Shown: positions 1 to 47,219 of the stretch, in pieces
How the letters are laid out: the number at the start of each line of letters is the position of its first letter
How positions within the stretch are numbered: the first letter of the stretch is position 1
From: a virus
Length of the DNA stretch: 47,219 nt
IMG/VR virus record: IMGVR_UViG_3300025671_000111
Location: 1-47,219 of that record
Reading direction: 5' to 3' (one strand)
Translations under genes and position numbers: made by a program
The notes under the pieces: generated by a model
The model's input: only the letters and a program-made list of their open reading frames with translations
Told to the model about the DNA's origin: nothing
Databases searched by the model: none

Positions 1-1397
1 ACATCTTTAGTATCGAGCTTAACGCTTAGCGTGTCTGTAGATGTTCCGTTTAAATAAGCTTGACCATCTACACTAGCACCTAAAAACTCTACAATAAAAG
101 GACCGAAAGATATATTATTCGCATTAGTTATAGGTGAATTTAAAACTCTAACTCTAATATCAAAATAATCTTCTTCAGGTAGGTCTTGATCTAAGTTGTC
201 TTGTAGCGTGATAAGTAGTATATCATCATCTCTAAAATCAACCTGATCATCAAATGTAATGCTTGCTGCGTTAGTGTAGTTCTGATTACCTGACGTTACG
301 TTACCAAAGCTTAATGATACATTTGACACAAAGCCCTCTGTCGGGTTTACATCGCCATTAGATTTTATACGCTCAACACCAGTTCTGAACATGTCTAGCT
401 CTAACGGTTGAGTTGGTGATTTTCTAATAACAGTGACGTGACTTTCGTCTACATATACAGGTCTCGCACCCGCGTTGTTAACCGCAACAGAAAGTATGTT
501 TTCTACGTTAGCGTAAGCGTTGTTAGTTTTTACTAGTCTAGTGTGGAAGTTGTCAGTGTCTCCGTTAAATGTTTGAGTCGCTTCTGTATTTAACTCTACT
601 GTTCCACCTGTTCCAGCAATGCTTCTGCTGATGCTAATCTTCTTAGGCTCGTGCTCATTATCTGTCCAGTATATAAAATCATCTAAAATATTAATACCAG
701 TTATCAGCGTAAACTTAGAAAAGTTTAAAACTCTTTTTGACTCAAACGTTAAAGCGTTCGTGTCAGATAGACCGTGAGCTTTGTTGGTAGTAATCTTCCA
801 CTTGTTAGTGCCACCACTTGTGTCGTACTCTACATTTGTCACGATCACATCACTAGTTAAAATAGTATTAGGCGTAGTAGCGGTACTAGTTATATTCATA
901 CCTACTCTTACACCTATATTGTAAATAGAGCTACCAGCTCCTAATGCTATATGGAAAGTTGTGTTTGATCCTGGCGTGCCGGACACAGTTGTATCTACAC
1001 CGAATATATCTACAAACACATATTTGTTAGTTTCTTTTACAGTGTCATATTCTACTATGTAATCTTTACGTGTGCTATTATATGATGAAGAGTCATATTG
1101 ATCTCCACCAGAAACTAAATAGTAAATCTTATCTTTGCTGGCATCTGCTACAGAACCAACGATAGTATGTTTAACAGTTGATCCGCCGTATAGGTTTTGA
1201 GCAGCTCCAGTGCTGCTATAGTTAACAAGAGCTCTGCTTTTATTACTAAACAACGACTGAACAGTTCCTATGTCAGAACCGTCAGACGTAGATATCTGTA
1301 TATTGTTTGCGTCTCTATACTCGCCCGGCGGGACAAGACGTTCGTCCATGTCCTTGTTCATGCGGGCTTTTGAGAAGTCTTTTCTCAACTCTGCCAT
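1..1397 (-). CDS. Large virion protein, probable tail/neck stabilisation protein (C-terminus outside window)
   Basis: The reading frame starts at the ATG at 1395-1397 and stays open for 465 codons to the window edge, so the C-terminus is missing. The N-terminus (MAELRKDFSKARMNKDMDE, then RLVPPGEYRDANNIQIST) has the 'MNKD..E..VPPGEYRDA.N' pattern I associate with the large stabilisation/tail proteins of crAss-like and other podovirus-type phages of Bacteroidetes. The rest is rich in Ser, Thr, Asn and Gly with alternating hydrophobic residues, as in beta-rich structural proteins. It is the last visible gene of the TerL-portal-scaffold-capsid-neck series and starts 3 bases after the preceding stop. 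The family is judged from the N-terminal pattern and gene order only. Confidence 0.7.
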   Translation of the reverse strand, partial: MAELRKDFSKARMNKDMDERLVPPGEYRDANNIQISTSDGSDIGTVQSLFSNKSRALVNYSSTGAAQNLYGGSTVKHTIVGSVADASKDKIYYLVSGGDQYDSSSYNSTRKDYIVEYDTVKETNKYVFVDIFGVDTTVSGTPGSNTTFHIALGAGSSIYNIGVRVGMNITSTATTPNTILTSDVIVTNVEYDTSGGTNKWKITTNKAHGLSDTNALTFESKRVLNFSKFTLITGINILDDFIYWTDNEHEPKKISISRSIAGTGGTVELNTEATQTFNGDTDNFHTRLVKTNNAYANVENILSVAVNNAGARPVYVDESHVTVIRKSPTQPLELDMFRTGVERIKSNGDVNPTEGFVSNVSLSFGNVTSGNQNYTNAASITFDDQVDFRDDDILLITLQDNLDQDLPEEDYFDIRVRVLNSPITNANNISFGPFIVEFLGASVDGQAYLNGTSTDTLSVKLDTKD

Positions 1398-1400
1398 ATG

Positions 1401-2336
1401 TTAGTGCTTGATTATTTTAGAGCTACCTCTAAGTACTTGAGTTAATTCTTCTAGCTTAATATTTGAAAGCCTAAGCTTGGCTTTTCTTGTCTCAGCGAAC
1501 TTCTCTCGCTTGAGTTGACCAAGCAAACCGCCTGGTGTATCTTTTCTCGCTGATAGCACTCCGTAAAGGATATGCTTGTAAATAGCTTCTTCAGCAAGCT
1601 TCGGTACTTCACAAGCCGTAAGATCAATACCAGCAGCGCTTGTAGATACGATACCGTCACTAATGTATTTGAGTACCACTGTTTTACCCGCTATGCTCGA
1701 GCTGAAGTGGAACTTACCTTGAGTTTCATCTACAAAGAACGTACCGTTTGCTTGAGCATACTGAGGCTCAATACCGTATCTACTACCAACTAAATCACCA
1801 TATACATCATCGATTTCGTCAGCATCTAGATTACCAATATCATTAGCTGTTTGAGCTTTAAACTTATCGAAACTCTCAGAACCAAAGTTGCCGTCGCTGT
1901 CTGCCGCTGTTCTCGTTAGGTCGTCATTAGCTCCTGTCGTAGTAAAACCACCATAGCCTTGAACTGCTTCGTTGACGTCAAAAGGATTACCAGATTTATT
2001 AGTAGGATATAATCGGCGGAATATACCGCTATCATCAACCCACTGAAGGCTTACATAATTAACATAATCTAAAGGCATAACTAAAACCAAAGATGAAGGC
2101 ACTTCAACCTCCAAGTCTTTAGTACATTTTAGAGTATCGTAGCTTAACTCTTGTAACGCGCGTATAGCATGGAAGTTTACATCCATACCTAACACGCCTT
2201 CACATATCTTACCTCTACCTACGTACGCCGCGTTAAACGAAGCGATAATGTCACTCAGTGGAACATATCGATAATTACCAAAGTCTGGGTTTGTATTATC
2301 GTAATATGCTTGAGGAGCTGATTTAATTATACCCAT
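1401..2336 (-). CDS. Neck/ring-type virion structural protein
   Basis: A 311-residue protein starting MGIIKSAPQAYYDN, three bases downstream of the previous stop, in the morphogenesis operon. The segment 'NFHAIRALQELSYDTLK' followed by 'VPSSLVLVMPLDYVNYVSLQWVD' is a helix and strand arrangement that I associate with head-tail connector (ring) proteins of crAss-like phages. The C-terminal part is helical and basic (KLRLSNIKLEELTQVLRG). No enzymatic motif was seen. The role as a neck component is inferred from its place after the capsid gene and before the large tail protein. Confidence 0.6.
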   Translation of the reverse strand: MGIIKSAPQAYYDNTNPDFGNYRYVPLSDIIASFNAAYVGRGKICEGVLGMDVNFHAIRALQELSYDTLKCTKDLEVEVPSSLVLVMPLDYVNYVSLQWVDDSGIFRRLYPTNKSGNPFDVNEAVQGYGGFTTTGANDDLTRTAADSDGNFGSESFDKFKAQTANDIGNLDADEIDDVYGDLVGSRYGIEPQYAQANGTFFVDETQGKFHFSSSIAGKTVVLKYISDGIVSTSAAGIDLTACEVPKLAEEAIYKHILYGVLSARKDTPGGLLGQLKREKFAETRKAKLRLSNIKLEELTQVLRGSSKIIKH

Positions 2337-2339
2337 CTA

Positions 2340-3089
2340 TTACAGTTTTTGATTGTTGTTCTCGTTAGCTGTTATCTGAGAAGCCACGTCAAGTAGACCA
2401 GGCTTGCTTATTACAATACCAGCTAGACCAAGAATAATATTTACTAGAGTATCTTCTTCAGATACGTGTAGCTCAAAATCTACAGCTACGTTTGAGTTGT
2501 ATAAAGCTTTTTCGTTTACAACTACATAAGCCCACTCAACGATCTTTGGCTTTCTAAAACACTCTATGTTTACGCCAGATGTTTTATTAGCAAAAGTACC
2601 ATCAGCTGACGGACCAGCATAAACAAGCACGTCTTGGCCTGAGTTATAACTGTCGATATAAACTGGGCTTTGATTTTGTGTAGTGCTGTAGTGTCTCACT
2701 GATTGAGACATGCGGTTCAGTTCGTTAATCGATATCTTGCTGCATACTTGACCGTTGTAGAAAATATTACCTGTCTGATATATGTTATATGTAACACTGT
2801 CAGCGGTTATTGTAGCTGGATATGTAGTTCCACTTGTTACAGTCTCTACGCTTAGAAAAGGTCTAAGCTTTAAATCTATTAGTTCGCTAATATCAGTCTC
2901 GTCAACCTCAGCTGTCCTATCTGGCTCAGCTCTTTCTCTCTGATTCTTAGCATAAAAATAAGACTCAAATATTTGCATTTGAGCCTGGTTGGCAAGCAAG
3001 TTATATTCTTGTGGTGTAATATAACCTCTCTGCTCTTTATTAGCAAGAGCTAATACTCTTTGATATACCGTGTCTACACTTACTGCCAT
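2340..3089 (-). CDS. Head-tail connector/ring-type structural protein
   Basis: A 249-residue protein. The N-terminal helical region reads VDTVYQRVLALANKEQRGY, then ITPQEYNLLANQAQ and IFESYFYAKNQ; this 'ALANKEQRGYITPQEFN' signature recurs beside the capsid genes of Bacteroidetes phages. The middle is beta-rich, and a helical C-terminus ends near SQITANENNNQ. It lies between a hairpin (3109-3132) and the next neck gene. I infer a connector or ring role from position; no catalytic motif is present. Confidence 0.6.
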   Translation of the reverse strand: MAVSVDTVYQRVLALANKEQRGYITPQEYNLLANQAQMQIFESYFYAKNQRERAEPDRTAEVDETDISELIDLKLRPFLSVETVTSGTTYPATITADSVTYNIYQTGNIFYNGQVCSKISINELNRMSQSVRHYSTTQNQSPVYIDSYNSGQDVLVYAGPSADGTFANKTSGVNIECFRKPKIVEWAYVVVNEKALYNSNVAVDFELHVSEEDTLVNIILGLAGIVISKPGLLDVASQITANENNNQKL

Positions 3090-3108
3090 AATTCGTTTTT
3101 AAAGTATA

Positions 3109-3132
3109 GTGACCGCCCCGAAGGGCAGTCAC
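3109..3132 (-). terminator. UUCG-loop hairpin, probable leftward terminator or attenuator
   Basis: Read on the minus strand this is GTGACTGCCC-TTCG-GGGCGGTCAC, a 10-bp stem with one U-G wobble capped by a UUCG tetraloop, followed by TATACTTTAAAAACG. On the plus strand the wobble would be a C-A mismatch, so the stem is better formed in the leftward transcript. It sits in the 51-base gap between the genes at 3141 and 3089. The U-tract is weak, so it may be an attenuator or an mRNA-stabilising hairpin. Confidence 0.65.
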
Positions 3133-3140
3133 ATTACTAA

Positions 3141-3992
3141 TTAGTTTAATCTTTTTTCGATATTAGAGTAAACCTCCATACCTTCATCAGTCTTGAACCA
3201 TTGTGCTAGAGCAGAATAAGGATGCTCGTCAAACGGAACAGTCATGAGTTTTCTATTGTTAGAACTCCAGATAAAGTATCGTTGATCATTAGATAGCTTA
3301 ATGATACCCATCTCAACAGCTCTGATACCAAAGTTTCTCAACTGTACGTTATCATCTTTCGCAAGTTCTAAGAACAAAGTTGGATTCTTACGTGCAAATA
3401 GTAAAGAATCTCGTTTAAGCTCCTTAGAACTCATCTCTGATACCTTAGATCCAATCTCTACACGCATAATAGCTTCTATGAACTCAATGTCTAGCGATCT
3501 AGCTAAGTCTAGAGCTTCGATTTCCATCTCTAGAATATCTAATTCATTAGCAGCTATTTCAACTGGCTTATATTCGTAAAACATTGACCCATTATGTGGA
3601 TGGTACAATGATAACATCTTTTGTAGAACTGTTTTGTTTTTAGGAACAAATAAAGCACCGTTTCTAAATATGATATGTGAAAGTCTTTGATCACCTTTCA
3701 TTTCATCTACGAAGCAAGTTCTTTGATTTTCACAATACTTAAGTTCTCTTTCGTATCCTTTTTCTTCGTCAAACCAGTATACACCTGTTGATCTAATTGA
3801 TCTAGATAAAGGTTTTTTATTACCAGTTAGATAATAAACTCTATCTTTAATCTCCCAAGTATTTTTTGGTTTCTCTTCTACAACTAGAGTTGGTTTAGGT
3901 TGTGGTTTTGGAGCTGGTGCTTCAGCAACAACTACTTCTTCTACCACTAGAGGTTCTTCTACAACCTCTACTTCTTTTTTCTTTTTAGCCAT
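3141..3992 (-). CDS. Head-region protein of unknown function with acidic/proline-rich N-terminus
   Basis: A 283-residue protein immediately downstream of the major capsid gene. Residues 1-45 are low-complexity: a lysine cluster (MAKKKKE), then Val/Glu-rich and PAPKPQPKP segments, probably disordered. The remainder is a mixed fold with a long helical stretch (ANELDILEMEIEALDLARSL). Hairpins on both sides (4017-4046 and 3109-3132) suggest its mRNA is set apart from the capsid message. A capsid decoration, inner-head or cargo role is possible but not shown. I do not recognise a named family. Confidence 0.6.
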   Translation of the reverse strand: MAKKKKEVEVVEEPLVVEEVVVAEAPAPKPQPKPTLVVEEKPKNTWEIKDRVYYLTGNKKPLSRSIRSTGVYWFDEEKGYERELKYCENQRTCFVDEMKGDQRLSHIIFRNGALFVPKNKTVLQKMLSLYHPHNGSMFYEYKPVEIAANELDILEMEIEALDLARSLDIEFIEAIMRVEIGSKVSEMSSKELKRDSLLFARKNPTLFLELAKDDNVQLRNFGIRAVEMGIIKLSNDQRYFIWSSNNRKLMTVPFDEHPYSALAQWFKTDEGMEVYSNIEKRLN

Positions 3993-4016
3993 AATATAAT
4001 ATAATTAAATAATATA

Positions 4017-4046
4017 AAACTACCCCACCCGAAGGTGAGGTAGTTT
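4017..4046 (-). terminator. UUCG-loop hairpin after the capsid gene, probable terminator
   Basis: On the minus strand the stem is AAACTACCTCACC-TTCG-GGTGGGGTAGTTT, 13 pairs with one U-G wobble, followed by the T-rich TATATTATTTAATTATATT. It lies in the 68-base gap downstream of the major capsid gene. The wobble would be a C-A mismatch on the plus strand, so the structure is tuned for leftward RNA. A partial terminator here would raise capsid mRNA relative to the downstream genes. Confidence 0.75.
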
Positions 4047-4060
4047 CAGTCAGTATAGTA

Positions 4061-5536
4061 TTAGTTTAACAACATGAAGTTGTTAGCGCCTTGAACTACT
4101 AAGCAACGCTCAGATAGCATGTGAAGCTGCATTGCGTCAAGCGCAGATGTAGCAGCACCTACTGAACCAGTCACCCAAGTCTTCATGCGACGGTCATCAG
4201 TTTGAGAAGCTCTGTAACGTACGTGTAGGAACGGACGCTTAAGGTTTCTACCTAACTGCTGATCGTATACAGTTGAAGTACCAGCTGGGACAATAACACC
4301 GCGAATAGCAGCAGAACCAGCAGTAGCGTTAATACCTCCACGAGTAGCTTGATCGTTTAAGTAACGGAAGTCAGACTTGTAGAAGTCGTAAGATCCGCGA
4401 CGGAAACCAGAGAAGCCAAGGTTTAGAGCCATGTCTTCGTCGTTATCAAATACTCCGTAAGAAGTACCACCAGCACCGTATGAGTTCATAGATGCAAGCA
4501 TATCGTCAATAGCTAGAGAAGTTGCACGGTTAAGGAAAAGCATGTTTTCCTCAATAGCACCTTGCTTATCGAACTCAGCTAGAATAGCGTCAAACTCAGC
4601 TAGGTCAGTAGCAGCGTTAACACCAGTGATACCAGAAGATAAGTTACCGCGATCTTCGATAGCAGCAAATAAACCTTCAGTACCGATAGCATCACCGTCA
4701 CTACCAAGGAAAGCGTCAGCGTCGTTAGAACCGCTACCTTTGATACCTTCAATACAAGCCATTTCTAGGTAATCAGTGAAACGAGCGCGAGTGTCAGCTT
4801 CAGCCTTTAGGTACCAAAGGTATCCTGATTGACCGTCTTCAGCAGCTACTTCTACCCAACCAATACGAGACGCATCTGATCCAGATACTTCGTAGTAGTC
4901 TTTGATAATGATAGGCTTGTTGCTGAAAGACTTGAACGTAGGCTCGTTAGCTCCACGCTGGTCTGTAGCAGCAGCAGCAGCGCTGTTGTAGTTAGTCCCC
5001 TTTGCAAACTCAGAACCGTACACAAGTAGTGTAGTAGCGCTAGCAGTTTCAGAAAGACCCGTACAGTCAGCAGCATCATATGGTTCAACTTCGATAGCGG
5101 CACCATCTACTTCAGTAACAAGAGCCTTAATAACTTTGTTATTAGAAGCTAAGATTACAGTATCGTTAACACGTACACCGTGAGTAGTAGTGATTGCGTT
5201 ACCGTCGATATCAGTAGTACAAGTGAACTTACCACCGTTACCTCCAGTGACACCACCGTCAACATCCATTGTACCTTTGTATGAAAGGTGTAAACGACCT
5301 TGCTCAGACCAAACAACTTGGTCAGCAGTCATCGCTTCTTCAGCTCCAACTTGTGAAAGGAAACCAGAGATTGTTCTTGGACCGAACACCTCAGCTTCTT
5401 TCTCCATTAGATCTGGTACATATTGCTGCGCCCAACCTTCGTTGGCTGTAGCAGCTAAATCTAAATAATTTGATGATAGCGTCACCTTCTGTGGTGCTAA
5501 TACGCTATTTAAATTACCTCCTGCAGTAATTGCCAT
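4061..5536 (-). CDS. Major capsid protein
   Basis: A 491-residue protein following the scaffold-like gene by 12 bases and followed by a strong hairpin, the usual setting of a major capsid gene. The N-terminal part reads MAITAGGNLNSVLAPQKVTL, then WAQQYVPDLMEKEAEVFGPR, like the N-arm and early helix of HK97-fold capsid proteins of this phage group. A long helical region in the middle (ATDLAEFDAILAEFDKQGAI, then FLNRATSLAIDDMLASMNSY) would fit a spine helix, and the C-terminal third is beta-rich (LGRNLKRPFLHVRYRA). The call rests on gene order, size and overall pattern. No maturation protease was identified. Confidence 0.8.
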   Translation of the reverse strand: MAITAGGNLNSVLAPQKVTLSSNYLDLAATANEGWAQQYVPDLMEKEAEVFGPRTISGFLSQVGAEEAMTADQVVWSEQGRLHLSYKGTMDVDGGVTGGNGGKFTCTTDIDGNAITTTHGVRVNDTVILASNNKVIKALVTEVDGAAIEVEPYDAADCTGLSETASATTLLVYGSEFAKGTNYNSAAAAATDQRGANEPTFKSFSNKPIIIKDYYEVSGSDASRIGWVEVAAEDGQSGYLWYLKAEADTRARFTDYLEMACIEGIKGSGSNDADAFLGSDGDAIGTEGLFAAIEDRGNLSSGITGVNAATDLAEFDAILAEFDKQGAIEENMLFLNRATSLAIDDMLASMNSYGAGGTSYGVFDNDEDMALNLGFSGFRRGSYDFYKSDFRYLNDQATRGGINATAGSAAIRGVIVPAGTSTVYDQQLGRNLKRPFLHVRYRASQTDDRRMKTWVTGSVGAATSALDAMQLHMLSERCLVVQGANNFMLLN

Positions 5537-5548
5537 AATTTCTTAATT

Positions 5549-6724
5549 TTACTTTTTGTTTTTAATTTTAAATTTAAAAGAGCTTGAATCATCGCCTAAC
5601 ACACGAACTTTAATACCACCCGCTTCAACCGCACTATGCGATTGTCTTGGATCCATATTAACATTTTTAGACTTAGCTACTGTATCTTTTAAAGCATCAG
5701 CCTTTCCTTGTTCGTAGAAGTGTCTAGCGATAGCATCCGCGTTCATGGCTGTAAAAAGACTCTTGTGATAACCATTTGCATCTTCCATCGTATTGTCTTC
5801 GTTTAGAAACTTTCTAACGAAATTGTTGATGTCGCTCTGCGTGTCTTTCACTTGGTCAGTATTTTTAACTGAGTACCTGTATGTTTTATCTCCGACGTTA
5901 TAATCAAAACCTTTGAAACTGTCGTTAAAAACCTGATTGGTCTTCTTGTTAAAAACTAACTTCTGTCTTTCTGCAGTCTTCTGCGTTTGCTCAGACTCTT
6001 TATTGTATCGGTTGAAAAAATCAATTGCCTTCTGCTGCTCAGGAGTGAGCTTACTTCCAGCTTTAATCTCTTCGTAGTATTTAGACTTTTGCCCGTCTAA
6101 GTAGGCTTTAGCCTCAGCAACTTGCTCTTTTCGGGCTAATTTCTTTCGTTTAATATCTCTGTCGTCATCTATTGATTCATCATAAGCAAATTGATCTTCC
6201 ATTAGAAAGTCAACTTCATCTGATGATAGATGCGGTTTAGTTCTTTGGTAGTACTCTCGTAGAGCGTCTTGATCATCGATATCTTGAATATCACGGTTTA
6301 ATCTAACGTAATCTTCGAGATCACCACCTGTATCTGCCATGAAATCAAGTAGCTTCTGAACGTTCTCTGGTAGAGGTTCGCCACTAGCTTCAGCTTGATC
6401 TATAGCTTCAACTACTTCTTCTTTAAAATCCTGTACGTCTTCATCAGTTACCTCTTGTAGCGTAGCGTTTTCTTCTACAGCTTCAATAACTGGCTCTTCA
6501 GTTTGCTCTACAACTTCTTCCACAACCTCTTCAACTTGAGGTTCTTCAGTAGTTGGCTGCGATAAGTCTACCTTAATAACATTAGGGTCATCTTTACTTT
6601 CGAACTTTTCTAAGTCTAACTCAGGTTGTTCTTCAACAACTTCGTTAGTCTCTTCAACCTCAGACGTTTCTTGCTCGACCTCTTGGATTACATCCTCAAG
6701 ATCTGTTTGTTTGTTTTCTTCCAT
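5549..6724 (-). CDS. Scaffolding protein (probable)
   Basis: A 391-residue, strongly acidic N-terminus (about 120 residues of Glu/Val/Thr-rich sequence) followed by a charged, mostly helical region and a basic C-terminus (SSFKFKIKNKK). Acidic, helical, low-complexity proteins with a basic C-terminal tip between portal and capsid genes are typical of phage scaffolds, where the basic tail binds the capsid shell. It starts 17 bases after the portal stop. No protease motif was seen. Confidence 0.75.
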   Translation of the reverse strand: MEENKQTDLEDVIQEVEQETSEVEETNEVVEEQPELDLEKFESKDDPNVIKVDLSQPTTEEPQVEEVVEEVVEQTEEPVIEAVEENATLQEVTDEDVQDFKEEVVEAIDQAEASGEPLPENVQKLLDFMADTGGDLEDYVRLNRDIQDIDDQDALREYYQRTKPHLSSDEVDFLMEDQFAYDESIDDDRDIKRKKLARKEQVAEAKAYLDGQKSKYYEEIKAGSKLTPEQQKAIDFFNRYNKESEQTQKTAERQKLVFNKKTNQVFNDSFKGFDYNVGDKTYRYSVKNTDQVKDTQSDINNFVRKFLNEDNTMEDANGYHKSLFTAMNADAIARHFYEQGKADALKDTVAKSKNVNMDPRQSHSAVEAGGIKVRVLGDDSSSFKFKIKNKK

Positions 6725-6741
6725 GATAAAATATTATATAA

Positions 6742-9102
6742 TTAATTTCCTATTTGTGGGTTGAACTTGTCTAAACCCACTCCGCTTCCAAGTATATCAT
6801 TACCTGAAGACTCGAATTTTTTAGCTTGTTCTTGCTTAACTTTTCCGTCTTGCTTAACTTGCTCTAATTTCATTGCTTGGCCACGCTCTTGATCACGTAG
6901 CTTTTGGTTTAACTCAAACTCAAACTGCATAAGCTCTTTCTTTAGTCTTACCTCAGCTTCTAGCTGGTTTAATCTACCTTGAGCTCTTACTTGCTCGAGT
7001 TGCATGTCCGCTTGAGTTTTTGCCTGATTTTTCTGTACCTCAGCTTGAGCAGCGGCTTGTTGAGCTTGCGCGTTCGCGTCTGCTTGCGCCTTGATGTTTT
7101 CTTGCTGGATCTTTTGATCACGTTCTTGTTTTTTCTTGCGCTTAATTTTCAACAGTTGATTAGCTAACCTTACGTTTCTAATCTCACGAATATCAATAGC
7201 ATCGTCTAAATCTATTAGCTGTTGACCTAGCGCTGTTTGTATATTGTTTTCAAGAAGTTGTTTTTCTTCTTCGTCTGGCGTGAGCTCGATAAATATACCG
7301 AAGTCATATAGATATAGCTCAGACATTTCTTTTAACGTAGCTGCATTATGAGCACCAATAGACTGAACAAACGCATCAGCTGTTGGTGAATACTCTAACA
7401 CGTCAGATATTCTAAGAGATAATGACTCAGCAACTTCAGATGTCAAGTACATTGAGCCTAGTAGAATATGTCTAGTAGCTACATTTGAGTTTGCAGCAGC
7501 TAGCTTCTGAACACCTACTAAAGACTTAGGATCTGGCATACTGCCATCTCTAGCTTCGTTAAGACCCGTTACATCACGGATCATTTGTAGGTAGTAGTTG
7601 TACGTACTAATCAAGCTACCGATCTTATCTTGACCTGCGCCATTGCTAATTTGCTGAATAGGTATTTTACCTGGATTAGGATCACCGTCTTGAGTAAACG
7701 ATCTACCAATAACAGAACCTGTTTGGAAGAACATGTTAAGTGCTTCTTGCGGGTTGTAGTTGGTGCCATTACCTAAATCAACTTCAGCTAATCCATCTGC
7801 GTCAAGGTATACACCGTCCGGTACCATACGAGACATAACCTGTTGTAGCTTCAGGTGCGTAAGCTGAATCATATCTGCGAACCCAGTGATTCTACTAACC
7901 AGTGACTCAATACGGTTATCGTATAGGTGTGGTGCTACGATGTTGTAGTTCATCTTAACTTTGTTGAAGTCAGACTTACTACGCATCATGTTTTCACAAA
8001 TGTTCCACTTAAGTAGTTTGTCAATACCAACAACAACCGCACCTTCGTATACTACTTCTACAGCTCTCTGTAGTTTAGCGTATCCACCTTCTTTGTTTTC
8101 TGGTGGATTAAACGTATCATCTTTTGGTATAGCTTTCTCGCCTCCGCTACCAGTCTCTTTCAACTTATATGTGTCGTTCATATAAGTCTTGTAGTTAAAG
8201 TATAAAACTTGAACTTTGTTCTGATCTCTTACTTCAACTCTATTGTACTTACGTCTAGGCCTGTAAGAGCTCTTCTTTACTTCTTCAAGATCAGACTGAG
8301 TTAGTTGTGGAAACTCTCTTACCAGTTCGTTAATCGATAACGTCTTTACTTCACCTACATAATAGATGTCGTCAAAGTACGGAGAGTCTGTATATGAATA
8401 AACTATATTAGCTGGGTCTACGTATTCTACTGTTACGCCTTGGCTAGTGTTGAAACCAGTCTTAACGCAAGCGATACCTAGCACAGTAATATCGTGTATT
8501 AATCTTCTTCTAGTTAAATCGTATTTATTACCATCGAGCAATACGTTAATAGCTTGCTCTTCAGCTAACTCTACAGCTTGCTTATAGTTAAGCTGCATAT
8601 GTAGTTCTAACTCTTCTTGAGTGTCAGGTAATTCTTCTTTGTCGTTTTCGTATAAGTCTACGTTAAAAAGCTTTGCAGCTTGATCATTATATGTCTTAGC
8701 CTGCATGTCTCTAATAAGAGACTCCATATATTCAGTTCGTTTGCTTACGCCATATTGATCTTGTGAGTATGCTTTAACATCGAACATACGCTCAGACATA
8801 CCGTTAACAACAATGTCAACGAACTTAGGAATAATTGGAACTGGCTTCCAGTCTAAGTTAAGATAAGATAAATCACCGTTAATAGATAATTCATCTTTGT
8901 ATTTTTGTATTGATTGTTCGCCTCTAGCGTATAGTCTTAGTCTGTGGAATTTATTTTGAGTATCCACATATCTATTAGACTGTACACCATTGAACCACTC
9001 CTGCTCAATAGCTTTCGCTATTTTAAGCCCATACTCTGGGCTCATTTTCTCTAAGTCGCTAACTACTTGAGAAGGAAAATTAACATATACTGACTCAGCC
9101 AT
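6742..9102 (-). CDS. Portal protein
   Basis: A 786-residue protein directly after TerL. The N-terminal two-thirds resembles large podovirus-type portals, with segments such as WKPVPIIPKFVDIVVNGMSE, then 'RDVTGLNEARDGSMPDPKSLVGVQKLAAANSN' split across the crown and clip region, and a stem-like helical part. The C-terminal ~150 residues are a long coiled coil rich in Gln, Ala, Lys and Glu, a likely barrel extension or mobile tail. The 'RDVTG.NE..DGS.P....VG..K.A...SN' pattern is what I rely on for the family. The portal would form the dodecameric DNA gate to which TerL docks. Confidence 0.85.
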   Translation of the reverse strand: MAESVYVNFPSQVVSDLEKMSPEYGLKIAKAIEQEWFNGVQSNRYVDTQNKFHRLRLYARGEQSIQKYKDELSINGDLSYLNLDWKPVPIIPKFVDIVVNGMSERMFDVKAYSQDQYGVSKRTEYMESLIRDMQAKTYNDQAAKLFNVDLYENDKEELPDTQEELELHMQLNYKQAVELAEEQAINVLLDGNKYDLTRRRLIHDITVLGIACVKTGFNTSQGVTVEYVDPANIVYSYTDSPYFDDIYYVGEVKTLSINELVREFPQLTQSDLEEVKKSSYRPRRKYNRVEVRDQNKVQVLYFNYKTYMNDTYKLKETGSGGEKAIPKDDTFNPPENKEGGYAKLQRAVEVVYEGAVVVGIDKLLKWNICENMMRSKSDFNKVKMNYNIVAPHLYDNRIESLVSRITGFADMIQLTHLKLQQVMSRMVPDGVYLDADGLAEVDLGNGTNYNPQEALNMFFQTGSVIGRSFTQDGDPNPGKIPIQQISNGAGQDKIGSLISTYNYYLQMIRDVTGLNEARDGSMPDPKSLVGVQKLAAANSNVATRHILLGSMYLTSEVAESLSLRISDVLEYSPTADAFVQSIGAHNAATLKEMSELYLYDFGIFIELTPDEEEKQLLENNIQTALGQQLIDLDDAIDIREIRNVRLANQLLKIKRKKKQERDQKIQQENIKAQADANAQAQQAAAQAEVQKNQAKTQADMQLEQVRAQGRLNQLEAEVRLKKELMQFEFELNQKLRDQERGQAMKLEQVKQDGKVKQEQAKKFESSGNDILGSGVGLDKFNPQIGN

Positions 9103-9105
9103 GCT

Positions 9106-11328
9106 TTATTTAATTATTTGGGATGTGTACCCTTTATTATCGTATTTAGATATAGTCAAACTTAATGGTGTCTTTTGTCTATCTGGATTAGGTGCGTACA
9201 AATGTTTATTGCAAGCCATAATAGCTAAGCCTGAACTTATCGAAGCATCATGCTTAGTTCTTTTATTTATATCAAACCTAGACCAATCAAGCAGCGTATC
9301 GTTGAAATACATCGTTCCATACTCACCATCTCCTTTGTGACCAACATGATCGTTGATATACATTTCAATAGCTGATGCGTGGGCCTGCTTGATATCTTCG
9401 CTTGAGTTAGGTATACCACCAACTTCTTTCTCAGCTGTCGATAACTTCTTCCAAGACTTATCTGGTCTGTTCATACTATAACCTCTGTATCCTCTACGGC
9501 GTATATAATACAGTAGACGTGGTTTATTGTTCTCCGCAAGTAAAGGCATCCCGTAAAATACTAATGCCATTAAAACATCTTCAAAGAATATCTCTGCGGT
9601 TTGTGGTCTTGCTATATATTCTAGAAAGAACGTACTCGAAGGTGCGTCTTCCATAGAGAATTTTGTTAATCCGTGTAATGCTCCTTTAGAACCTTTACCA
9701 TCGACAGTCCCACTAATATCGTAACTATCACATCCAAAAGCACCAACGTGTTCATTGCCAGGATATCGTATTCCATTTTTTATAATCTGCCTATTTTGTA
9801 AGCTAGCAGGCGGCACCCAGCTAACACTAAACCTACCGTTTGGATCTGGGTGAAATACCACTTGTGTATCTTTAACACCATTAACCCAACCAAAGCTTCC
9901 TCGAGTAACGTGAGCATTGTATCTGCTACCTTCGTTAAAATCGATCTGCTCGTAGATCTTCATTAAATTAAATATACTATTCTTTGTTTCGTCTCTGAAC
10001 GCGTGTTCTTCAGTGCGAGGAAACTGTCTGTAAAATTCGTTTAAAGCGTCTTGGTCATCTTTTAAACCATCAGCTTCGTTTTCCCAATGATCTATAACTC
10101 CAACATCAATTAATTCACCGTCTGGTCCATATCGTACATCATCACTTCGACTATCAAAGACTGGAAGTCCGTACTCGTCAATAAATCCTTCATAGTTCCA
10201 TTCCATCGGGATAAAGAGAGAATAAAGCCCAGACTTCGTTTGTCCATTACGATTTCGTCGTTTGACGTCAGAATCATTGTATAGTTTTTTAAAGTTATCT
10301 CCACCCTTGTCAAGTGCATTACTGGTACTACCCATTAAGCACTTACCAACGATCTTACTACCTAGCCTTAAACAGGTTTTAGTAACTCGCCAGTTGTTTA
10401 ATATATTATCGGGCTTCTCCCACTTACCACTCTCATCGTGTACTAACAGATTTAACTTCTCACCATCGTAACTATTGTCACCAGTGTTCTTCCAGTCAAT
10501 CGTAGTATCAAGCCCTACTATCTCCTCAAGCTGTTCGTTACTCTGTATTTTCTTACGAGTAAACTTACTAGCCGGAACTCTGTACGCGAGCTCAGACTTT
10601 GGACGGTCCATACCGTCTTGTATTGGCTTGAAGAAGAAAGGATAATTTATAGATATAGGTACAACCTTATCAGTAAACATCTTCTTTGCATCGGCTCCAG
10701 ACTTAGAGAGTATCCCATATCTACTATCACTCGATATAGTGGCTAAGTTAACTGTTTCAGCTGATGACATAAACGAGAAACCTGAACGACGGTTTTTAAG
10801 GTAGCACATCCCATAGCATCTCTTATCAGCTTTACAGGCTTCCCAGAATATAAAGAATAGTCTGTTTGCCTCTCTAAAATCTGGAGCTCCAACATCAATC
10901 TTACTCCACTGTAGGTACATGTAATGTGCACCTGTTATGTATGTCGGTATGCCTTTATTAGTAAACCAGAATCCTTCGTCTCTGCGCTTGAACTCTTCGT
11001 CAATATAGTCGTACCACTTTTCTTTTTGTTCGTCTGGATAATCTCTCCAGTCGAATATACTTTTTATACGGCCTAGCTCTTTTGGGTATTCAGCTCTTAC
11101 CCATTTATCTTCTTTATGTTGAAGCACATTCCCGGTGGGCACTCTAGGCAGTGCAATTTGCAACCCTTGGATTTCAAGGATTTCGCCGATCTGCCCAGTT
11201 TTCGATACAACAACGATATCATGGTCTTTATCATAACCGTATTTCCATTTCTTACCACGATTAAGTCTCGTGATAGTTGTTTTCTTAATTGGTTCTACAA
11301 CCTTTACTAAACTCTGCTCGTACATCAC
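9106..11328 (-). CDS. Terminase large subunit
   Basis: A 740-residue packaging motor protein. An unusual Walker-A-like segment, KNRRSGFS, lies at about residues 178-185 in place of GxxxxGK[ST]; this 'YLKNRRSGFSFM' variant is the form I know from crAss-like and Cellulophaga phage terminases. A Walker-B-like LLVHDESGKW follows near residue 310, then a coupling-type MGSTSNALDKGGDNF. A C-terminal nuclease half carries acidic positions in GAFGCDSYDISG. The start overlaps the preceding stop by ATGA, suggesting translational coupling with the small gene upstream. Confidence 0.9.
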   Translation of the reverse strand: MMYEQSLVKVVEPIKKTTITRLNRGKKWKYGYDKDHDIVVVSKTGQIGEILEIQGLQIALPRVPTGNVLQHKEDKWVRAEYPKELGRIKSIFDWRDYPDEQKEKWYDYIDEEFKRRDEGFWFTNKGIPTYITGAHYMYLQWSKIDVGAPDFREANRLFFIFWEACKADKRCYGMCYLKNRRSGFSFMSSAETVNLATISSDSRYGILSKSGADAKKMFTDKVVPISINYPFFFKPIQDGMDRPKSELAYRVPASKFTRKKIQSNEQLEEIVGLDTTIDWKNTGDNSYDGEKLNLLVHDESGKWEKPDNILNNWRVTKTCLRLGSKIVGKCLMGSTSNALDKGGDNFKKLYNDSDVKRRNRNGQTKSGLYSLFIPMEWNYEGFIDEYGLPVFDSRSDDVRYGPDGELIDVGVIDHWENEADGLKDDQDALNEFYRQFPRTEEHAFRDETKNSIFNLMKIYEQIDFNEGSRYNAHVTRGSFGWVNGVKDTQVVFHPDPNGRFSVSWVPPASLQNRQIIKNGIRYPGNEHVGAFGCDSYDISGTVDGKGSKGALHGLTKFSMEDAPSSTFFLEYIARPQTAEIFFEDVLMALVFYGMPLLAENNKPRLLYYIRRRGYRGYSMNRPDKSWKKLSTAEKEVGGIPNSSEDIKQAHASAIEMYINDHVGHKGDGEYGTMYFNDTLLDWSRFDINKRTKHDASISSGLAIMACNKHLYAPNPDRQKTPLSLTISKYDNKGYTSQIIK

Positions 11329-11603
11329 TTTGATCTACCTTCAGCAAAACCCTTGAAGACACGCTCTTTCTTTTCTTCTGGAGACTTACCATCTAGTAAG
11401 TTTTGTTCTTCTTGGATTCTGGATAATATCTCGAAGGCATCGAAGATCGCAAGCTTCTTTGTGGCAGCTGCGTTCTTAAGCCTATCAGCAGATACATCAT
11501 CTTCAGTGTTGGTGATGATCTTTTCTTCTGCTACTTTGATAAGCTCATTAACGGCTATTTGCCCAGCTTGGATTATACTCTTCTTCGTCTCCTTGATATT
11601 CAT
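11325..11603 (-). CDS. Small helical protein upstream of TerL, candidate terminase small subunit
   Basis: Starting at the ATG at 11601-11603 (MNIKETKKSIIQAGQIAV) gives 92 residues; the longer reading with a non-ATG start is unlikely. The protein is almost entirely helical and charged (ADRLKNAAATKKLAIFDAFE, then ILSRIQEEQNLLDGKSPEEK) and its stop overlaps the TerL start. The first 56 bases overlap the end of the cpn10-like gene in another frame. Size, helicity and position suggest a small terminase subunit, but no HTH is clear and the role is inferred. Confidence 0.5.
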   Translation of the reverse strand: MNIKETKKSIIQAGQIAVNELIKVAEEKIITNTEDDVSADRLKNAAATKKLAIFDAFEILSRIQEEQNLLDGKSPEEKKERVFKGFAEGRSK

Positions 11604-12138
11604 ATTTAATTGTAATAAATTGAGATGGTATTCGGTACAACCTTTTACCATCAATAATAAACTCACACTCTGTATTTGGTCTAAAACCAATAAGTGAGTT
11701 TAGCTCTGCTCTGCCATCAGTATGTTTAACAACACCAACTAAGGGTCTTTCAGTATCGACGCTTAACTTGCTATTGTCCTTAATAGGTTGCACAAAGCAA
11801 TAACCTTGTGGGCATACCCACTCTTCGTCACGCTTGTACAAAAATATCTGATCGTAGTTTACAAAGTATCTATTTTCTTCGTAGTACGATCTGCTATTAC
11901 GCTCACGGCCCTTTACATCATGCCAACGCCTAAACACGTTAAAGTGAACTATAACTGTGTCACCTTCTTTTATATCGTAATTAGTAAACCTAGGTACAGA
12001 TATAACTCTAGCTAATCTATTAACGTGTGAGTGGTCTGATATATCGGTGTTGAGTATTAACTCTTTGTCTCCAACTTTAGTAGTGTTGTCGTATCGCTCT
12101 CCAATAGGCTCTACAATAAAGTTGTATAATCCTCGCAT
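11548..12138 (-). CDS. Tandem cpn10/GroES-like beta-barrel protein
   Basis: A 196-residue protein that reads as two GroES-like halves. The first half has YNFIVEPIGERYDN, then ELILNT, RLARVISVP and IKEGDTVIVHFNVF, matching the order of cpn10 strands (pxxdrv...kggi.l....a.vvavG....vk.GD.v.). The second half has GYCFVQPIKDNS, then RPLVGVVKH and IIDGKRLYRIPSQFITIKY. The gene lies far from the groEL/groES pair and just ahead of terminase, so it may be a virion or assembly protein with this fold. The fold call is by eye; the family name is unknown to me. Confidence 0.55.
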   Translation of the reverse strand: MRGLYNFIVEPIGERYDNTTKVGDKELILNTDISDHSHVNRLARVISVPRFTNYDIKEGDTVIVHFNVFRRWHDVKGRERNSRSYYEENRYFVNYDQIFLYKRDEEWVCPQGYCFVQPIKDNSKLSVDTERPLVGVVKHTDGRAELNSLIGFRPNTECEFIIDGKRLYRIPSQFITIKYEYQGDEEEYNPSWANSR

Positions 12139-12359
12139 TAGTACTCTAAATTATACTCTACAGATATAGCCATGTTCTTATTAAAGTCCTTCCAAGGAAT
12201 AACGGCTTTGTCTTTTCTAATGTATATAGAGTACTTTTCAGTTTCTTCTAAAATATCACAGATGGTATGACCACCATACACTTCCTGTCCAACAGAATAG
12301 TGCATGGCGTCATTTTTATAATCTTTACCGATCGTGATCTTACGAATCAGATGGCTCAT
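12138..12359 (-). CDS. Small hypothetical protein
   Basis: Seventy-three residues, starting MSHLIRKITIGKDYKND and ending SVEYNLEY. The pattern alternates hydrophobic and charged residues (ICDILEETEKYSIYIRK), suggesting a small beta-rich domain. It shares one base with the cpn10-like gene and overlaps the previous gene by 20 bases, so it is clearly part of the operon. The function is unknown. Confidence 0.55.
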   Translation of the reverse strand: MSHLIRKITIGKDYKNDAMHYSVGQEVYGGHTICDILEETEKYSIYIRKDKAVIPWKDFNKNMAISVEYNLEY

Positions 12360-12618
12360 CGTTTTTGTATTTAATAGTACCGTCCTGAATATTTACATCA
12401 TCAGTTCCGTACTTTTCTTTAAAATTAGATTGCATTTCATTTAGCTTATCGTTACCTTCAAACAAAGCGTGTAATGCATTATGTTTTTGAACTTCAATAG
12501 TTCCGATATCGAACTGCAACTTGTTAATTGCTGACACAACATTTCTTAGCTGTATTAGCTCTTCTTCAGAGATCTTCTCTGGCTTTAGGTCTACGACCTT
12601 GTTTTTCTTTTTTCCCAT
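12340..12618 (-). CDS. Small coiled-coil protein
   Basis: Ninety-two residues. A lysine-rich start (MGKKKNKVVDLKPEKIS) is followed by a long amphipathic helix from about residue 17 to 66 (ELIQLRNVVSAINKLQ, then NDKLNEMQSNFKEKYG) and an acidic end. Short basic-start coiled-coil proteins of this kind are common in the structural operons of marine phages. The role is unknown; virion assembly is possible. Confidence 0.55.
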   Translation of the reverse strand: MGKKKNKVVDLKPEKISEEELIQLRNVVSAINKLQFDIGTIEVQKHNALHALFEGNDKLNEMQSNFKEKYGTDDVNIQDGTIKYKNDEPSDS

Positions 12619-12649
12619 AATTAAATTATATTAAATTAAAATTGTTTGT

Positions 12650-12859
12650 TTAAAATCCTTGTAGATAATAAGTGTTAGACGAGTCTCTCATCATCGTTTC
12701 AACTTGTGATCTCGTATAAGTCGTCTTAGAACTGTACTTGGCAGGAACCGTTTCGTAACTTACTAAAACTGTATTATCAGATCCAGCTATTAGGTCTTTA
12801 CTTGCTAGAGTATCCTTTTCGTCTAACAGTTCGTCGCTGTTTAGTATTATGTACTTCAT
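12650..12859 (-). CDS. Small hypothetical protein
   Basis: I start this at the ATG at 12857-12859 (MKYIILNSDELLDEKD, 69 residues), one base after the stop of the LamG-like gene, rather than at the longer frame inside that gene. The C-terminal half contains YSSKTTYTRSQVETMMRDSS, a possible helix. The tight spacing suggests co-translation with the LamG-like gene. No family is recognised. Confidence 0.5.
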   Translation of the reverse strand: MKYIILNSDELLDEKDTLASKDLIAGSDNTVLVSYETVPAKYSSKTTYTRSQVETMMRDSSNTYYLQGF

Positions 12860-12860
12860 G

Positions 12861-13628
12861 TTAAGGTGTTGTTGAGCTGAATGTAACTGTTCCGACAGCA
12901 CTTCCGTTACTTGTTCCAGCTGTATCTACAAGGTTGTCTTCGAATCTGTAGTATAGCTCTAGCCCGTCGTGGCCGCTTTCGTCTTTAGGAGTACCGCCGT
13001 TGTAAATAGCCGTAACCTCACTAGGAGATAAAACTTTTGTGAAAGCAGCAAATTCATCAATTAAACCATCGAAACCGCCACTTAACTGAACAGTGGTTTT
13101 ACTATTCATACCGTCAATACCTAACGGAACACTATTAGAGTCATAAAGTGCGGCGTTAGCTGAAGTTACATTGAAACCAGCTAAAATAGTCACACTAAAT
13201 TCTATACTGTTTTTATATAGCTTGTGAACTACATCCGTACCAGAATGGTCTCTAGTCAACACAAAGTGAGTGAAGTCTGACTGAGCTCCATCGCTAAACA
13301 TAGCTGCCGTTGTCTGCGTTAAAGCAATATCACCGTTAGAGTACCAATAAAAACCCATCGTACCATTTGTTCCAATGGTGATTCTATAGTTGTTATTAGC
13401 GTCATTAGTTTCACTCTGACCAAATACAGTGTAAGCCGATGATGGACGGCCATCATCTGGTTTCATCCACCAACTCCAGCTGTGACTCGCTCTAATAAGC
13501 GACTGAGGATCGTAATTTGTATTAACACCGTTACTTTGAGATAAATCACAATCCAGAGACTTCGTGTTCGAATACGGTACTACCCCTTCTACGTACGGTG
13601 ATAATAAGCTAGCTCCTAACCCTAACAT
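12861..13628 (-). CDS. LamG/concanavalin-A-like domain protein, probable virion surface or fibre protein
   Basis: A 255-residue protein whose body matches the LamG-like jelly-roll pattern: HSWSWWMKPDD, then SAYTVFGQSE, NNYRITIGTNGTMGFYWYSN, HFVLTRDHSG, HKLYKNSIEFSV, GFDGLIDEFAAFTKVLSPSE, VTAIYNGGTPKD and LELYYRFEDNLVDTAG. The 'G.ID....f...Ls..ev..iYN' ending is the classic signature. Such domains bind carbohydrate or act as decoration on tail fibres and capsids. No signal peptide is evident, so it is likely part of the particle. It is followed one base later by a small gene. Confidence 0.8.
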   Translation of the reverse strand: MLGLGASLLSPYVEGVVPYSNTKSLDCDLSQSNGVNTNYDPQSLIRASHSWSWWMKPDDGRPSSAYTVFGQSETNDANNNYRITIGTNGTMGFYWYSNGDIALTQTTAAMFSDGAQSDFTHFVLTRDHSGTDVVHKLYKNSIEFSVTILAGFNVTSANAALYDSNSVPLGIDGMNSKTTVQLSGGFDGLIDEFAAFTKVLSPSEVTAIYNGGTPKDESGHDGLELYYRFEDNLVDTAGTSNGSAVGTVTFSSTTP

Positions 13629-14017
13629 TAGTTACCAATATAAGCTATAAAACTACCTGAAGCTGGGTTAATGCTCGTCCATCTACCGTATATAGTGATA
13701 CCTTTTGGAAACGTGTTACTAACGTCAACTACAACACCGCCAGAACCAAGAGTAGCGGTAGATGATGATTCATCGTGAGCGGCATCGTTTGCTGTGCCAT
13801 CAGTATCTCTAGCAAAAACAGTTCCTACATACTCTAAACCATTGCCGCTGTCGTTGTCTGCTACTAAACCAGCACTTGTATCAAATGTTGTGTCTGTTAG
13901 CATAGTTATAGCTACAAAAACTTTACCTGTTGGAGGAGCCATTACAGCTGTTCCATCGTTGAAAGCAGATCCTAATTGTCCGAAGCCGTATGAAACTTCT
14001 GTTGAATTAATTCCCAT
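13628..14017 (-). CDS. Beta-rich virion-type protein of unknown function
   Basis: A 129-residue protein rich in Gly, Thr, Val and Ala with alternating strands (GKVFVAITMLTDTTFDTS, then GGVVVDVSNTFPKGITIYGR and GSFIAYIGN). The 'FPKGITIYGRWTSI' end resembles small decoration or fibre-tip proteins of phages. It overlaps the LamG-like gene by one base and follows the holin gene. The role is inferred from context; 19004-19396 has a similar character. Confidence 0.55.
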   Translation of the reverse strand: MGINSTEVSYGFGQLGSAFNDGTAVMAPPTGKVFVAITMLTDTTFDTSAGLVADNDSGNGLEYVGTVFARDTDGTANDAAHDESSSTATLGSGGVVVDVSNTFPKGITIYGRWTSINPASGSFIAYIGN

Positions 14018-14018
14018 T

Positions 14019-14447
14019 TTATTTTTTTACTTTTTCTATTGATCTACCAGCAAAGTATGCACCGAAAGCAGTTAGCATAAGTATCTGTAGTAAATCTACA
14101 TATGAATCTTTAACATTGAAAGGTAAGTTGTCCATGCTATCAAAAACCATTGTTAGCATAAACATACTCATTAAAGCGATAAGTGTCAGTGGTCTGATCA
14201 TCTTAGCTAGCTTTACATCGCTACCCATATCAGCTTTCCATCTTTCGCTTACATTGTTTTGAAACTGAACCTCAGCTTCTACAGCGGCTTTACCAGCTTC
14301 TGTATCTACCTCAGGGTCTTTATCAATAAGGTTTTTAACTATGCCTAGTGCCCCTTGATCTGGTAACATCTCACCAACTACATCAAGTACGTTCGGTGCT
14401 TTGTTAGCCAACCATTTACCTAGGCCCGTATCTTTAATCTTTTTCAT
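14019..14447 (-). CDS. Holin (3-TM/GTA-holin-like)
   Basis: A 142-residue membrane protein with an amphipathic N-terminal half, a soluble helical middle (VQFQNNVSERWKADMGS) and two clear hydrophobic segments: MIRPLTLIALMSMFMLTMVF at about 92-111 and YVDLLQILMLTAFGAYFAGR at about 123-142. The 'W..D......l.r.iRPltl...' lead into membrane segments is typical of the GTA-holin-type family. It would open the inner membrane at lysis and so work with the M15 endolysin encoded at 38303-38764. It overlaps the next gene by one base. Confidence 0.75.
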   Translation of the reverse strand: MKKIKDTGLGKWLANKAPNVLDVVGEMLPDQGALGIVKNLIDKDPEVDTEAGKAAVEAEVQFQNNVSERWKADMGSDVKLAKMIRPLTLIALMSMFMLTMVFDSMDNLPFNVKDSYVDLLQILMLTAFGAYFAGRSIEKVKK

Positions 14448-14797
14448 TACTCTGCTTTCTTAGCTCTCTTCTCCCAAGGAAACACATTACTTCCTTCATC
14501 ATGCCACTTACCGTTGTATTTAATCTTACCGTCTCTCCTATGGTAAGTCTTGTTACCATCTCTTACATAGTCGTCACCGTAAGCTATTCTACCTTCCTTC
14601 ATCTCTTTGGCGTGAACCTTCTCATGACGTATAACTCTTTTTTCAAGAGCGCTATCTTTAGGCACGTCTTTACTAACATAGATGCTACCATCCATATTAG
14701 CTTCACCTAATATACCTTTATCTAGCTTCTTTCTGAATATAGGTGTATTCTCAGGTGTACGTGTTTTTCTACGTTCTTTGCCTAGCTTATACGCCAT
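14447..14797 (-). CDS. Small HEXXH-motif protein, candidate zinc metallopeptidase
   Basis: A 116-residue basic protein with HEKVH at residues 58-62 inside a helix (LEKRVIRHEKVHAKEMKEGR), matching the HEXXH zinc-binding motif. A third ligand is not clear; acidic residues follow in YGDDYV. The N-terminus MAYKLGKERRK resembles the short MAYK/MAFK starts of other basic proteins in this genome. The C-terminus has KYNGKWHDEGSNVFPWEKRAKK. It may process virion proteins or act on the cell wall; activity is inferred from the motif only. Confidence 0.55.
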   Translation of the reverse strand: MAYKLGKERRKTRTPENTPIFRKKLDKGILGEANMDGSIYVSKDVPKDSALEKRVIRHEKVHAKEMKEGRIAYGDDYVRDGNKTYHRRDGKIKYNGKWHDEGSNVFPWEKRAKKAE

Positions 14798-15135
14798 TAC
14801 TTGTTTCTACTACGTTGAACTTCTTTTTTGAAAAAATCTTGATCAGCAGCATCTCTTTTCCTTTCTAATCTATCTGCTTTAGCTTTTTTACCCTTTGTTG
14901 AAGCTACGTTCATTTTTCTAGAAAGCTTAGCACCCTTTATGTTACCTTCATTTAAGCGTCTTGTAACGTTCGCGGTTGTACCTTGTTTTTTACCTCTGAT
15001 TCTTTCTTCCTTGCTTTTCTTCATAGGAGTTTCTGGAGCATCTAAAATCTTTTTCTTTAGATGATCAGGTAGCTTATGTTGATTGCCCACTAGCTTCTTA
15101 GTAAGAGGACTTTTAGGTTTCATTTTGAAAGGCAT
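14797..15135 (-). CDS. Basic protein with MPFKMK N-terminus
   Basis: A 112-residue, very basic protein (MPFKMKPKSPLTKKLVG; many KK and RK pairs to the end KKEVQRSRNK), probably disordered or helical. The first six residues match starts elsewhere in this window (MAFKMK at 17862-18152 and 37814-37981, MAYKMK at 18508-18969). It sits between the HEXXH gene and the winged-helix gene with overlapping or 1-base spacing. A DNA-condensing or virion-internal role is plausible but unproven. Confidence 0.55.
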   Translation of the reverse strand: MPFKMKPKSPLTKKLVGNQHKLPDHLKKKILDAPETPMKKSKEERIRGKKQGTTANVTRRLNEGNIKGAKLSRKMNVASTKGKKAKADRLERKRDAADQDFFKKEVQRSRNK

Positions 15136-15136
15136 G

Positions 15137-15577
15137 TTATCTATCTTTGTCTCGTATCATATCATCTATAGCTTTGTTATAGACTTTATCTGTATACGAC
15201 TTGTTGTTAAAAAACACACTGCGCTCTGAAGTTGGTAGATCTTCTTCGCCTAGCAGTATGCGATATATTCGTGTAACTAGCTGTGAGCATTTAAACGACG
15301 TCTTGTAAACAGAGTACTTAATACTAGTTCTGTTTCTATGTCGCCAGACCTCTATCCAGCCAGCTGATCGTAGTTTCTCCCACCTTTTCTTATCCCAAGA
15401 ATATGTGTAAGCACCCTCGATAAATTCGTTGCGGGTAAATCTACCCTTGTGATCTAGATATATAAGTAGTTCTAGATCAGCATCAGTCAACCCATAAGTC
15501 TTACAGGCCCACTTACGCGTGAGCCTGTAGTACTTAAGGATATTCATATCACGCAAATCTTGCGCTGTTAGTCTCAT
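15137..15577 (-). CDS. Winged-helix DNA-binding protein (MarR-like)
   Basis: A 146-residue protein. The core reads YGLTDADLELLIYLDHKGRF, then TRNEFIEGAYTYSWDKKRWE, KLRSAGWIEVWRHRNR and TSIKYSVYKTSFKC, matching the order of helices and a beta wing of a MarR-like winged HTH; the wing has WIEVWRHRNRTSIKYSV. The C-terminus has a second helical part ending IDDMIRDKDR. It may regulate late genes or play a packaging role. The fold is judged by pattern. Confidence 0.6.
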   Translation of the reverse strand: MRLTAQDLRDMNILKYYRLTRKWACKTYGLTDADLELLIYLDHKGRFTRNEFIEGAYTYSWDKKRWEKLRSAGWIEVWRHRNRTSIKYSVYKTSFKCSQLVTRIYRILLGEEDLPTSERSVFFNNKSYTDKVYNKAIDDMIRDKDR

Positions 15578-15580
15578 GTG

Positions 15581-15913
15581 TTATGAGTCAAGTGTACCAG
15601 CTACATCAGTAATATGCGTAGAAGCATAAACTTGATTAACGTTATCAGCAATAGTTATAACCCCTACTGAGTGAGGTCCACTATTGATTAAGTTAACAAT
15701 ATCGTTAATAGCATCTTTTTCTTTATTAGAAGCTAATGTTAACGTTACCGTATCAATCTCTGTTGTAGCTCCAGGTCCAGTAACTACAGATACAAATCTC
15801 ATTAGAAGAGTACCGTCAGCAGCGTGCTGGAAACCAATGAAGTTTTTAAGAGGATAGCAGTAAGCATCATCATTGCCATCCTGGAAATATAAAAATACTT
15901 CTCTTTGTGTCAT
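15581..15913 (-). CDS. Beta-rich small protein, possible decoration protein
   Basis: A 110-residue protein with alternating strands: EVFLYFQDGNDDAYCYPLKN, then FIGFQHAADGTLLMRFVSV, EIDTVTLTLASNKEKDAI and a final VNQVYASTHITDVA. The pattern resembles small virion-associated proteins; no enzyme motif was seen. About 100 bases of AT-rich DNA (15914-16013) follow upstream, with no ORF or clear hairpin, and could hold a promoter. Confidence 0.5.
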   Translation of the reverse strand: MTQREVFLYFQDGNDDAYCYPLKNFIGFQHAADGTLLMRFVSVVTGPGATTEIDTVTLTLASNKEKDAINDIVNLINSGPHSVGVITIADNVNQVYASTHITDVAGTLDS

Positions 15914-16013
15914 GTTTGAAAAATTTTAAATGTTAATGTTTATTGATTTACCGTTTAAAGTTTGTGATTTAAGGTTTAGGTCTATTATCCTTATCACATG
16001 TTTAGTGAAGTAG

Positions 16014-16271
16014 TTACTCTACGAGTACAACATCTCTACCACGAATTACTTGATACACTGTATCTTGCCATGAAATACCATGACCAGCGTGCTTATCGTA
16101 GTAAATTACATCACCATCATTTAAGCCTTCAACAAGATTACCTGTAGAGATAATCGTAGCTTTAATATATCTATTGCTTTCGTCTAGCTCTTCAGTAAGA
16201 AGAAGGCCACCAACTTTTTTGGGACCTTCTTTCTCTACGTTAACTACTATGTAATCATTTATTGCTTTCAT
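16014..16271 (-). CDS. groES: GroES co-chaperonin
   Basis: Starting at the ATG at 16269-16271 (MKAINDYIVVNVEKEGP) gives 85 residues and the normal GroES N-terminus; the longer frame would add MLEQ. The mobile loop KKVGGLLLTEELD carries the hydrophobic tripeptide that docks on GroEL (LLL where E. coli has IVL). The strands KATIISTGNLVEGLNDGDVI then YYDKHAGHGI and VIRGRDVVLVE complete the cpn10 barrel. The start lies inside the end of groEL, so the two are translationally coupled, and the order is groEL then groES, opposite to the usual bacterial order. Confidence 0.9.
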   Translation of the reverse strand: MKAINDYIVVNVEKEGPKKVGGLLLTEELDESNRYIKATIISTGNLVEGLNDGDVIYYDKHAGHGISWQDTVYQVIRGRDVVLVE

Positions 16272-17826
16272 CTGCTCTAGCATTTGAGATTACACAATCA
16301 GCCGAAATAATAGTTGACACCACTGAGCAAGCGTTCTTGAGTGCAGACTTAGTAACTAACACTGGATCTACTACGCCAGCTTCAATCATGTCCACACACT
16401 CACCAGTGATAACGTTTACGCCGTGATATTCTTTATTAATAACTTCAGCGCTTAAAATACCAGCGTTGTCTAGTATAGTGTAGAACGGAGCTCTAATAGA
16501 TTTAAGGAGGATCTCCTCACCCACGTTAGTGGGAGAAATTTTTTGAGACGCCCAGTATAATGCAGATCCGCCACCAGGTACGATACCTTCTTTAAGCGCG
16601 GCTTTAGTTGCGTATATAGCATCTTCAACTCTGTCTTTCTTTTCTTTGAGCTCAACCTTAGATGCAGCACCAACTTTAATAATACCTACAGAGCCTGATA
16701 ACATAGCTAAGCGCTCTTGTAGCTTCTTTTTCATAAAGCCGTCTTTAGCATCTTCAACTTTCTTAGACACCTGCTCAATACGTTCGTTGATCTCTTCTGT
16801 CATCTCCTCAAGAGTAATCACTGTATTAGTATCACTAGTTACGGCGTACTCAACTTCTCCTAAGTGTTCTACACCTATAAGGTCTAAGTCATCACCCAGC
16901 TCTTCGTTAATAACAGTAGCACCCGTCATGATAGCTAGATCTTCCGTAGCATCTTTCTTTGTAGGACCAAAGCCAGGTAAGTCAATAATATTAACTTTTA
17001 TATTACCTTTAACCTTGTTCATCATAAGCGCAGACTTAACGCCAGATGCTACAGGTGCTATAATAAGTAAAGAACGTCCTTTTTTAATAACATGCTCTAG
17101 TACATTTTGTATCTTACGCACGTTTGGTATTTCGCTAGATACAATTAACACGTATGGGTTATCTAGCTCTGCTAGATGTTTGTCAGTGTTAGTGACGAAG
17201 TGCGGTGACGTAAGCCCACAGTCAAACTGCACCCCGTCAACTAACTCTACATGCGTTTCATCGGTGTCACCTTCCTCCATAAGTACGACACCGTCTTTGC
17301 CTACTTGCTCGTAAGCTTCTGCAATAATGTTTCCAAGGGCTTGATCATTGTTGCAACTAATCGCGCTAACAGCGCTAAGCATGCTCCCTTCAACTTCAAT
17401 AGCCCTTCCTTCAAGATGTTGCACAACTTTGTCCAGGCCTGAGCTAATACCTGCTTTGATTTCTCGTATAGATTCTTTAGAGTATTCATCTTTATTTACT
17501 TCTTTTAATAGTGCTTCAGCAAGGACAGTAGCTGTAGTAGTACCGTCACCTGCTTCTTTCACTGTGTTGTTGGCTGCTTCTTTAATTAATGTAGCGCCAA
17601 TGTTTTCAACCGGATCATATAAGACTACGCTTTGAGCCACGGTTACTCCGTCTTTTGTGATCACCGGTCTGCCGCGAGCATCCTCATAGATGACGCATTT
17701 ACCCGATGCGCCAAGTGTGCTTTTCACGGCTTGTGCCAGCTTATCTACGCCGGCAATGATTTTACTTTTAGCGGTATGACCAAAGTCTAGTTCCTTGATC
17801 AACTCACTAGGTAAGTTGTATTCCAT
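16255..17826 (-). CDS. groEL: GroEL chaperonin
   Basis: A 523-residue chaperonin with the family landmarks: TLGASGK at 37-43, TKDGVTVA at 57-64, the ATP-binding GDGTTTAT at 93-100, RVEDAIYATKAALKEG with the conserved catalytic Asp, GIVPGGGSAL, and YDPVENIGATLIKEAANNTV. The C-terminus ends ISNARADESNK and lacks the Gly-Gly-Met tail of bacterial GroEL. With the GroES encoded downstream it would fold phage capsid or other proteins. The apical substrate groove is diverged from E. coli. It is one of the few phage chaperonin pairs placed inside the late operon. Confidence 0.95.
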   Translation of the reverse strand: MEYNLPSELIKELDFGHTAKSKIIAGVDKLAQAVKSTLGASGKCVIYEDARGRPVITKDGVTVAQSVVLYDPVENIGATLIKEAANNTVKEAGDGTTTATVLAEALLKEVNKDEYSKESIREIKAGISSGLDKVVQHLEGRAIEVEGSMLSAVSAISCNNDQALGNIIAEAYEQVGKDGVVLMEEGDTDETHVELVDGVQFDCGLTSPHFVTNTDKHLAELDNPYVLIVSSEIPNVRKIQNVLEHVIKKGRSLLIIAPVASGVKSALMMNKVKGNIKVNIIDLPGFGPTKKDATEDLAIMTGATVINEELGDDLDLIGVEHLGEVEYAVTSDTNTVITLEEMTEEINERIEQVSKKVEDAKDGFMKKKLQERLAMLSGSVGIIKVGAASKVELKEKKDRVEDAIYATKAALKEGIVPGGGSALYWASQKISPTNVGEEILLKSIRAPFYTILDNAGILSAEVINKEYHGVNVITGECVDMIEAGVVDPVLVTKSALKNACSVVSTIISADCVISNARADESNK

Positions 17827-17861
17827 ATTGTATTAAATTAAATTATATTGGTTTGTTTGGA

Positions 17862-18152
17862 TTATTGATCGCTTTTGTAAGCGTTTTTTACTGAGTTGAA
17901 GTTTTTGTACTTATCAACGTTTATAAGATCACGTAGACTTTCCGCTTCTTTACCTCCGCCAGCTAGAACGCTTTTGATATCGCTTTTTACTTCTCTATAA
18001 GCTTTTCTTGCTGCGCTCATGTCTCCACTTGCAAATGCGTCTCCAAGCTTATTGTCGATATCACCAACAATTGTACCAGCTGTAGCCGTAGATTTTTTCT
18101 TTGGATCTCCGTTTGATTTAAAACCAGAGAATGCCTTCATTTTAAATGCCAT
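17862..18152 (-). CDS. MAFKMK-tagged small protein
   Basis: Ninety-six residues, starting MAFKMKAFSGFKSNGDPKKK. After the basic leader the protein is helical (DMSAARKAYREVKSDIKSVL, then ESLRDLINVDKYKNF). It lies between groEL and a small hypothetical gene. The leader is shared with several basic proteins scattered in both late blocks, and the GDPKKK phrase recurs as GDPKKE in the gene at 18508-18969. The function is unknown; a virion protein is likely from context. Confidence 0.55.
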   Translation of the reverse strand: MAFKMKAFSGFKSNGDPKKKSTATAGTIVGDIDNKLGDAFASGDMSAARKAYREVKSDIKSVLAGGGKEAESLRDLINVDKYKNFNSVKNAYKSDQ

Positions 18153-18164
18153 GATTTTTATTTT

Positions 18165-18455
18165 TTAGAAAGTCTTTACAACTTTCGGGCCTTTTGTAGC
18201 CTCTAATTTTTTAGAAAAGTAGTCGATGCTACCGTCAATGGCAGATTCTGCACCTTCGAGCGTTTCTCTTCGGGTAACAGAATGCCAACTTTCTTGATCT
18301 TGTGGGTTCGAAACCTCTGTTTGATAGTATCCGTTAGGTAATTGGGTGATTCGCCAGTTAGATTTAGCAGACATGTGTGTCCATTCTGCGATTTCTTGCT
18401 TACTTGGCTTTGTAGTGTGCGTCGTAGACGACGTCTTGTAGTATAAATAGGTCAT
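18165..18455 (-). CDS. Small hypothetical protein
   Basis: Ninety-six residues, starting MTYLYYKTSSTTHTTKPSKQ. The middle has WRITQLPNGYYQTEVSNP, an aromatic beta pattern, followed by a helix (EGAESAIDGSIDYFSKKLE). It lies 12 bases before the MAFKMK gene. A compact domain is likely, but I recognise no family. Confidence 0.5.
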   Translation of the reverse strand: MTYLYYKTSSTTHTTKPSKQEIAEWTHMSAKSNWRITQLPNGYYQTEVSNPQDQESWHSVTRRETLEGAESAIDGSIDYFSKKLEATKGPKVVKTF

Positions 18456-18483
18456 ATTTATTGGGTTTTAGGTTATATATGGT

Positions 18484-18502
18484 GTAAAGGTAAATCCTTT
18501 AC
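18484..18502 (-). terminator. Intergenic hairpin
   Basis: A perfect 7-bp stem (GTAAAGG / CCTTTAC) with a 5-base loop, in the 52-base gap between the genes ending at 18508 and starting at 18455. No U-tract follows in the leftward direction, so it may be a processing or stability element rather than a terminator. Confidence 0.4.
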
Positions 18503-18507
18503 GTTGT

Positions 18508-18969
18508 TTATCTAAATACTTGTGGGTATCTAGCTTTAGCTGCGCGCTCCGCTGCTTTTAGGTCTGCGTCGAATTTAGCCTGGTTCTTTGGACTTACTCC
18601 AGATCTTTCCGTCTTGCTCTTAAGCTCTCTCATCTTTGCTTTCACTGCATCAATATCAGCGTTAACTCCACCAAAGTACGATTTCATACCCGCAACTGTC
18701 TCATCGCTTAGCGCTTCTTTTTTAGCAGCTGGCATAGCGTTAGCAATAGCAGCGTCCTTTTCAGCTTGAGTCATCTCTTTTTTAGGATCACCTTCAGCCT
18801 TCATAGCAGACTTCTTCATTTTCATAGCAGATGCCTCTTTAAGCTTCATTGCAGCTTTCTTCATCTTCATAGCCGCAGCTTCCTCAGCTTTCATTTTCAT
18901 AGCAGTCCTAGGACAACCTGCTTTTTTCGCCATCTTCATAGCAGATGGATTCTTCATTTTGTATGCCAT
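18508..18969 (-). CDS. MKMK-repeat basic protein
   Basis: A 153-residue protein starting MAYKMKNPSAMKMAKKAG. Residues 1-65 hold about six copies of an A-M-K-[ML]-K unit in Ala/Lys/Glu-rich sequence. The second half is a regular helical domain ending AKARYPQVFR. The repeated units resemble the MxFKMK leaders of other genes here. A nucleic-acid-binding or virion-packaged role fits the composition; no family is recognised. Confidence 0.55.
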   Translation of the reverse strand: MAYKMKNPSAMKMAKKAGCPRTAMKMKAEEAAAMKMKKAAMKLKEASAMKMKKSAMKAEGDPKKEMTQAEKDAAIANAMPAAKKEALSDETVAGMKSYFGGVNADIDAVKAKMRELKSKTERSGVSPKNQAKFDADLKAAERAAKARYPQVFR

Positions 18970-19003
18970 AATTAATTATGTTGTATGTTATATATATATA
19001 GTA

Positions 19004-19396
19004 TTATGCTCCTTCATGTAACAGCATGTGCTCAATAGTAGTACCGCTGTTGTTGTTTGTAGCTTTGAAATCGTTTGTAGCATCCCAAGGTATAAGCGCC
19101 CAATCACCGCCGTATAATCTACCAAGAGTTTGTGAGCCTATCGTGATCGTAACAAAGTTAGCAAACGTAGTATCGTTATTCTTAATGTACACTTTCGCGG
19201 CACCGTTGTTACCGTAAGCTGACGCTAAATACAAAGTATATATACTAGTACCACCGTTCTTAGTTGCTGCTAGACCTGTAGACTCATCCACATCTGTTCC
19301 GTCAGACTGCTTTAATGTACGTGTGTTATTAATGCTAAGTGAACTAGAAAGTAAGTTCGTGCTTGATATAATTACTTGTGCTGTTGTAGTTGCCAT
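19004..19396 (-). CDS. Beta-rich virion-type protein, first gene of the leftward block
   Basis: A 130-residue protein of repeated strands rich in Thr, Ser, Asn and Gly (MATTTAQVIISSTNLLSSSL, then AAKVYIKNNDTTFANFVTI and WALIPWDATNDFKATN). It looks like a small decoration or fibre protein. As the first gene next to the divergent control region, it may be driven by the leftward promoter in 19397-19683. Confidence 0.5.
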   Translation of the reverse strand: MATTTAQVIISSTNLLSSSLSINNTRTLKQSDGTDVDESTGLAATKNGGTSIYTLYLASAYGNNGAAKVYIKNNDTTFANFVTITIGSQTLGRLYGGDWALIPWDATNDFKATNNNSGTTIEHMLLHEGA

Positions 19397-19445
19397 TGCT
19401 TTTCTTCTTTATACTCTTTATAGTTACACACTTACTTCGCTATTT

Positions 19446-19505
19446 AAAAAGTGTGACATATGCCTGTTACTAATATCTATTAACTACCTAGTGTCATACT
19501 TTTTT
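19446..19505. promoter_or_regulatory. Imperfect inverted repeat in divergent region, candidate operator
   Basis: AAAAAGTGTGAC (19446-19457) is matched on the other strand by AAAAAAGTATGAC (19493-19505), with about 35 bases between the arms. It lies 50-110 bases upstream of the first leftward gene. A dyad of this length may bind a dimeric regulator or form part of the leftward promoter. No sigma-type box could be assigned. Confidence 0.3.
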
Positions 19506-19536
19506 CGGATATTATAAATATTGGAGGGAAATGTAG

Positions 19537-19560
19537 CCCCCCTCCCCCGGCCCCTCCCCC
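19537..19560 (-). promoter_or_regulatory. G-quadruplex-forming motif in divergent control region
   Basis: On the minus strand the sequence is G5-A-G4-CC-G5-A-G6: four G-runs separated by loops of 1, 2 and 1 bases. This fits the strongest class of predicted G-quadruplex and stands out in an AT-rich genome; the plus strand is the matching C-rich (i-motif) strand. It lies between the leftward late block and the rightward early block, where it could affect transcription or mark an origin. The function is inferred. Confidence 0.7.
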
Positions 19561-19634
19561 TGCCAGGAAAAGTGCATATAGTTTACCGGGCCCCGCCTTT
19601 GGCTTTGCCTCAGTTTCGATTTTTGCATAGTAAG

Positions 19635-19655
19635 TACGACAACGCTTCGATAATA
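19635..19655 (+). promoter_or_regulatory. Bipartite early element, copy 1
   Basis: TACGA, then 9 bases, then GATAATA: the same pair and spacing as six other copies to the right, though this copy lacks the upstream ACAAACTAAA. It is 29 bases before the ATG of the 35-residue membrane protein at 19684, so this copy would give a short leader. The surrounding 19561-19683 has no other clear feature. Confidence 0.6.
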
Positions 19656-19683
19656 TATATATAACAAAACAAAAATATTCTAC

Positions 19684-19791
19684 ATGCGTATTCTAAAATT
19701 ACTACTTCAAGAAATAATTTATACAATTCTTTTCGCTACAGTATTTACTCTTTACATAATGCTAACTTGTTCACTCAGTGAGTTGTTGTAA
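19684..19791 (+). CDS. 35-residue membrane peptide
   Basis: MRILKLLLQEIIYTILFA, then TVFTLYIMLTCSLSELL: one membrane span in a 35-residue protein. It follows copy 1 of the early element and is the first gene of the rightward block. Short membrane peptides are common early phage products that act on the host envelope. Assigned from its frame, position and hydrophobicity only. Confidence 0.45.
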   Translation: MRILKLLLQEIIYTILFATVFTLYIMLTCSLSELL

Positions 19792-19871
19792 AATAATTTA
19801 TGTCGTTCACTTGCGAGCGCGGCGGAGTACTACTCTACTAAAACTAATACATAAACAAACTTACTACTTTT

Positions 19872-19901
19872 ACAAACTAAATACGACAAGCAACAGATAA
19901 T
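19872..19901 (+). promoter_or_regulatory. Bipartite early element, copy 2
   Basis: ACAAACTAAATACGA (19872-19886), then 9 bases, then GATAAT at 19896. It lies 39 bases upstream of the ATG at 19935, so this copy predicts a short 5' leader. The stretch 19792-19871 before it holds a GC-rich patch (GCGAGCGCGGCGG) and no ORF. Confidence 0.65.
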
Positions 19902-19934
19902 AAATATAACTAATAACTTAAAAATATATATAAC

Positions 19935-20189
19935 ATGTCAAATTCAAATGCAGTGACTAACACTCTAACTAGCAAGCGTTTCGTTTTACGTCAATCACTT
20001 GTAGGCAAAGGCGCTACAATAACAGTAACATTCAAGAATGGTAACACAGTTACTTACAATCACGACAAAGCATTCACTCTTATGCAGTCAGCTTTAGAAG
20101 CAATGCCATGTTGGGCAAAGTATAAGTCGTACACTGCTAGTAACAATATACCAAAAGTGTTGCGTGAAACTGACGCAGTAGTGTCATAA
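19935..20189 (+). CDS. Small early protein
   Basis: Eighty-four residues (MSNSNAVTNTLTSKRFVLRQ). A beta-hairpin-like segment GATITVTFKNGNTVTYNHDK is followed by a helix (FTLMQSALEAMPCWAKYKSY). This pattern is seen in small phage proteins of unknown function. It is preceded by copy 2 of the early element and followed by the tRNA-like element. Confidence 0.6.
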   Translation: MSNSNAVTNTLTSKRFVLRQSLVGKGATITVTFKNGNTVTYNHDKAFTLMQSALEAMPCWAKYKSYTASNNIPKVLRETDAVVS

Positions 20190-20254
20190 CTACTCTTCAA
20201 CATATAGTCCAGTTAGTTTAGTGTTTACTGGTATATCAAATATGAACACTTACA

Positions 20255-20297
20255 TAGTAGTCATGGTGCCGAGTTGCGTTCGATTCGCAAGCTACTA
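20255..20297 (+). ncRNA. tRNA-like acceptor/T-arm minihelix 1
   Basis: TAGTAGT (20255-20261) pairs with GCTACTA (20291-20297), a 7-bp acceptor-like stem with a terminal T-G pair. Directly inside lies a 5-bp stem TTGCG/CGCAA with the loop TTCGATT, which is the tRNA T-arm loop consensus. Only 12 bases (20262-20273) replace the D and anticodon arms, so it cannot be a normal tRNA. It ends 16 bases before the ATG at 20314. An upstream stem AGTGTT/AACACT (20220-20250) may be part of the same RNA. It could be an RNase P or RNase Z processing mark. Confidence 0.55.
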
Positions 20298-20313
20298 CTA
20301 AACTAAAAATAAT

Positions 20314-20448
20314 ATGAAAGTAATTAACAAAATAACTAAGCGAGATGTAACTAAGTACTACTTAGCACTAATGATGAATCTTATCACTCGTGAAGAGTTT
20401 GAAGAGGTGGCAATGGTGAGACCTAATACTACAAACAAAATACGATAA
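20314..20448 (+). CDS. Small early protein (44 residues)
   Basis: MKVINKITKRDVTKYYLALM, then MNLITREEFEEVAMVRPN: a compact helical protein. The ATG is preceded by ACTAAACTAAAAATAAT, an AT-rich start. Its 3' end overlaps copy 3 of the early element. No family is recognised. Confidence 0.5.
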   Translation: MKVINKITKRDVTKYYLALMMNLITREEFEEVAMVRPNTTNKIR

Positions 20449-20460
20449 CTTATAGATAAT
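20431..20460 (+). promoter_or_regulatory. Bipartite early element, copy 3
   Basis: ACAAACAAAATACGA, then 9 bases, then GATAAT at 20455; six bases later comes the ATG at 20467. This spacing predicts transcription starting at or beside the start codon if GATAAT is a -10 box. One base differs from the usual ACAAACTAAATACG. Confidence 0.65.
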
Positions 20461-20466
20461 AATAAT

Positions 20467-20781
20467 ATGGCAATGATATTCAATAAAGAGCTACGAGCTC
20501 AAGTAAAACTACAGCGTAACGCTATACATCAATTACTCAAGCATCACTTACCAAATCATGATTTAACTCTGATTGGTGACAGTGAAATCAGTATCACTTA
20601 CAACATCAGTGACTACTCAGTGCGTAGCACAGCACTTGAATCAACTATGTTTGGCTATTGGCAGTTTGTCGAGTGGCAAGACGAGTGCGATGACTGTTAC
20701 AGCAATGCACTATCCTTAGGCGTTGATTACACTTCAAACGCTAATGACGTTGTCAATGCACTTATGAAACTACTAAAATAA
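20467..20781 (+). CDS. Small early protein (104 residues)
   Basis: MAMIFNKELRAQVKLQRNAI, then HQLLKHHLPNHDLTL; a middle region ISITYNISDYSV and an acidic, Cys-containing segment (EWQDECDDCYSNALSL). The end reads NALMKLLK. The mixed alpha/beta pattern gives no family. It is led by copy 3 of the early element with a six-base gap, so the mRNA may be leaderless. Confidence 0.6.
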   Translation: MAMIFNKELRAQVKLQRNAIHQLLKHHLPNHDLTLIGDSEISITYNISDYSVRSTALESTMFGYWQFVEWQDECDDCYSNALSLGVDYTSNANDVVNALMKLLK

Positions 20782-20787
20782 TATAAT

Positions 20788-20916
20788 ATGAGAAAATTCA
20801 ATCACTTTGTAATCGCAGAGATTACTATGAAAGCAGTACTTGCTTTGAACATTGGTACATTTGGTATCGCTATGATAATGCTACTTGTTAATGTAGCGTC
20901 AGATTTAACAAACTAA
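20788..20916 (+). CDS. 42-residue membrane peptide
   Basis: MRKFNHFVIAEITMKAVLAL, then NIGTFGIAMIMLLVNVASD: one membrane span in the C-terminal half. The last codons (TN, stop) lie inside copy 4 of the early element. A host-membrane role is likely from composition; nothing more can be said. Confidence 0.45.
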   Translation: MRKFNHFVIAEITMKAVLALNIGTFGIAMIMLLVNVASDLTN

Positions 20917-20937
20917 ATACGGAACACAATAGATAAT
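20908..20937 (+). promoter_or_regulatory. Bipartite early element, copy 4
   Basis: ACAAACTAAATACGG, 9 bases, GATAAT at 20932, then AATAAT and the ATG at 20944. The element includes the stop codon of the upstream gene. Confidence 0.7.
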
Positions 20938-20943
20938 AATAAT

Positions 20944-21117
20944 ATGAAAACAATTAAATTCTTAAAAAATAATAAAATACAGATAGGAATGGCAGTTTAT
21001 AAGCCATACTGTATTGGAGATTTACCGAATAATTTCGGTTGTATTAACTATGGTGAGTCAGATGGTGTTTCCCACTGGTTCGGTTATAAAGGTTTCACCT
21101 ATATATTAGAGAAATAA
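20944..21117 (+). CDS. Small early protein (57 residues)
   Basis: MKTIKFLKNNKIQIGMAVYK, then PYCIGDLPNNFGCINYGE and a final SHWFGYKGFTYILEK. It is aromatic and beta-like, starting six bases after GATAAT of copy 4. Its stop overlaps the next ATG (TAATG). Confidence 0.5.
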   Translation: MKTIKFLKNNKIQIGMAVYKPYCIGDLPNNFGCINYGESDGVSHWFGYKGFTYILEK

Positions 21118-21266
21118 TGAAAATAACAGTATTAAATTTTGAAAGAGCAGAGGTAGACACGTATGTGCTACCACCAGAAATGCCAGAAGTTCACGAAGCG
21201 CTTGAAGGCTTCTTAATCGGCAAAGGCTACAGCCTTGGCTCAATAGAGTGGATGTGTCATGAATAA
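21117..21266 (+). CDS. Small early protein (49 residues)
   Basis: MKITVLNFERAEVDTYVLPP, then EVHEALEGFLIGKGYSLGSI. It overlaps the previous stop by one base, so it is translationally coupled. The acidic beta-alpha pattern matches no family. Confidence 0.5.
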   Translation: MKITVLNFERAEVDTYVLPPEMPEVHEALEGFLIGKGYSLGSIEWMCHE

Positions 21267-21278
21267 TCAAGCAGTAAA

Positions 21279-21497
21279 ATGAAAGTAATACAACACTTAA
21301 AACTAAATCGCTTTGAGGCTTGGGCAGGTGCAAAAGAAACAAAGCGACTGATTATAGAAAACAACAAGTCTGAGCACTTTGAATATCTAATAGAAGATTT
21401 GTATCCTGATGGATTAACAGAAACTCAACTTAATGATATTCTATGGTTCGAAGACGAGTGGTTATGTGAAACACTACAAATAGAATTAGAAGAATGA
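21279..21497 (+). CDS. Small acidic early protein (72 residues)
   Basis: MKVIQHLKLNRFEAWAGAKE, then an acidic helical region (EYLIEDLYPDGLTETQLND, WFEDEWLCETLQIELEE). Strong acidity with helices recalls DNA-mimic or inhibitor proteins of phages, but this is only a composition argument. Its stop overlaps the next start by ATGA. Confidence 0.5.
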   Translation: MKVIQHLKLNRFEAWAGAKETKRLIIENNKSEHFEYLIEDLYPDGLTETQLNDILWFEDEWLCETLQIELEE

Positions 21498-21634
21498 AAA
21501 AAATAGTAGGATTAGAGCGACACGGTTACGCTCCAGAACTTAACAAAATATGGTATACTGACGGCACTTATGACAGTGTACCTCAATGTACAACGCTTGA
21601 AGAAGCAGAAAATTATGTAGCAAATGAAATATAG
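21494..21634 (+). CDS. Small early protein (46 residues)
   Basis: MKKIVGLERHGYAPELNKIW, then YTDGTYDSVPQCTTLEEAE. It starts inside the previous gene by an ATGA overlap and ends inside the next gene. It is supported by the chain of overlaps and similar codon use; the function is unknown. Confidence 0.45.
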   Translation: MKKIVGLERHGYAPELNKIWYTDGTYDSVPQCTTLEEAENYVANEI

Positions 21635-21824
21635 AATCAAAGACGTGCTAATCAAGCGCGATAGTATATCACCTGAAACAGCAGAGCACATAGTATCTGA
21701 AGCAAGAGACTATGTAATGCAAGGTCTAGCGTCAGGCGAGCTAACAGTATGGGATGTAGAAGACTACGTATCCTGTGAGTTCGGCCTAGAACCTGACTAT
21801 ATTGATGACTTAATTTTAATTTAA
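21624..21824 (+). CDS. Small acidic early protein (66 residues)
   Basis: MKYRIKDVLIKRDSISPETA, then EHIVSEARDYVMQGLASGE and an acidic end DYVSCEFGLEPDYIDDLILI. It overlaps the previous gene by 11 bases. The helical, acidic pattern matches no family. Confidence 0.5.
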   Translation: MKYRIKDVLIKRDSISPETAEHIVSEARDYVMQGLASGELTVWDVEDYVSCEFGLEPDYIDDLILI

Positions 21825-21828
21825 TACT

Positions 21829-22080
21829 ATGACAGAACAAGAAGTGGAAAACTATATCGTTGAAGAGTTAGACTCTCAACCAAGACACTGCTGTGCAACA
21901 TTAACAGACGCAGCAAAAGCAACCGCTTATGAGATCGAGTGTACACCATGGGAAGTACTACAATTAGTACTCGAAAACAAGCCAATCAGTGGCATGTTTA
22001 CTCATAGCTATGGTTTCCATACTCGATCTGGTAGGCATATTATTAACTTATTTCAAGAAAACTACTATGACAAGTTATGA
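21829..22080 (+). CDS. Small early protein (83 residues)
   Basis: MTEQEVENYIVEELDSQPRH, then CCATLTDAAKATAYEIECTP and PISGMFTHSYGFHTRSGRHI. The N-terminal half looks like a small helical, possibly HTH-like, domain. It overlaps the next gene by 14 bases. Confidence 0.5.
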   Translation: MTEQEVENYIVEELDSQPRHCCATLTDAAKATAYEIECTPWEVLQLVLENKPISGMFTHSYGFHTRSGRHIINLFQENYYDKL

Positions 22081-22408
22081 ACAAAGAGCGTATGATGCGC
22101 TAGCAATGAAGCTAACCGAAGCAGGTTACTCATATGAAAATACAAGCTATGGCAATGATGCAACTGCCTCTATATCAGTAACTTGTACACGTGTAATCAA
22201 AAGACCGACTTGGTACGACGACGAAGTTCAGCGGTTTGAGTTTCAAATCTACATACCTAACTGTGATTACTTCGACCCAGATAATGAGTACTTTAATACT
22301 TATGCGGTGACTGAAGAAGGTGGTAATATCACTCTTGACTTTAATCAAGCAGATGAAGTTGTAGAGCATATTCAAGACTGTACTCGCGATGTACATTTTA
22401 CAAACTAA
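22067..22408 (+). CDS. Small acidic early protein (113 residues)
   Basis: I start at the ATG at 22067 (MTSYEQRAYDALAMKLTEAG) because the longer frame would run through the previous gene. The body is beta-rich and acidic (VQRFEFQIYIPNCDYFDPDN, then GGNITLDFNQADEVVEHI). The final FTN codons and stop lie inside copy 5 of the early element. Confidence 0.5.
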   Translation: MTSYEQRAYDALAMKLTEAGYSYENTSYGNDATASISVTCTRVIKRPTWYDDEVQRFEFQIYIPNCDYFDPDNEYFNTYAVTEEGGNITLDFNQADEVVEHIQDCTRDVHFTN

Positions 22409-22429
22409 ATACGATTACTTTTCGATAAT
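22400..22429 (+). promoter_or_regulatory. Bipartite early element, copy 5
   Basis: ACAAACTAAATACGA, 9 bases, GATAAT at 22424, then six bases and the ATG at 22436. It overlaps the 3' end of the upstream gene. Confidence 0.7.
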
Positions 22430-22435
22430 ATATAT

Positions 22436-22645
22436 ATGAAATGCAAATGCAATAGTATAATCCCTGAAGGCCGTCTGCGCCTTGGTTTCAAAGTGTGTGT
22501 CAACTGTTCTACTGTTGAGCGTTATGGCTGTGCACCACTTATCAACCACAAGACAGGCAACTCAATACAAATCATGTCACGCAGTGATGCCGATCGTATC
22601 GCTAAGCTCACTAGGCGTCGTGGTTATGGTACAATGCTAAAATAA
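22436..22645 (+). CDS. Small zinc-ribbon-like protein (69 residues)
   Basis: MKCKCNSIIPEGRLRLGF then KVCVNCSTVERYGCAPLINH: CxC and CxxC pairs spaced like a small zinc ribbon, followed by a basic C-terminus (DADRIAKLTRRRGYGTMLK). The 'R...G...C..CS' ribbon recalls DksA-type proteins and other phage transcription-modulating ribbons. It is led by copy 5 with the six-base gap. Confidence 0.55.
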   Translation: MKCKCNSIIPEGRLRLGFKVCVNCSTVERYGCAPLINHKTGNSIQIMSRSDADRIAKLTRRRGYGTMLK

Positions 22646-22652
22646 TATAATC

Positions 22653-23051
22653 ATGAATAAAGAACAATTACAGGCAAAAGTGGAAGCACTACAAGCCAAC
22701 AGAGATACTAAAGACTCTGAATTAAGACAAGCTCAAAGCGAGCTAAACACAGCAGTAAACGAACTAGCTAATGCAGGTAGACCTAAAATCCAGTCGAAAG
22801 TGGCAGATGATTTAGTAGACGCACTACAAGATATATTCACTGAAATAGTACACAACGTCGACACTCACGATCTAGATGTAGAATTTGGTATGGACTACGG
22901 TAATACGGTAGTAATAGAGAATATTGATTTTAGTAATATAGGAATATCTGAGTCGGATATCTATAACGTGTTACAAGATATGTTCAACATAGTTGAAGAA
23001 GATTTTGTCAACGAAGACGACTCAGGTAAGATTGATGGCAAATTTGTCTGA
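22653..23051 (+). CDS. Coiled-coil acidic early protein (132 residues)
   Basis: The N-terminal 45 residues are a coiled coil (MNKEQLQAKVEALQANRDTK, then LRQAQSELNTAVNELAN). The C-terminal part is acidic (ALQDIFTEIVHNVDTHDLDV, EDFVNEDDSGKIDGKFV). The region between this gene and the next holds the structured RNA. The function is unknown. Confidence 0.55.
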   Translation: MNKEQLQAKVEALQANRDTKDSELRQAQSELNTAVNELANAGRPKIQSKVADDLVDALQDIFTEIVHNVDTHDLDVEFGMDYGNTVVIENIDFSNIGISESDIYNVLQDMFNIVEEDFVNEDDSGKIDGKFV

Positions 23052-23059
23052 CAATAGCT

Positions 23060-23365
23060 AGTTAAATGTGCAAGACTGGTGGAAGCACCGTAATGGTCCG
23101 CCGCGAGAAGCTTAAGACATTGCTCGCAGATTAGTCATCATATTGCACATATAAGCACGACGGTGCAAGGCATACATAGAGCTGGGGAGGCGATATAACT
23201 TCGTTCAGAAGCGAGCCCAAAGTGAACAGCTTATGTATGTAACGGGTGTGTTGCTATACACGCTACGCGTTGATCGAGGTAACCTGACGAGGTTACATGA
23301 CATGTCTCGGTCTTCGCTTTATATAAGAGTAACGGTTAGTGCAGGTTCGATTCCTGCGCTCTTAC
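23060..23365 (+). ncRNA. Novel structured RNA with tRNA-like 3' end
   Basis: About 300 bases without an ORF but with many paired segments. A: ATGTGCAA/TTGCACAT (23066-23073 / 23143-23150), enclosing GACT/AGTC, GGTG-gaag-CACC (23078-23089) and GCGAG/CTCGC (23103-23107 / 23123-23127). Then GCAC-gacg-GTGC (23155-23166). B: CATACATA.AGCT/AGCTTATGTATG (23171-23183 / 23228-23239), containing CTTC/GAAG whose loop GTTCA can pair with TGAAC (23223-23227), a pseudoknot. C: GTGT/ACAC (23246-23261). D: GATCGAG/CTCGGTC (23272-23278 / 23306-23312) around GTAACC/GGTTAC. At the 3' end, TAAGAGT/GCTCTTA (23324-23330 / 23358-23364) encloses the T-arm GCAGG-TTCGATT-CCTGC, with only 10 bases in place of the D and anticodon arms. 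Confidence 0.7.
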
Positions 23366-23393
23366 AAACTAAATACGAATACTAACGGATAAT
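23364..23393 (+). promoter_or_regulatory. Bipartite early element, copy 6
   Basis: ACAAACTAAATACGA, 9 bases, GATAAT at 23388, then six bases and the ATG at 23400. The element begins exactly at the 3' end of the tRNA-like stem, so RNA end and promoter abut. Confidence 0.7.
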
Positions 23394-23399
23394 ATCAAT

Positions 23400-23636
23400 A
23401 TGAGACGAACATTATACCAAAGACTAAACAAAGACATACGTGATACTTTGCTTGCAAACCAAGATGATTACACATTTACGGTTACTAGCACTATTAAAGT
23501 TCTCGATTCTACATCATTCTGGAGCGAGCTTAAAATAAGCGAAATCAATAACCTTATAATCTACGGCGGAGTCGATTTTGGTAGTATCAACGGTAGCACA
23601 TTAATGACAGGAGAAAATATTATTGAAGATGAATAA
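23400..23636 (+). CDS. Small early protein (78 residues)
   Basis: MRRTLYQRLNKDIRDTLLAN, then DDYTFTVTSTIKVLDSTSFW and a final GSTLMTGENIIEDE. A helix followed by beta strands. It overlaps the next gene by 8 bases and is led by copy 6 of the early element. Confidence 0.5.
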   Translation: MRRTLYQRLNKDIRDTLLANQDDYTFTVTSTIKVLDSTSFWSELKISEINNLIIYGGVDFGSINGSTLMTGENIIEDE

Positions 23637-23904
23637 CAAACAACAAGCAGAAGAAATGTTACCGAGTTGGTTCGACGGTGACGTATACGAACTAGGTGAC
23701 GAAGTGCGCAACCCATTAACTGGTGAAACAGCATTATTAGATGCTGCTGAGCTGAGTATGTATGATTTAATTAAAGGTGCTGAAATAGCAATGGTTATGA
23801 ACATACCAGTGTTCGATCTAGATGACTGCATTGATGTCATTACTAGAGGCAAGGACTGGTTTCTAATCAAGAATCCTAACGCATACATGATACTACTAGA
23901 CTAA
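23629..23904 (+). CDS. Small early protein (91 residues)
   Basis: I start at the ATG at 23629 (MNNKQQAEEMLPSWFDGDVY) because the two-codon-longer frame begins with TTG. The protein is acidic with repeated short strands (DEVRNPLTGETALLDAAELS, VFDLDDCIDVITRGKDWFLI). It is coupled to its neighbours by short overlaps. The family is unknown. Confidence 0.5.
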   Translation: MNNKQQAEEMLPSWFDGDVYELGDEVRNPLTGETALLDAAELSMYDLIKGAEIAMVMNIPVFDLDDCIDVITRGKDWFLIKNPNAYMILLD

Positions 23905-23984
23905 TGGAATACTTATACGCGGGCTTACTAGGTTACATAATACTAGAACAAATAATAGAATCAAATAGAAAATTTAAAGAATAA
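23904..23984 (+). CDS. 26-residue hydrophobic peptide
   Basis: MEYLYAGLLGYIILEQIIES, then NRKFKE: one short hydrophobic helix with a basic tail. The start and stop each overlap a neighbour by one base, which supports real translation despite the length. Confidence 0.4.
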   Translation: MEYLYAGLLGYIILEQIIESNRKFKE

Positions 23985-24403
23985 TGGCAACAAGAGCAAC
24001 AATAAGGTTCGCAACGCGCGAAGAGGGTGTACCTTTTGACAAACACCCAGATCGATGGCACGCACAGTTCTATAATCACTGGGATGGTTATCCTGAAGGA
24101 TTAGGCGTAGAGATCGCCGAATCATTTACTAAGTATCGTAAAGTCGAAGGCTGGGAAGTCGAAGCTCTTGATATAGTACACTGCGACATAGAGTATATGT
24201 ACTATGTGTGGCAGTGTCATGGCAAATCCGAGCCATGGATCAGTGTATTCAAAGTAGCGTCGTGGGAAGAAGAGCGATGTGTATTTGTAGGTACACCAGA
24301 CATGTTACTGAAGAAGTACGCACCTGAACAGGTCGAGACTGAAGAGTTTTTATGCGACAACTGCGACTGTAGCGAAACAGAGCGAGACACATGTACGAAC
24401 TAA
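23984..24403 (+). CDS. Conserved phage protein of unknown function (139 residues)
   Basis: The N-terminal part MATRATIRFATREEGVPFDK, then HAQFYNHWDGYPEGLGVEI matches a pattern ('ATRATIR....vY.HWDGYP.g.G') that I have seen in hypothetical proteins of many phages. The C-terminus has a Cys cluster (CDNCDCSETERDTCTN) that might bind metal. Its last codons lie in copy 7 of the early element. Confidence 0.6.
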   Translation: MATRATIRFATREEGVPFDKHPDRWHAQFYNHWDGYPEGLGVEIAESFTKYRKVEGWEVEALDIVHCDIEYMYYVWQCHGKSEPWISVFKVASWEEERCVFVGTPDMLLKKYAPEQVETEEFLCDNCDCSETERDTCTN

Positions 24404-24424
24404 ATACGAATACTAACAGATAAT
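24395..24424 (+). promoter_or_regulatory. Bipartite early element, copy 7
   Basis: ACGAACTAAATACGA, 9 bases, GATAAT at 24419, then AATAAT and the ATG of the ligase at 24431. Its spacer (ATACTAACA) is nearly identical to that of copy 6 (ATACTAACG). Confidence 0.7.
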
Positions 24425-24430
24425 AATAAT

Positions 24431-25276
24431 ATGATAAGACATAAACCAATGCTGGCATATCCTGTCAGCGATAAACCAATTGACTACAGCGAAGGCGTAT
24501 TCTTACAGCCTAAGCTTGACGGCGTCCGCTGTGTCATACAGTGTGACAACGGCAATGTAACCGCGTGGTCACGTACAGGTAAGCAATGGCTTAACATCGA
24601 TCACATCTTGTTTAACCTTGAACCTTTCTTCAAGTTTAACCCGCAAGTTGTACTCGATGGCGAGCTATACAACCACGACTTGAAAGATGACTTCGAAAAG
24701 ATCATCTCTTGCGTGCGTAAGACTAAACCAACAGATGAGTACAGGCTTGAATCAGCTAGACTTGTGCAGTTCCACTGCTACGATCTAATCGGTAAAGGCA
24801 TGCACTTACCGTTTGCTAAGCGTAGCGAGTGGCTGCAATACAACCTTATGCAAAACCGCTGCATCAAACGTGTACCAACGTTAGATGTGTTTAACGAAGA
24901 TCAAGCTAAAATTATACACCATGGAAATCTTGCTCAAGGTTACGAAGGCTCAATACTGCGTCTTAATACTGAGTATCACGAAAAGCGTTCACACAGCCTA
25001 CGTAAGTTCAAAGACTTCCACGACACTGAGGCAGAAATTATTGGCTGGGTTGAAGGTAAAGGCAAACGTGTAGGTACGATCGGTAAGTTCCTAGCTCGTG
25101 ATGCTGATGGCGTAGAGTTTGGTATGCCTGTCATGGATAAGTTCAAGTACTTACAAGACAACTTTAAAGCTATGCAAGGCTGGGTTGGCAAGACAGCTAC
25201 GTTCACATACTTCGAGCGTACCAAAGCTGGTAGCTACCGTCACCCACTATTTAAATGTATACGCGACTACGAATGA
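24431..25276 (+). CDS. ATP-dependent DNA ligase
   Basis: A 281-residue minimal ligase. Motif I KLDGVR sits at about 28-33 with the adenylated Lys; then AWSRTGKQW, VLDGELYNH (motif III), YEGSILRL (motif IV) and SLRKFKDFHDTEAEIIG (motif V), and a short OB-like end (WVGKTATFTYFERTKAGSYR). The length fits small phage and bacterial Lig-E/T7-type ligases. It seals nicks in replication and recombination. It is led by copy 7 of the early element, which makes it one of the earliest DNA-metabolism genes. Confidence 0.9.
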   Translation: MIRHKPMLAYPVSDKPIDYSEGVFLQPKLDGVRCVIQCDNGNVTAWSRTGKQWLNIDHILFNLEPFFKFNPQVVLDGELYNHDLKDDFEKIISCVRKTKPTDEYRLESARLVQFHCYDLIGKGMHLPFAKRSEWLQYNLMQNRCIKRVPTLDVFNEDQAKIIHHGNLAQGYEGSILRLNTEYHEKRSHSLRKFKDFHDTEAEIIGWVEGKGKRVGTIGKFLARDADGVEFGMPVMDKFKYLQDNFKAMQGWVGKTATFTYFERTKAGSYRHPLFKCIRDYE

Positions 25277-25383
25277 GAAGATTAATATACGACCTATATT
25301 ACGCTGACGAGATCAGTGTAGACATAGCTATAAAGCTATTAGATAAATTAGAACAAATTAGAAACAAAAGAAAAAGATATTAA
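25273..25383 (+). CDS. Small helical protein (36 residues)
   Basis: MRRLIYDLYYADEISVDIAI, then KLLDKLEQIRNKRKRY: a helix with a strongly basic tail. The ATG overlaps the ligase stop by four bases. A small regulatory or nucleic-acid-binding role is possible. Confidence 0.45.
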   Translation: MRRLIYDLYYADEISVDIAIKLLDKLEQIRNKRKRY

Positions 25384-25384
25384 A

Positions 25385-25594
25385 ATGGGAAATATGAGTT
25401 ACTGCCGCTTTGAAAATACATTAGCGGACATGCGCGACTGTCTATACGCGCTTGAAGATGGTTTAGACGCAGAAGAATTATCAGAGTACGAGATCAGCGC
25501 ATTACGTGGCTTTGCAGACGTTGCAGAGTCAATAGCAAGCCGTGCACAACAAATTGAAAACGTAATTGAAGAATTTGAAGAGAGCAATGGATGA
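25385..25594 (+). CDS. Small acidic helical protein (69 residues)
   Basis: MGNMSYCRFENTLADMRDCL, then YALEDGLDAEELSEYEISAL and a C-terminal helix QQIENVIEEFEESNG. The 'GNMSYCRFENT..dL..C' start is a pattern I have seen in small phage proteins. The function is unknown. Confidence 0.55.
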   Translation: MGNMSYCRFENTLADMRDCLYALEDGLDAEELSEYEISALRGFADVAESIASRAQQIENVIEEFEESNG

Positions 25595-25748
25595 GTTACA
25601 AAATAAATTAGAGGCATACGAGCGATTAGTTGAAACACAAAGCGAAACAATTAAAGTGCTTGAGATGCAACTTCGTAATGAAAGATATAGGCACTCGCAG
25701 TTGATGAACAGTCCTAAAGGTAATGGTATAACATCTATAGAAGACTAA
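25587..25748 (+). CDS. Small coiled-coil protein (53 residues)
   Basis: I start at the ATG at 25587 (MDELQNKLEAYERLVETQSE), inside the previous gene by 8 bases. Most of it is one amphipathic coiled coil. It ends on the first base of the next gene's ATG. Confidence 0.5.
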   Translation: MDELQNKLEAYERLVETQSETIKVLEMQLRNERYRHSQLMNSPKGNGITSIED

Positions 25749-26245
25749 TGAATATATTTTATCTACATAAAGATCCGCGTAAAGCCGCTGATTATCAGTA
25801 CAATAAGCACGTCGTAAAGATGATCTTAGAGTCTGCTCAGATGCTTTGCACGGCCCACCATATACTAGGTGATAGAGATGTTGATGGTGACTTTGTTAAT
25901 GTACCTTACAAAAAAGCGCATATCAACCACCCTTCAACAATATGGGTAAGAGAAAACTCTTTACATTATGATTGGCTGTATGAGCACATGATGGCATTAG
26001 GTGCTGAATACAAACGTAGATATGGTAGAACGCATTTGTCTATAACTAAGTGCGGTCATTTACGGGCAGCACCTATTGATATACCGCATGAGCCATTTGA
26101 ACAACCTCCACAGTGTATGCCAGATGAGTATAAAGACGATTGTAGCCTGCAAGCTTACTGGAACTATTACATAGGCGCAAAAAGAATAATCGCAAACCTA
26201 AAAACCGAAAAAACATATGAAGAAAGACCTAAAGAAACGTATTGA
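25748..26245 (+). CDS. Conserved phage protein with His-rich motif (165 residues)
   Basis: MNIFYLHKDPRKAADYQYNK, then HVVKMILESAQMLCTAHHI and HINHPSTIWVRENSLHYDWL. This 'MNIFYL..dP..aA.yh.dKHVVKMILE.aQmL' family is common in marine and other phages. The conserved His and Asp/Lys residues suggest a metal or nucleotide site, but I know of no proven function. The C-terminal part is QAYWNYYIGAKRIIANLK. It overlaps the next gene by 29 bases. Confidence 0.65.
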   Translation: MNIFYLHKDPRKAADYQYNKHVVKMILESAQMLCTAHHILGDRDVDGDFVNVPYKKAHINHPSTIWVRENSLHYDWLYEHMMALGAEYKRRYGRTHLSITKCGHLRAAPIDIPHEPFEQPPQCMPDEYKDDCSLQAYWNYYIGAKRIIANLKTEKTYEERPKETY

Positions 26246-26345
26246 GGAATTTAATAAAATACCCAATTATGATAATTCTAAAAGAATTATTCTTGCGACC
26301 CTTAAACCGGTCAGTGTGACAATAGCCCCTAATAGTACTAAGTAA
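26217..26345 (+). CDS. Small protein (42 residues)
   Basis: MKKDLKKRIEEFNKIPNYDN, then SKRIILATLKPVSVTIAPNS. A basic helix followed by strands. It starts inside the previous gene and ends 7 bases before the HTH gene. A hairpin ATAATTC/GAATTAT lies inside the coding part. Confidence 0.4.
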   Translation: MKKDLKKRIEEFNKIPNYDNSKRIILATLKPVSVTIAPNSTK

Positions 26346-26352
26346 CAGGCTT

Positions 26353-26976
26353 ATGTCACAGTTTGATCGTAATTATAACATGTTGTGGCGCAATAACGTA
26401 ATCACCTCCAGACTACCTATTAACGACATTCCAACTGTACAAACAGATAAGTGGATGTTCTTTGAAGACGGTACGCATGAGTATTATGATCTGTTTAGAA
26501 GCGAAGCTAAAATAAACACGTACAAGAGCCTTTATTGGCACTTGCTTGTTCTGTGGTACTTAAACCCAGAAAAAGGTCCTGACGAGTTTAAACAAATGTC
26601 TTATGCAATATGCAACAAGTCAAATGGTTTTATTAGCTTCTCTATAAATGATAACATGATAGACAAAATAGTATATGATGTATACATGTCTGATCTTGAT
26701 AGACCACCTAAAAATAAACTGCGTAAAGTTATTTTTAAACGTGGATGCGGGCTAAGTAAAGCTGAAAAGCTCAGTATCGTAGGTCAGTTGATTGGCAGAT
26801 CAAATAAGACGCATCCTGACGACGTTTATCAAGCTATGATAGATATACATGACTTAGGCCAAAAGATCACGATAAAACGCGTCTCTGAGGTTCTGGGTGT
26901 ATCATCTCGTACTGTGCATCGTCATATGTGTGAAGACTTAAAGCGCGAAAAAGAACTTTTAAATAAACAACTATGA
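26353..26976 (+). CDS. HTH regulatory or replication-initiation-type protein
   Basis: A 207-residue protein. The C-terminus has a clear helix-turn-helix: ITIKRVSEVLGVSSRTVHRH at about 172-191, followed by a basic helix (DLKREKELLNKQ). The N-terminal ~150 residues are alpha/beta with no clear motif (KSLYWHLLVLWYLNPEKGPD). It lies directly before the sigma factor gene, with one tiny gene between. It probably controls phage transcription or helps start replication. Confidence 0.65.
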   Translation: MSQFDRNYNMLWRNNVITSRLPINDIPTVQTDKWMFFEDGTHEYYDLFRSEAKINTYKSLYWHLLVLWYLNPEKGPDEFKQMSYAICNKSNGFISFSINDNMIDKIVYDVYMSDLDRPPKNKLRKVIFKRGCGLSKAEKLSIVGQLIGRSNKTHPDDVYQAMIDIHDLGQKITIKRVSEVLGVSSRTVHRHMCEDLKREKELLNKQL

Positions 26977-27062
26977 ATTTACTAATAATTTTTATAACAC
27001 TAAGTGCAACAGCTTGCGTGTTAACACATCTAAACAATAAAGAAGACAATGAAGTGTTATAA
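26973..27062 (+). CDS. 29-residue membrane peptide
   Basis: MNLLIIFITLSATACVLTHL, then NNKEDNEVL: one membrane span. Its start overlaps the HTH gene stop (ATGA) and its stop lies inside the sigma gene, an arrangement typical of translational coupling. Confidence 0.4.
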   Translation: MNLLIIFITLSATACVLTHLNNKEDNEVL

Positions 27063-27804
27063 CATACAAAACTATATCCGATACAAAGAAGATATAAAGC
27101 AGCTTACAAGGCGAACAGACTTCTGTAGGCCTTGGGACGAAATGACTCGCGATGAGCTGATCTTACTGTTCATGCCGTTAGCAGAGAACTTAGCGCGTAA
27201 GTTTTCTACCACGCAGCAGGCTAGTGGCGTAATGACTATTAATGACTTGATACAAGAAGGTAACAAGAACTTAGTTATCGCTGTTGGTAAAATTAACTGG
27301 GAGACTATATACGAAGCTAGTGATCCAGAGCAAAGGCTCAAGTCATTTTTATCTAAACGTATCAAAGGTGGTATACGTAGAGCCGTAGATATCAATCGAG
27401 GCACGATGCGTATACCCGAGCACAAGCTTAATGAGATACGTAAGAACGATGCAGATAAGAGTCAACTTGAAATGTTTTTCAACTCTGTGTTTGTAAGCTT
27501 AGATAAAATGCTAGATGATGCTAACATAGGTTTTGAAGTACCAGACAAGATCAAAAGATACAACCCTGAGCTCTTGTGTTCGTACTTACTTAACTTGCTA
27601 AGTCAGCATTTATCTAGCCGTGAAGCAGATGTTATTAAATACAGCTTTGGCCTTAACTGTGATAAGCTTTCAGCTAAACAAATAGCAGAGAAGTTAAACA
27701 TAAAAGGTGACAGTGCTTATGTGCGTATATCGCAGCTAAAAAAGCAGGCAATAGACAAGTTGGTTGAAAACGTAGATTACTCGCAAGTGGTTGACTTTCT
27801 ATAG
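27049..27804 (+). CDS. RNA polymerase sigma factor (sigma-70 family)
   Basis: A 251-residue protein. A region-2-like part runs LFMPLAENLARKFS, then TINDLIQEGNKNLVIAVGKI and LKSFLSKRIKGGIRRAVDIN, with 'DLIQEG...L..Av' typical of sigma-70 core binding and melting. A region-4-like HTH is at the C-terminus: LSSREADVIKYSFGLNCDKL, then SAKQIAEKLNIKGDSAYVRI. It would direct host RNA polymerase to phage promoters, perhaps the late ones, since the early elements must work before it is made. A small hairpin (TTTAC/GTAAA) follows its stop near 27805-27818. Confidence 0.85.
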   Translation: MKCYNIQNYIRYKEDIKQLTRRTDFCRPWDEMTRDELILLFMPLAENLARKFSTTQQASGVMTINDLIQEGNKNLVIAVGKINWETIYEASDPEQRLKSFLSKRIKGGIRRAVDINRGTMRIPEHKLNEIRKNDADKSQLEMFFNSVFVSLDKMLDDANIGFEVPDKIKRYNPELLCSYLLNLLSQHLSSREADVIKYSFGLNCDKLSAKQIAEKLNIKGDSAYVRISQLKKQAIDKLVENVDYSQVVDFL

Positions 27805-27864
27805 TTTACTCGTGTAAATCCACGTTAAAACCTGTAATTATATATATGTAAACCATATACCAAA

Positions 27865-28398
27865 ATGAAAGAACTAAATAACAAATTAGCTCAAGTCCAA
27901 ACTAAGCTAAAGGCAAAAAAGTCTAGCTATAATTCGTTTGGCAAATATTATTTCCGTAAAGCGGAAGACATATTAGAAGCGGTAAAACCGTTTCTCCTCG
28001 AGCTCGATGTTTCTGTAGTAGTTAAAGAACAGATCATCGCCACAGAGCCTGTGCCAATGCTCGAGTCCACAGCAATTTTCTCGGACGGTGAAAACCAGGT
28101 AACAGCCACTGCGGTTGTAGGTGTCGACCTATCTCAAAAAGGTATGCAGACGTCTCAACAGTTTGGTGCTGCAAGTACTTACGGTAAGAAGTACGCGTTA
28201 GGTAATCTATTCTTAATAGATGATACTGAAGACGCAGATGCAACTAACACGCACGGTAAAGCTGACGTAAAGCCTAGAATAACTGTCGAGCAGTTTAACA
28301 AAGCAAAAGAATACATAACTAATGGAGGAAACGTTAATGCAATTAAAACGAAGTACAAGCTTACTTCAAAACAAGAGGAAGAACTAAGTAAACTATGA
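27865..28398 (+). CDS. erf: ERF-family single-strand annealing recombinase
   Basis: A 177-residue protein with the ERF signature: YNSFGKYYFRKAEDILEAVK, PFLLELDVSVVVKEQII and the conserved QQFGAASTYGKKYALGNLFL followed by DDTEDAD. The C-terminal ~40 residues (PRITVEQFNKAKEYI, LTSKQEEELSKL) form a small helical domain. It anneals single strands during replication and recombination. It overlaps the exonuclease gene by four bases, which makes a RecT/RecE-like pair. Confidence 0.9.
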   Translation: MKELNNKLAQVQTKLKAKKSSYNSFGKYYFRKAEDILEAVKPFLLELDVSVVVKEQIIATEPVPMLESTAIFSDGENQVTATAVVGVDLSQKGMQTSQQFGAASTYGKKYALGNLFLIDDTEDADATNTHGKADVKPRITVEQFNKAKEYITNGGNVNAIKTKYKLTSKQEEELSKL

Positions 28399-29129
28399 GT
28401 AAAGAAATAATCGATCGACTACGTAATGATGAAGACTACTACGGTGAGTTTGGTAATCAGTTCTTAAGTAACTCTCATATTAGTAAGTTACTAAAGAATC
28501 CTATGTCATTGTACGACAAAACACCTAACAACCCTAACTTCTTAGTCGGTGGTTACTTCCACACTGCTATATTAGAGCCTGACAAGTTAAAGTCATTTAA
28601 GATTATCGAATCATCAACTCGAAACACTAAAAAGTATAAAGAAATATCTGGTGGTGAGTTATGTCTACTACAACACGAAGTAGACAGTATTGAGGTAATG
28701 GTTGACAAGATGATGGCTAACGATATATGCAGAGACCTGATACAGCCAGATAATGGCAGTGTCGTGTATGAAGAACCAGGTATAACAAACTTGTTTGGTA
28801 ATACTTGGAAAGGCAAGGCTGATATAATTAATCATAATGAAAAGCTCGTTATCGATCTTAAAACTACAGGCGATATTGATAAGTTCAAGTGGTCTGCACA
28901 AAAGTTTAATTATGACAGTCAAGCTTATATATACAGAACCTTATTTGGTTACGATATGTTGTTTATCGTTATAGATAAAAACACGCATCAAATAGGTCTG
29001 TACGACTGTTCACCTGATTTTTACAGAACAGGTAGAGATAAAGTAGAAAAAGCTAGTGAGATATATGACCTGTTTTACAAGACAGAAAACTTTGATCACA
29101 AGCAACATTTAATAACTAAAACCCTATAA
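28395..29129 (+). CDS. Exonuclease VIII-like PD-(D/E)XK nuclease
   Basis: A 244-residue nuclease. FLSNSHISKLLKNPMSLYDK at the N-terminus and VGGYFHTAILEPDKL match the RecE/PDDEXK_12 lead; the catalytic part is WKGKADIINHNEKLVIDLKT (GKAD, then IDLKT), with a following Gln-Tyr-like segment YDSQAYIYRTLFG. It would resect DNA ends to single strands for the ERF protein encoded just upstream. The start overlaps the erf stop (ATGA). Confidence 0.85.
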   Translation: MSKEIIDRLRNDEDYYGEFGNQFLSNSHISKLLKNPMSLYDKTPNNPNFLVGGYFHTAILEPDKLKSFKIIESSTRNTKKYKEISGGELCLLQHEVDSIEVMVDKMMANDICRDLIQPDNGSVVYEEPGITNLFGNTWKGKADIINHNEKLVIDLKTTGDIDKFKWSAQKFNYDSQAYIYRTLFGYDMLFIVIDKNTHQIGLYDCSPDFYRTGRDKVEKASEIYDLFYKTENFDHKQHLITKTL

Positions 29130-29132
29130 ACC

Positions 29133-29303
29133 ATGCCAAGAGCAAAGATGAAGACCTGTGACGTAACAGGCATTAAGACAAAAGAGTCTAACTTTTATGC
29201 GAAGCAATCGCATTTAAAACCGGTGGATAATTTAAGACGTCGCACCGGTGCTACTAAAGAGCAAATGAGACGTATGTTTAACCAATTAGCTGATATTAAG
29301 TAA
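29133..29303 (+). CDS. Small basic protein (56 residues)
   Basis: MPRAKMKTCDVTGIKTKESN, then FYAKQSHLKPVDNLRRRTGA and KEQMRRMFNQLADIK. Basic and helical at the end. The stop overlaps the next start by one base. It may bind DNA or assist the recombination proteins around it. Confidence 0.55.
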   Translation: MPRAKMKTCDVTGIKTKESNFYAKQSHLKPVDNLRRRTGATKEQMRRMFNQLADIK

Positions 29304-29617
29304 TGGCAAGTATTTTAAAAACGAGTATCAACCTTAGTGAGATACCAAAAGACAAGATCATCAATGGTAAGAAAGGTAAGTATTTACCTATTACGATTAC
29401 ACTGAACGATGATCTCGATCAGTTCGGTAACCAAGGTCCAGTCTGTGTAGATCAGACGAAAGAAGAGCGTGATGCTAAGACTGCAAAGACATATCTAGGT
29501 AATGTCAAAGTAGTTTGGACTAACGGTAATAATGTTGAAGCCGCACCGCGAAGTGACGTACAAGCAGGTCCGCCACCAATGCAAGTGCCAGAAGAAAAAG
29601 TAGACCTGCCATTCTAA
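29303..29617 (+). CDS. Putative single-stranded DNA-binding protein
   Basis: A 104-residue protein: INLSEIPKDKIINGKKGKYL, then PITITLNDDLDQFGNQGPVC and KTYLGNVKVVWTNG give an OB-like strand order. The end is a Pro-rich linker and an acidic/hydrophobic tip, EEKVDLPF, like the DDDIPF tip by which SSBs recruit partners. It sits between the recombination genes and the primase-helicase, the expected place for an SSB. The fold is inferred; no direct match is claimed. Confidence 0.6.
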   Translation: MASILKTSINLSEIPKDKIINGKKGKYLPITITLNDDLDQFGNQGPVCVDQTKEERDAKTAKTYLGNVKVVWTNGNNVEAAPRSDVQAGPPPMQVPEEKVDLPF

Positions 29618-29618
29618 C

Positions 29619-31334
29619 ATGAACGTAGAAGACAGAGAGATCAATGGATTCGCGATTGACAAGTTCAATCAGCACAACCTAGAAGTGGGTAAAACACAGG
29701 GCGTTTGTCCTATGTGTTCCCACGATAGGAAACCTGAAAATCAAAAGGCCAAGTGTGCGTCTTATGATTGGGAACGTGGTCTCGGAACCTGTCATAATTG
29801 CGATACAAGCTTTCAGCTACATACTTACCAACGCAAAGGTAATAGCGAAAAGGTTTATGTAAAGCCTGAACCTATTAGCTTACCTAAAGTAGGTACTAAA
29901 GTTGAAGAGTGGTTTGCATCGCGTGGTATATCGACTCAGACCTTAGCTGACCTTTGTGTCGGTGAAGGTCTTGAGTTCATGCCGCAGACAGGTAAGTCCG
30001 AAAATACCATCCAGTTTAACTACTTTATAGGTGATGAACTGATCAACGTTAAATATAGAGACGGTCGTAAAAACTTTAAGCTGTACAAAGGCGCTGAAAA
30101 AGTATTTTACAATATCAACTCTATCGTTGGTTACGAATCATGTGTCATTGTAGAAGGCGAGATGGACGTGCTTGCAATGCACGAGGCGGGAGTTAAAAAC
30201 GTTATATCAGTACCCAACGGTGCAACGTTAAACTCAAACAATCTCGATTACCTAGATAATTGCATCGACTATTTTGAAGACAAGACTGAGATTATCTTAG
30301 CTCTTGATACCGATGAACCTGGTCAAGCTCTTAAGCAAGAGTTTATACGTAGACTAGGCGCTGAGGTATGCTACTTAGTCGACTTCGATGATTGTAAAGA
30401 CGCCAATGAGTACCTGCTTAAACACGGTAAAGATAATTTACGTAATGTTATAAGCAGTTGTAAACAGGTACCGCTAGAAGGTGTATCAACATTATATGAT
30501 ATAGAAGATGAACTTAAAGACTTTGTACAAAATGGTTTTAAGCCTGGTTTCCAGGTCGGACTTCCTAACTTTGATAAGATATTCAGTACTTATACTGGTC
30601 AGTTCATCACTGTTACAGGTATCCCGTCTTCTGGTAAGTCTGACTTCGTTGATCAAATGGTTGTTGGTTATAATAACAACTATGGATGGAAGACTGCGTA
30701 CGCGTCGCCTGAAAACCAACCGACATATCTACACGCTCATAAGCTAATGCGTAAACACTGGCAAGATATGCCAACGCCAAGCGATATCGGCGGTGATCGA
30801 TGGAAGCAAGTAGCTGATCATGTTAATGACAACTATTTCTTTATTGATATGGACCGCTACACGCTTGAGTCTGTGTTACGCAAAGGCGCTGAACTTGTAA
30901 AACGTAAAGGTATTAAATGCTTAGTTATCGACCCTTTTAATAAGGTTAGAGACACAAACGCTAACTCTGATGATGTAAACCGTTACACAATGGAATACCT
31001 ACAGAAGATCGAAACGTTTGCTAAGAAGTATGATGTACTAGTATTTATTGTAGCTCACCCAACTAAAATGTATAAAGGACAAGATGGAAAAATTGAAGAA
31101 CCTACTATGTATAATATCAAAGGTGGTGGAGAGTGGTATGACGCTTCTTACCATGGACTCTTGGTCCACCGTGACTATGAAGCAAAAACGGTTAAAGCAA
31201 AAGTCCTCAAAGTCAAGTTCCAAAACTTAGGCGAGAACGGAGCTGAAGCTCATTTCACGTGGGAGCCTAGATCTGGTAGCTTTATACCTATGATGGCTGA
31301 TGTTGCACAAGATGACGCTATGCCATGGGAATAG
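29619..31334 (+). CDS. Bifunctional DNA primase-helicase (T7 gp4-like)
   Basis: A 571-residue protein. An N-terminal zinc finger has CPMCSHDR, then KCASYDW and CHNCDTS. A TOPRIM domain has CVIVEGEMDVLAMHEAG and LALDTDEPG. The C-terminal DnaB-type helicase has a Walker A GIPSSGKSDF, then YASPENQPTYLHAHKLM, a Walker B CLVIDPFNKV, FIVAHPTKM and a late IKGGGEWYDASYHGLLVHR. It would prime and unwind at the replication fork. It starts one base after the SSB-like gene stop. Confidence 0.93.
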   Translation: MNVEDREINGFAIDKFNQHNLEVGKTQGVCPMCSHDRKPENQKAKCASYDWERGLGTCHNCDTSFQLHTYQRKGNSEKVYVKPEPISLPKVGTKVEEWFASRGISTQTLADLCVGEGLEFMPQTGKSENTIQFNYFIGDELINVKYRDGRKNFKLYKGAEKVFYNINSIVGYESCVIVEGEMDVLAMHEAGVKNVISVPNGATLNSNNLDYLDNCIDYFEDKTEIILALDTDEPGQALKQEFIRRLGAEVCYLVDFDDCKDANEYLLKHGKDNLRNVISSCKQVPLEGVSTLYDIEDELKDFVQNGFKPGFQVGLPNFDKIFSTYTGQFITVTGIPSSGKSDFVDQMVVGYNNNYGWKTAYASPENQPTYLHAHKLMRKHWQDMPTPSDIGGDRWKQVADHVNDNYFFIDMDRYTLESVLRKGAELVKRKGIKCLVIDPFNKVRDTNANSDDVNRYTMEYLQKIETFAKKYDVLVFIVAHPTKMYKGQDGKIEEPTMYNIKGGGEWYDASYHGLLVHRDYEAKTVKAKVLKVKFQNLGENGAEAHFTWEPRSGSFIPMMADVAQDDAMPWE

Positions 31335-31612
31335 GTAACAACAAGAAGAAAAAGAAGGGTGGTCGAACACCGGTGTCAATAGGCTACAGTGATGAAAACA
31401 TGAGGCACGTTGCTTGGTGTATGAATAACAATATAGTCGTAGGCTTTACTCCTTTATGGGATACTAAAGACGAATGGCAAATTGATATTCAGATTAATGC
31501 AACTGTTAGTGTTGATCCAACGTCTTATAGAGGCGAAGAGGTTATGACTAAGGTTTACGAATACTATAAATACTATTACGATAAATACAATAAAGATGAA
31601 AACAAGATTTGA
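31325..31612 (+). CDS. Small hypothetical protein (95 residues)
   Basis: The start MGIGNNKKKKKGGRTPVS is basic and overlaps the end of the helicase gene by 10 bases. The rest is a beta-alpha pattern (NIVVGFTPLWDTKDEWQIDI) with a tyrosine-rich helix (VYEYYKYYYDKYNKDE). The family is unknown; it lies between replication and nucleotide-metabolism genes. Confidence 0.5.
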   Translation: MGIGNNKKKKKGGRTPVSIGYSDENMRHVAWCMNNNIVVGFTPLWDTKDEWQIDIQINATVSVDPTSYRGEEVMTKVYEYYKYYYDKYNKDENKI

Positions 31613-32234
31613 AAATGCAGATGAAGCATTTGTATATTTCTTAAATGAGATCAGATGTAATGGCATAGAGTTCGGTGATACCAAAGCTTTATTTAATGTA
31701 GGCTTTACACTGGAAAAACCACGCGATATGTTTATACTAGACAGAGAGCGTAATTGGAACAGAGAGTATGCAGAAGCTGAATGGCAGTGGTACTTGTCAG
31801 GTAACCCTAGCATAAATAAGCTAGGCGATATCTATGGTAAAATACCACCTATATGGACGCGAATGGCTGATGAAAATGGTAACGTTAATTCTAACTATGG
31901 CTGGCAGTGGAATCGTAACGATCAGCTAGAGAAAGTTATAGATAAATTATCTAATCCAAATACTAGACAAGCAGCTATAAGTATCTACGATGGCAAGGAG
32001 ATACACGCATATGATAACGATACTCCGTGTACTTACGCAGTGCAGTTTACAATACTAAACAACAAGCTTAACATGGCTGTGGTTATGCGATCAAACGATT
32101 TGTGGTTTGGTTTCTGCAATGATCAGTATTGTTTTGCTAGCTTACAAATGCTTGTTGCTTATCAGCTAGGTATTGATGTCGGTGAGTATTACCATTATGC
32201 TCATAATTTACACTTATATAATAATAAACTATGA
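31596..32234 (+). CDS. Thymidylate-synthase-family enzyme, probable dCMP hydroxymethylase
   Basis: A 212-residue protein with the ThyA fold landmarks in order: YGWQW (101-105), NPNTRQAAISIYD (120-132) and DTPCTYAVQF with the nucleophile Cys145. Then comes RSND (165-168), GFCNDQYCF (172-180) and HLY (206-208). Gapless alignment to E. coli ThyA (C146, R166, D169, N177, H207, Y209) places Asp176 at the base-selecting Asn177. Asp at that site is the mark of T4-type dCMP hydroxymethylase, which acts on dCMP instead of dUMP. The protein is shorter than ThyA after HLY. Next to it lie MazG-like genes that could provide dCMP by breaking down dCTP. Confidence 0.8.
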   Translation: MKTRFENADEAFVYFLNEIRCNGIEFGDTKALFNVGFTLEKPRDMFILDRERNWNREYAEAEWQWYLSGNPSINKLGDIYGKIPPIWTRMADENGNVNSNYGWQWNRNDQLEKVIDKLSNPNTRQAAISIYDGKEIHAYDNDTPCTYAVQFTILNNKLNMAVVMRSNDLWFGFCNDQYCFASLQMLVAYQLGIDVGEYYHYAHNLHLYNNKL

Positions 32235-32581
32235 AACAAATACTAACAACATGTATGATGCTAATAAGCTTAGCTTCGTACGCACAAGATACATTATGTA
32301 CGATGGTTACACTAGATGAAATAATCGTGTTTGACTACGTGACCAGCGAAGTTATAAACAGGGTTGATCACGACGGTGAGTACACACTCCGTATTGATGG
32401 CGGTAAGGTTATGTGTTTACATCTTTGCGATGAAAAGAAAAGATACAGAGACGTAACTACAACGTTTAACGACGGTGATAATATTAATAATACATTTAGC
32501 TCCTCTAATAACTCTTTATACACTAGAGAAGAGTGGGGTGATGTAACGATTAGAGTATCTAAAGCTAGACGTAGAAAATGA
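32231..32581 (+). CDS. Small secreted protein of unknown function (116 residues)
   Basis: It starts MKQILTTCMMLISLASYAQD, a clear Bacteroidetes-type signal peptide with likely cleavage SYA/QD. The mature part is beta-rich with three or more Cys (TLCTMV, KVMCLHLCDE) and ends in a basic tail VSKARRRK. It is unusual inside a replication and nucleotide operon, overlapping both neighbours by four bases. It may act in the periplasm to block superinfection or modify the envelope; this is speculation. Confidence 0.55.
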   Translation: MKQILTTCMMLISLASYAQDTLCTMVTLDEIIVFDYVTSEVINRVDHDGEYTLRIDGGKVMCLHLCDEKKRYRDVTTTFNDGDNINNTFSSSNNSLYTREEWGDVTIRVSKARRRK

Positions 32582-33387
32582 CGTACTGCATATACCATAT
32601 ACCAGGTAAAAAGATAGGTGTAACTAATAACCTGAAGGAACGAGTTACACGGCAACAAGGTTATACAGAAGATGAATATGAAATACTAGATATGTCGGAT
32701 GACATTTGCTATATCTCTCACAGAGAAATAGAGTTGCAGAAAGAATATGGCTACAAAGTAGATCGCAAACTGTATAAAGATTTAAACCCTATAAAACAAG
32801 AATTAAATTTAATGAAGATAAATATAACAGAACAAACAACTACGTTTCCGTGTCCGGTTAATAAGCTAAAAGGTAGACTTATGTACGAGATCGGTATGAG
32901 CTGGGAAACAGAGCACGGACGTTGTTGTATTGACGCTAAGTCGATAGACTGGATTATGAATAACGTAAAAACATCTATGTATAATAATGATAGATGCTAT
33001 GTATATAACAAAGCGTTCGCTAGATTCTTTGATAACAACAGTTTCACTGAAACAAAGACAGGTTCTCTACATATAGGTGGTCGTAGACAACCTGATCGTT
33101 TTGATTTAATTAGAGCGTGGGCTAATGAGCGAGGCTTATATGATAAAGGCGATACTAAAACTCAATACTTAAAGCTTATGGAAGAGGCTGGTGAGCTTGG
33201 TAGAGCCATACTAAAGAACGATGAGCCTGAGTTTATCGATGCTATCGGTGATATGGTTGTTGTGTTAACTAATCTAGCTAGACTAGGTGGTGTATCAATT
33301 GAAACCTGCATTGACTCAGCATACGACGTTATTAGTAAGCGTACAGGTAAAATGATTAACGGAACATTTGTAAAAGATACACTATGA
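32578..33387 (+). CDS. GIY-YIG-like domain fused to MazG-like NTP pyrophosphatase
   Basis: A 269-residue two-part protein. Residues 1-70 (YCIYHIPGKKIGVTNNLKER, then ISHREIELQKEYGYKVD) look like a degenerate GIY-YIG nuclease-type domain. The middle contains MYEIGMSWETEHGRCC. The C-terminal ~100 residues carry the MazG pattern: YLKLMEEAGELGRAILKN, then EFIDAIGDMVVVLTNLARL (ExxE...ExxD). If it hydrolyses dCTP or dUTP it would feed the neighbouring hydroxymethylase. The GIY-YIG catalytic residues are not all present, so that part may only bind DNA. Confidence 0.7.
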   Translation: MTYCIYHIPGKKIGVTNNLKERVTRQQGYTEDEYEILDMSDDICYISHREIELQKEYGYKVDRKLYKDLNPIKQELNLMKINITEQTTTFPCPVNKLKGRLMYEIGMSWETEHGRCCIDAKSIDWIMNNVKTSMYNNDRCYVYNKAFARFFDNNSFTETKTGSLHIGGRRQPDRFDLIRAWANERGLYDKGDTKTQYLKLMEEAGELGRAILKNDEPEFIDAIGDMVVVLTNLARLGGVSIETCIDSAYDVISKRTGKMINGTFVKDTL

Positions 33388-33665
33388 GCAGCAGAGAAAT
33401 AATGGATTCAAAGTCGGTAGATAATATTAAGACTTTCAAGTTTCGTGACCCAGTAGTACAACGCGTATGTGAAAAGTTTACGCAGCGATCTGACGAAGGC
33501 TTTGTTAAGTACGGTCGCACACTGCACGCTGAAATGAAAGGCGGACATAAAGATCTTGATGGGTATCTCAATGATATTCAAGAAGAACTAATGGATGCGA
33601 TATTGTATATACAAACAGCTCGTGAACTAATCCACGATATCGTTGGGACGAAAGACGACGCATAA
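33384..33665 (+). CDS. Small MazG-like helical protein (93 residues)
   Basis: VVQRVCEKFTQRSDEGFVKY, then GRTLHAEMKGGHKDLDGYLN and DIQEELMDAILYIQTARELI. The 'l..lQEElmDailYi' core is that of small all-alpha NTP-pyrophosphatase-like phage proteins. It overlaps the previous gene by ATGA and may assist it in dNTP pool control. Confidence 0.6.
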   Translation: MSSREIMDSKSVDNIKTFKFRDPVVQRVCEKFTQRSDEGFVKYGRTLHAEMKGGHKDLDGYLNDIQEELMDAILYIQTARELIHDIVGTKDDA

Positions 33666-34101
33666 AACTAAAAGCAAGAAACGAGGTCCAGTAAGGTCAA
33701 AGAAGGTTAAATACGATGGTATAACCTTCGCCTCGGGTCTTGAACGTTATATGTATCAAGCACTAAAGAAAGCTAAGATCAAAGCCGAGTACGAGCCGGA
33801 GACATTTGTTCTTCAAGAAGGATTTATGTGCGACATACAATGTTACGAGCGTCAGAGTAACGGTAAAGGCGATATGGTGAATCGCGGAGAAAAGAAAATA
33901 TTACCTATCAAGTACACTCCTGATTTCATCGGTGAGGGTTTTATAATTGAAACAAAAGGCAGGGCAAACGAAAGTTTTCCTATGCGTTGGAAGATGTTTA
34001 AGAAATACATTAACAAACACGATATGCCTGTGACTTTATATAAACCCCAGAATCAGAAGGAATGCGATAAGGTTGTTGAAATAATTAAAAGCAAACAATG
34101 A
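33643..34101 (+). CDS. DUF1064-like PD-(D/E)XK endonuclease
   Basis: Only a TTG at 33643 gives a plausible start: a basic lead (GRKTTHKTKSKKRGPV) followed by KVKYDGITFASGLERYMYQA. The nuclease core is YTPDFIGEGFIIETKGRANE, with the PD and ETK residues. The family resembles T7 endonuclease I-like/RusA-type junction nucleases of phages. It overlaps the previous gene by 23 bases. It probably resolves branched DNA before packaging. Confidence 0.75.
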   Translation: MGRKTTHKTKSKKRGPVRSKKVKYDGITFASGLERYMYQALKKAKIKAEYEPETFVLQEGFMCDIQCYERQSNGKGDMVNRGEKKILPIKYTPDFIGEGFIIETKGRANESFPMRWKMFKKYINKHDMPVTLYKPQNQKECDKVVEIIKSKQ

Positions 34102-34250
34102 GTTGGGAAATAACAATTGGGTTCTACCCAGGAATATTAGTAGGGTTTAGGTCTTACGAAGGAGATGATAGGAATAACCACGTGTTCTACCTACCATTTG
34201 TAGATTTATGTTTAACAGTTTTAAAAGAAGTAAATGAGCCAGATCAGTAG
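34098..34250 (+). CDS. Small hypothetical protein (50 residues)
   Basis: MSWEITIGFYPGILVGFRSY, then NNHVFYLPFVDLCLTVLKEV. Aromatic with a hydrophobic C-terminal helix. This 'ittGfypGvL.GfR.Y' type recurs in marine phage genomes as a small conserved unknown. It overlaps both the nuclease gene (ATGA) and the RNR gene (17 bases). Confidence 0.55.
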   Translation: MSWEITIGFYPGILVGFRSYEGDDRNNHVFYLPFVDLCLTVLKEVNEPDQ

Positions 34251-36099
34251 AGATATTTTATCAGATATTACAGTGCATATGAAGTATGCCAAGTATATAC
34301 CTGAGCTTAACAGAAGAGAAACGTGGGGAGAGTTAGTTACGCGTAACAAAGAGATGCATGTTAAGAAATATCCAGATCTGAAGCAACAAATAGAAGAAGC
34401 TTATGAAATGGTTTACAACAAAAAGGTTCTGCCGTCGATGCGATCTCTTCAGTTTAGTGGAAAGCCTATTGAGATTTCTCCTAATCGTCTTTACAACTGT
34501 AGTTACCTTCCCGTTGATCACATTGATAGTTTCAGTGAAACTATGTTCTTACTATTATCGGGATGTGGTGTTGGCTATTCAGTCCAGAATCACCACGTTA
34601 GAAAGCTTCCTTTCGTCATCAAGCCTTTTGAAAAACGAGAGAGAAGATTTGTAATCGGTGACAGTATTGAAGGTTGGGCTGACAGTGTGAAGGTACTTAT
34701 TGAGTCGTACCTCGGTGGTCGTAGATGTTCTAAGGTGAAGTTTGACTTCTCAGACATCAGACCTAAAGGTGCAAGGCTAGTGACGTCAGGAGGTAAAGCT
34801 CCTGGCCCACAGCCACTCAAAGAGTGTTTAGTTAAAATCAAAGGTATACTAGATGATAAAGAAGATGGAACACAACTTTCAAGTCTTGAAGTACACGATA
34901 TCATTTGTCACATCGCAGATGCTGTTCTGGCTGGTGGGATTCGACGTGCAGCACTCATATCATTATTTAGTGCAACGGATGAAGAGATGATCTCTTGTAA
35001 GTCAGGTAACTGGTGGGAGCTTAACCCTCAGCGTGGTAGAGCTAACAACTCTGCCGTGTTAATGAGACATAAAGTTAAGAAAGAGTTCTTTATGGATCTG
35101 TGGAAAAGAGTTGAAGCATCAGGAGCTGGTGAACCAGGTATCTACCTAAACAATGATAAGGACTGGGGAACAAACCCATGCTGTGAGATTGCTCTTCGTC
35201 CTTATCAGTTCTGTAACTTATGTGAGGTTAACGTATCAGATATAGTTGATCAAGATGATTTAAACGCTAGAGTTAAAGTTGCTGCCTTCATAGGTACGTT
35301 GCAAGCTGGTTATACAGACTTCCACTACTTACGTGAAGTATGGAAAGATACAACTGAGAAAGACGCTTTGATCGGCGTGTCAATGACAGGTATCGGCTCT
35401 AACAAGGTTATGAATCTTGATATGAAGAAAGCCGCTGATATTGTTAAGCGCGAAAACAGTAGAGTTGCAAAGCTCATAGGTATCAACAAAGCTGCACGTA
35501 CAACATGTGTTAAGCCAGCTGGTACCACATCTCTAGTACTGGGTACATCATCTGGTATACACGCTTGGCATAACAAGCATTACGTGCGTAGACTACGAGT
35601 TGGTAAGAATGAAGCTATTTATTCTTACCTAGTTAATAACCATCCTGAGTTAATCGAAGATGAATACTTCAGACCTCATGATACAGCAGTGATCAGTGTA
35701 CCGCAAGCGGCACCTGAAGGTTCTATTGTAAGAACTGAATCTGCTTTTGATTTACTTGAAAGAGTAAAGGCAGTATCAATAGACTGGGTTTCATCTGGAC
35801 ACAGGAACGGTTCAAACACTCACAATGTTTCTGCTACCATTAGTTTAAAAGCTAATGAGTGGGAAGAAGCTGGTGAGTGGATGTGGAAGAACAGGGAGTA
35901 CTATAACGGTTTATCTGTTCTACCATATAACGGTGGTACATATACTCAAGCGCCATTTGAGGACATTACTAAAACTAAATTCAATGAAATGGTTAAGTCG
36001 CTAGATACTGTTGACTTATCAAATGTAATGGAGACCGAGGATAATACAGATCTCTCTGGTGAGCTAGCTTGCGCAGGCGGATCGTGTGAGGTTACATAA
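34234..36099 (+). CDS. nrdJ: Class II (adenosylcobalamin-dependent) ribonucleoside-triphosphate reductase
   Basis: A 621-residue monomeric-type reductase. MRSLQFSGKPIEISPNRLYN gives the N-terminal substrate-Cys lead; then MFLLLSGCGVGYSVQNHHV, GGKAPGPQPLKE, GGIRRAALISLF, NPCCEIAL and FCNLCEVNVSD with the active-site Cys residues. TTCVKPAGTTSLVLGTSSGI matches the Lactobacillus leichmannii-type family. The C-terminal CAGGSC pair is the reducing dithiol. It makes dNTPs from NTPs using B12 radical chemistry. No small subunit or activase is needed. It is followed by a strong terminator. Confidence 0.92.
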   Translation: MSQISRDILSDITVHMKYAKYIPELNRRETWGELVTRNKEMHVKKYPDLKQQIEEAYEMVYNKKVLPSMRSLQFSGKPIEISPNRLYNCSYLPVDHIDSFSETMFLLLSGCGVGYSVQNHHVRKLPFVIKPFEKRERRFVIGDSIEGWADSVKVLIESYLGGRRCSKVKFDFSDIRPKGARLVTSGGKAPGPQPLKECLVKIKGILDDKEDGTQLSSLEVHDIICHIADAVLAGGIRRAALISLFSATDEEMISCKSGNWWELNPQRGRANNSAVLMRHKVKKEFFMDLWKRVEASGAGEPGIYLNNDKDWGTNPCCEIALRPYQFCNLCEVNVSDIVDQDDLNARVKVAAFIGTLQAGYTDFHYLREVWKDTTEKDALIGVSMTGIGSNKVMNLDMKKAADIVKRENSRVAKLIGINKAARTTCVKPAGTTSLVLGTSSGIHAWHNKHYVRRLRVGKNEAIYSYLVNNHPELIEDEYFRPHDTAVISVPQAAPEGSIVRTESAFDLLERVKAVSIDWVSSGHRNGSNTHNVSATISLKANEWEEAGEWMWKNREYYNGLSVLPYNGGTYTQAPFEDITKTKFNEMVKSLDTVDLSNVMETEDNTDLSGELACAGGSCEVT

Positions 36100-36118
36100 C
36101 CTAAACTACCGGATACAG

Positions 36119-36142
36119 AAAAGGGGACGCAAGTCCCCTTTT
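36119..36142. terminator. Bidirectional rho-independent terminator
   Basis: AAAAGGGGAC-GCAA-GTCCCCTTTT: a 10-bp stem, then TTATT. It lies between the convergent ends of nrdJ (36099, plus) and the small basic gene (36143, minus), and the flanking A-run and T-run suit both directions. This closes the early and late blocks. Confidence 0.85.
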
Positions 36143-36418
36143 TTATTCCCCACACTTTTTACTTGGGTTATTAACTTGTACCCAGTTTTCTTTTTCAAAC
36201 CAGTCTCGTAGCGTAGCTCCTTTCTTCCTCGCTCCTTTAACAAAGCTTTTGCTAGACCGTTTGTAGTCTCCTTTTTTAGCGGCAGTGCGTTTAGCTCTTA
36301 CAACTTTGTCACGCTCACTCTTGCTCATACCGCGAACCTTAGCAGCGGGTAAACACACTTTCTTTGTGCCTCCACCTTTTACTTTTTTAAACGGATTATT
36401 TTTTTGATTGTATGCCAT
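36143..36418 (-). CDS. Small basic DUF5872-like protein
   Basis: Ninety-one residues: MAYNQKNNPFKKVKGGGTKK, then VCLPAAKVRGMSKSERDKVV and a final TLRDWFEKENWVQVNNPSKK with CGE. The '.LRdWF.e.WV.v....k.CG' end recalls a small family shared by phages and giant viruses (DUF5872-like). The N-terminal leader NNPFKK matches the gene at 37986-38303. Its role is probably to bind nucleic acid within the particle; this is inferred. Confidence 0.6.
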   Translation of the reverse strand: MAYNQKNNPFKKVKGGGTKKVCLPAAKVRGMSKSERDKVVRAKRTAAKKGDYKRSSKSFVKGARKKGATLRDWFEKENWVQVNNPSKKCGE

Positions 36419-36583
36419 GTTGCTTTTTTAATTCGCGCTTAGCTGATCTAGCCAGCCTAGCCTGCTCAATTTTTCCCATAACCTCTGCTCTCTGCTCAAG
36501 AACTGTAAGAATCTGTATCTTTCGTGGTGTTGTGAGTACGACGAGCCTATTTAATAAAAGGAAATAAACAAATGCAAAAACAT
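36396..36583 (-). pseudogene. Frameshifted small membrane/coiled-coil gene (possible indel in a T-run)
   Basis: An open frame from a stop upstream of 36583 reads VFAFVYFLLLNRLVVLTTPR (one membrane span) and then TVLEQRAEVMGKIEQARLAR followed by a basic tail SAKRELKKQHGIQSKK and a stop at 36396. It has no start codon in frame, but the ATG at 36581-36583 followed by TTTTT would open this frame if the run held one more T. Either a homopolymer error, a pseudogene or a frameshift signal explains it. It overlaps the start of the next gene by 23 bases. Confidence 0.4.
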
Positions 36584-36613
36584 ATCAAAGAGTATGAAAA
36601 GTATATAAAAGCA

Positions 36614-36641
36614 GAAGCCGCTAGGCAATCCTAACGGCTTC
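36614..36641. terminator. Strong intergenic hairpin
   Basis: A 12-bp stem (on the minus strand GAAGCCGTTAGG-ATTG-CCTAGCGGCTTC, one T-G wobble) followed leftward by TGCTTTTATATAC. It ends the leftward message of the 84-residue gene at 36752. The surrounding 36584-36751 holds no other ORF I can support and is AT-rich near 36690-36740. Confidence 0.65.
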
Positions 36642-36751
36642 GTTTCTCTTTCAACACTTACACCATAAAGTTGGTTGGTGAGATATCTTAAATATTTTTC
36701 TTTCTACTTGATTGTACAAAGATAGATAAAAAAATGTTGCATTTGCAAATA

Positions 36752-37006
36752 TTAAAATGAAGTAAATGACAAAAATAACTGAAAACCAGATCCTTTAGGT
36801 TTTTTACCTGTACCAACTACCGGGTCTTTGCGTTTTTTCATTGGTCTATTAGTCTGCATATTAATAAACCAATTAGCAAGTTGCTTGTCTCTTGCTGTAG
36901 CATCTTTTCTAGCTTTGAGCTTACGTGCTTTCTCTATCGTAACGTCGCCACCATAAAGCTTAGATATTCTAGCTTTAAGTACTCCTCTGTATGCTTTACT
37001 TGCCAT
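36752..37006 (-). CDS. Basic helical protein (84 residues), C-terminus unusual
   Basis: MASKAYRGVLKARISKLYGG, then KARKLKARKDATARDKQLAN and RPMKKRKDPVVGTGKKPKGS. The 'KKPKGSG' phrase normally leads into a conserved C-terminus in similar phage proteins, as I recall; here it ends FQLFLSFTSF, so the end may be altered. It overlaps the phosphatase gene by 11 bases. Confidence 0.55.
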   Translation of the reverse strand: MASKAYRGVLKARISKLYGGDVTIEKARKLKARKDATARDKQLANWFINMQTNRPMKKRKDPVVGTGKKPKGSGFQLFLSFTSF

Positions 37007-37814
37007 CTTTCTTCTTACCTAGTCGCTTGCGAACTATGTCTTGAGTCTTACGCATCTTAGCGGCGTACTTAGGATTCTTCTTGCGGTTAAATACTATCTG
37101 CTGATTTAAGCTGCTGATAATTCTAGATAAGTTACCACGTCTACTCTTAATTAACCAGCTAGCTAAACCGCTAGCAGATAAATCTCTGAACTTACCTTTA
37201 GCGTCAGGTGCGTCAGAGTCATGCCAGTCAGGAGCACCTTTAGGCTTCTTAGCTAACGGGCTACTAGACATGTTGGCTTTGTAATGCTTAAACATTTCTT
37301 TGCCTAACTCTTCACCTATTTTAGAGTCAGACTTGTAATGAGCTCTAGCTACGTTTCTACTGTACGATATATCTTTACCAGCTTTTCTAAACTTAGCTGC
37401 AGCTTTAGGGTACATATCAGCTAATACTTCACCAATTAAAACGCCCTGTGTTGAGTGACCAGACGGGTACGACGGAGTTTTCGTAGACTTAGCCTCAACG
37501 TTATCAAGCTTTATATTTCTTCTCTTAGCTAGTTCACTAGGTCTAGGTCTATTAAAATGTTTTTTTAATTTTAATATAGTACCTCTCGAGTCGTTAATAA
37601 GCTTTTTAACTAACGCACTAGGGTATTCTACACCTGCAGCATCAGAAGCTTTTTTAAATGTAGCTTCTATGTCGTCTTTTTCTTCAACAAACTTTTTATT
37701 AATAGGAATTTTAGATAACTGCTTGAGCTCCTGATCGGTGTCAAACGAGTTGTCACTAGGCGGTTTACGTTTCATAAACGGCTTTGCATCAAAGTCCTTA
37801 AATAAATTAGCCAT
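36996..37814 (-). CDS. PAP2-superfamily phosphatase with basic C-terminal domain
   Basis: A 272-residue protein with all three PAP2 motifs: KX6RP at 84-92 (KKHFNRPRP), PSGH at 117-120 and SRX5HX3D at 152-163 (Ser-Arg, His159, Asp163). These form the phosphate-binding and His catalytic site of acid phosphatase and vanadium-haloperoxidase enzymes. The C-terminal 205-268 (KFRDLSASGLASWLIKSRRG, then SLNQQIVFNRKKNPKYAAKM) is a basic DUF3175-like domain. There is no signal peptide or membrane span. Its substrate is unknown; a lipid or nucleotide phosphate is possible. Confidence 0.8.
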   Translation of the reverse strand: MANLFKDFDAKPFMKRKPPSDNSFDTDQELKQLSKIPINKKFVEEKDDIEATFKKASDAAGVEYPSALVKKLINDSRGTILKLKKHFNRPRPSELAKRRNIKLDNVEAKSTKTPSYPSGHSTQGVLIGEVLADMYPKAAAKFRKAGKDISYSRNVARAHYKSDSKIGEELGKEMFKHYKANMSSSPLAKKPKGAPDWHDSDAPDAKGKFRDLSASGLASWLIKSRRGNLSRIISSLNQQIVFNRKKNPKYAAKMRKTQDIVRKRLGKKKDGK

Positions 37815-37981
37815 TACTTTTTCTTCTTACCCATTTTACCAGGTCCACCAGCTTTTGTACAGCGTACTCCCCAGCCTGAAGCATAAGCGCTAGGCCATAC
37901 TTTAAACTTACGTTTAGCAGCTGTTTTACAAGCCGGACTAATGCCTTTTTTATAAGGCGCTCCTTTCATTTTAAATGCCAT
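37814..37981 (-). CDS. 55-residue basic MAFKMK protein
   Basis: MAFKMKGAPYKKGISPACKT, then AAKRKFKVWPSAYASGWGVR and CTKAGGPGKMGKKKK. The central 'CktAAKrKFKVWPSAYAS..gVrCtK' is conserved in small phage and giant-virus proteins. Two Cys and many Lys suggest nucleic-acid binding. The stop overlaps the phosphatase start by one base, and the leader matches three other genes here. Confidence 0.6.
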   Translation of the reverse strand: MAFKMKGAPYKKGISPACKTAAKRKFKVWPSAYASGWGVRCTKAGGPGKMGKKKK

Positions 37982-37985
37982 GATC

Positions 37986-38303
37986 TTAACAGTTCCATCT
38001 ACGTCTAGCAGCTTTACCTCTTTCAGAAGTCCAACTCTTTGATCTAGCGCAGAACGATTTTCTACGTTTAGCAGCTTTACTACCTGGCTTTAGATTTGAA
38101 GGCTTAGTAGTTACAGCTGTCTGTAAATTACTACCAGGGTTTTTACTTTTATATTCTTTAACACCTTTCTCTGTCATGCCGCCACCTGCTGCTCCACCGG
38201 TAGCGCTTTTGTCTTTAGCAACAGGATTAAAGTTTTTACCTCTACCTATTGTTCTTCGAGGCTCAGCTTTTTTGAAAGGGTTATTTAGTTGCTTATATGG
38301 CAT
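37986..38303 (-). CDS. Basic protein with KAAKRRKSFCARS motif (105 residues)
   Basis: MPYKQLNNPFKKAEPRRTIG, then a Gly/Thr-rich middle and GSKAAKRRKSFCARSKSWTS with the end RGKAARRRWNC. The 'AAkRRkSFCARs....K...RRRWNC' C-terminus resembles a DUF6321-type family of phage proteins. The leader shares NNPFKK with 36143-36418. It is probably an internal or DNA-bound virion protein. It overlaps the endolysin by one base. Confidence 0.6.
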   Translation of the reverse strand: MPYKQLNNPFKKAEPRRTIGRGKNFNPVAKDKSATGGAAGGGMTEKGVKEYKSKNPGSNLQTAVTTKPSNLKPGSKAAKRRKSFCARSKSWTSERGKAARRRWNC

Positions 38304-38764
38304 TACATTAATTCGTAATGTGTCTTACCGTTCTTCTTAACAGCTTTAAGACACCTGTGTCTGTTCTCTTCTTCTGATACGTAACTAACGTGTATCCACG
38401 CTGGGTTTTTATCGTCACCAAACTCCCAGATCATTTGATCATAATCTAGGTGATAGCGCATCCATTGGAACATTGCAGCATTGCTTTTATGCCCATATGT
38501 ATCATCAAGGTCGATAGCTTGACCTTTACAGTGTTGAGAGTTTTTACTACCACCGATAGCTACGTTTAGCTCAGGTGATCTGTAAAAACTATTTATTTTA
38601 ATAGGACCACCGACATGTTTACGCAGCGGCTCAAAAACTTTTTCAGCTATTAGCTTCATGTTCTCAAGCTCTTCAACGTCAGGTATATTATCGATACCTC
38701 TACGTAAAGCAGTGTTTGAACGAGTGGCTTCTCTATAACTTATATGATCACTTATATTATCCAT
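38303..38764 (-). CDS. Peptidase M15 endolysin
   Basis: A 153-residue protein with the M15 zinc site: NSFYRSPELNVAIGGSKN, then SQHCKGQAIDLD (His78, Asp85) and PAWIHVSY (His125). It cuts D-Ala peptide links in peptidoglycan. No signal peptide is present, so release would need the holin at 14019-14447. The holin and endolysin lie in separate late blocks here. Confidence 0.88.
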   Translation of the reverse strand: MDNISDHISYREATRSNTALRRGIDNIPDVEELENMKLIAEKVFEPLRKHVGGPIKINSFYRSPELNVAIGGSKNSQHCKGQAIDLDDTYGHKSNAAMFQWMRYHLDYDQMIWEFGDDKNPAWIHVSYVSEEENRHRCLKAVKKNGKTHYELM

Positions 38765-39069
38765 TATTTTACTATTACTGTTAAAGGATCTGTCGCACTT
38801 ATGTCAGCCGACGTTTGAGTTGTTAGCTTTAAGCTAAATGAACTATTGTCAAATGTTATACCGTCATCAAACACTAACGTAGTCAAACCTGGTATATCAG
38901 TTCTAAGTAAGTAGTACTTATTAGCAGACTCGTCTTCTAAAAACAATTGTATTCTAACATCAGTGCTAGCGTGTGTATTAGCCATGTGTATTGACTCAAT
39001 GCTATTCTGTTCTTTGTACAGAGCTACTAGAGTTGTAGTTGTAAGACTTGTTATGTTAAATAATTGCAT
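38764..39069 (-). CDS. Beta-rich virion-type protein (101 residues)
   Basis: MQLFNITSLTTTTLVALYKE, then IRIQLFLEDESANKYYLLRT-like strands (the actual text has DVRIQLFLEDESANKYYLLR) and FSLKLTTQTSADISATDPLT. It has no enzyme motif. Similar small beta proteins sit beside fibre genes in marine phages. It overlaps the endolysin gene by one base. Confidence 0.5.
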   Translation of the reverse strand: MQLFNITSLTTTTLVALYKEQNSIESIHMANTHASTDVRIQLFLEDESANKYYLLRTDIPGLTTLVFDDGITFDNSSFSLKLTTQTSADISATDPLTVIVK

Positions 39070-39096
39070 TATGCTAATGTATGAGTTTTTGACATG

Positions 39097-39546
39097 CTAT
39101 GATAACGATATATCTGCTGTTTTAGTTACAGGCGATCTTCCGCTGCTATCAACAACAGTAATTCTAAGTGTGTAACTACCTCTATTGTTTATTACATCAA
39201 ACTGTAAAGTATGGTTGGCAGTTCTTAAGTTCTGACTAACCTTAGCTGTATTAAACAATATAGCGCTTGCTTGTGATGAAGATATCGTTGTAGTATTCCC
39301 TCTTAACGCCGTGCTGCTTGACGTTCCAAAACCTGGGAATGTAGACTTGTCTTTATTGGAGCTGATTTCACCTCTAAGATAGTCTAATTCCTCTTGCATC
39401 TTTTGCATCTGATACATTAAAGCTGACTCCGCAGGGAATGCATCTAAACCAGCATGCTCGTTATTGTTAAACCTAGTTTCCATCCTTGTCAGGTCAGAAC
39501 CAGTCTTAGCGTGTATTCTTGAATATCTTTTATTTTCTAATGCCAT
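39097..39546 (-). CDS. Virion-type protein with coiled-coil middle (149 residues)
   Basis: MALENKRYSRIHAKTGSDLT, then a coiled coil ESALMYQMQKMQEELDYLRG and a beta-rich C-terminus (TLQFDVINNRGSYTLRITVV). It resembles a fibre-associated or base-of-fibre protein. It overlaps the fibre-type gene upstream by one base. Confidence 0.55.
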   Translation of the reverse strand: MALENKRYSRIHAKTGSDLTRMETRFNNNEHAGLDAFPAESALMYQMQKMQEELDYLRGEISSNKDKSTFPGFGTSSSTALRGNTTTISSSQASAILFNTAKVSQNLRTANHTLQFDVINNRGSYTLRITVVDSSGRSPVTKTADISLS

Positions 39547-40598
39547 TATACACTTGTTATAGTTACGTAGCCTCCATAAAACTCGTCAGTTTCTCCGTCT
39601 GATAGAACTTCTATAAGTAAATAGTTCGTTGTACTACTTGTGACATCTGTTATATCAGCTTCAGTACCAATGCTTGTCGCACTAGATTTAGATGTTACAG
39701 TGCTTGAGTTGATGTTTGCTTCGTATACTTTGTAGTTTTGAGATGTATCACTACCGTGAATCATAGCATGAGTTGCTTTATAACCAGTTGGTATGTTCAC
39801 GCAAACAAAAGCCGATGCAGAACCAAATGTTTTTAAGTGCACAGAACTACTTCCGATGCTACTGTCGTTTATCATAACAGGTCTACCAACGTCGTCAGCT
39901 ACAAAGTCTGATGGTAATATCTTTATTCTAGTTGTTGATCCATGCCAACCAAGCACGCTATTTAACGATATTGTTGTGGCTTGATTACCGGTGTCTCCAT
40001 AAAATATATTACCACTATCGAGATTCGGTACGTCATTAGTTCTACCAATTGCTGATACTAAAAGGCCTTGGCATATAGTACCATTTGTTTTAAGAACAAT
40101 ACCTACGTTTTGTATTTTGTTAGCACTACCAGTTATGTCAGATTTATTTTGAGTTAAATAAGGAGTTGAACCAGAGTCATCAACATATAATATATCACCA
40201 TCAGATAACCCTGTAAAGCCAGATATGTTGGTATTAAAAACACCTTGTGATATAGCAAAATTATCTTTAGTAGAAGATGTATTCATTTCAGCTTCAGCAA
40301 CACCTATACACGGCATCTTGCTAGCATCATTAGCATCAGCTATACCAACCTTGATTCTTTCGCTACCACCAATTTCACCTTTGGAATACAGTGGAGCTCC
40401 AGCTGGTATAGTTGAGCCTTCATCGTTTCTAATCTGAAGTCTTGATCTTTCCATAGGGTGAGTGCTTTTAACAAGCTCACCACTTGTCGTAACCATTATG
40501 GTGTACTCTTCAGTTGATTCTGTTAAATCTTCGAGTATAACCTTGTTTCTAAACCTTGAAACAAAATCCCATATATGTTGACCTATCCACTTAATCAT
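39546..40598 (-). CDS. Fibre-type virion structural protein (350 residues)
   Basis: The start MIKWIGQHIWDFVSRFRNKV, then ILEDLTESTEEYTIMVTTSG is a common lead of marine phage fibre or appendage proteins. The body is beta-rich and Ser/Thr/Gly-rich (GVFNTNISGFTGLSDGDILY, DSGNIFYGDTGNQATTISL). It probably forms part of a host-recognition fibre. It overlaps the T9SS gene by four bases (ATGA). Confidence 0.65.
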   Translation of the reverse strand: MIKWIGQHIWDFVSRFRNKVILEDLTESTEEYTIMVTTSGELVKSTHPMERSRLQIRNDEGSTIPAGAPLYSKGEIGGSERIKVGIADANDASKMPCIGVAEAEMNTSSTKDNFAISQGVFNTNISGFTGLSDGDILYVDDSGSTPYLTQNKSDITGSANKIQNVGIVLKTNGTICQGLLVSAIGRTNDVPNLDSGNIFYGDTGNQATTISLNSVLGWHGSTTRIKILPSDFVADDVGRPVMINDSSIGSSSVHLKTFGSASAFVCVNIPTGYKATHAMIHGSDTSQNYKVYEANINSSTVTSKSSATSIGTEADITDVTSSTTNYLLIEVLSDGETDEFYGGYVTITSV

Positions 40599-42808
40599 TT
40601 AACAACTTTATTGACGACGACGCGACCGTTCCAAATAATACGTACCATATACATTCCTGGAGGCCATAGGGACGCGTCTATCGCGTTCGTATTTGTTTTA
40701 GATACTATGATACGCCCATTTGAATCGATCACGTCTACGTCAACGTTTTGATTTATGTTTAACACGTTGCCCACTGGGTTTGGGTAGACAATTAAGTCTT
40801 CGCCAGCTAGCACGGATTCTATACCTGTTACACTACAGTAGTCATATGTTGCTTGGCAAGTAGCATCCCAAGCTTCTTCACAGCAATATGGATCAGCTTC
40901 AATAACCCAAGCATAACAATCATCGTTAAGCCAGAAGCCATCGCCGTAAGGTTCACCAACACCACTCACGCAACCAACAGCTTCGTATAAGCAGCTTTCG
41001 TTATCTGCTACATTAGCGAGTGGTTCAAAGTTATAAGCGTCTACATCCATGCAACCAGCTACTGGGTCGATGCAGTTACCGTTGTCGGTGTTAGCATCTT
41101 CGTCGTAGTTTAGAGCTAGTGGGTCCATACAACCATAAATAATCTCAATACAGCTACCGTTGTCTACGTTGGCTTCAGGGTTATAATTGAACATTGTAGG
41201 ATCAGTACAGCCAAACACAACTTCAATACACTCACCAGGGTCTGTGGCTGTAGCATCGTAGTTAAAAGCTGTTGGGTCTTGACAACCTACTATTTCTAGT
41301 TCATCACAAATGCCATCACCATCCGTGTCGTTGATACAGTGATTCATGCAGTCGTAGTATTCTACAGGATATGTACACTCAGTGTTAGTATTAGCTTCTT
41401 CGTTATAGTCGCAAGCTAAAGGATCAGTGCAGCCATAGATATGAGGTATACAACCATCGCCGCAGAAAGGTGTAAAGTTATATATAGTCCACTCTGGAGT
41501 AGAGAAAGGCTGTAAAGCGCTTTGACCATTGTTCATAAATGGATTATCTCCTTCGTTTAGTAGTGTGTCTCCATTAGCATTTAATACTAATATAGAGTTA
41601 TGAAGCGTCTGAAAAGCAAGTTCTTGCGGCGACTGTTGCTGAGTACCAGCTTGAAAGTAGTACACATCAACCTCTTCATCAGAGTCTAGCGTTAGCTCCC
41701 ACGTATGAACAAACTCACCAGGTGCCATACTAAACAACCACTGCTGATCGCCTTGCACCATACCGATGGTGGATGCTCCCCATCCATCACCAGCGTCATC
41801 CTCAAGTATAATCTCAAGAGTACAAGGGCTAGCGTAGTCTGCTATAGTAGCTAAGCTATCGTAGTTCAAGGCTGTAGGATCAATACAACCCCAAGTGTGT
41901 AATGTCATACAAGTGTCTTGAATCGTAGCAAGTGGGTTGTAATCTACGTAGTCGTCATCCATACAGCCAACTACATCTGGTTCAGGCTCACATGGCTCAG
42001 TGAATATAGGACCAGAGTACATAACAATACCATCCCACTCTTCAAAAGCTAAGTCCTCAAGCTCCCATAGAATACTGTCACATGAAGTAATTACGCACGC
42101 CCCATCCTGACCGCCTGACGCAGAACCGTTTAGTCCGTCACCAAATAAGTCGTATAAGATTAACTCAAAGCCTAGTTCTACACAGAAGTCATATGTGTAT
42201 GTTAGCATTTGATCACCGAAGTTATACTCGTTAACAAGCACCTCATGGTAAGGCTGTCCGTTTGATAAGTTCACTAGAGTGAATCCAGTTTCGTTAGGCC
42301 AAGTATCAAGAGTTAGCTCCATAGTCACTAAAGCCTGATCTTCGTTACACGATACAACGTTACAACTGCCGTTATCTATATTAGCCCATGGGTTGAAGTT
42401 GTTAGCCAACTCGTTCATGCAACCAAACACCGGCACGTCGCAAGGCTCGAGAGTAAAGTCAATTGTGTCTGCGGCTGCGTTGAACTCAAAGTTTGCTTCG
42501 TATAGTCCGCAGAAGTTCTTTAACTCGTAGTTACCCTGTCCGAACTCACAACATATACCGTCACCAAAAGTATCACTAATGATAAAAGTGTAATCACCTG
42601 CAGGTAAAAACACTGGTGTAGTTAGATATTGATTAGGCTGATACTGCGGGCTTGTTACAAGAATGCTATCGTCTTGCATAATTACCCACGAAGTTTCATT
42701 TGGGTATTGATCAACTTGTACAGCTACGTCTAGCCAGCTACCCTGACCCAGTACTGCACTAGCTAAAAGCCAAAACAGTATTACAAAAATGTATCCTAAC
42801 TTCTTCAT
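40595..42808 (-). CDS. Type IX secretion cargo protein with Cys-rich repeats
   Basis: A 737-residue secreted protein. Signal peptide 1-21 (MKKLGYIFVILFWLLASAVL, then GQ). Three related beta domains start near 25, 160 and 330 (YPNETSW, WPNETGF, DDAGDGWG). Eight 'GC-DP-A-NY-P-A--D-G-C' repeats begin near 129, 281, 307, 459, 508, 533, 559 and 585, with a DTDGDGICDELE calcium-loop-like stretch between. A Cys-rich module follows at 612-660. The end, YPNPVGNVLNINQNVDVDVI then PPGMYMVRIIWNGR, is the type A sorting domain of the type IX system. The host machinery should export it to the cell surface. Confidence 0.85.
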   Translation of the reverse strand: MKKLGYIFVILFWLLASAVLGQGSWLDVAVQVDQYPNETSWVIMQDDSILVTSPQYQPNQYLTTPVFLPAGDYTFIISDTFGDGICCEFGQGNYELKNFCGLYEANFEFNAAADTIDFTLEPCDVPVFGCMNELANNFNPWANIDNGSCNVVSCNEDQALVTMELTLDTWPNETGFTLVNLSNGQPYHEVLVNEYNFGDQMLTYTYDFCVELGFELILYDLFGDGLNGSASGGQDGACVITSCDSILWELEDLAFEEWDGIVMYSGPIFTEPCEPEPDVVGCMDDDYVDYNPLATIQDTCMTLHTWGCIDPTALNYDSLATIADYASPCTLEIILEDDAGDGWGASTIGMVQGDQQWLFSMAPGEFVHTWELTLDSDEEVDVYYFQAGTQQQSPQELAFQTLHNSILVLNANGDTLLNEGDNPFMNNGQSALQPFSTPEWTIYNFTPFCGDGCIPHIYGCTDPLACDYNEEANTNTECTYPVEYYDCMNHCINDTDGDGICDELEIVGCQDPTAFNYDATATDPGECIEVVFGCTDPTMFNYNPEANVDNGSCIEIIYGCMDPLALNYDEDANTDNGNCIDPVAGCMDVDAYNFEPLANVADNESCLYEAVGCVSGVGEPYGDGFWLNDDCYAWVIEADPYCCEEAWDATCQATYDYCSVTGIESVLAGEDLIVYPNPVGNVLNINQNVDVDVIDSNGRIIVSKTNTNAIDASLWPPGMYMVRIIWNGRVVVNKVVK

Positions 42809-43177
42809 TTAAAAATCACTATATATAATTTCATCAACTACACTTTGTACTTCTTTGCGCGTAGCTTCTATCTTCATCATAATATTACCTTGAAATCTTT
42901 CGATCTCTTTACCGTTAAATACTATGATAGTAGGTACAACTACAATATCATAGTCAGCTTGGTAAGTGCCATCTTCGATATTAACGTTCATAACACTGCA
43001 GTCTTTTAGATCATCTAGATAATCTACTCCATTAGCCTCGTTCCAACCAGCGTTAAACTGTACTACACAAATATCGCTGTTACACATGTTTTGACTTAGC
43101 ACTGTTCCGCCAACAAGCATAAACAGCATTAACAGTATGTATGTTAACACAGTTTTGAAGTTCAATGTCTCTTCCAT
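42809..43177 (-). CDS. Membrane-anchored or secreted degenerate thioredoxin-fold protein
   Basis: A 122-residue protein with a hydrophobic lead (VLTYILLMLFMLVGGTVLSQ). The rest follows a thioredoxin strand order: ICVVQFNAGWNEANGVDYLD, then CSVMNVNIEDGTYQADYDI and VVVPTIIVFNGKEIERFQG with the conserved cis-Pro. The CXXC redox site is replaced by FNAGWN, so it should not work as a normal thioredoxin. Two other Cys lie elsewhere. It is tightly placed between envelope genes. Confidence 0.65.
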   Translation of the reverse strand: MEETLNFKTVLTYILLMLFMLVGGTVLSQNMCNSDICVVQFNAGWNEANGVDYLDDLKDCSVMNVNIEDGTYQADYDIVVVPTIIVFNGKEIERFQGNIMMKIEATRKEVQSVVDEIIYSDF

Positions 43178-43179
43178 AA

Positions 43180-43464
43180 CTATTTTAGTTTGTCAATTTT
43201 TTCTTCGATACGATCAAGATCTTCTTTAAGTTCTGATACGTCCTCCTGCGTTGTCATAATGGTCTGACGTACTAGCTTATCTTTCATGTCAAACTCCATG
43301 CGAGTTACGTCTGGTGGAAGTGGTTCAGGTAATTCTTTTGCTAAAGCTATATCAGCTTGTAGCGTAAAGTACATACCAATTAAAGCAGCTAAACCTGCTG
43401 ATGCCATACCGATTGTTTTGAGGTCTAATGTTACTTTAGTATCCTCACCTATTTGTTTTGCCAT
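43180..43464 (-). CDS. Small single-span membrane protein with coiled coil (94 residues)
   Basis: MAKQIGEDTKVTLDLKTIGM, then a span ASAGLAALIGMYFTLQADI and a C-terminal coiled coil (TTQEDVSELKEDLDRIEEKI). It resembles small phage membrane proteins sometimes proposed as spanin- or holin-like. No lipobox is present. It sits between the OM-barrel gene and the thioredoxin-fold gene. Confidence 0.6.
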   Translation of the reverse strand: MAKQIGEDTKVTLDLKTIGMASAGLAALIGMYFTLQADIALAKELPEPLPPDVTRMEFDMKDKLVRQTIMTTQEDVSELKEDLDRIEEKIDKLK

Positions 43465-43467
43465 ATC

Positions 43468-44511
43468 TTAAAAGATTACATAGTTTACACCACACTTAAA
43501 GTTGTACCACTCTCTGTTCCAGTACTTGTAATATCTACCTTCGAGAAATACTCCTAAGCTTTTCTTAAACTTCTTACCAAAAATCAAACCACCAGAGTAA
43601 TCTAACCATTGTCCATCTACCGTATTGTGATACATATATTCACCTCCAGTGTCGTAATGATAGGGTAAAATGTTTCCCCATGAGTGGAACCAGAAGTCGT
43701 CTGTAAAGTGATAGAAGTCGTATCCGGCAACCAACGAGTAATTCCATTGATCAGTGAGTTCATTTCTTTTTCTAGCAGTGTATTCAGATAAGATCTCAGG
43801 GATAGTGACTGCTTCCCAGACTTCAGTGCTTGTTGCAACGATTGTTCCGTCAGGAGCGAGGTACTCGCCTGTAACAAGGTCGTGTGTATATCCTTCCTCA
43901 AGTGCGAGGTAAGTGTAGTGAATATCTCCGTTTGAAAGTCTCCACTCTTCAAGTGGATCATATCCGTAAGGCTCTGAGATACGTTGTGCGATACCTGCGT
44001 GAAGAGAGAACTTTTTACCGAGCTTAAGTCTATATCTTTGTGATCCTTCAAAGTACCCAACATCTGCAAACCCGTCTTCAAGGTATTCAACCTTTGCCAT
44101 GAACTTATCTCCAATGTAGCGAAAAAAGTGGTGTTGGTTGAAGAACTCTCGGCCTTGCTGTCTTTCGTATGTAACCTCTCCAAGGAACTCTATACCGTTG
44201 CGCTTACCGATGTTAGCATCAGCAGACCACGATGTTTCTGTTCCGTCGTAGAAAGCGTTGGCTCTGTTTTCATAACCAAACCTAGCGATCTTACGTACAC
44301 CAATAGATAAGCTGTAGTCAAACGGTGTTGATATAACTTCCTCGTTCAAACCGTCAAGTATTGAGTATACTGTTTGATCTGATACGGAGTTACCTCCGTT
44401 AACAGCCGCGTAGAATGTAGAAAACTTAAATGCTTTCTTTAACTCTTGAGCTTGCAGTACTGTGCAGCTAAATAGTAAGGTTAATAATAAACTTAATCGT
44501 GGTAGTAACAT
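43468..44511 (-). CDS. Predicted outer-membrane beta-barrel protein (347 residues)
   Basis: The signal peptide MLLPRLSLLLTLLFSCTVLQ is followed by AQELKK; LFSC could also be a lipobox. The mature part alternates aromatic and polar residues over many strands (FGYENRANAFYDGTETSWSA, LGKKFSLHAGIAQRISEPYG, WNYSLVAGYDFYHFTDDFWF) and ends in the aromatic strand WYNFKCGVNYVIF, a typical outer-membrane beta-signal. It probably sits in the host outer membrane. A receptor-masking or export role is possible. Confidence 0.7.
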   Translation of the reverse strand: MLLPRLSLLLTLLFSCTVLQAQELKKAFKFSTFYAAVNGGNSVSDQTVYSILDGLNEEVISTPFDYSLSIGVRKIARFGYENRANAFYDGTETSWSADANIGKRNGIEFLGEVTYERQQGREFFNQHHFFRYIGDKFMAKVEYLEDGFADVGYFEGSQRYRLKLGKKFSLHAGIAQRISEPYGYDPLEEWRLSNGDIHYTYLALEEGYTHDLVTGEYLAPDGTIVATSTEVWEAVTIPEILSEYTARKRNELTDQWNYSLVAGYDFYHFTDDFWFHSWGNILPYHYDTGGEYMYHNTVDGQWLDYSGGLIFGKKFKKSLGVFLEGRYYKYWNREWYNFKCGVNYVIF

Positions 44512-47219
44512 TTTCCTGATTTGTTTTTAGTTTTCATTTTACAGCGCTCACCGTTACTCTTTGTGTGTGAGCATTGAACTTCGTTTTCTTGTTGAGGAAC
44601 TTCATCGTGCACCGTGCAAAAGCTTTTACCATCTAAAGCAATATTAGAACATCGCTTACCGGATTTACTAACAGCAGCGCATTGAACTTCTGCATCTCCT
44701 TCTTCTCTCTTTTCGTCTTGATCAAGCTTGTTATCTTCAATAACTTGACGTTCTTCTTCGTCTTTAGCTATCTGTCGCTCGAGCTTTTTCTGCTCTTGAC
44801 GCTCTTCTCTTTCTTCAGCTTTGATTTCTTTAATCTCGTTCTTAGCAGACATCACGTCTTGGTTCTTAATACCAAAGCTCCACTTACTCCAACCCAGTAG
44901 CATGGCTACTCTCTTCCACGTTTCGTGATCTGAGTTAGCAGCTTCTTTCAAGTTCTGGTATTTGCTATACAGTCTTGATAAAGGTAGGTTTGTAACAGCC
45001 TCAGTAGCGCTAAATACCGCATCGTAAACTGGGTTATCGATATCAGTCTTGTCCATGTAATCGATAACTTCTCTGTTAAACTCCCAAGACTGCAAAGCGC
45101 TGTATAGCTTTCTAGCTTTAATACCGATCGGTGGAGATATATTGAGTGCCTCGATAACAGTGTAAGCGTGATCTGGCTCAGTGAAGAACTTATCATCTTT
45201 AGCTTTCTCTTCTTGCTCCATGAACTTCAAGATAACGTTCTTTGTTGTAGATACAACAGCACCGCCAATACCGGAACCTCTTAATACAGTATCAAGCATA
45301 CCGTTAATCATACGCTCTTTCTGCTTGTCATCGATCTTATCTTCTTCGTCGTCACCGAACATTGCTGCGAACAAAGCTTGCTGAAGCCCGTAGAATATCA
45401 TGTTCTGTATAGCACCGTAGTAAACGATCTTAGAGACATTAGCTGTAGCATCACCTCTTCCGTTAACTAAGTCCTGAGCAGCTTTCTTAATCAAACGATT
45501 GTACTGCATAGGTGTGTTTTGGAAAGCCAGTATAAACTTACCAAGAGGTGAAGCCTGCTGTTGAGATATTCTATCTTCTCTTGTAGACTGCTGAGTTTCC
45601 TCAGCGATCTCCATCATATCTTCAAACGCTTTTGTTTCAGCGTCTTTCTTAGACATACCTTCTTTGATATACGAATCAACTCTGTTTCTATAGAACGTAG
45701 CACCACCAGTTGCAATAGCAAAGCTATCCGCAATTTGCGTCGGTGTAAAACCTAATTGAAGAAGGTAAGCCGTAGCTTTCTTCATTGGGTTTTTAGAATC
45801 ACGTATCTCTGCTAGTAGCTCTGCCGCGTTAACATCTGTTTGTATTCTACCTCTTCTCTGCTTTAAGAAGTCAGAGTTAAATATCATAGCAACATCAGAC
45901 CAGTATTGTTTTTGATTTGCAAACGCAGCTGCTGCTTTTAACATATTGTTGTCACTCCAGTTAATAAAGTTAACATTTGAAATCATCTGCAACATAGCTG
46001 ATCTTGCATTGAAGAACATAGTAGTACCAATAGATCCGTGTATCCAGTTAGTAAAGGTGTTCATTAGTCTACCTTGACCTTGAGATCTGTTACCACCGTT
46101 TTCCATACGGAATAGCACATCTTCTAAAGCCTCTCTAAAATTAGAGCCATAAACAGCTTCAATTTTATTCATGTTAGCTTCAGTGAATATAGCGTTTTTA
46201 TTATCTATCCACTCTTGCAAGTATGTCGATCTAGCGTTTTCAAGAGAATCGTTAATATCAGATGCTATAGTACCACCTAACCAAGAGTCGTCTGGCATAA
46301 TAGCTTCTCCAACAATAATTCTACTAACACCATCAGCAAATGCTTTCAAGCTAGCGTTACCTTCAACAGCTTTAACAATAGCGTTTAGATCTGTCTGTGA
46401 TAAACCTGGAACATCAAATCCTTGCTTGTTCCAGTTGTATACTCTTATAGCATCTTCAGTAGTGTACTCTAGCCCTGGCAACTTATCTTTAAGGCTCCTG
46501 CGAACATCAGGGAAAGACTTACGCAAGTTCTTTAAATCATTAGCTGCTATTTGGTTTACTCTATTTAAAAGTCTAACACCTTTACTAAACGGATCGAACA
46601 AATGCTTCTTGAAGAAGGCGTGGTGCTTGTTACCAATCTCACCTTTACCCATGAAGCTATATAGTAAACCAGCAAAATCATCGGCTGAAGGTGGTATAAA
46701 GAATTTAAATCTACCTTTGTTTTTACCACGTTGTCTAGCTTTACCAGCAGAGAACTGCTTGAATCTAGCTACACCTTTAGTTTGCTCTAGTATAATATTA
46801 AAGTCTGAATCAAGATCAGCAGCGCCTTCATCGATGATACCATCCATTTTCTTAGGCGCTCTTCTACTAAACTCAGCCTTAGCTTGCTGGACTTTGCTCT
46901 TAACATCAAACAGCTCAAACATAGCTTTAACGGCCTCTACGTTTTGTAACGCATCATCCGCGAAGTACATATCATTGTATCCTTCCTTTATTAAGTTCTC
47001 AGCGATCCAGTTAGCTTTAGCTTGACCAGTAGAATTACCTAAGCCTACGATGTTGTCAATAGGTATTTCTAAGCTTTGAGATTTCATAAACTCGAATATA
47101 GCTTCTTGAGCCTGTGGTGCTCTAGCGGTCAAGATAAACATGTTATCAGTACCAAACTTCTTCGCTAATTTTTTAGCTTTATCAAGCAAAGGTCCAGGCG
47201 CTCCGTCAACAACCTTGTT
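44493..47219 (-). CDS. Giant virion-type protein with HAD-like start and tandem zinc-knuckle end (N-terminus outside window)
   Basis: The frame is open to the right edge (NKVVDGAPGPLLDKAKKLAK), so the N-terminus is missing; 908 residues are visible. The first ~100 are HAD-like (MFILTARAPQAQEAIFEFM, then NIVGLGNSTGQAKANWI and DMYFADDALQNVEAVKAMFE, the conserved ILTAR and ADD segments). The middle ~700 residues are helical without clear motifs (LAFQNTPMQYNRLIKK, for example). The C-terminal 60 hold two zinc-knuckle-like units: C-x8-C-x10-C-x2-H (CAAVSKSGKRCSN...FCTVH) and CSHTKSNGERCKM...CYYH. It overlaps the barrel gene by 19 bases. It is probably an internal virion or ejected protein. Confidence 0.7.
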   Translation of the reverse strand, partial: NKVVDGAPGPLLDKAKKLAKKFGTDNMFILTARAPQAQEAIFEFMKSQSLEIPIDNIVGLGNSTGQAKANWIAENLIKEGYNDMYFADDALQNVEAVKAMFELFDVKSKVQQAKAEFSRRAPKKMDGIIDEGAADLDSDFNIILEQTKGVARFKQFSAGKARQRGKNKGRFKFFIPPSADDFAGLLYSFMGKGEIGNKHHAFFKKHLFDPFSKGVRLLNRVNQIAANDLKNLRKSFPDVRRSLKDKLPGLEYTTEDAIRVYNWNKQGFDVPGLSQTDLNAIVKAVEGNASLKAFADGVSRIIVGEAIMPDDSWLGGTIASDINDSLENARSTYLQEWIDNKNAIFTEANMNKIEAVYGSNFREALEDVLFRMENGGNRSQGQGRLMNTFTNWIHGSIGTTMFFNARSAMLQMISNVNFINWSDNNMLKAAAAFANQKQYWSDVAMIFNSDFLKQRRGRIQTDVNAAELLAEIRDSKNPMKKATAYLLQLGFTPTQIADSFAIATGGATFYRNRVDSYIKEGMSKKDAETKAFEDMMEIAEETQQSTREDRISQQQASPLGKFILAFQNTPMQYNRLIKKAAQDLVNGRGDATANVSKIVYYGAIQNMIFYGLQQALFAAMFGDDEEDKIDDKQKERMINGMLDTVLRGSGIGGAVVSTTKNVILKFMEQEEKAKDDKFFTEPDHAYTVIEALNISPPIGIKARKLYSALQSWEFNREVIDYMDKTDIDNPVYDAVFSATEAVTNLPLSRLYSKYQNLKEAANSDHETWKRVAMLLGWSKWSFGIKNQDVMSAKNEIKEIKAEEREERQEQKKLERQIAKDEEERQVIEDNKLDQDEKREEGDAEVQCAAVSKSGKRCSNIALDGKSFCTVHDEVPQQENEVQCSHTKSNGERCKMKTKNKSGKCYYHD

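Follow-up and report, generated by a model that had tools for sequence, protein, structure and literature searches.

Positions 23,052-23,364 of the window (the whole 47,219-nucleotide stretch analysed here, IMG/VR virus record IMGVR_UViG_3300025671_000111; all window features below lie on its plus strand) are predicted to form a locus for structured non-coding RNA in which two units adjoin directly. Unit 1 (23,052-23,323), recognised from a core model match, its fold and a shared leader, has the character of a conserved multi-helix RNA with exchangeable peripheral modules, whilst unit 2 (23,324-23,364) is a minimal tRNA-elbow element, recognised from its sequence, from homologues with a longer insert and from short-linker counterparts. 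The spacer between the two is zero, 23,323 directly adjoining 23,324. Comparison with related phages, gathered via the DNA ligase gene that lies 1 kb downstream of the locus (73 loci, given L numbers here), marks the locus as a real, conserved and unclassified RNA. The first-pass annotation had described one RNA of about 300 bases starting at 23,060; the structured RNA stands, but comparison divides it into two abutting units rather than a single indivisible one, and its 5' boundary lies nearer 23,052, just after the upstream stop codon. The suggestion that this is a new phage RNA with a tRNA-mimicking end is likewise borne out by homologues, covariation, synteny, strand bias and the lack of an Rfam match, except that the tail is a separable neighbour.

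The record carries genes for GroEL, terminase, portal, ligase, primase/helicase and its own sigma factor. Its host is likely to belong to the Bacteroidota, since its terminase shares 65% identity with that of an uncultured Manatee Spring phage, 46% with those of Flavobacterium elemo phages and approximately 37-38% with those of Cellulophaga phages. The RNA locus begins just 3' of the stop codon of an ORF at 22,653-23,051. At its other end it meets a promoter-like repeat (ACAAACTAAATACGA...GATAATATCAATATG, 23,364-23,402; seven copies in the window) that runs into the next ORF (23,400); the two had been thought to meet exactly, but repeat copy D1 (23,360-23,414) overlaps the 3' end of the locus by a few bases. 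As a 55-base promoter- or leader-like sequence (ACAAACTAAATACGA...GATAATAATAATATG), the seven copies are spread over window positions 19,621-24,445, ahead of early genes. No terminator-like site was found within 22,900-23,700. A small cysteine-rich, zinc-ribbon-like ORF at 22,436-22,645, for which there was no Pfam match, has relatives just 5' of the RNA arrays in many related phages and is a possible RNA partner.

The region folds better than its shuffles (z -2.9; 0/100 as good), as does unit 1 alone (z -2.2; 3/200 as good), and the multiple stems and named landmarks of the ORF-free stretch could all be located in the sequence. ARAGORN found no tRNA and no tmRNA in the region. Rfam returned no family at gathering scores, and at E ≤10 its sole match was one snoRNA at E 4.4. 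Hence the earlier statements that this is not a tRNA and lacks tmRNA 5' landmarks and an RNase P core withstood both programs, with no significant tRNA, tmRNA or intron match on the region. Neither program recovered a tRNA cloverleaf with an anticodon arm (RF00005), ten bases separating acceptor and T-arm. The tmRNA model (RF00023) had no match at E ≤10 in the region, nor in the near-identical fuller record L008, and the tag reading frame and pseudoknot ring of tmRNA are absent from the window element. RNase P RNA, group I and II introns, GOLLD, ROOL and other Rfam families were ruled out, none of their models matching. When the region was compared at the DNA level with annotated phage records, there was no match. 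Viral contigs scanned for patterns of the core and of the 3' end yielded near-identical copies, the known homologues and three unrelated matches (L095, L096, L098).

The 5' limit of unit 1 is set by a leader, TGACAATAGCTAGTTAA, common to the window, L005, L006, L071 and L024. It is followed by a 5' module (23,066-23,150), defined by fold and reuse as a three-way junction closed by ATGTGCAA/TTGCACAT, which is absent or different in L005, L006 and L071; the inner part of its hairpin GGTGGAAGCACCGTAATGGTCCGCC (23,078-23,102) is found again in L059 and L063. The conserved core is present in six distinct phages (the window phage, L005, L006, L071, L007 and L023) and runs in the order GCAC-GACG-GTGC, AAGG, a helix CGTAC...GTACG, TAACGGG, a variable helix, a helix starting with GCRTTGA, and approximately TTTAYA. 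Between these pieces lie modules that vary in length and sequence by phage, one being common to L007 and L023. Helix P1 (23,155-23,166; GCAC-GACG-GTGC) has two of its four pairs changed on both sides, and P2 (23,171-23,175 with 23,235-23,239) has three covarying pairs out of five. P3 (23,245-23,264) was placed by the covariation analysis. P4 (23,267-23,275 with 23,309-23,317), which encloses an inner hairpin GTAACC-TGACGA-GGTTAC, shows both-side changes at four of nine pairs, two of the nine being disrupted in the window by a TT/TT internal loop. The module that caps P2 is specific to the window and may contain a pseudoknot (GTTCA 23,203-23,207 with TGAAC 23,223-23,227), suggested by sequence complementarity only, as the module is without homologue in any relative.

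For the covariation analysis the modules were cut by hand from the six cores, leaving a gap-free alignment. The four helices comprise 21 pairs, in which 96.8% of cells pair, and ten of these pairs (15 cells) carry changes on both sides. These both-side counts were matched by 0/500 shuffles, and a shift of the partner by 1-3 bases leaves at most one such pair; by this count all four helices covary across the six homologous cores. Further pair types in the core showed no excess over shuffles (140/500). Trained on the other five phages, a covariance model has its sole window match at 23,155-23,323 (E 1.9e-7, a rough E-value), stopping one base 5' of the tRNA-like element. The fast exchange of modules in unit 1 fits an interaction with changing host factors.

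Unit 2 consists of acceptor strands at 23,324-23,330 and 23,358-23,364, a T-arm GCAGG-TTCGATT-CCTGC (23,341-23,357) and a ten-base linker AACGGTTAGT (23,331-23,340). These ten bases had been noted as all that stands in the place of the D and anticodon arms; they are not filler, as they hold the two guanines of a D-loop-like GG at 23,334-23,335. The acceptor stem, TTCRANN T-loop and D-loop GG of RF00005 are thus all present, the acceptor pairing by comparison, in a 41-base element that lacks an anticodon-equivalent stem, G3:U70 and a P2 helix. In the window copy the acceptor stem is A/U-rich, is missing from the minimum-energy fold and was assigned by comparison; such a weak acceptor would need elbow contact. 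The 3' end of unit 2 lies 35 bases 5' of the next start codon, and its exact 3' half occurs, among viral contigs, only in the window phage. Elbow parts and an acceptor stem placed directly 3' of a larger structured RNA constitute an anatomy of the mascRNA/menRNA type.

Clear homologues of the 3' end occur in L005, L006 and L071, where the acceptor strand and AACGGTT are identical to those of the window and 60-67 bases, as against ten, separate acceptor from T-arm; short-linker counterparts of unit 2 are found in at least nine other phages. Downstream of the core, L007 has an alanine-type tmRNA tRNA-like domain and L023 a genuine tRNA-Arg. Because the same core precedes such different tRNA-shaped RNAs, units 1 and 2 are separable, unit 1 adjoining any RNA of tRNA shape that happens to come after it, and the slot downstream of the core seems to want a tRNA shape rather than one sequence. 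Exchange extends to smaller pieces: the 22-base module GGTGAGGGATCGTTATGAACTC occurs in four different scaffolds (L032:3561, L037:3177, L038:3852, L059:4036), TTTCCCACTTAGCAGAAAGGATGTTTGA occurs twice in L053, and GGAAGCACCGTAATGGTCC is shared by the window, L059 and L063. Short sequences recurring across scaffolds in this manner point to recombination of modules. A further core class (GAGGTG...CACCTCGTTTT) is found, apparently at the same locus, in L024:4082-4370, L013, L014, L020, L021 and L027; in L024 it stands between the 5' leader that the window RNA also has and a true tRNA-Asp, a cassette-like replacement.

Comparative scans show that the window tail is one of many tRNA-like elements without an anticodon among the related phages. 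In counts that include true tRNAs recognised by ARAGORN, most of the remaining matches being uncalled by that program, a scan for a paired T-arm plus paired acceptor gave 104 matches in the loci against approximately four in shuffled sequence (near-identical loci counted), and a later scan, run on loci pruned of near-identical ones, with six acceptor pairs allowed and a linker GG required, gave 94 matches on the gene strand against one on the other, in 52 loci. The median distance from the end of an element to the next start codon is 22 bases, and 64% of ends fall within 45 bases of it, compared with 29% for random positions; others end just before another tRNA-like element, and in several relatives two stand in succession. 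They fall into an alanine type (a), an AACTAG...CTAGTT type (b), the window type (c) and two short types (d, e) with 9-12 linking bases that include GG. The window itself holds a second element of the same kind at 20,209-20,297, a possible H-type pseudoknot (20,209-20,249) followed by an elbow element (20,255-20,297), with homologues in L005 and L006. It follows an ORF and ends 17 bases before the next start codon. Pseudoknot stems 5' of the elbow element (20,255-20,297) change in step in L005, L012 and L035 as read by eye, the base pairings within the short elements and within the upstream pseudoknots having been compared in this way because MAFFT alignments of both were poor.

Many relatives also carry RNAs of tmRNA type. 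The Rfam tmRNA model matches L029:3980-4060 from one end to the other, scoring 65.9 bits against a cut-off of 47, with approximately 300 positions missing, and 27 of 47 IMG/VR relatives, taken as whole records, have end-to-end tmRNA matches of 72-141 bases, nine of them above the cut-off. Copies include L029:3980-4060, L007:2886-2969, L050:3415-3486, L053:3562-3649 and approximately 25 more. On the evidence of the model these are tmRNA tRNA-like domains without the messenger part: a tag reading frame and pseudoknot ring were looked for and not found, the missing stretch of some 300 model positions being common to them. The isolate Calle_1 has a full-length tmRNA. G3:U70 and A73 are present in all 29 distinct copies, whereas pair 4-69 is C-G in 13, G-C in nine and A-U in seven and the T-stem covaries; because the copy search demanded a GGGnGTG/CACnTCC frame, the other acceptor pairs are invariant in part by construction, and the counts do not set G3:U70 apart from them. 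The retention of a wobble pair at the position that specifies alanine would nevertheless fit charging by AlaRS. The P2 helix of these RNAs bears differing inserts as its cap in most phages. No alanine-type copy was found in the window phage or its near-identical fuller record, and a scan of the genome collection for the alanine-type 5' signature gave three matches, about the chance level for an 18-mer there.

How might the two units work together? The likeliest reading, in our view about as probable as not, is that unit 1 is a phage non-coding RNA and unit 2 a tRNA-mimic processing tag. An early transcript would run through the locus; host RNase P would cut at 23,323/23,324 to form the 3' end of unit 1, RNase Z would cut near 23,364 to form the 5' end of the next mRNA, and both cuts would release the upstream RNA and the next mRNA, by the same logic as tRNA punctuation in organelles and MALAT1/mascRNA. 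A processing tag is proposed because the elements lie near start codons, no terminator-like site intervenes and the elbow parts read by RNase P and RNase Z are retained; in mascRNA and menRNA, two D-loop guanines together with the T-loop build the elbow that both enzymes read (PMC11693755). Core covariation, leave-one-out recovery, slot exchange and the 94:1 strand bias add support alongside start-codon proximity. Against it, the window acceptor is weak and lies outside the minimum-energy fold, the promoter-like repeat directly 3' of the element could start the next mRNA without cleavage, and processing alone leaves the alanine identity of the tmRNA-type relatives unexplained. It is tempting to speculate more broadly, and quite tentatively, that this lineage employs the tRNA elbow as a universal tail or frame for interchangeable modules, inserted in the D-loop, substituted for the anticodon arm or added upstream as a core, to yield fast-evolving RNA effectors, some of them alanine-chargeable, directed against host translation or defence.

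The main rival to a processing tag holds that the tRNA-like elements tie up host proteins that bind elbow or acceptor (SmpB, EF-Tu, AlaRS, the CCA enzyme or tRNA-attacking defence enzymes), as tmRNA consisting of the tRNA-like domain only inhibits trans-translation. A molecule of that kind inhibits tmRNA, perhaps by titrating SmpB (PMC4131195), and the messenger-less domains in 27 of the 47 related records, the G3:U70 and A73 of every one of the 29 copies and the presence of such an RNA in the unit 2 slot of L007 would all suit it. However, the window element has no G3:U70, P2 helix or tmRNA model match, neither the window phage nor its fuller near-identical record has an alanine-type copy, and binding of host proteins does not need abutment to unit 1 or closeness to a start codon; on balance we regard such a role as somewhat unlikely here.

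In some plant RNA viruses the 3' end of the genome is formed by a pseudoknot plus a tRNA-like structure. The same succession is predicted at window positions 20,209-20,297, although the plant structures end RNA virus genomes and those of the window would belong to transcripts of a DNA phage. Since the locus begins right after the stop codon of the ORF at 22,653-23,051, and the second element also follows an ORF with its pseudoknot before the tRNA-like end, both might be 3' untranslated elements shielding the mRNA of the preceding gene from exonucleases in the manner of those plant virus ends. We find this improbable: upstream genes vary among phages, the core needs no fixed preceding gene, and several relatives have two tRNA-like elements in a row. 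Very improbable, finally, is a remnant, either a tRNA or tmRNA gene in decay or an attachment site copying the 3' half of a host tRNA. The homologues in L005, L006 and L071 are longer, so the window element has probably lost an insert, but many phages have elements in which acceptor and T stems are both paired, often joined by a short linker containing GG, the window element has its own 5' acceptor strand, two such elements exist in one genome, and the exact 3' half is confined to the window phage among viral contigs. An attachment site was rejected on account of that 5' acceptor strand, the presence of two copies in one genome and the variable sequence.

Precedents exist for the mimic principle and for tmRNA reduced to its tRNA-like domain; none for the core RNA or an elbow-only tail was found in Rfam or the literature searched. 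In MALAT1/mascRNA and MEN-beta/menRNA a larger RNA is likewise followed by a small tRNA mimic with acceptor, T-arm and two D-loop guanines (PMC11693755). Those systems are eukaryotic, whereas the window element is of phage origin, has 41 bases and no anticodon-equivalent stem, shares no sequence kinship with them, and its cleavage is predicted. MALAT1 and NEAT1 have been described as the only long non-coding RNAs to mature via the tRNA-processing machinery (PMC12941219). If a processing tag is indeed what unit 2 provides, a bacterial virus with a tag of 41 bases would supply a natural mimic of the elbow at very small size, with which the requirements of RNase P and RNase Z could be tested simply. 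The one known phage case of a tRNA-like-domain-only tmRNA is that of Mycobacterium phage DS6A (PMC4131195; PMC11915505). The relatives of the window phage have 27 records of such phage-encoded, messenger-less domains, with variable P2 inserts, and would turn a one-phage curiosity into a widespread group in which interference with trans-translation is directly testable; the window element differs from the DS6A type in being unmatched by the tmRNA model and without G3:U70 or P2. GOLLD and ROOL, which frequently lie close to tRNA islands, are likewise large structured phage RNAs whose function is unknown (PMC12286853), but have 500-800 bases, compared with approximately 270 for the window RNA, which has no Rfam match and an anticodon-less mimic tail. 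Exchange of modules among scaffolds would parallel, in nature, the tRNA scaffold used in the laboratory.

Another RNA class, with a near-invariant block of 22-25 bases (GCTAGACGAGTAGCTTAATTAGG), is present in L029:3670-4000, L032, L035, L036, L039, L042, L057, L061 and L063; its members have an insert-accepting D-arm-like hairpin and an AACTAG...CTAGTT element downstream. Unannotated tRNA-like elements with unusual or missing anticodon arms also occur in isolated Cellulophaga phage and Manatee Spring phage sequences, at approximately 37,300-37,353 of L088 (Calle_1), 4,296-4,434 of L089 and 523-629 of L082 (MW202828). Within Calle_1, candidates of this general kind lie near 37.3 and 49.3 kb. 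One tRNA-like element of the isolated Cellulophaga phage lies just before its RtcB gene.
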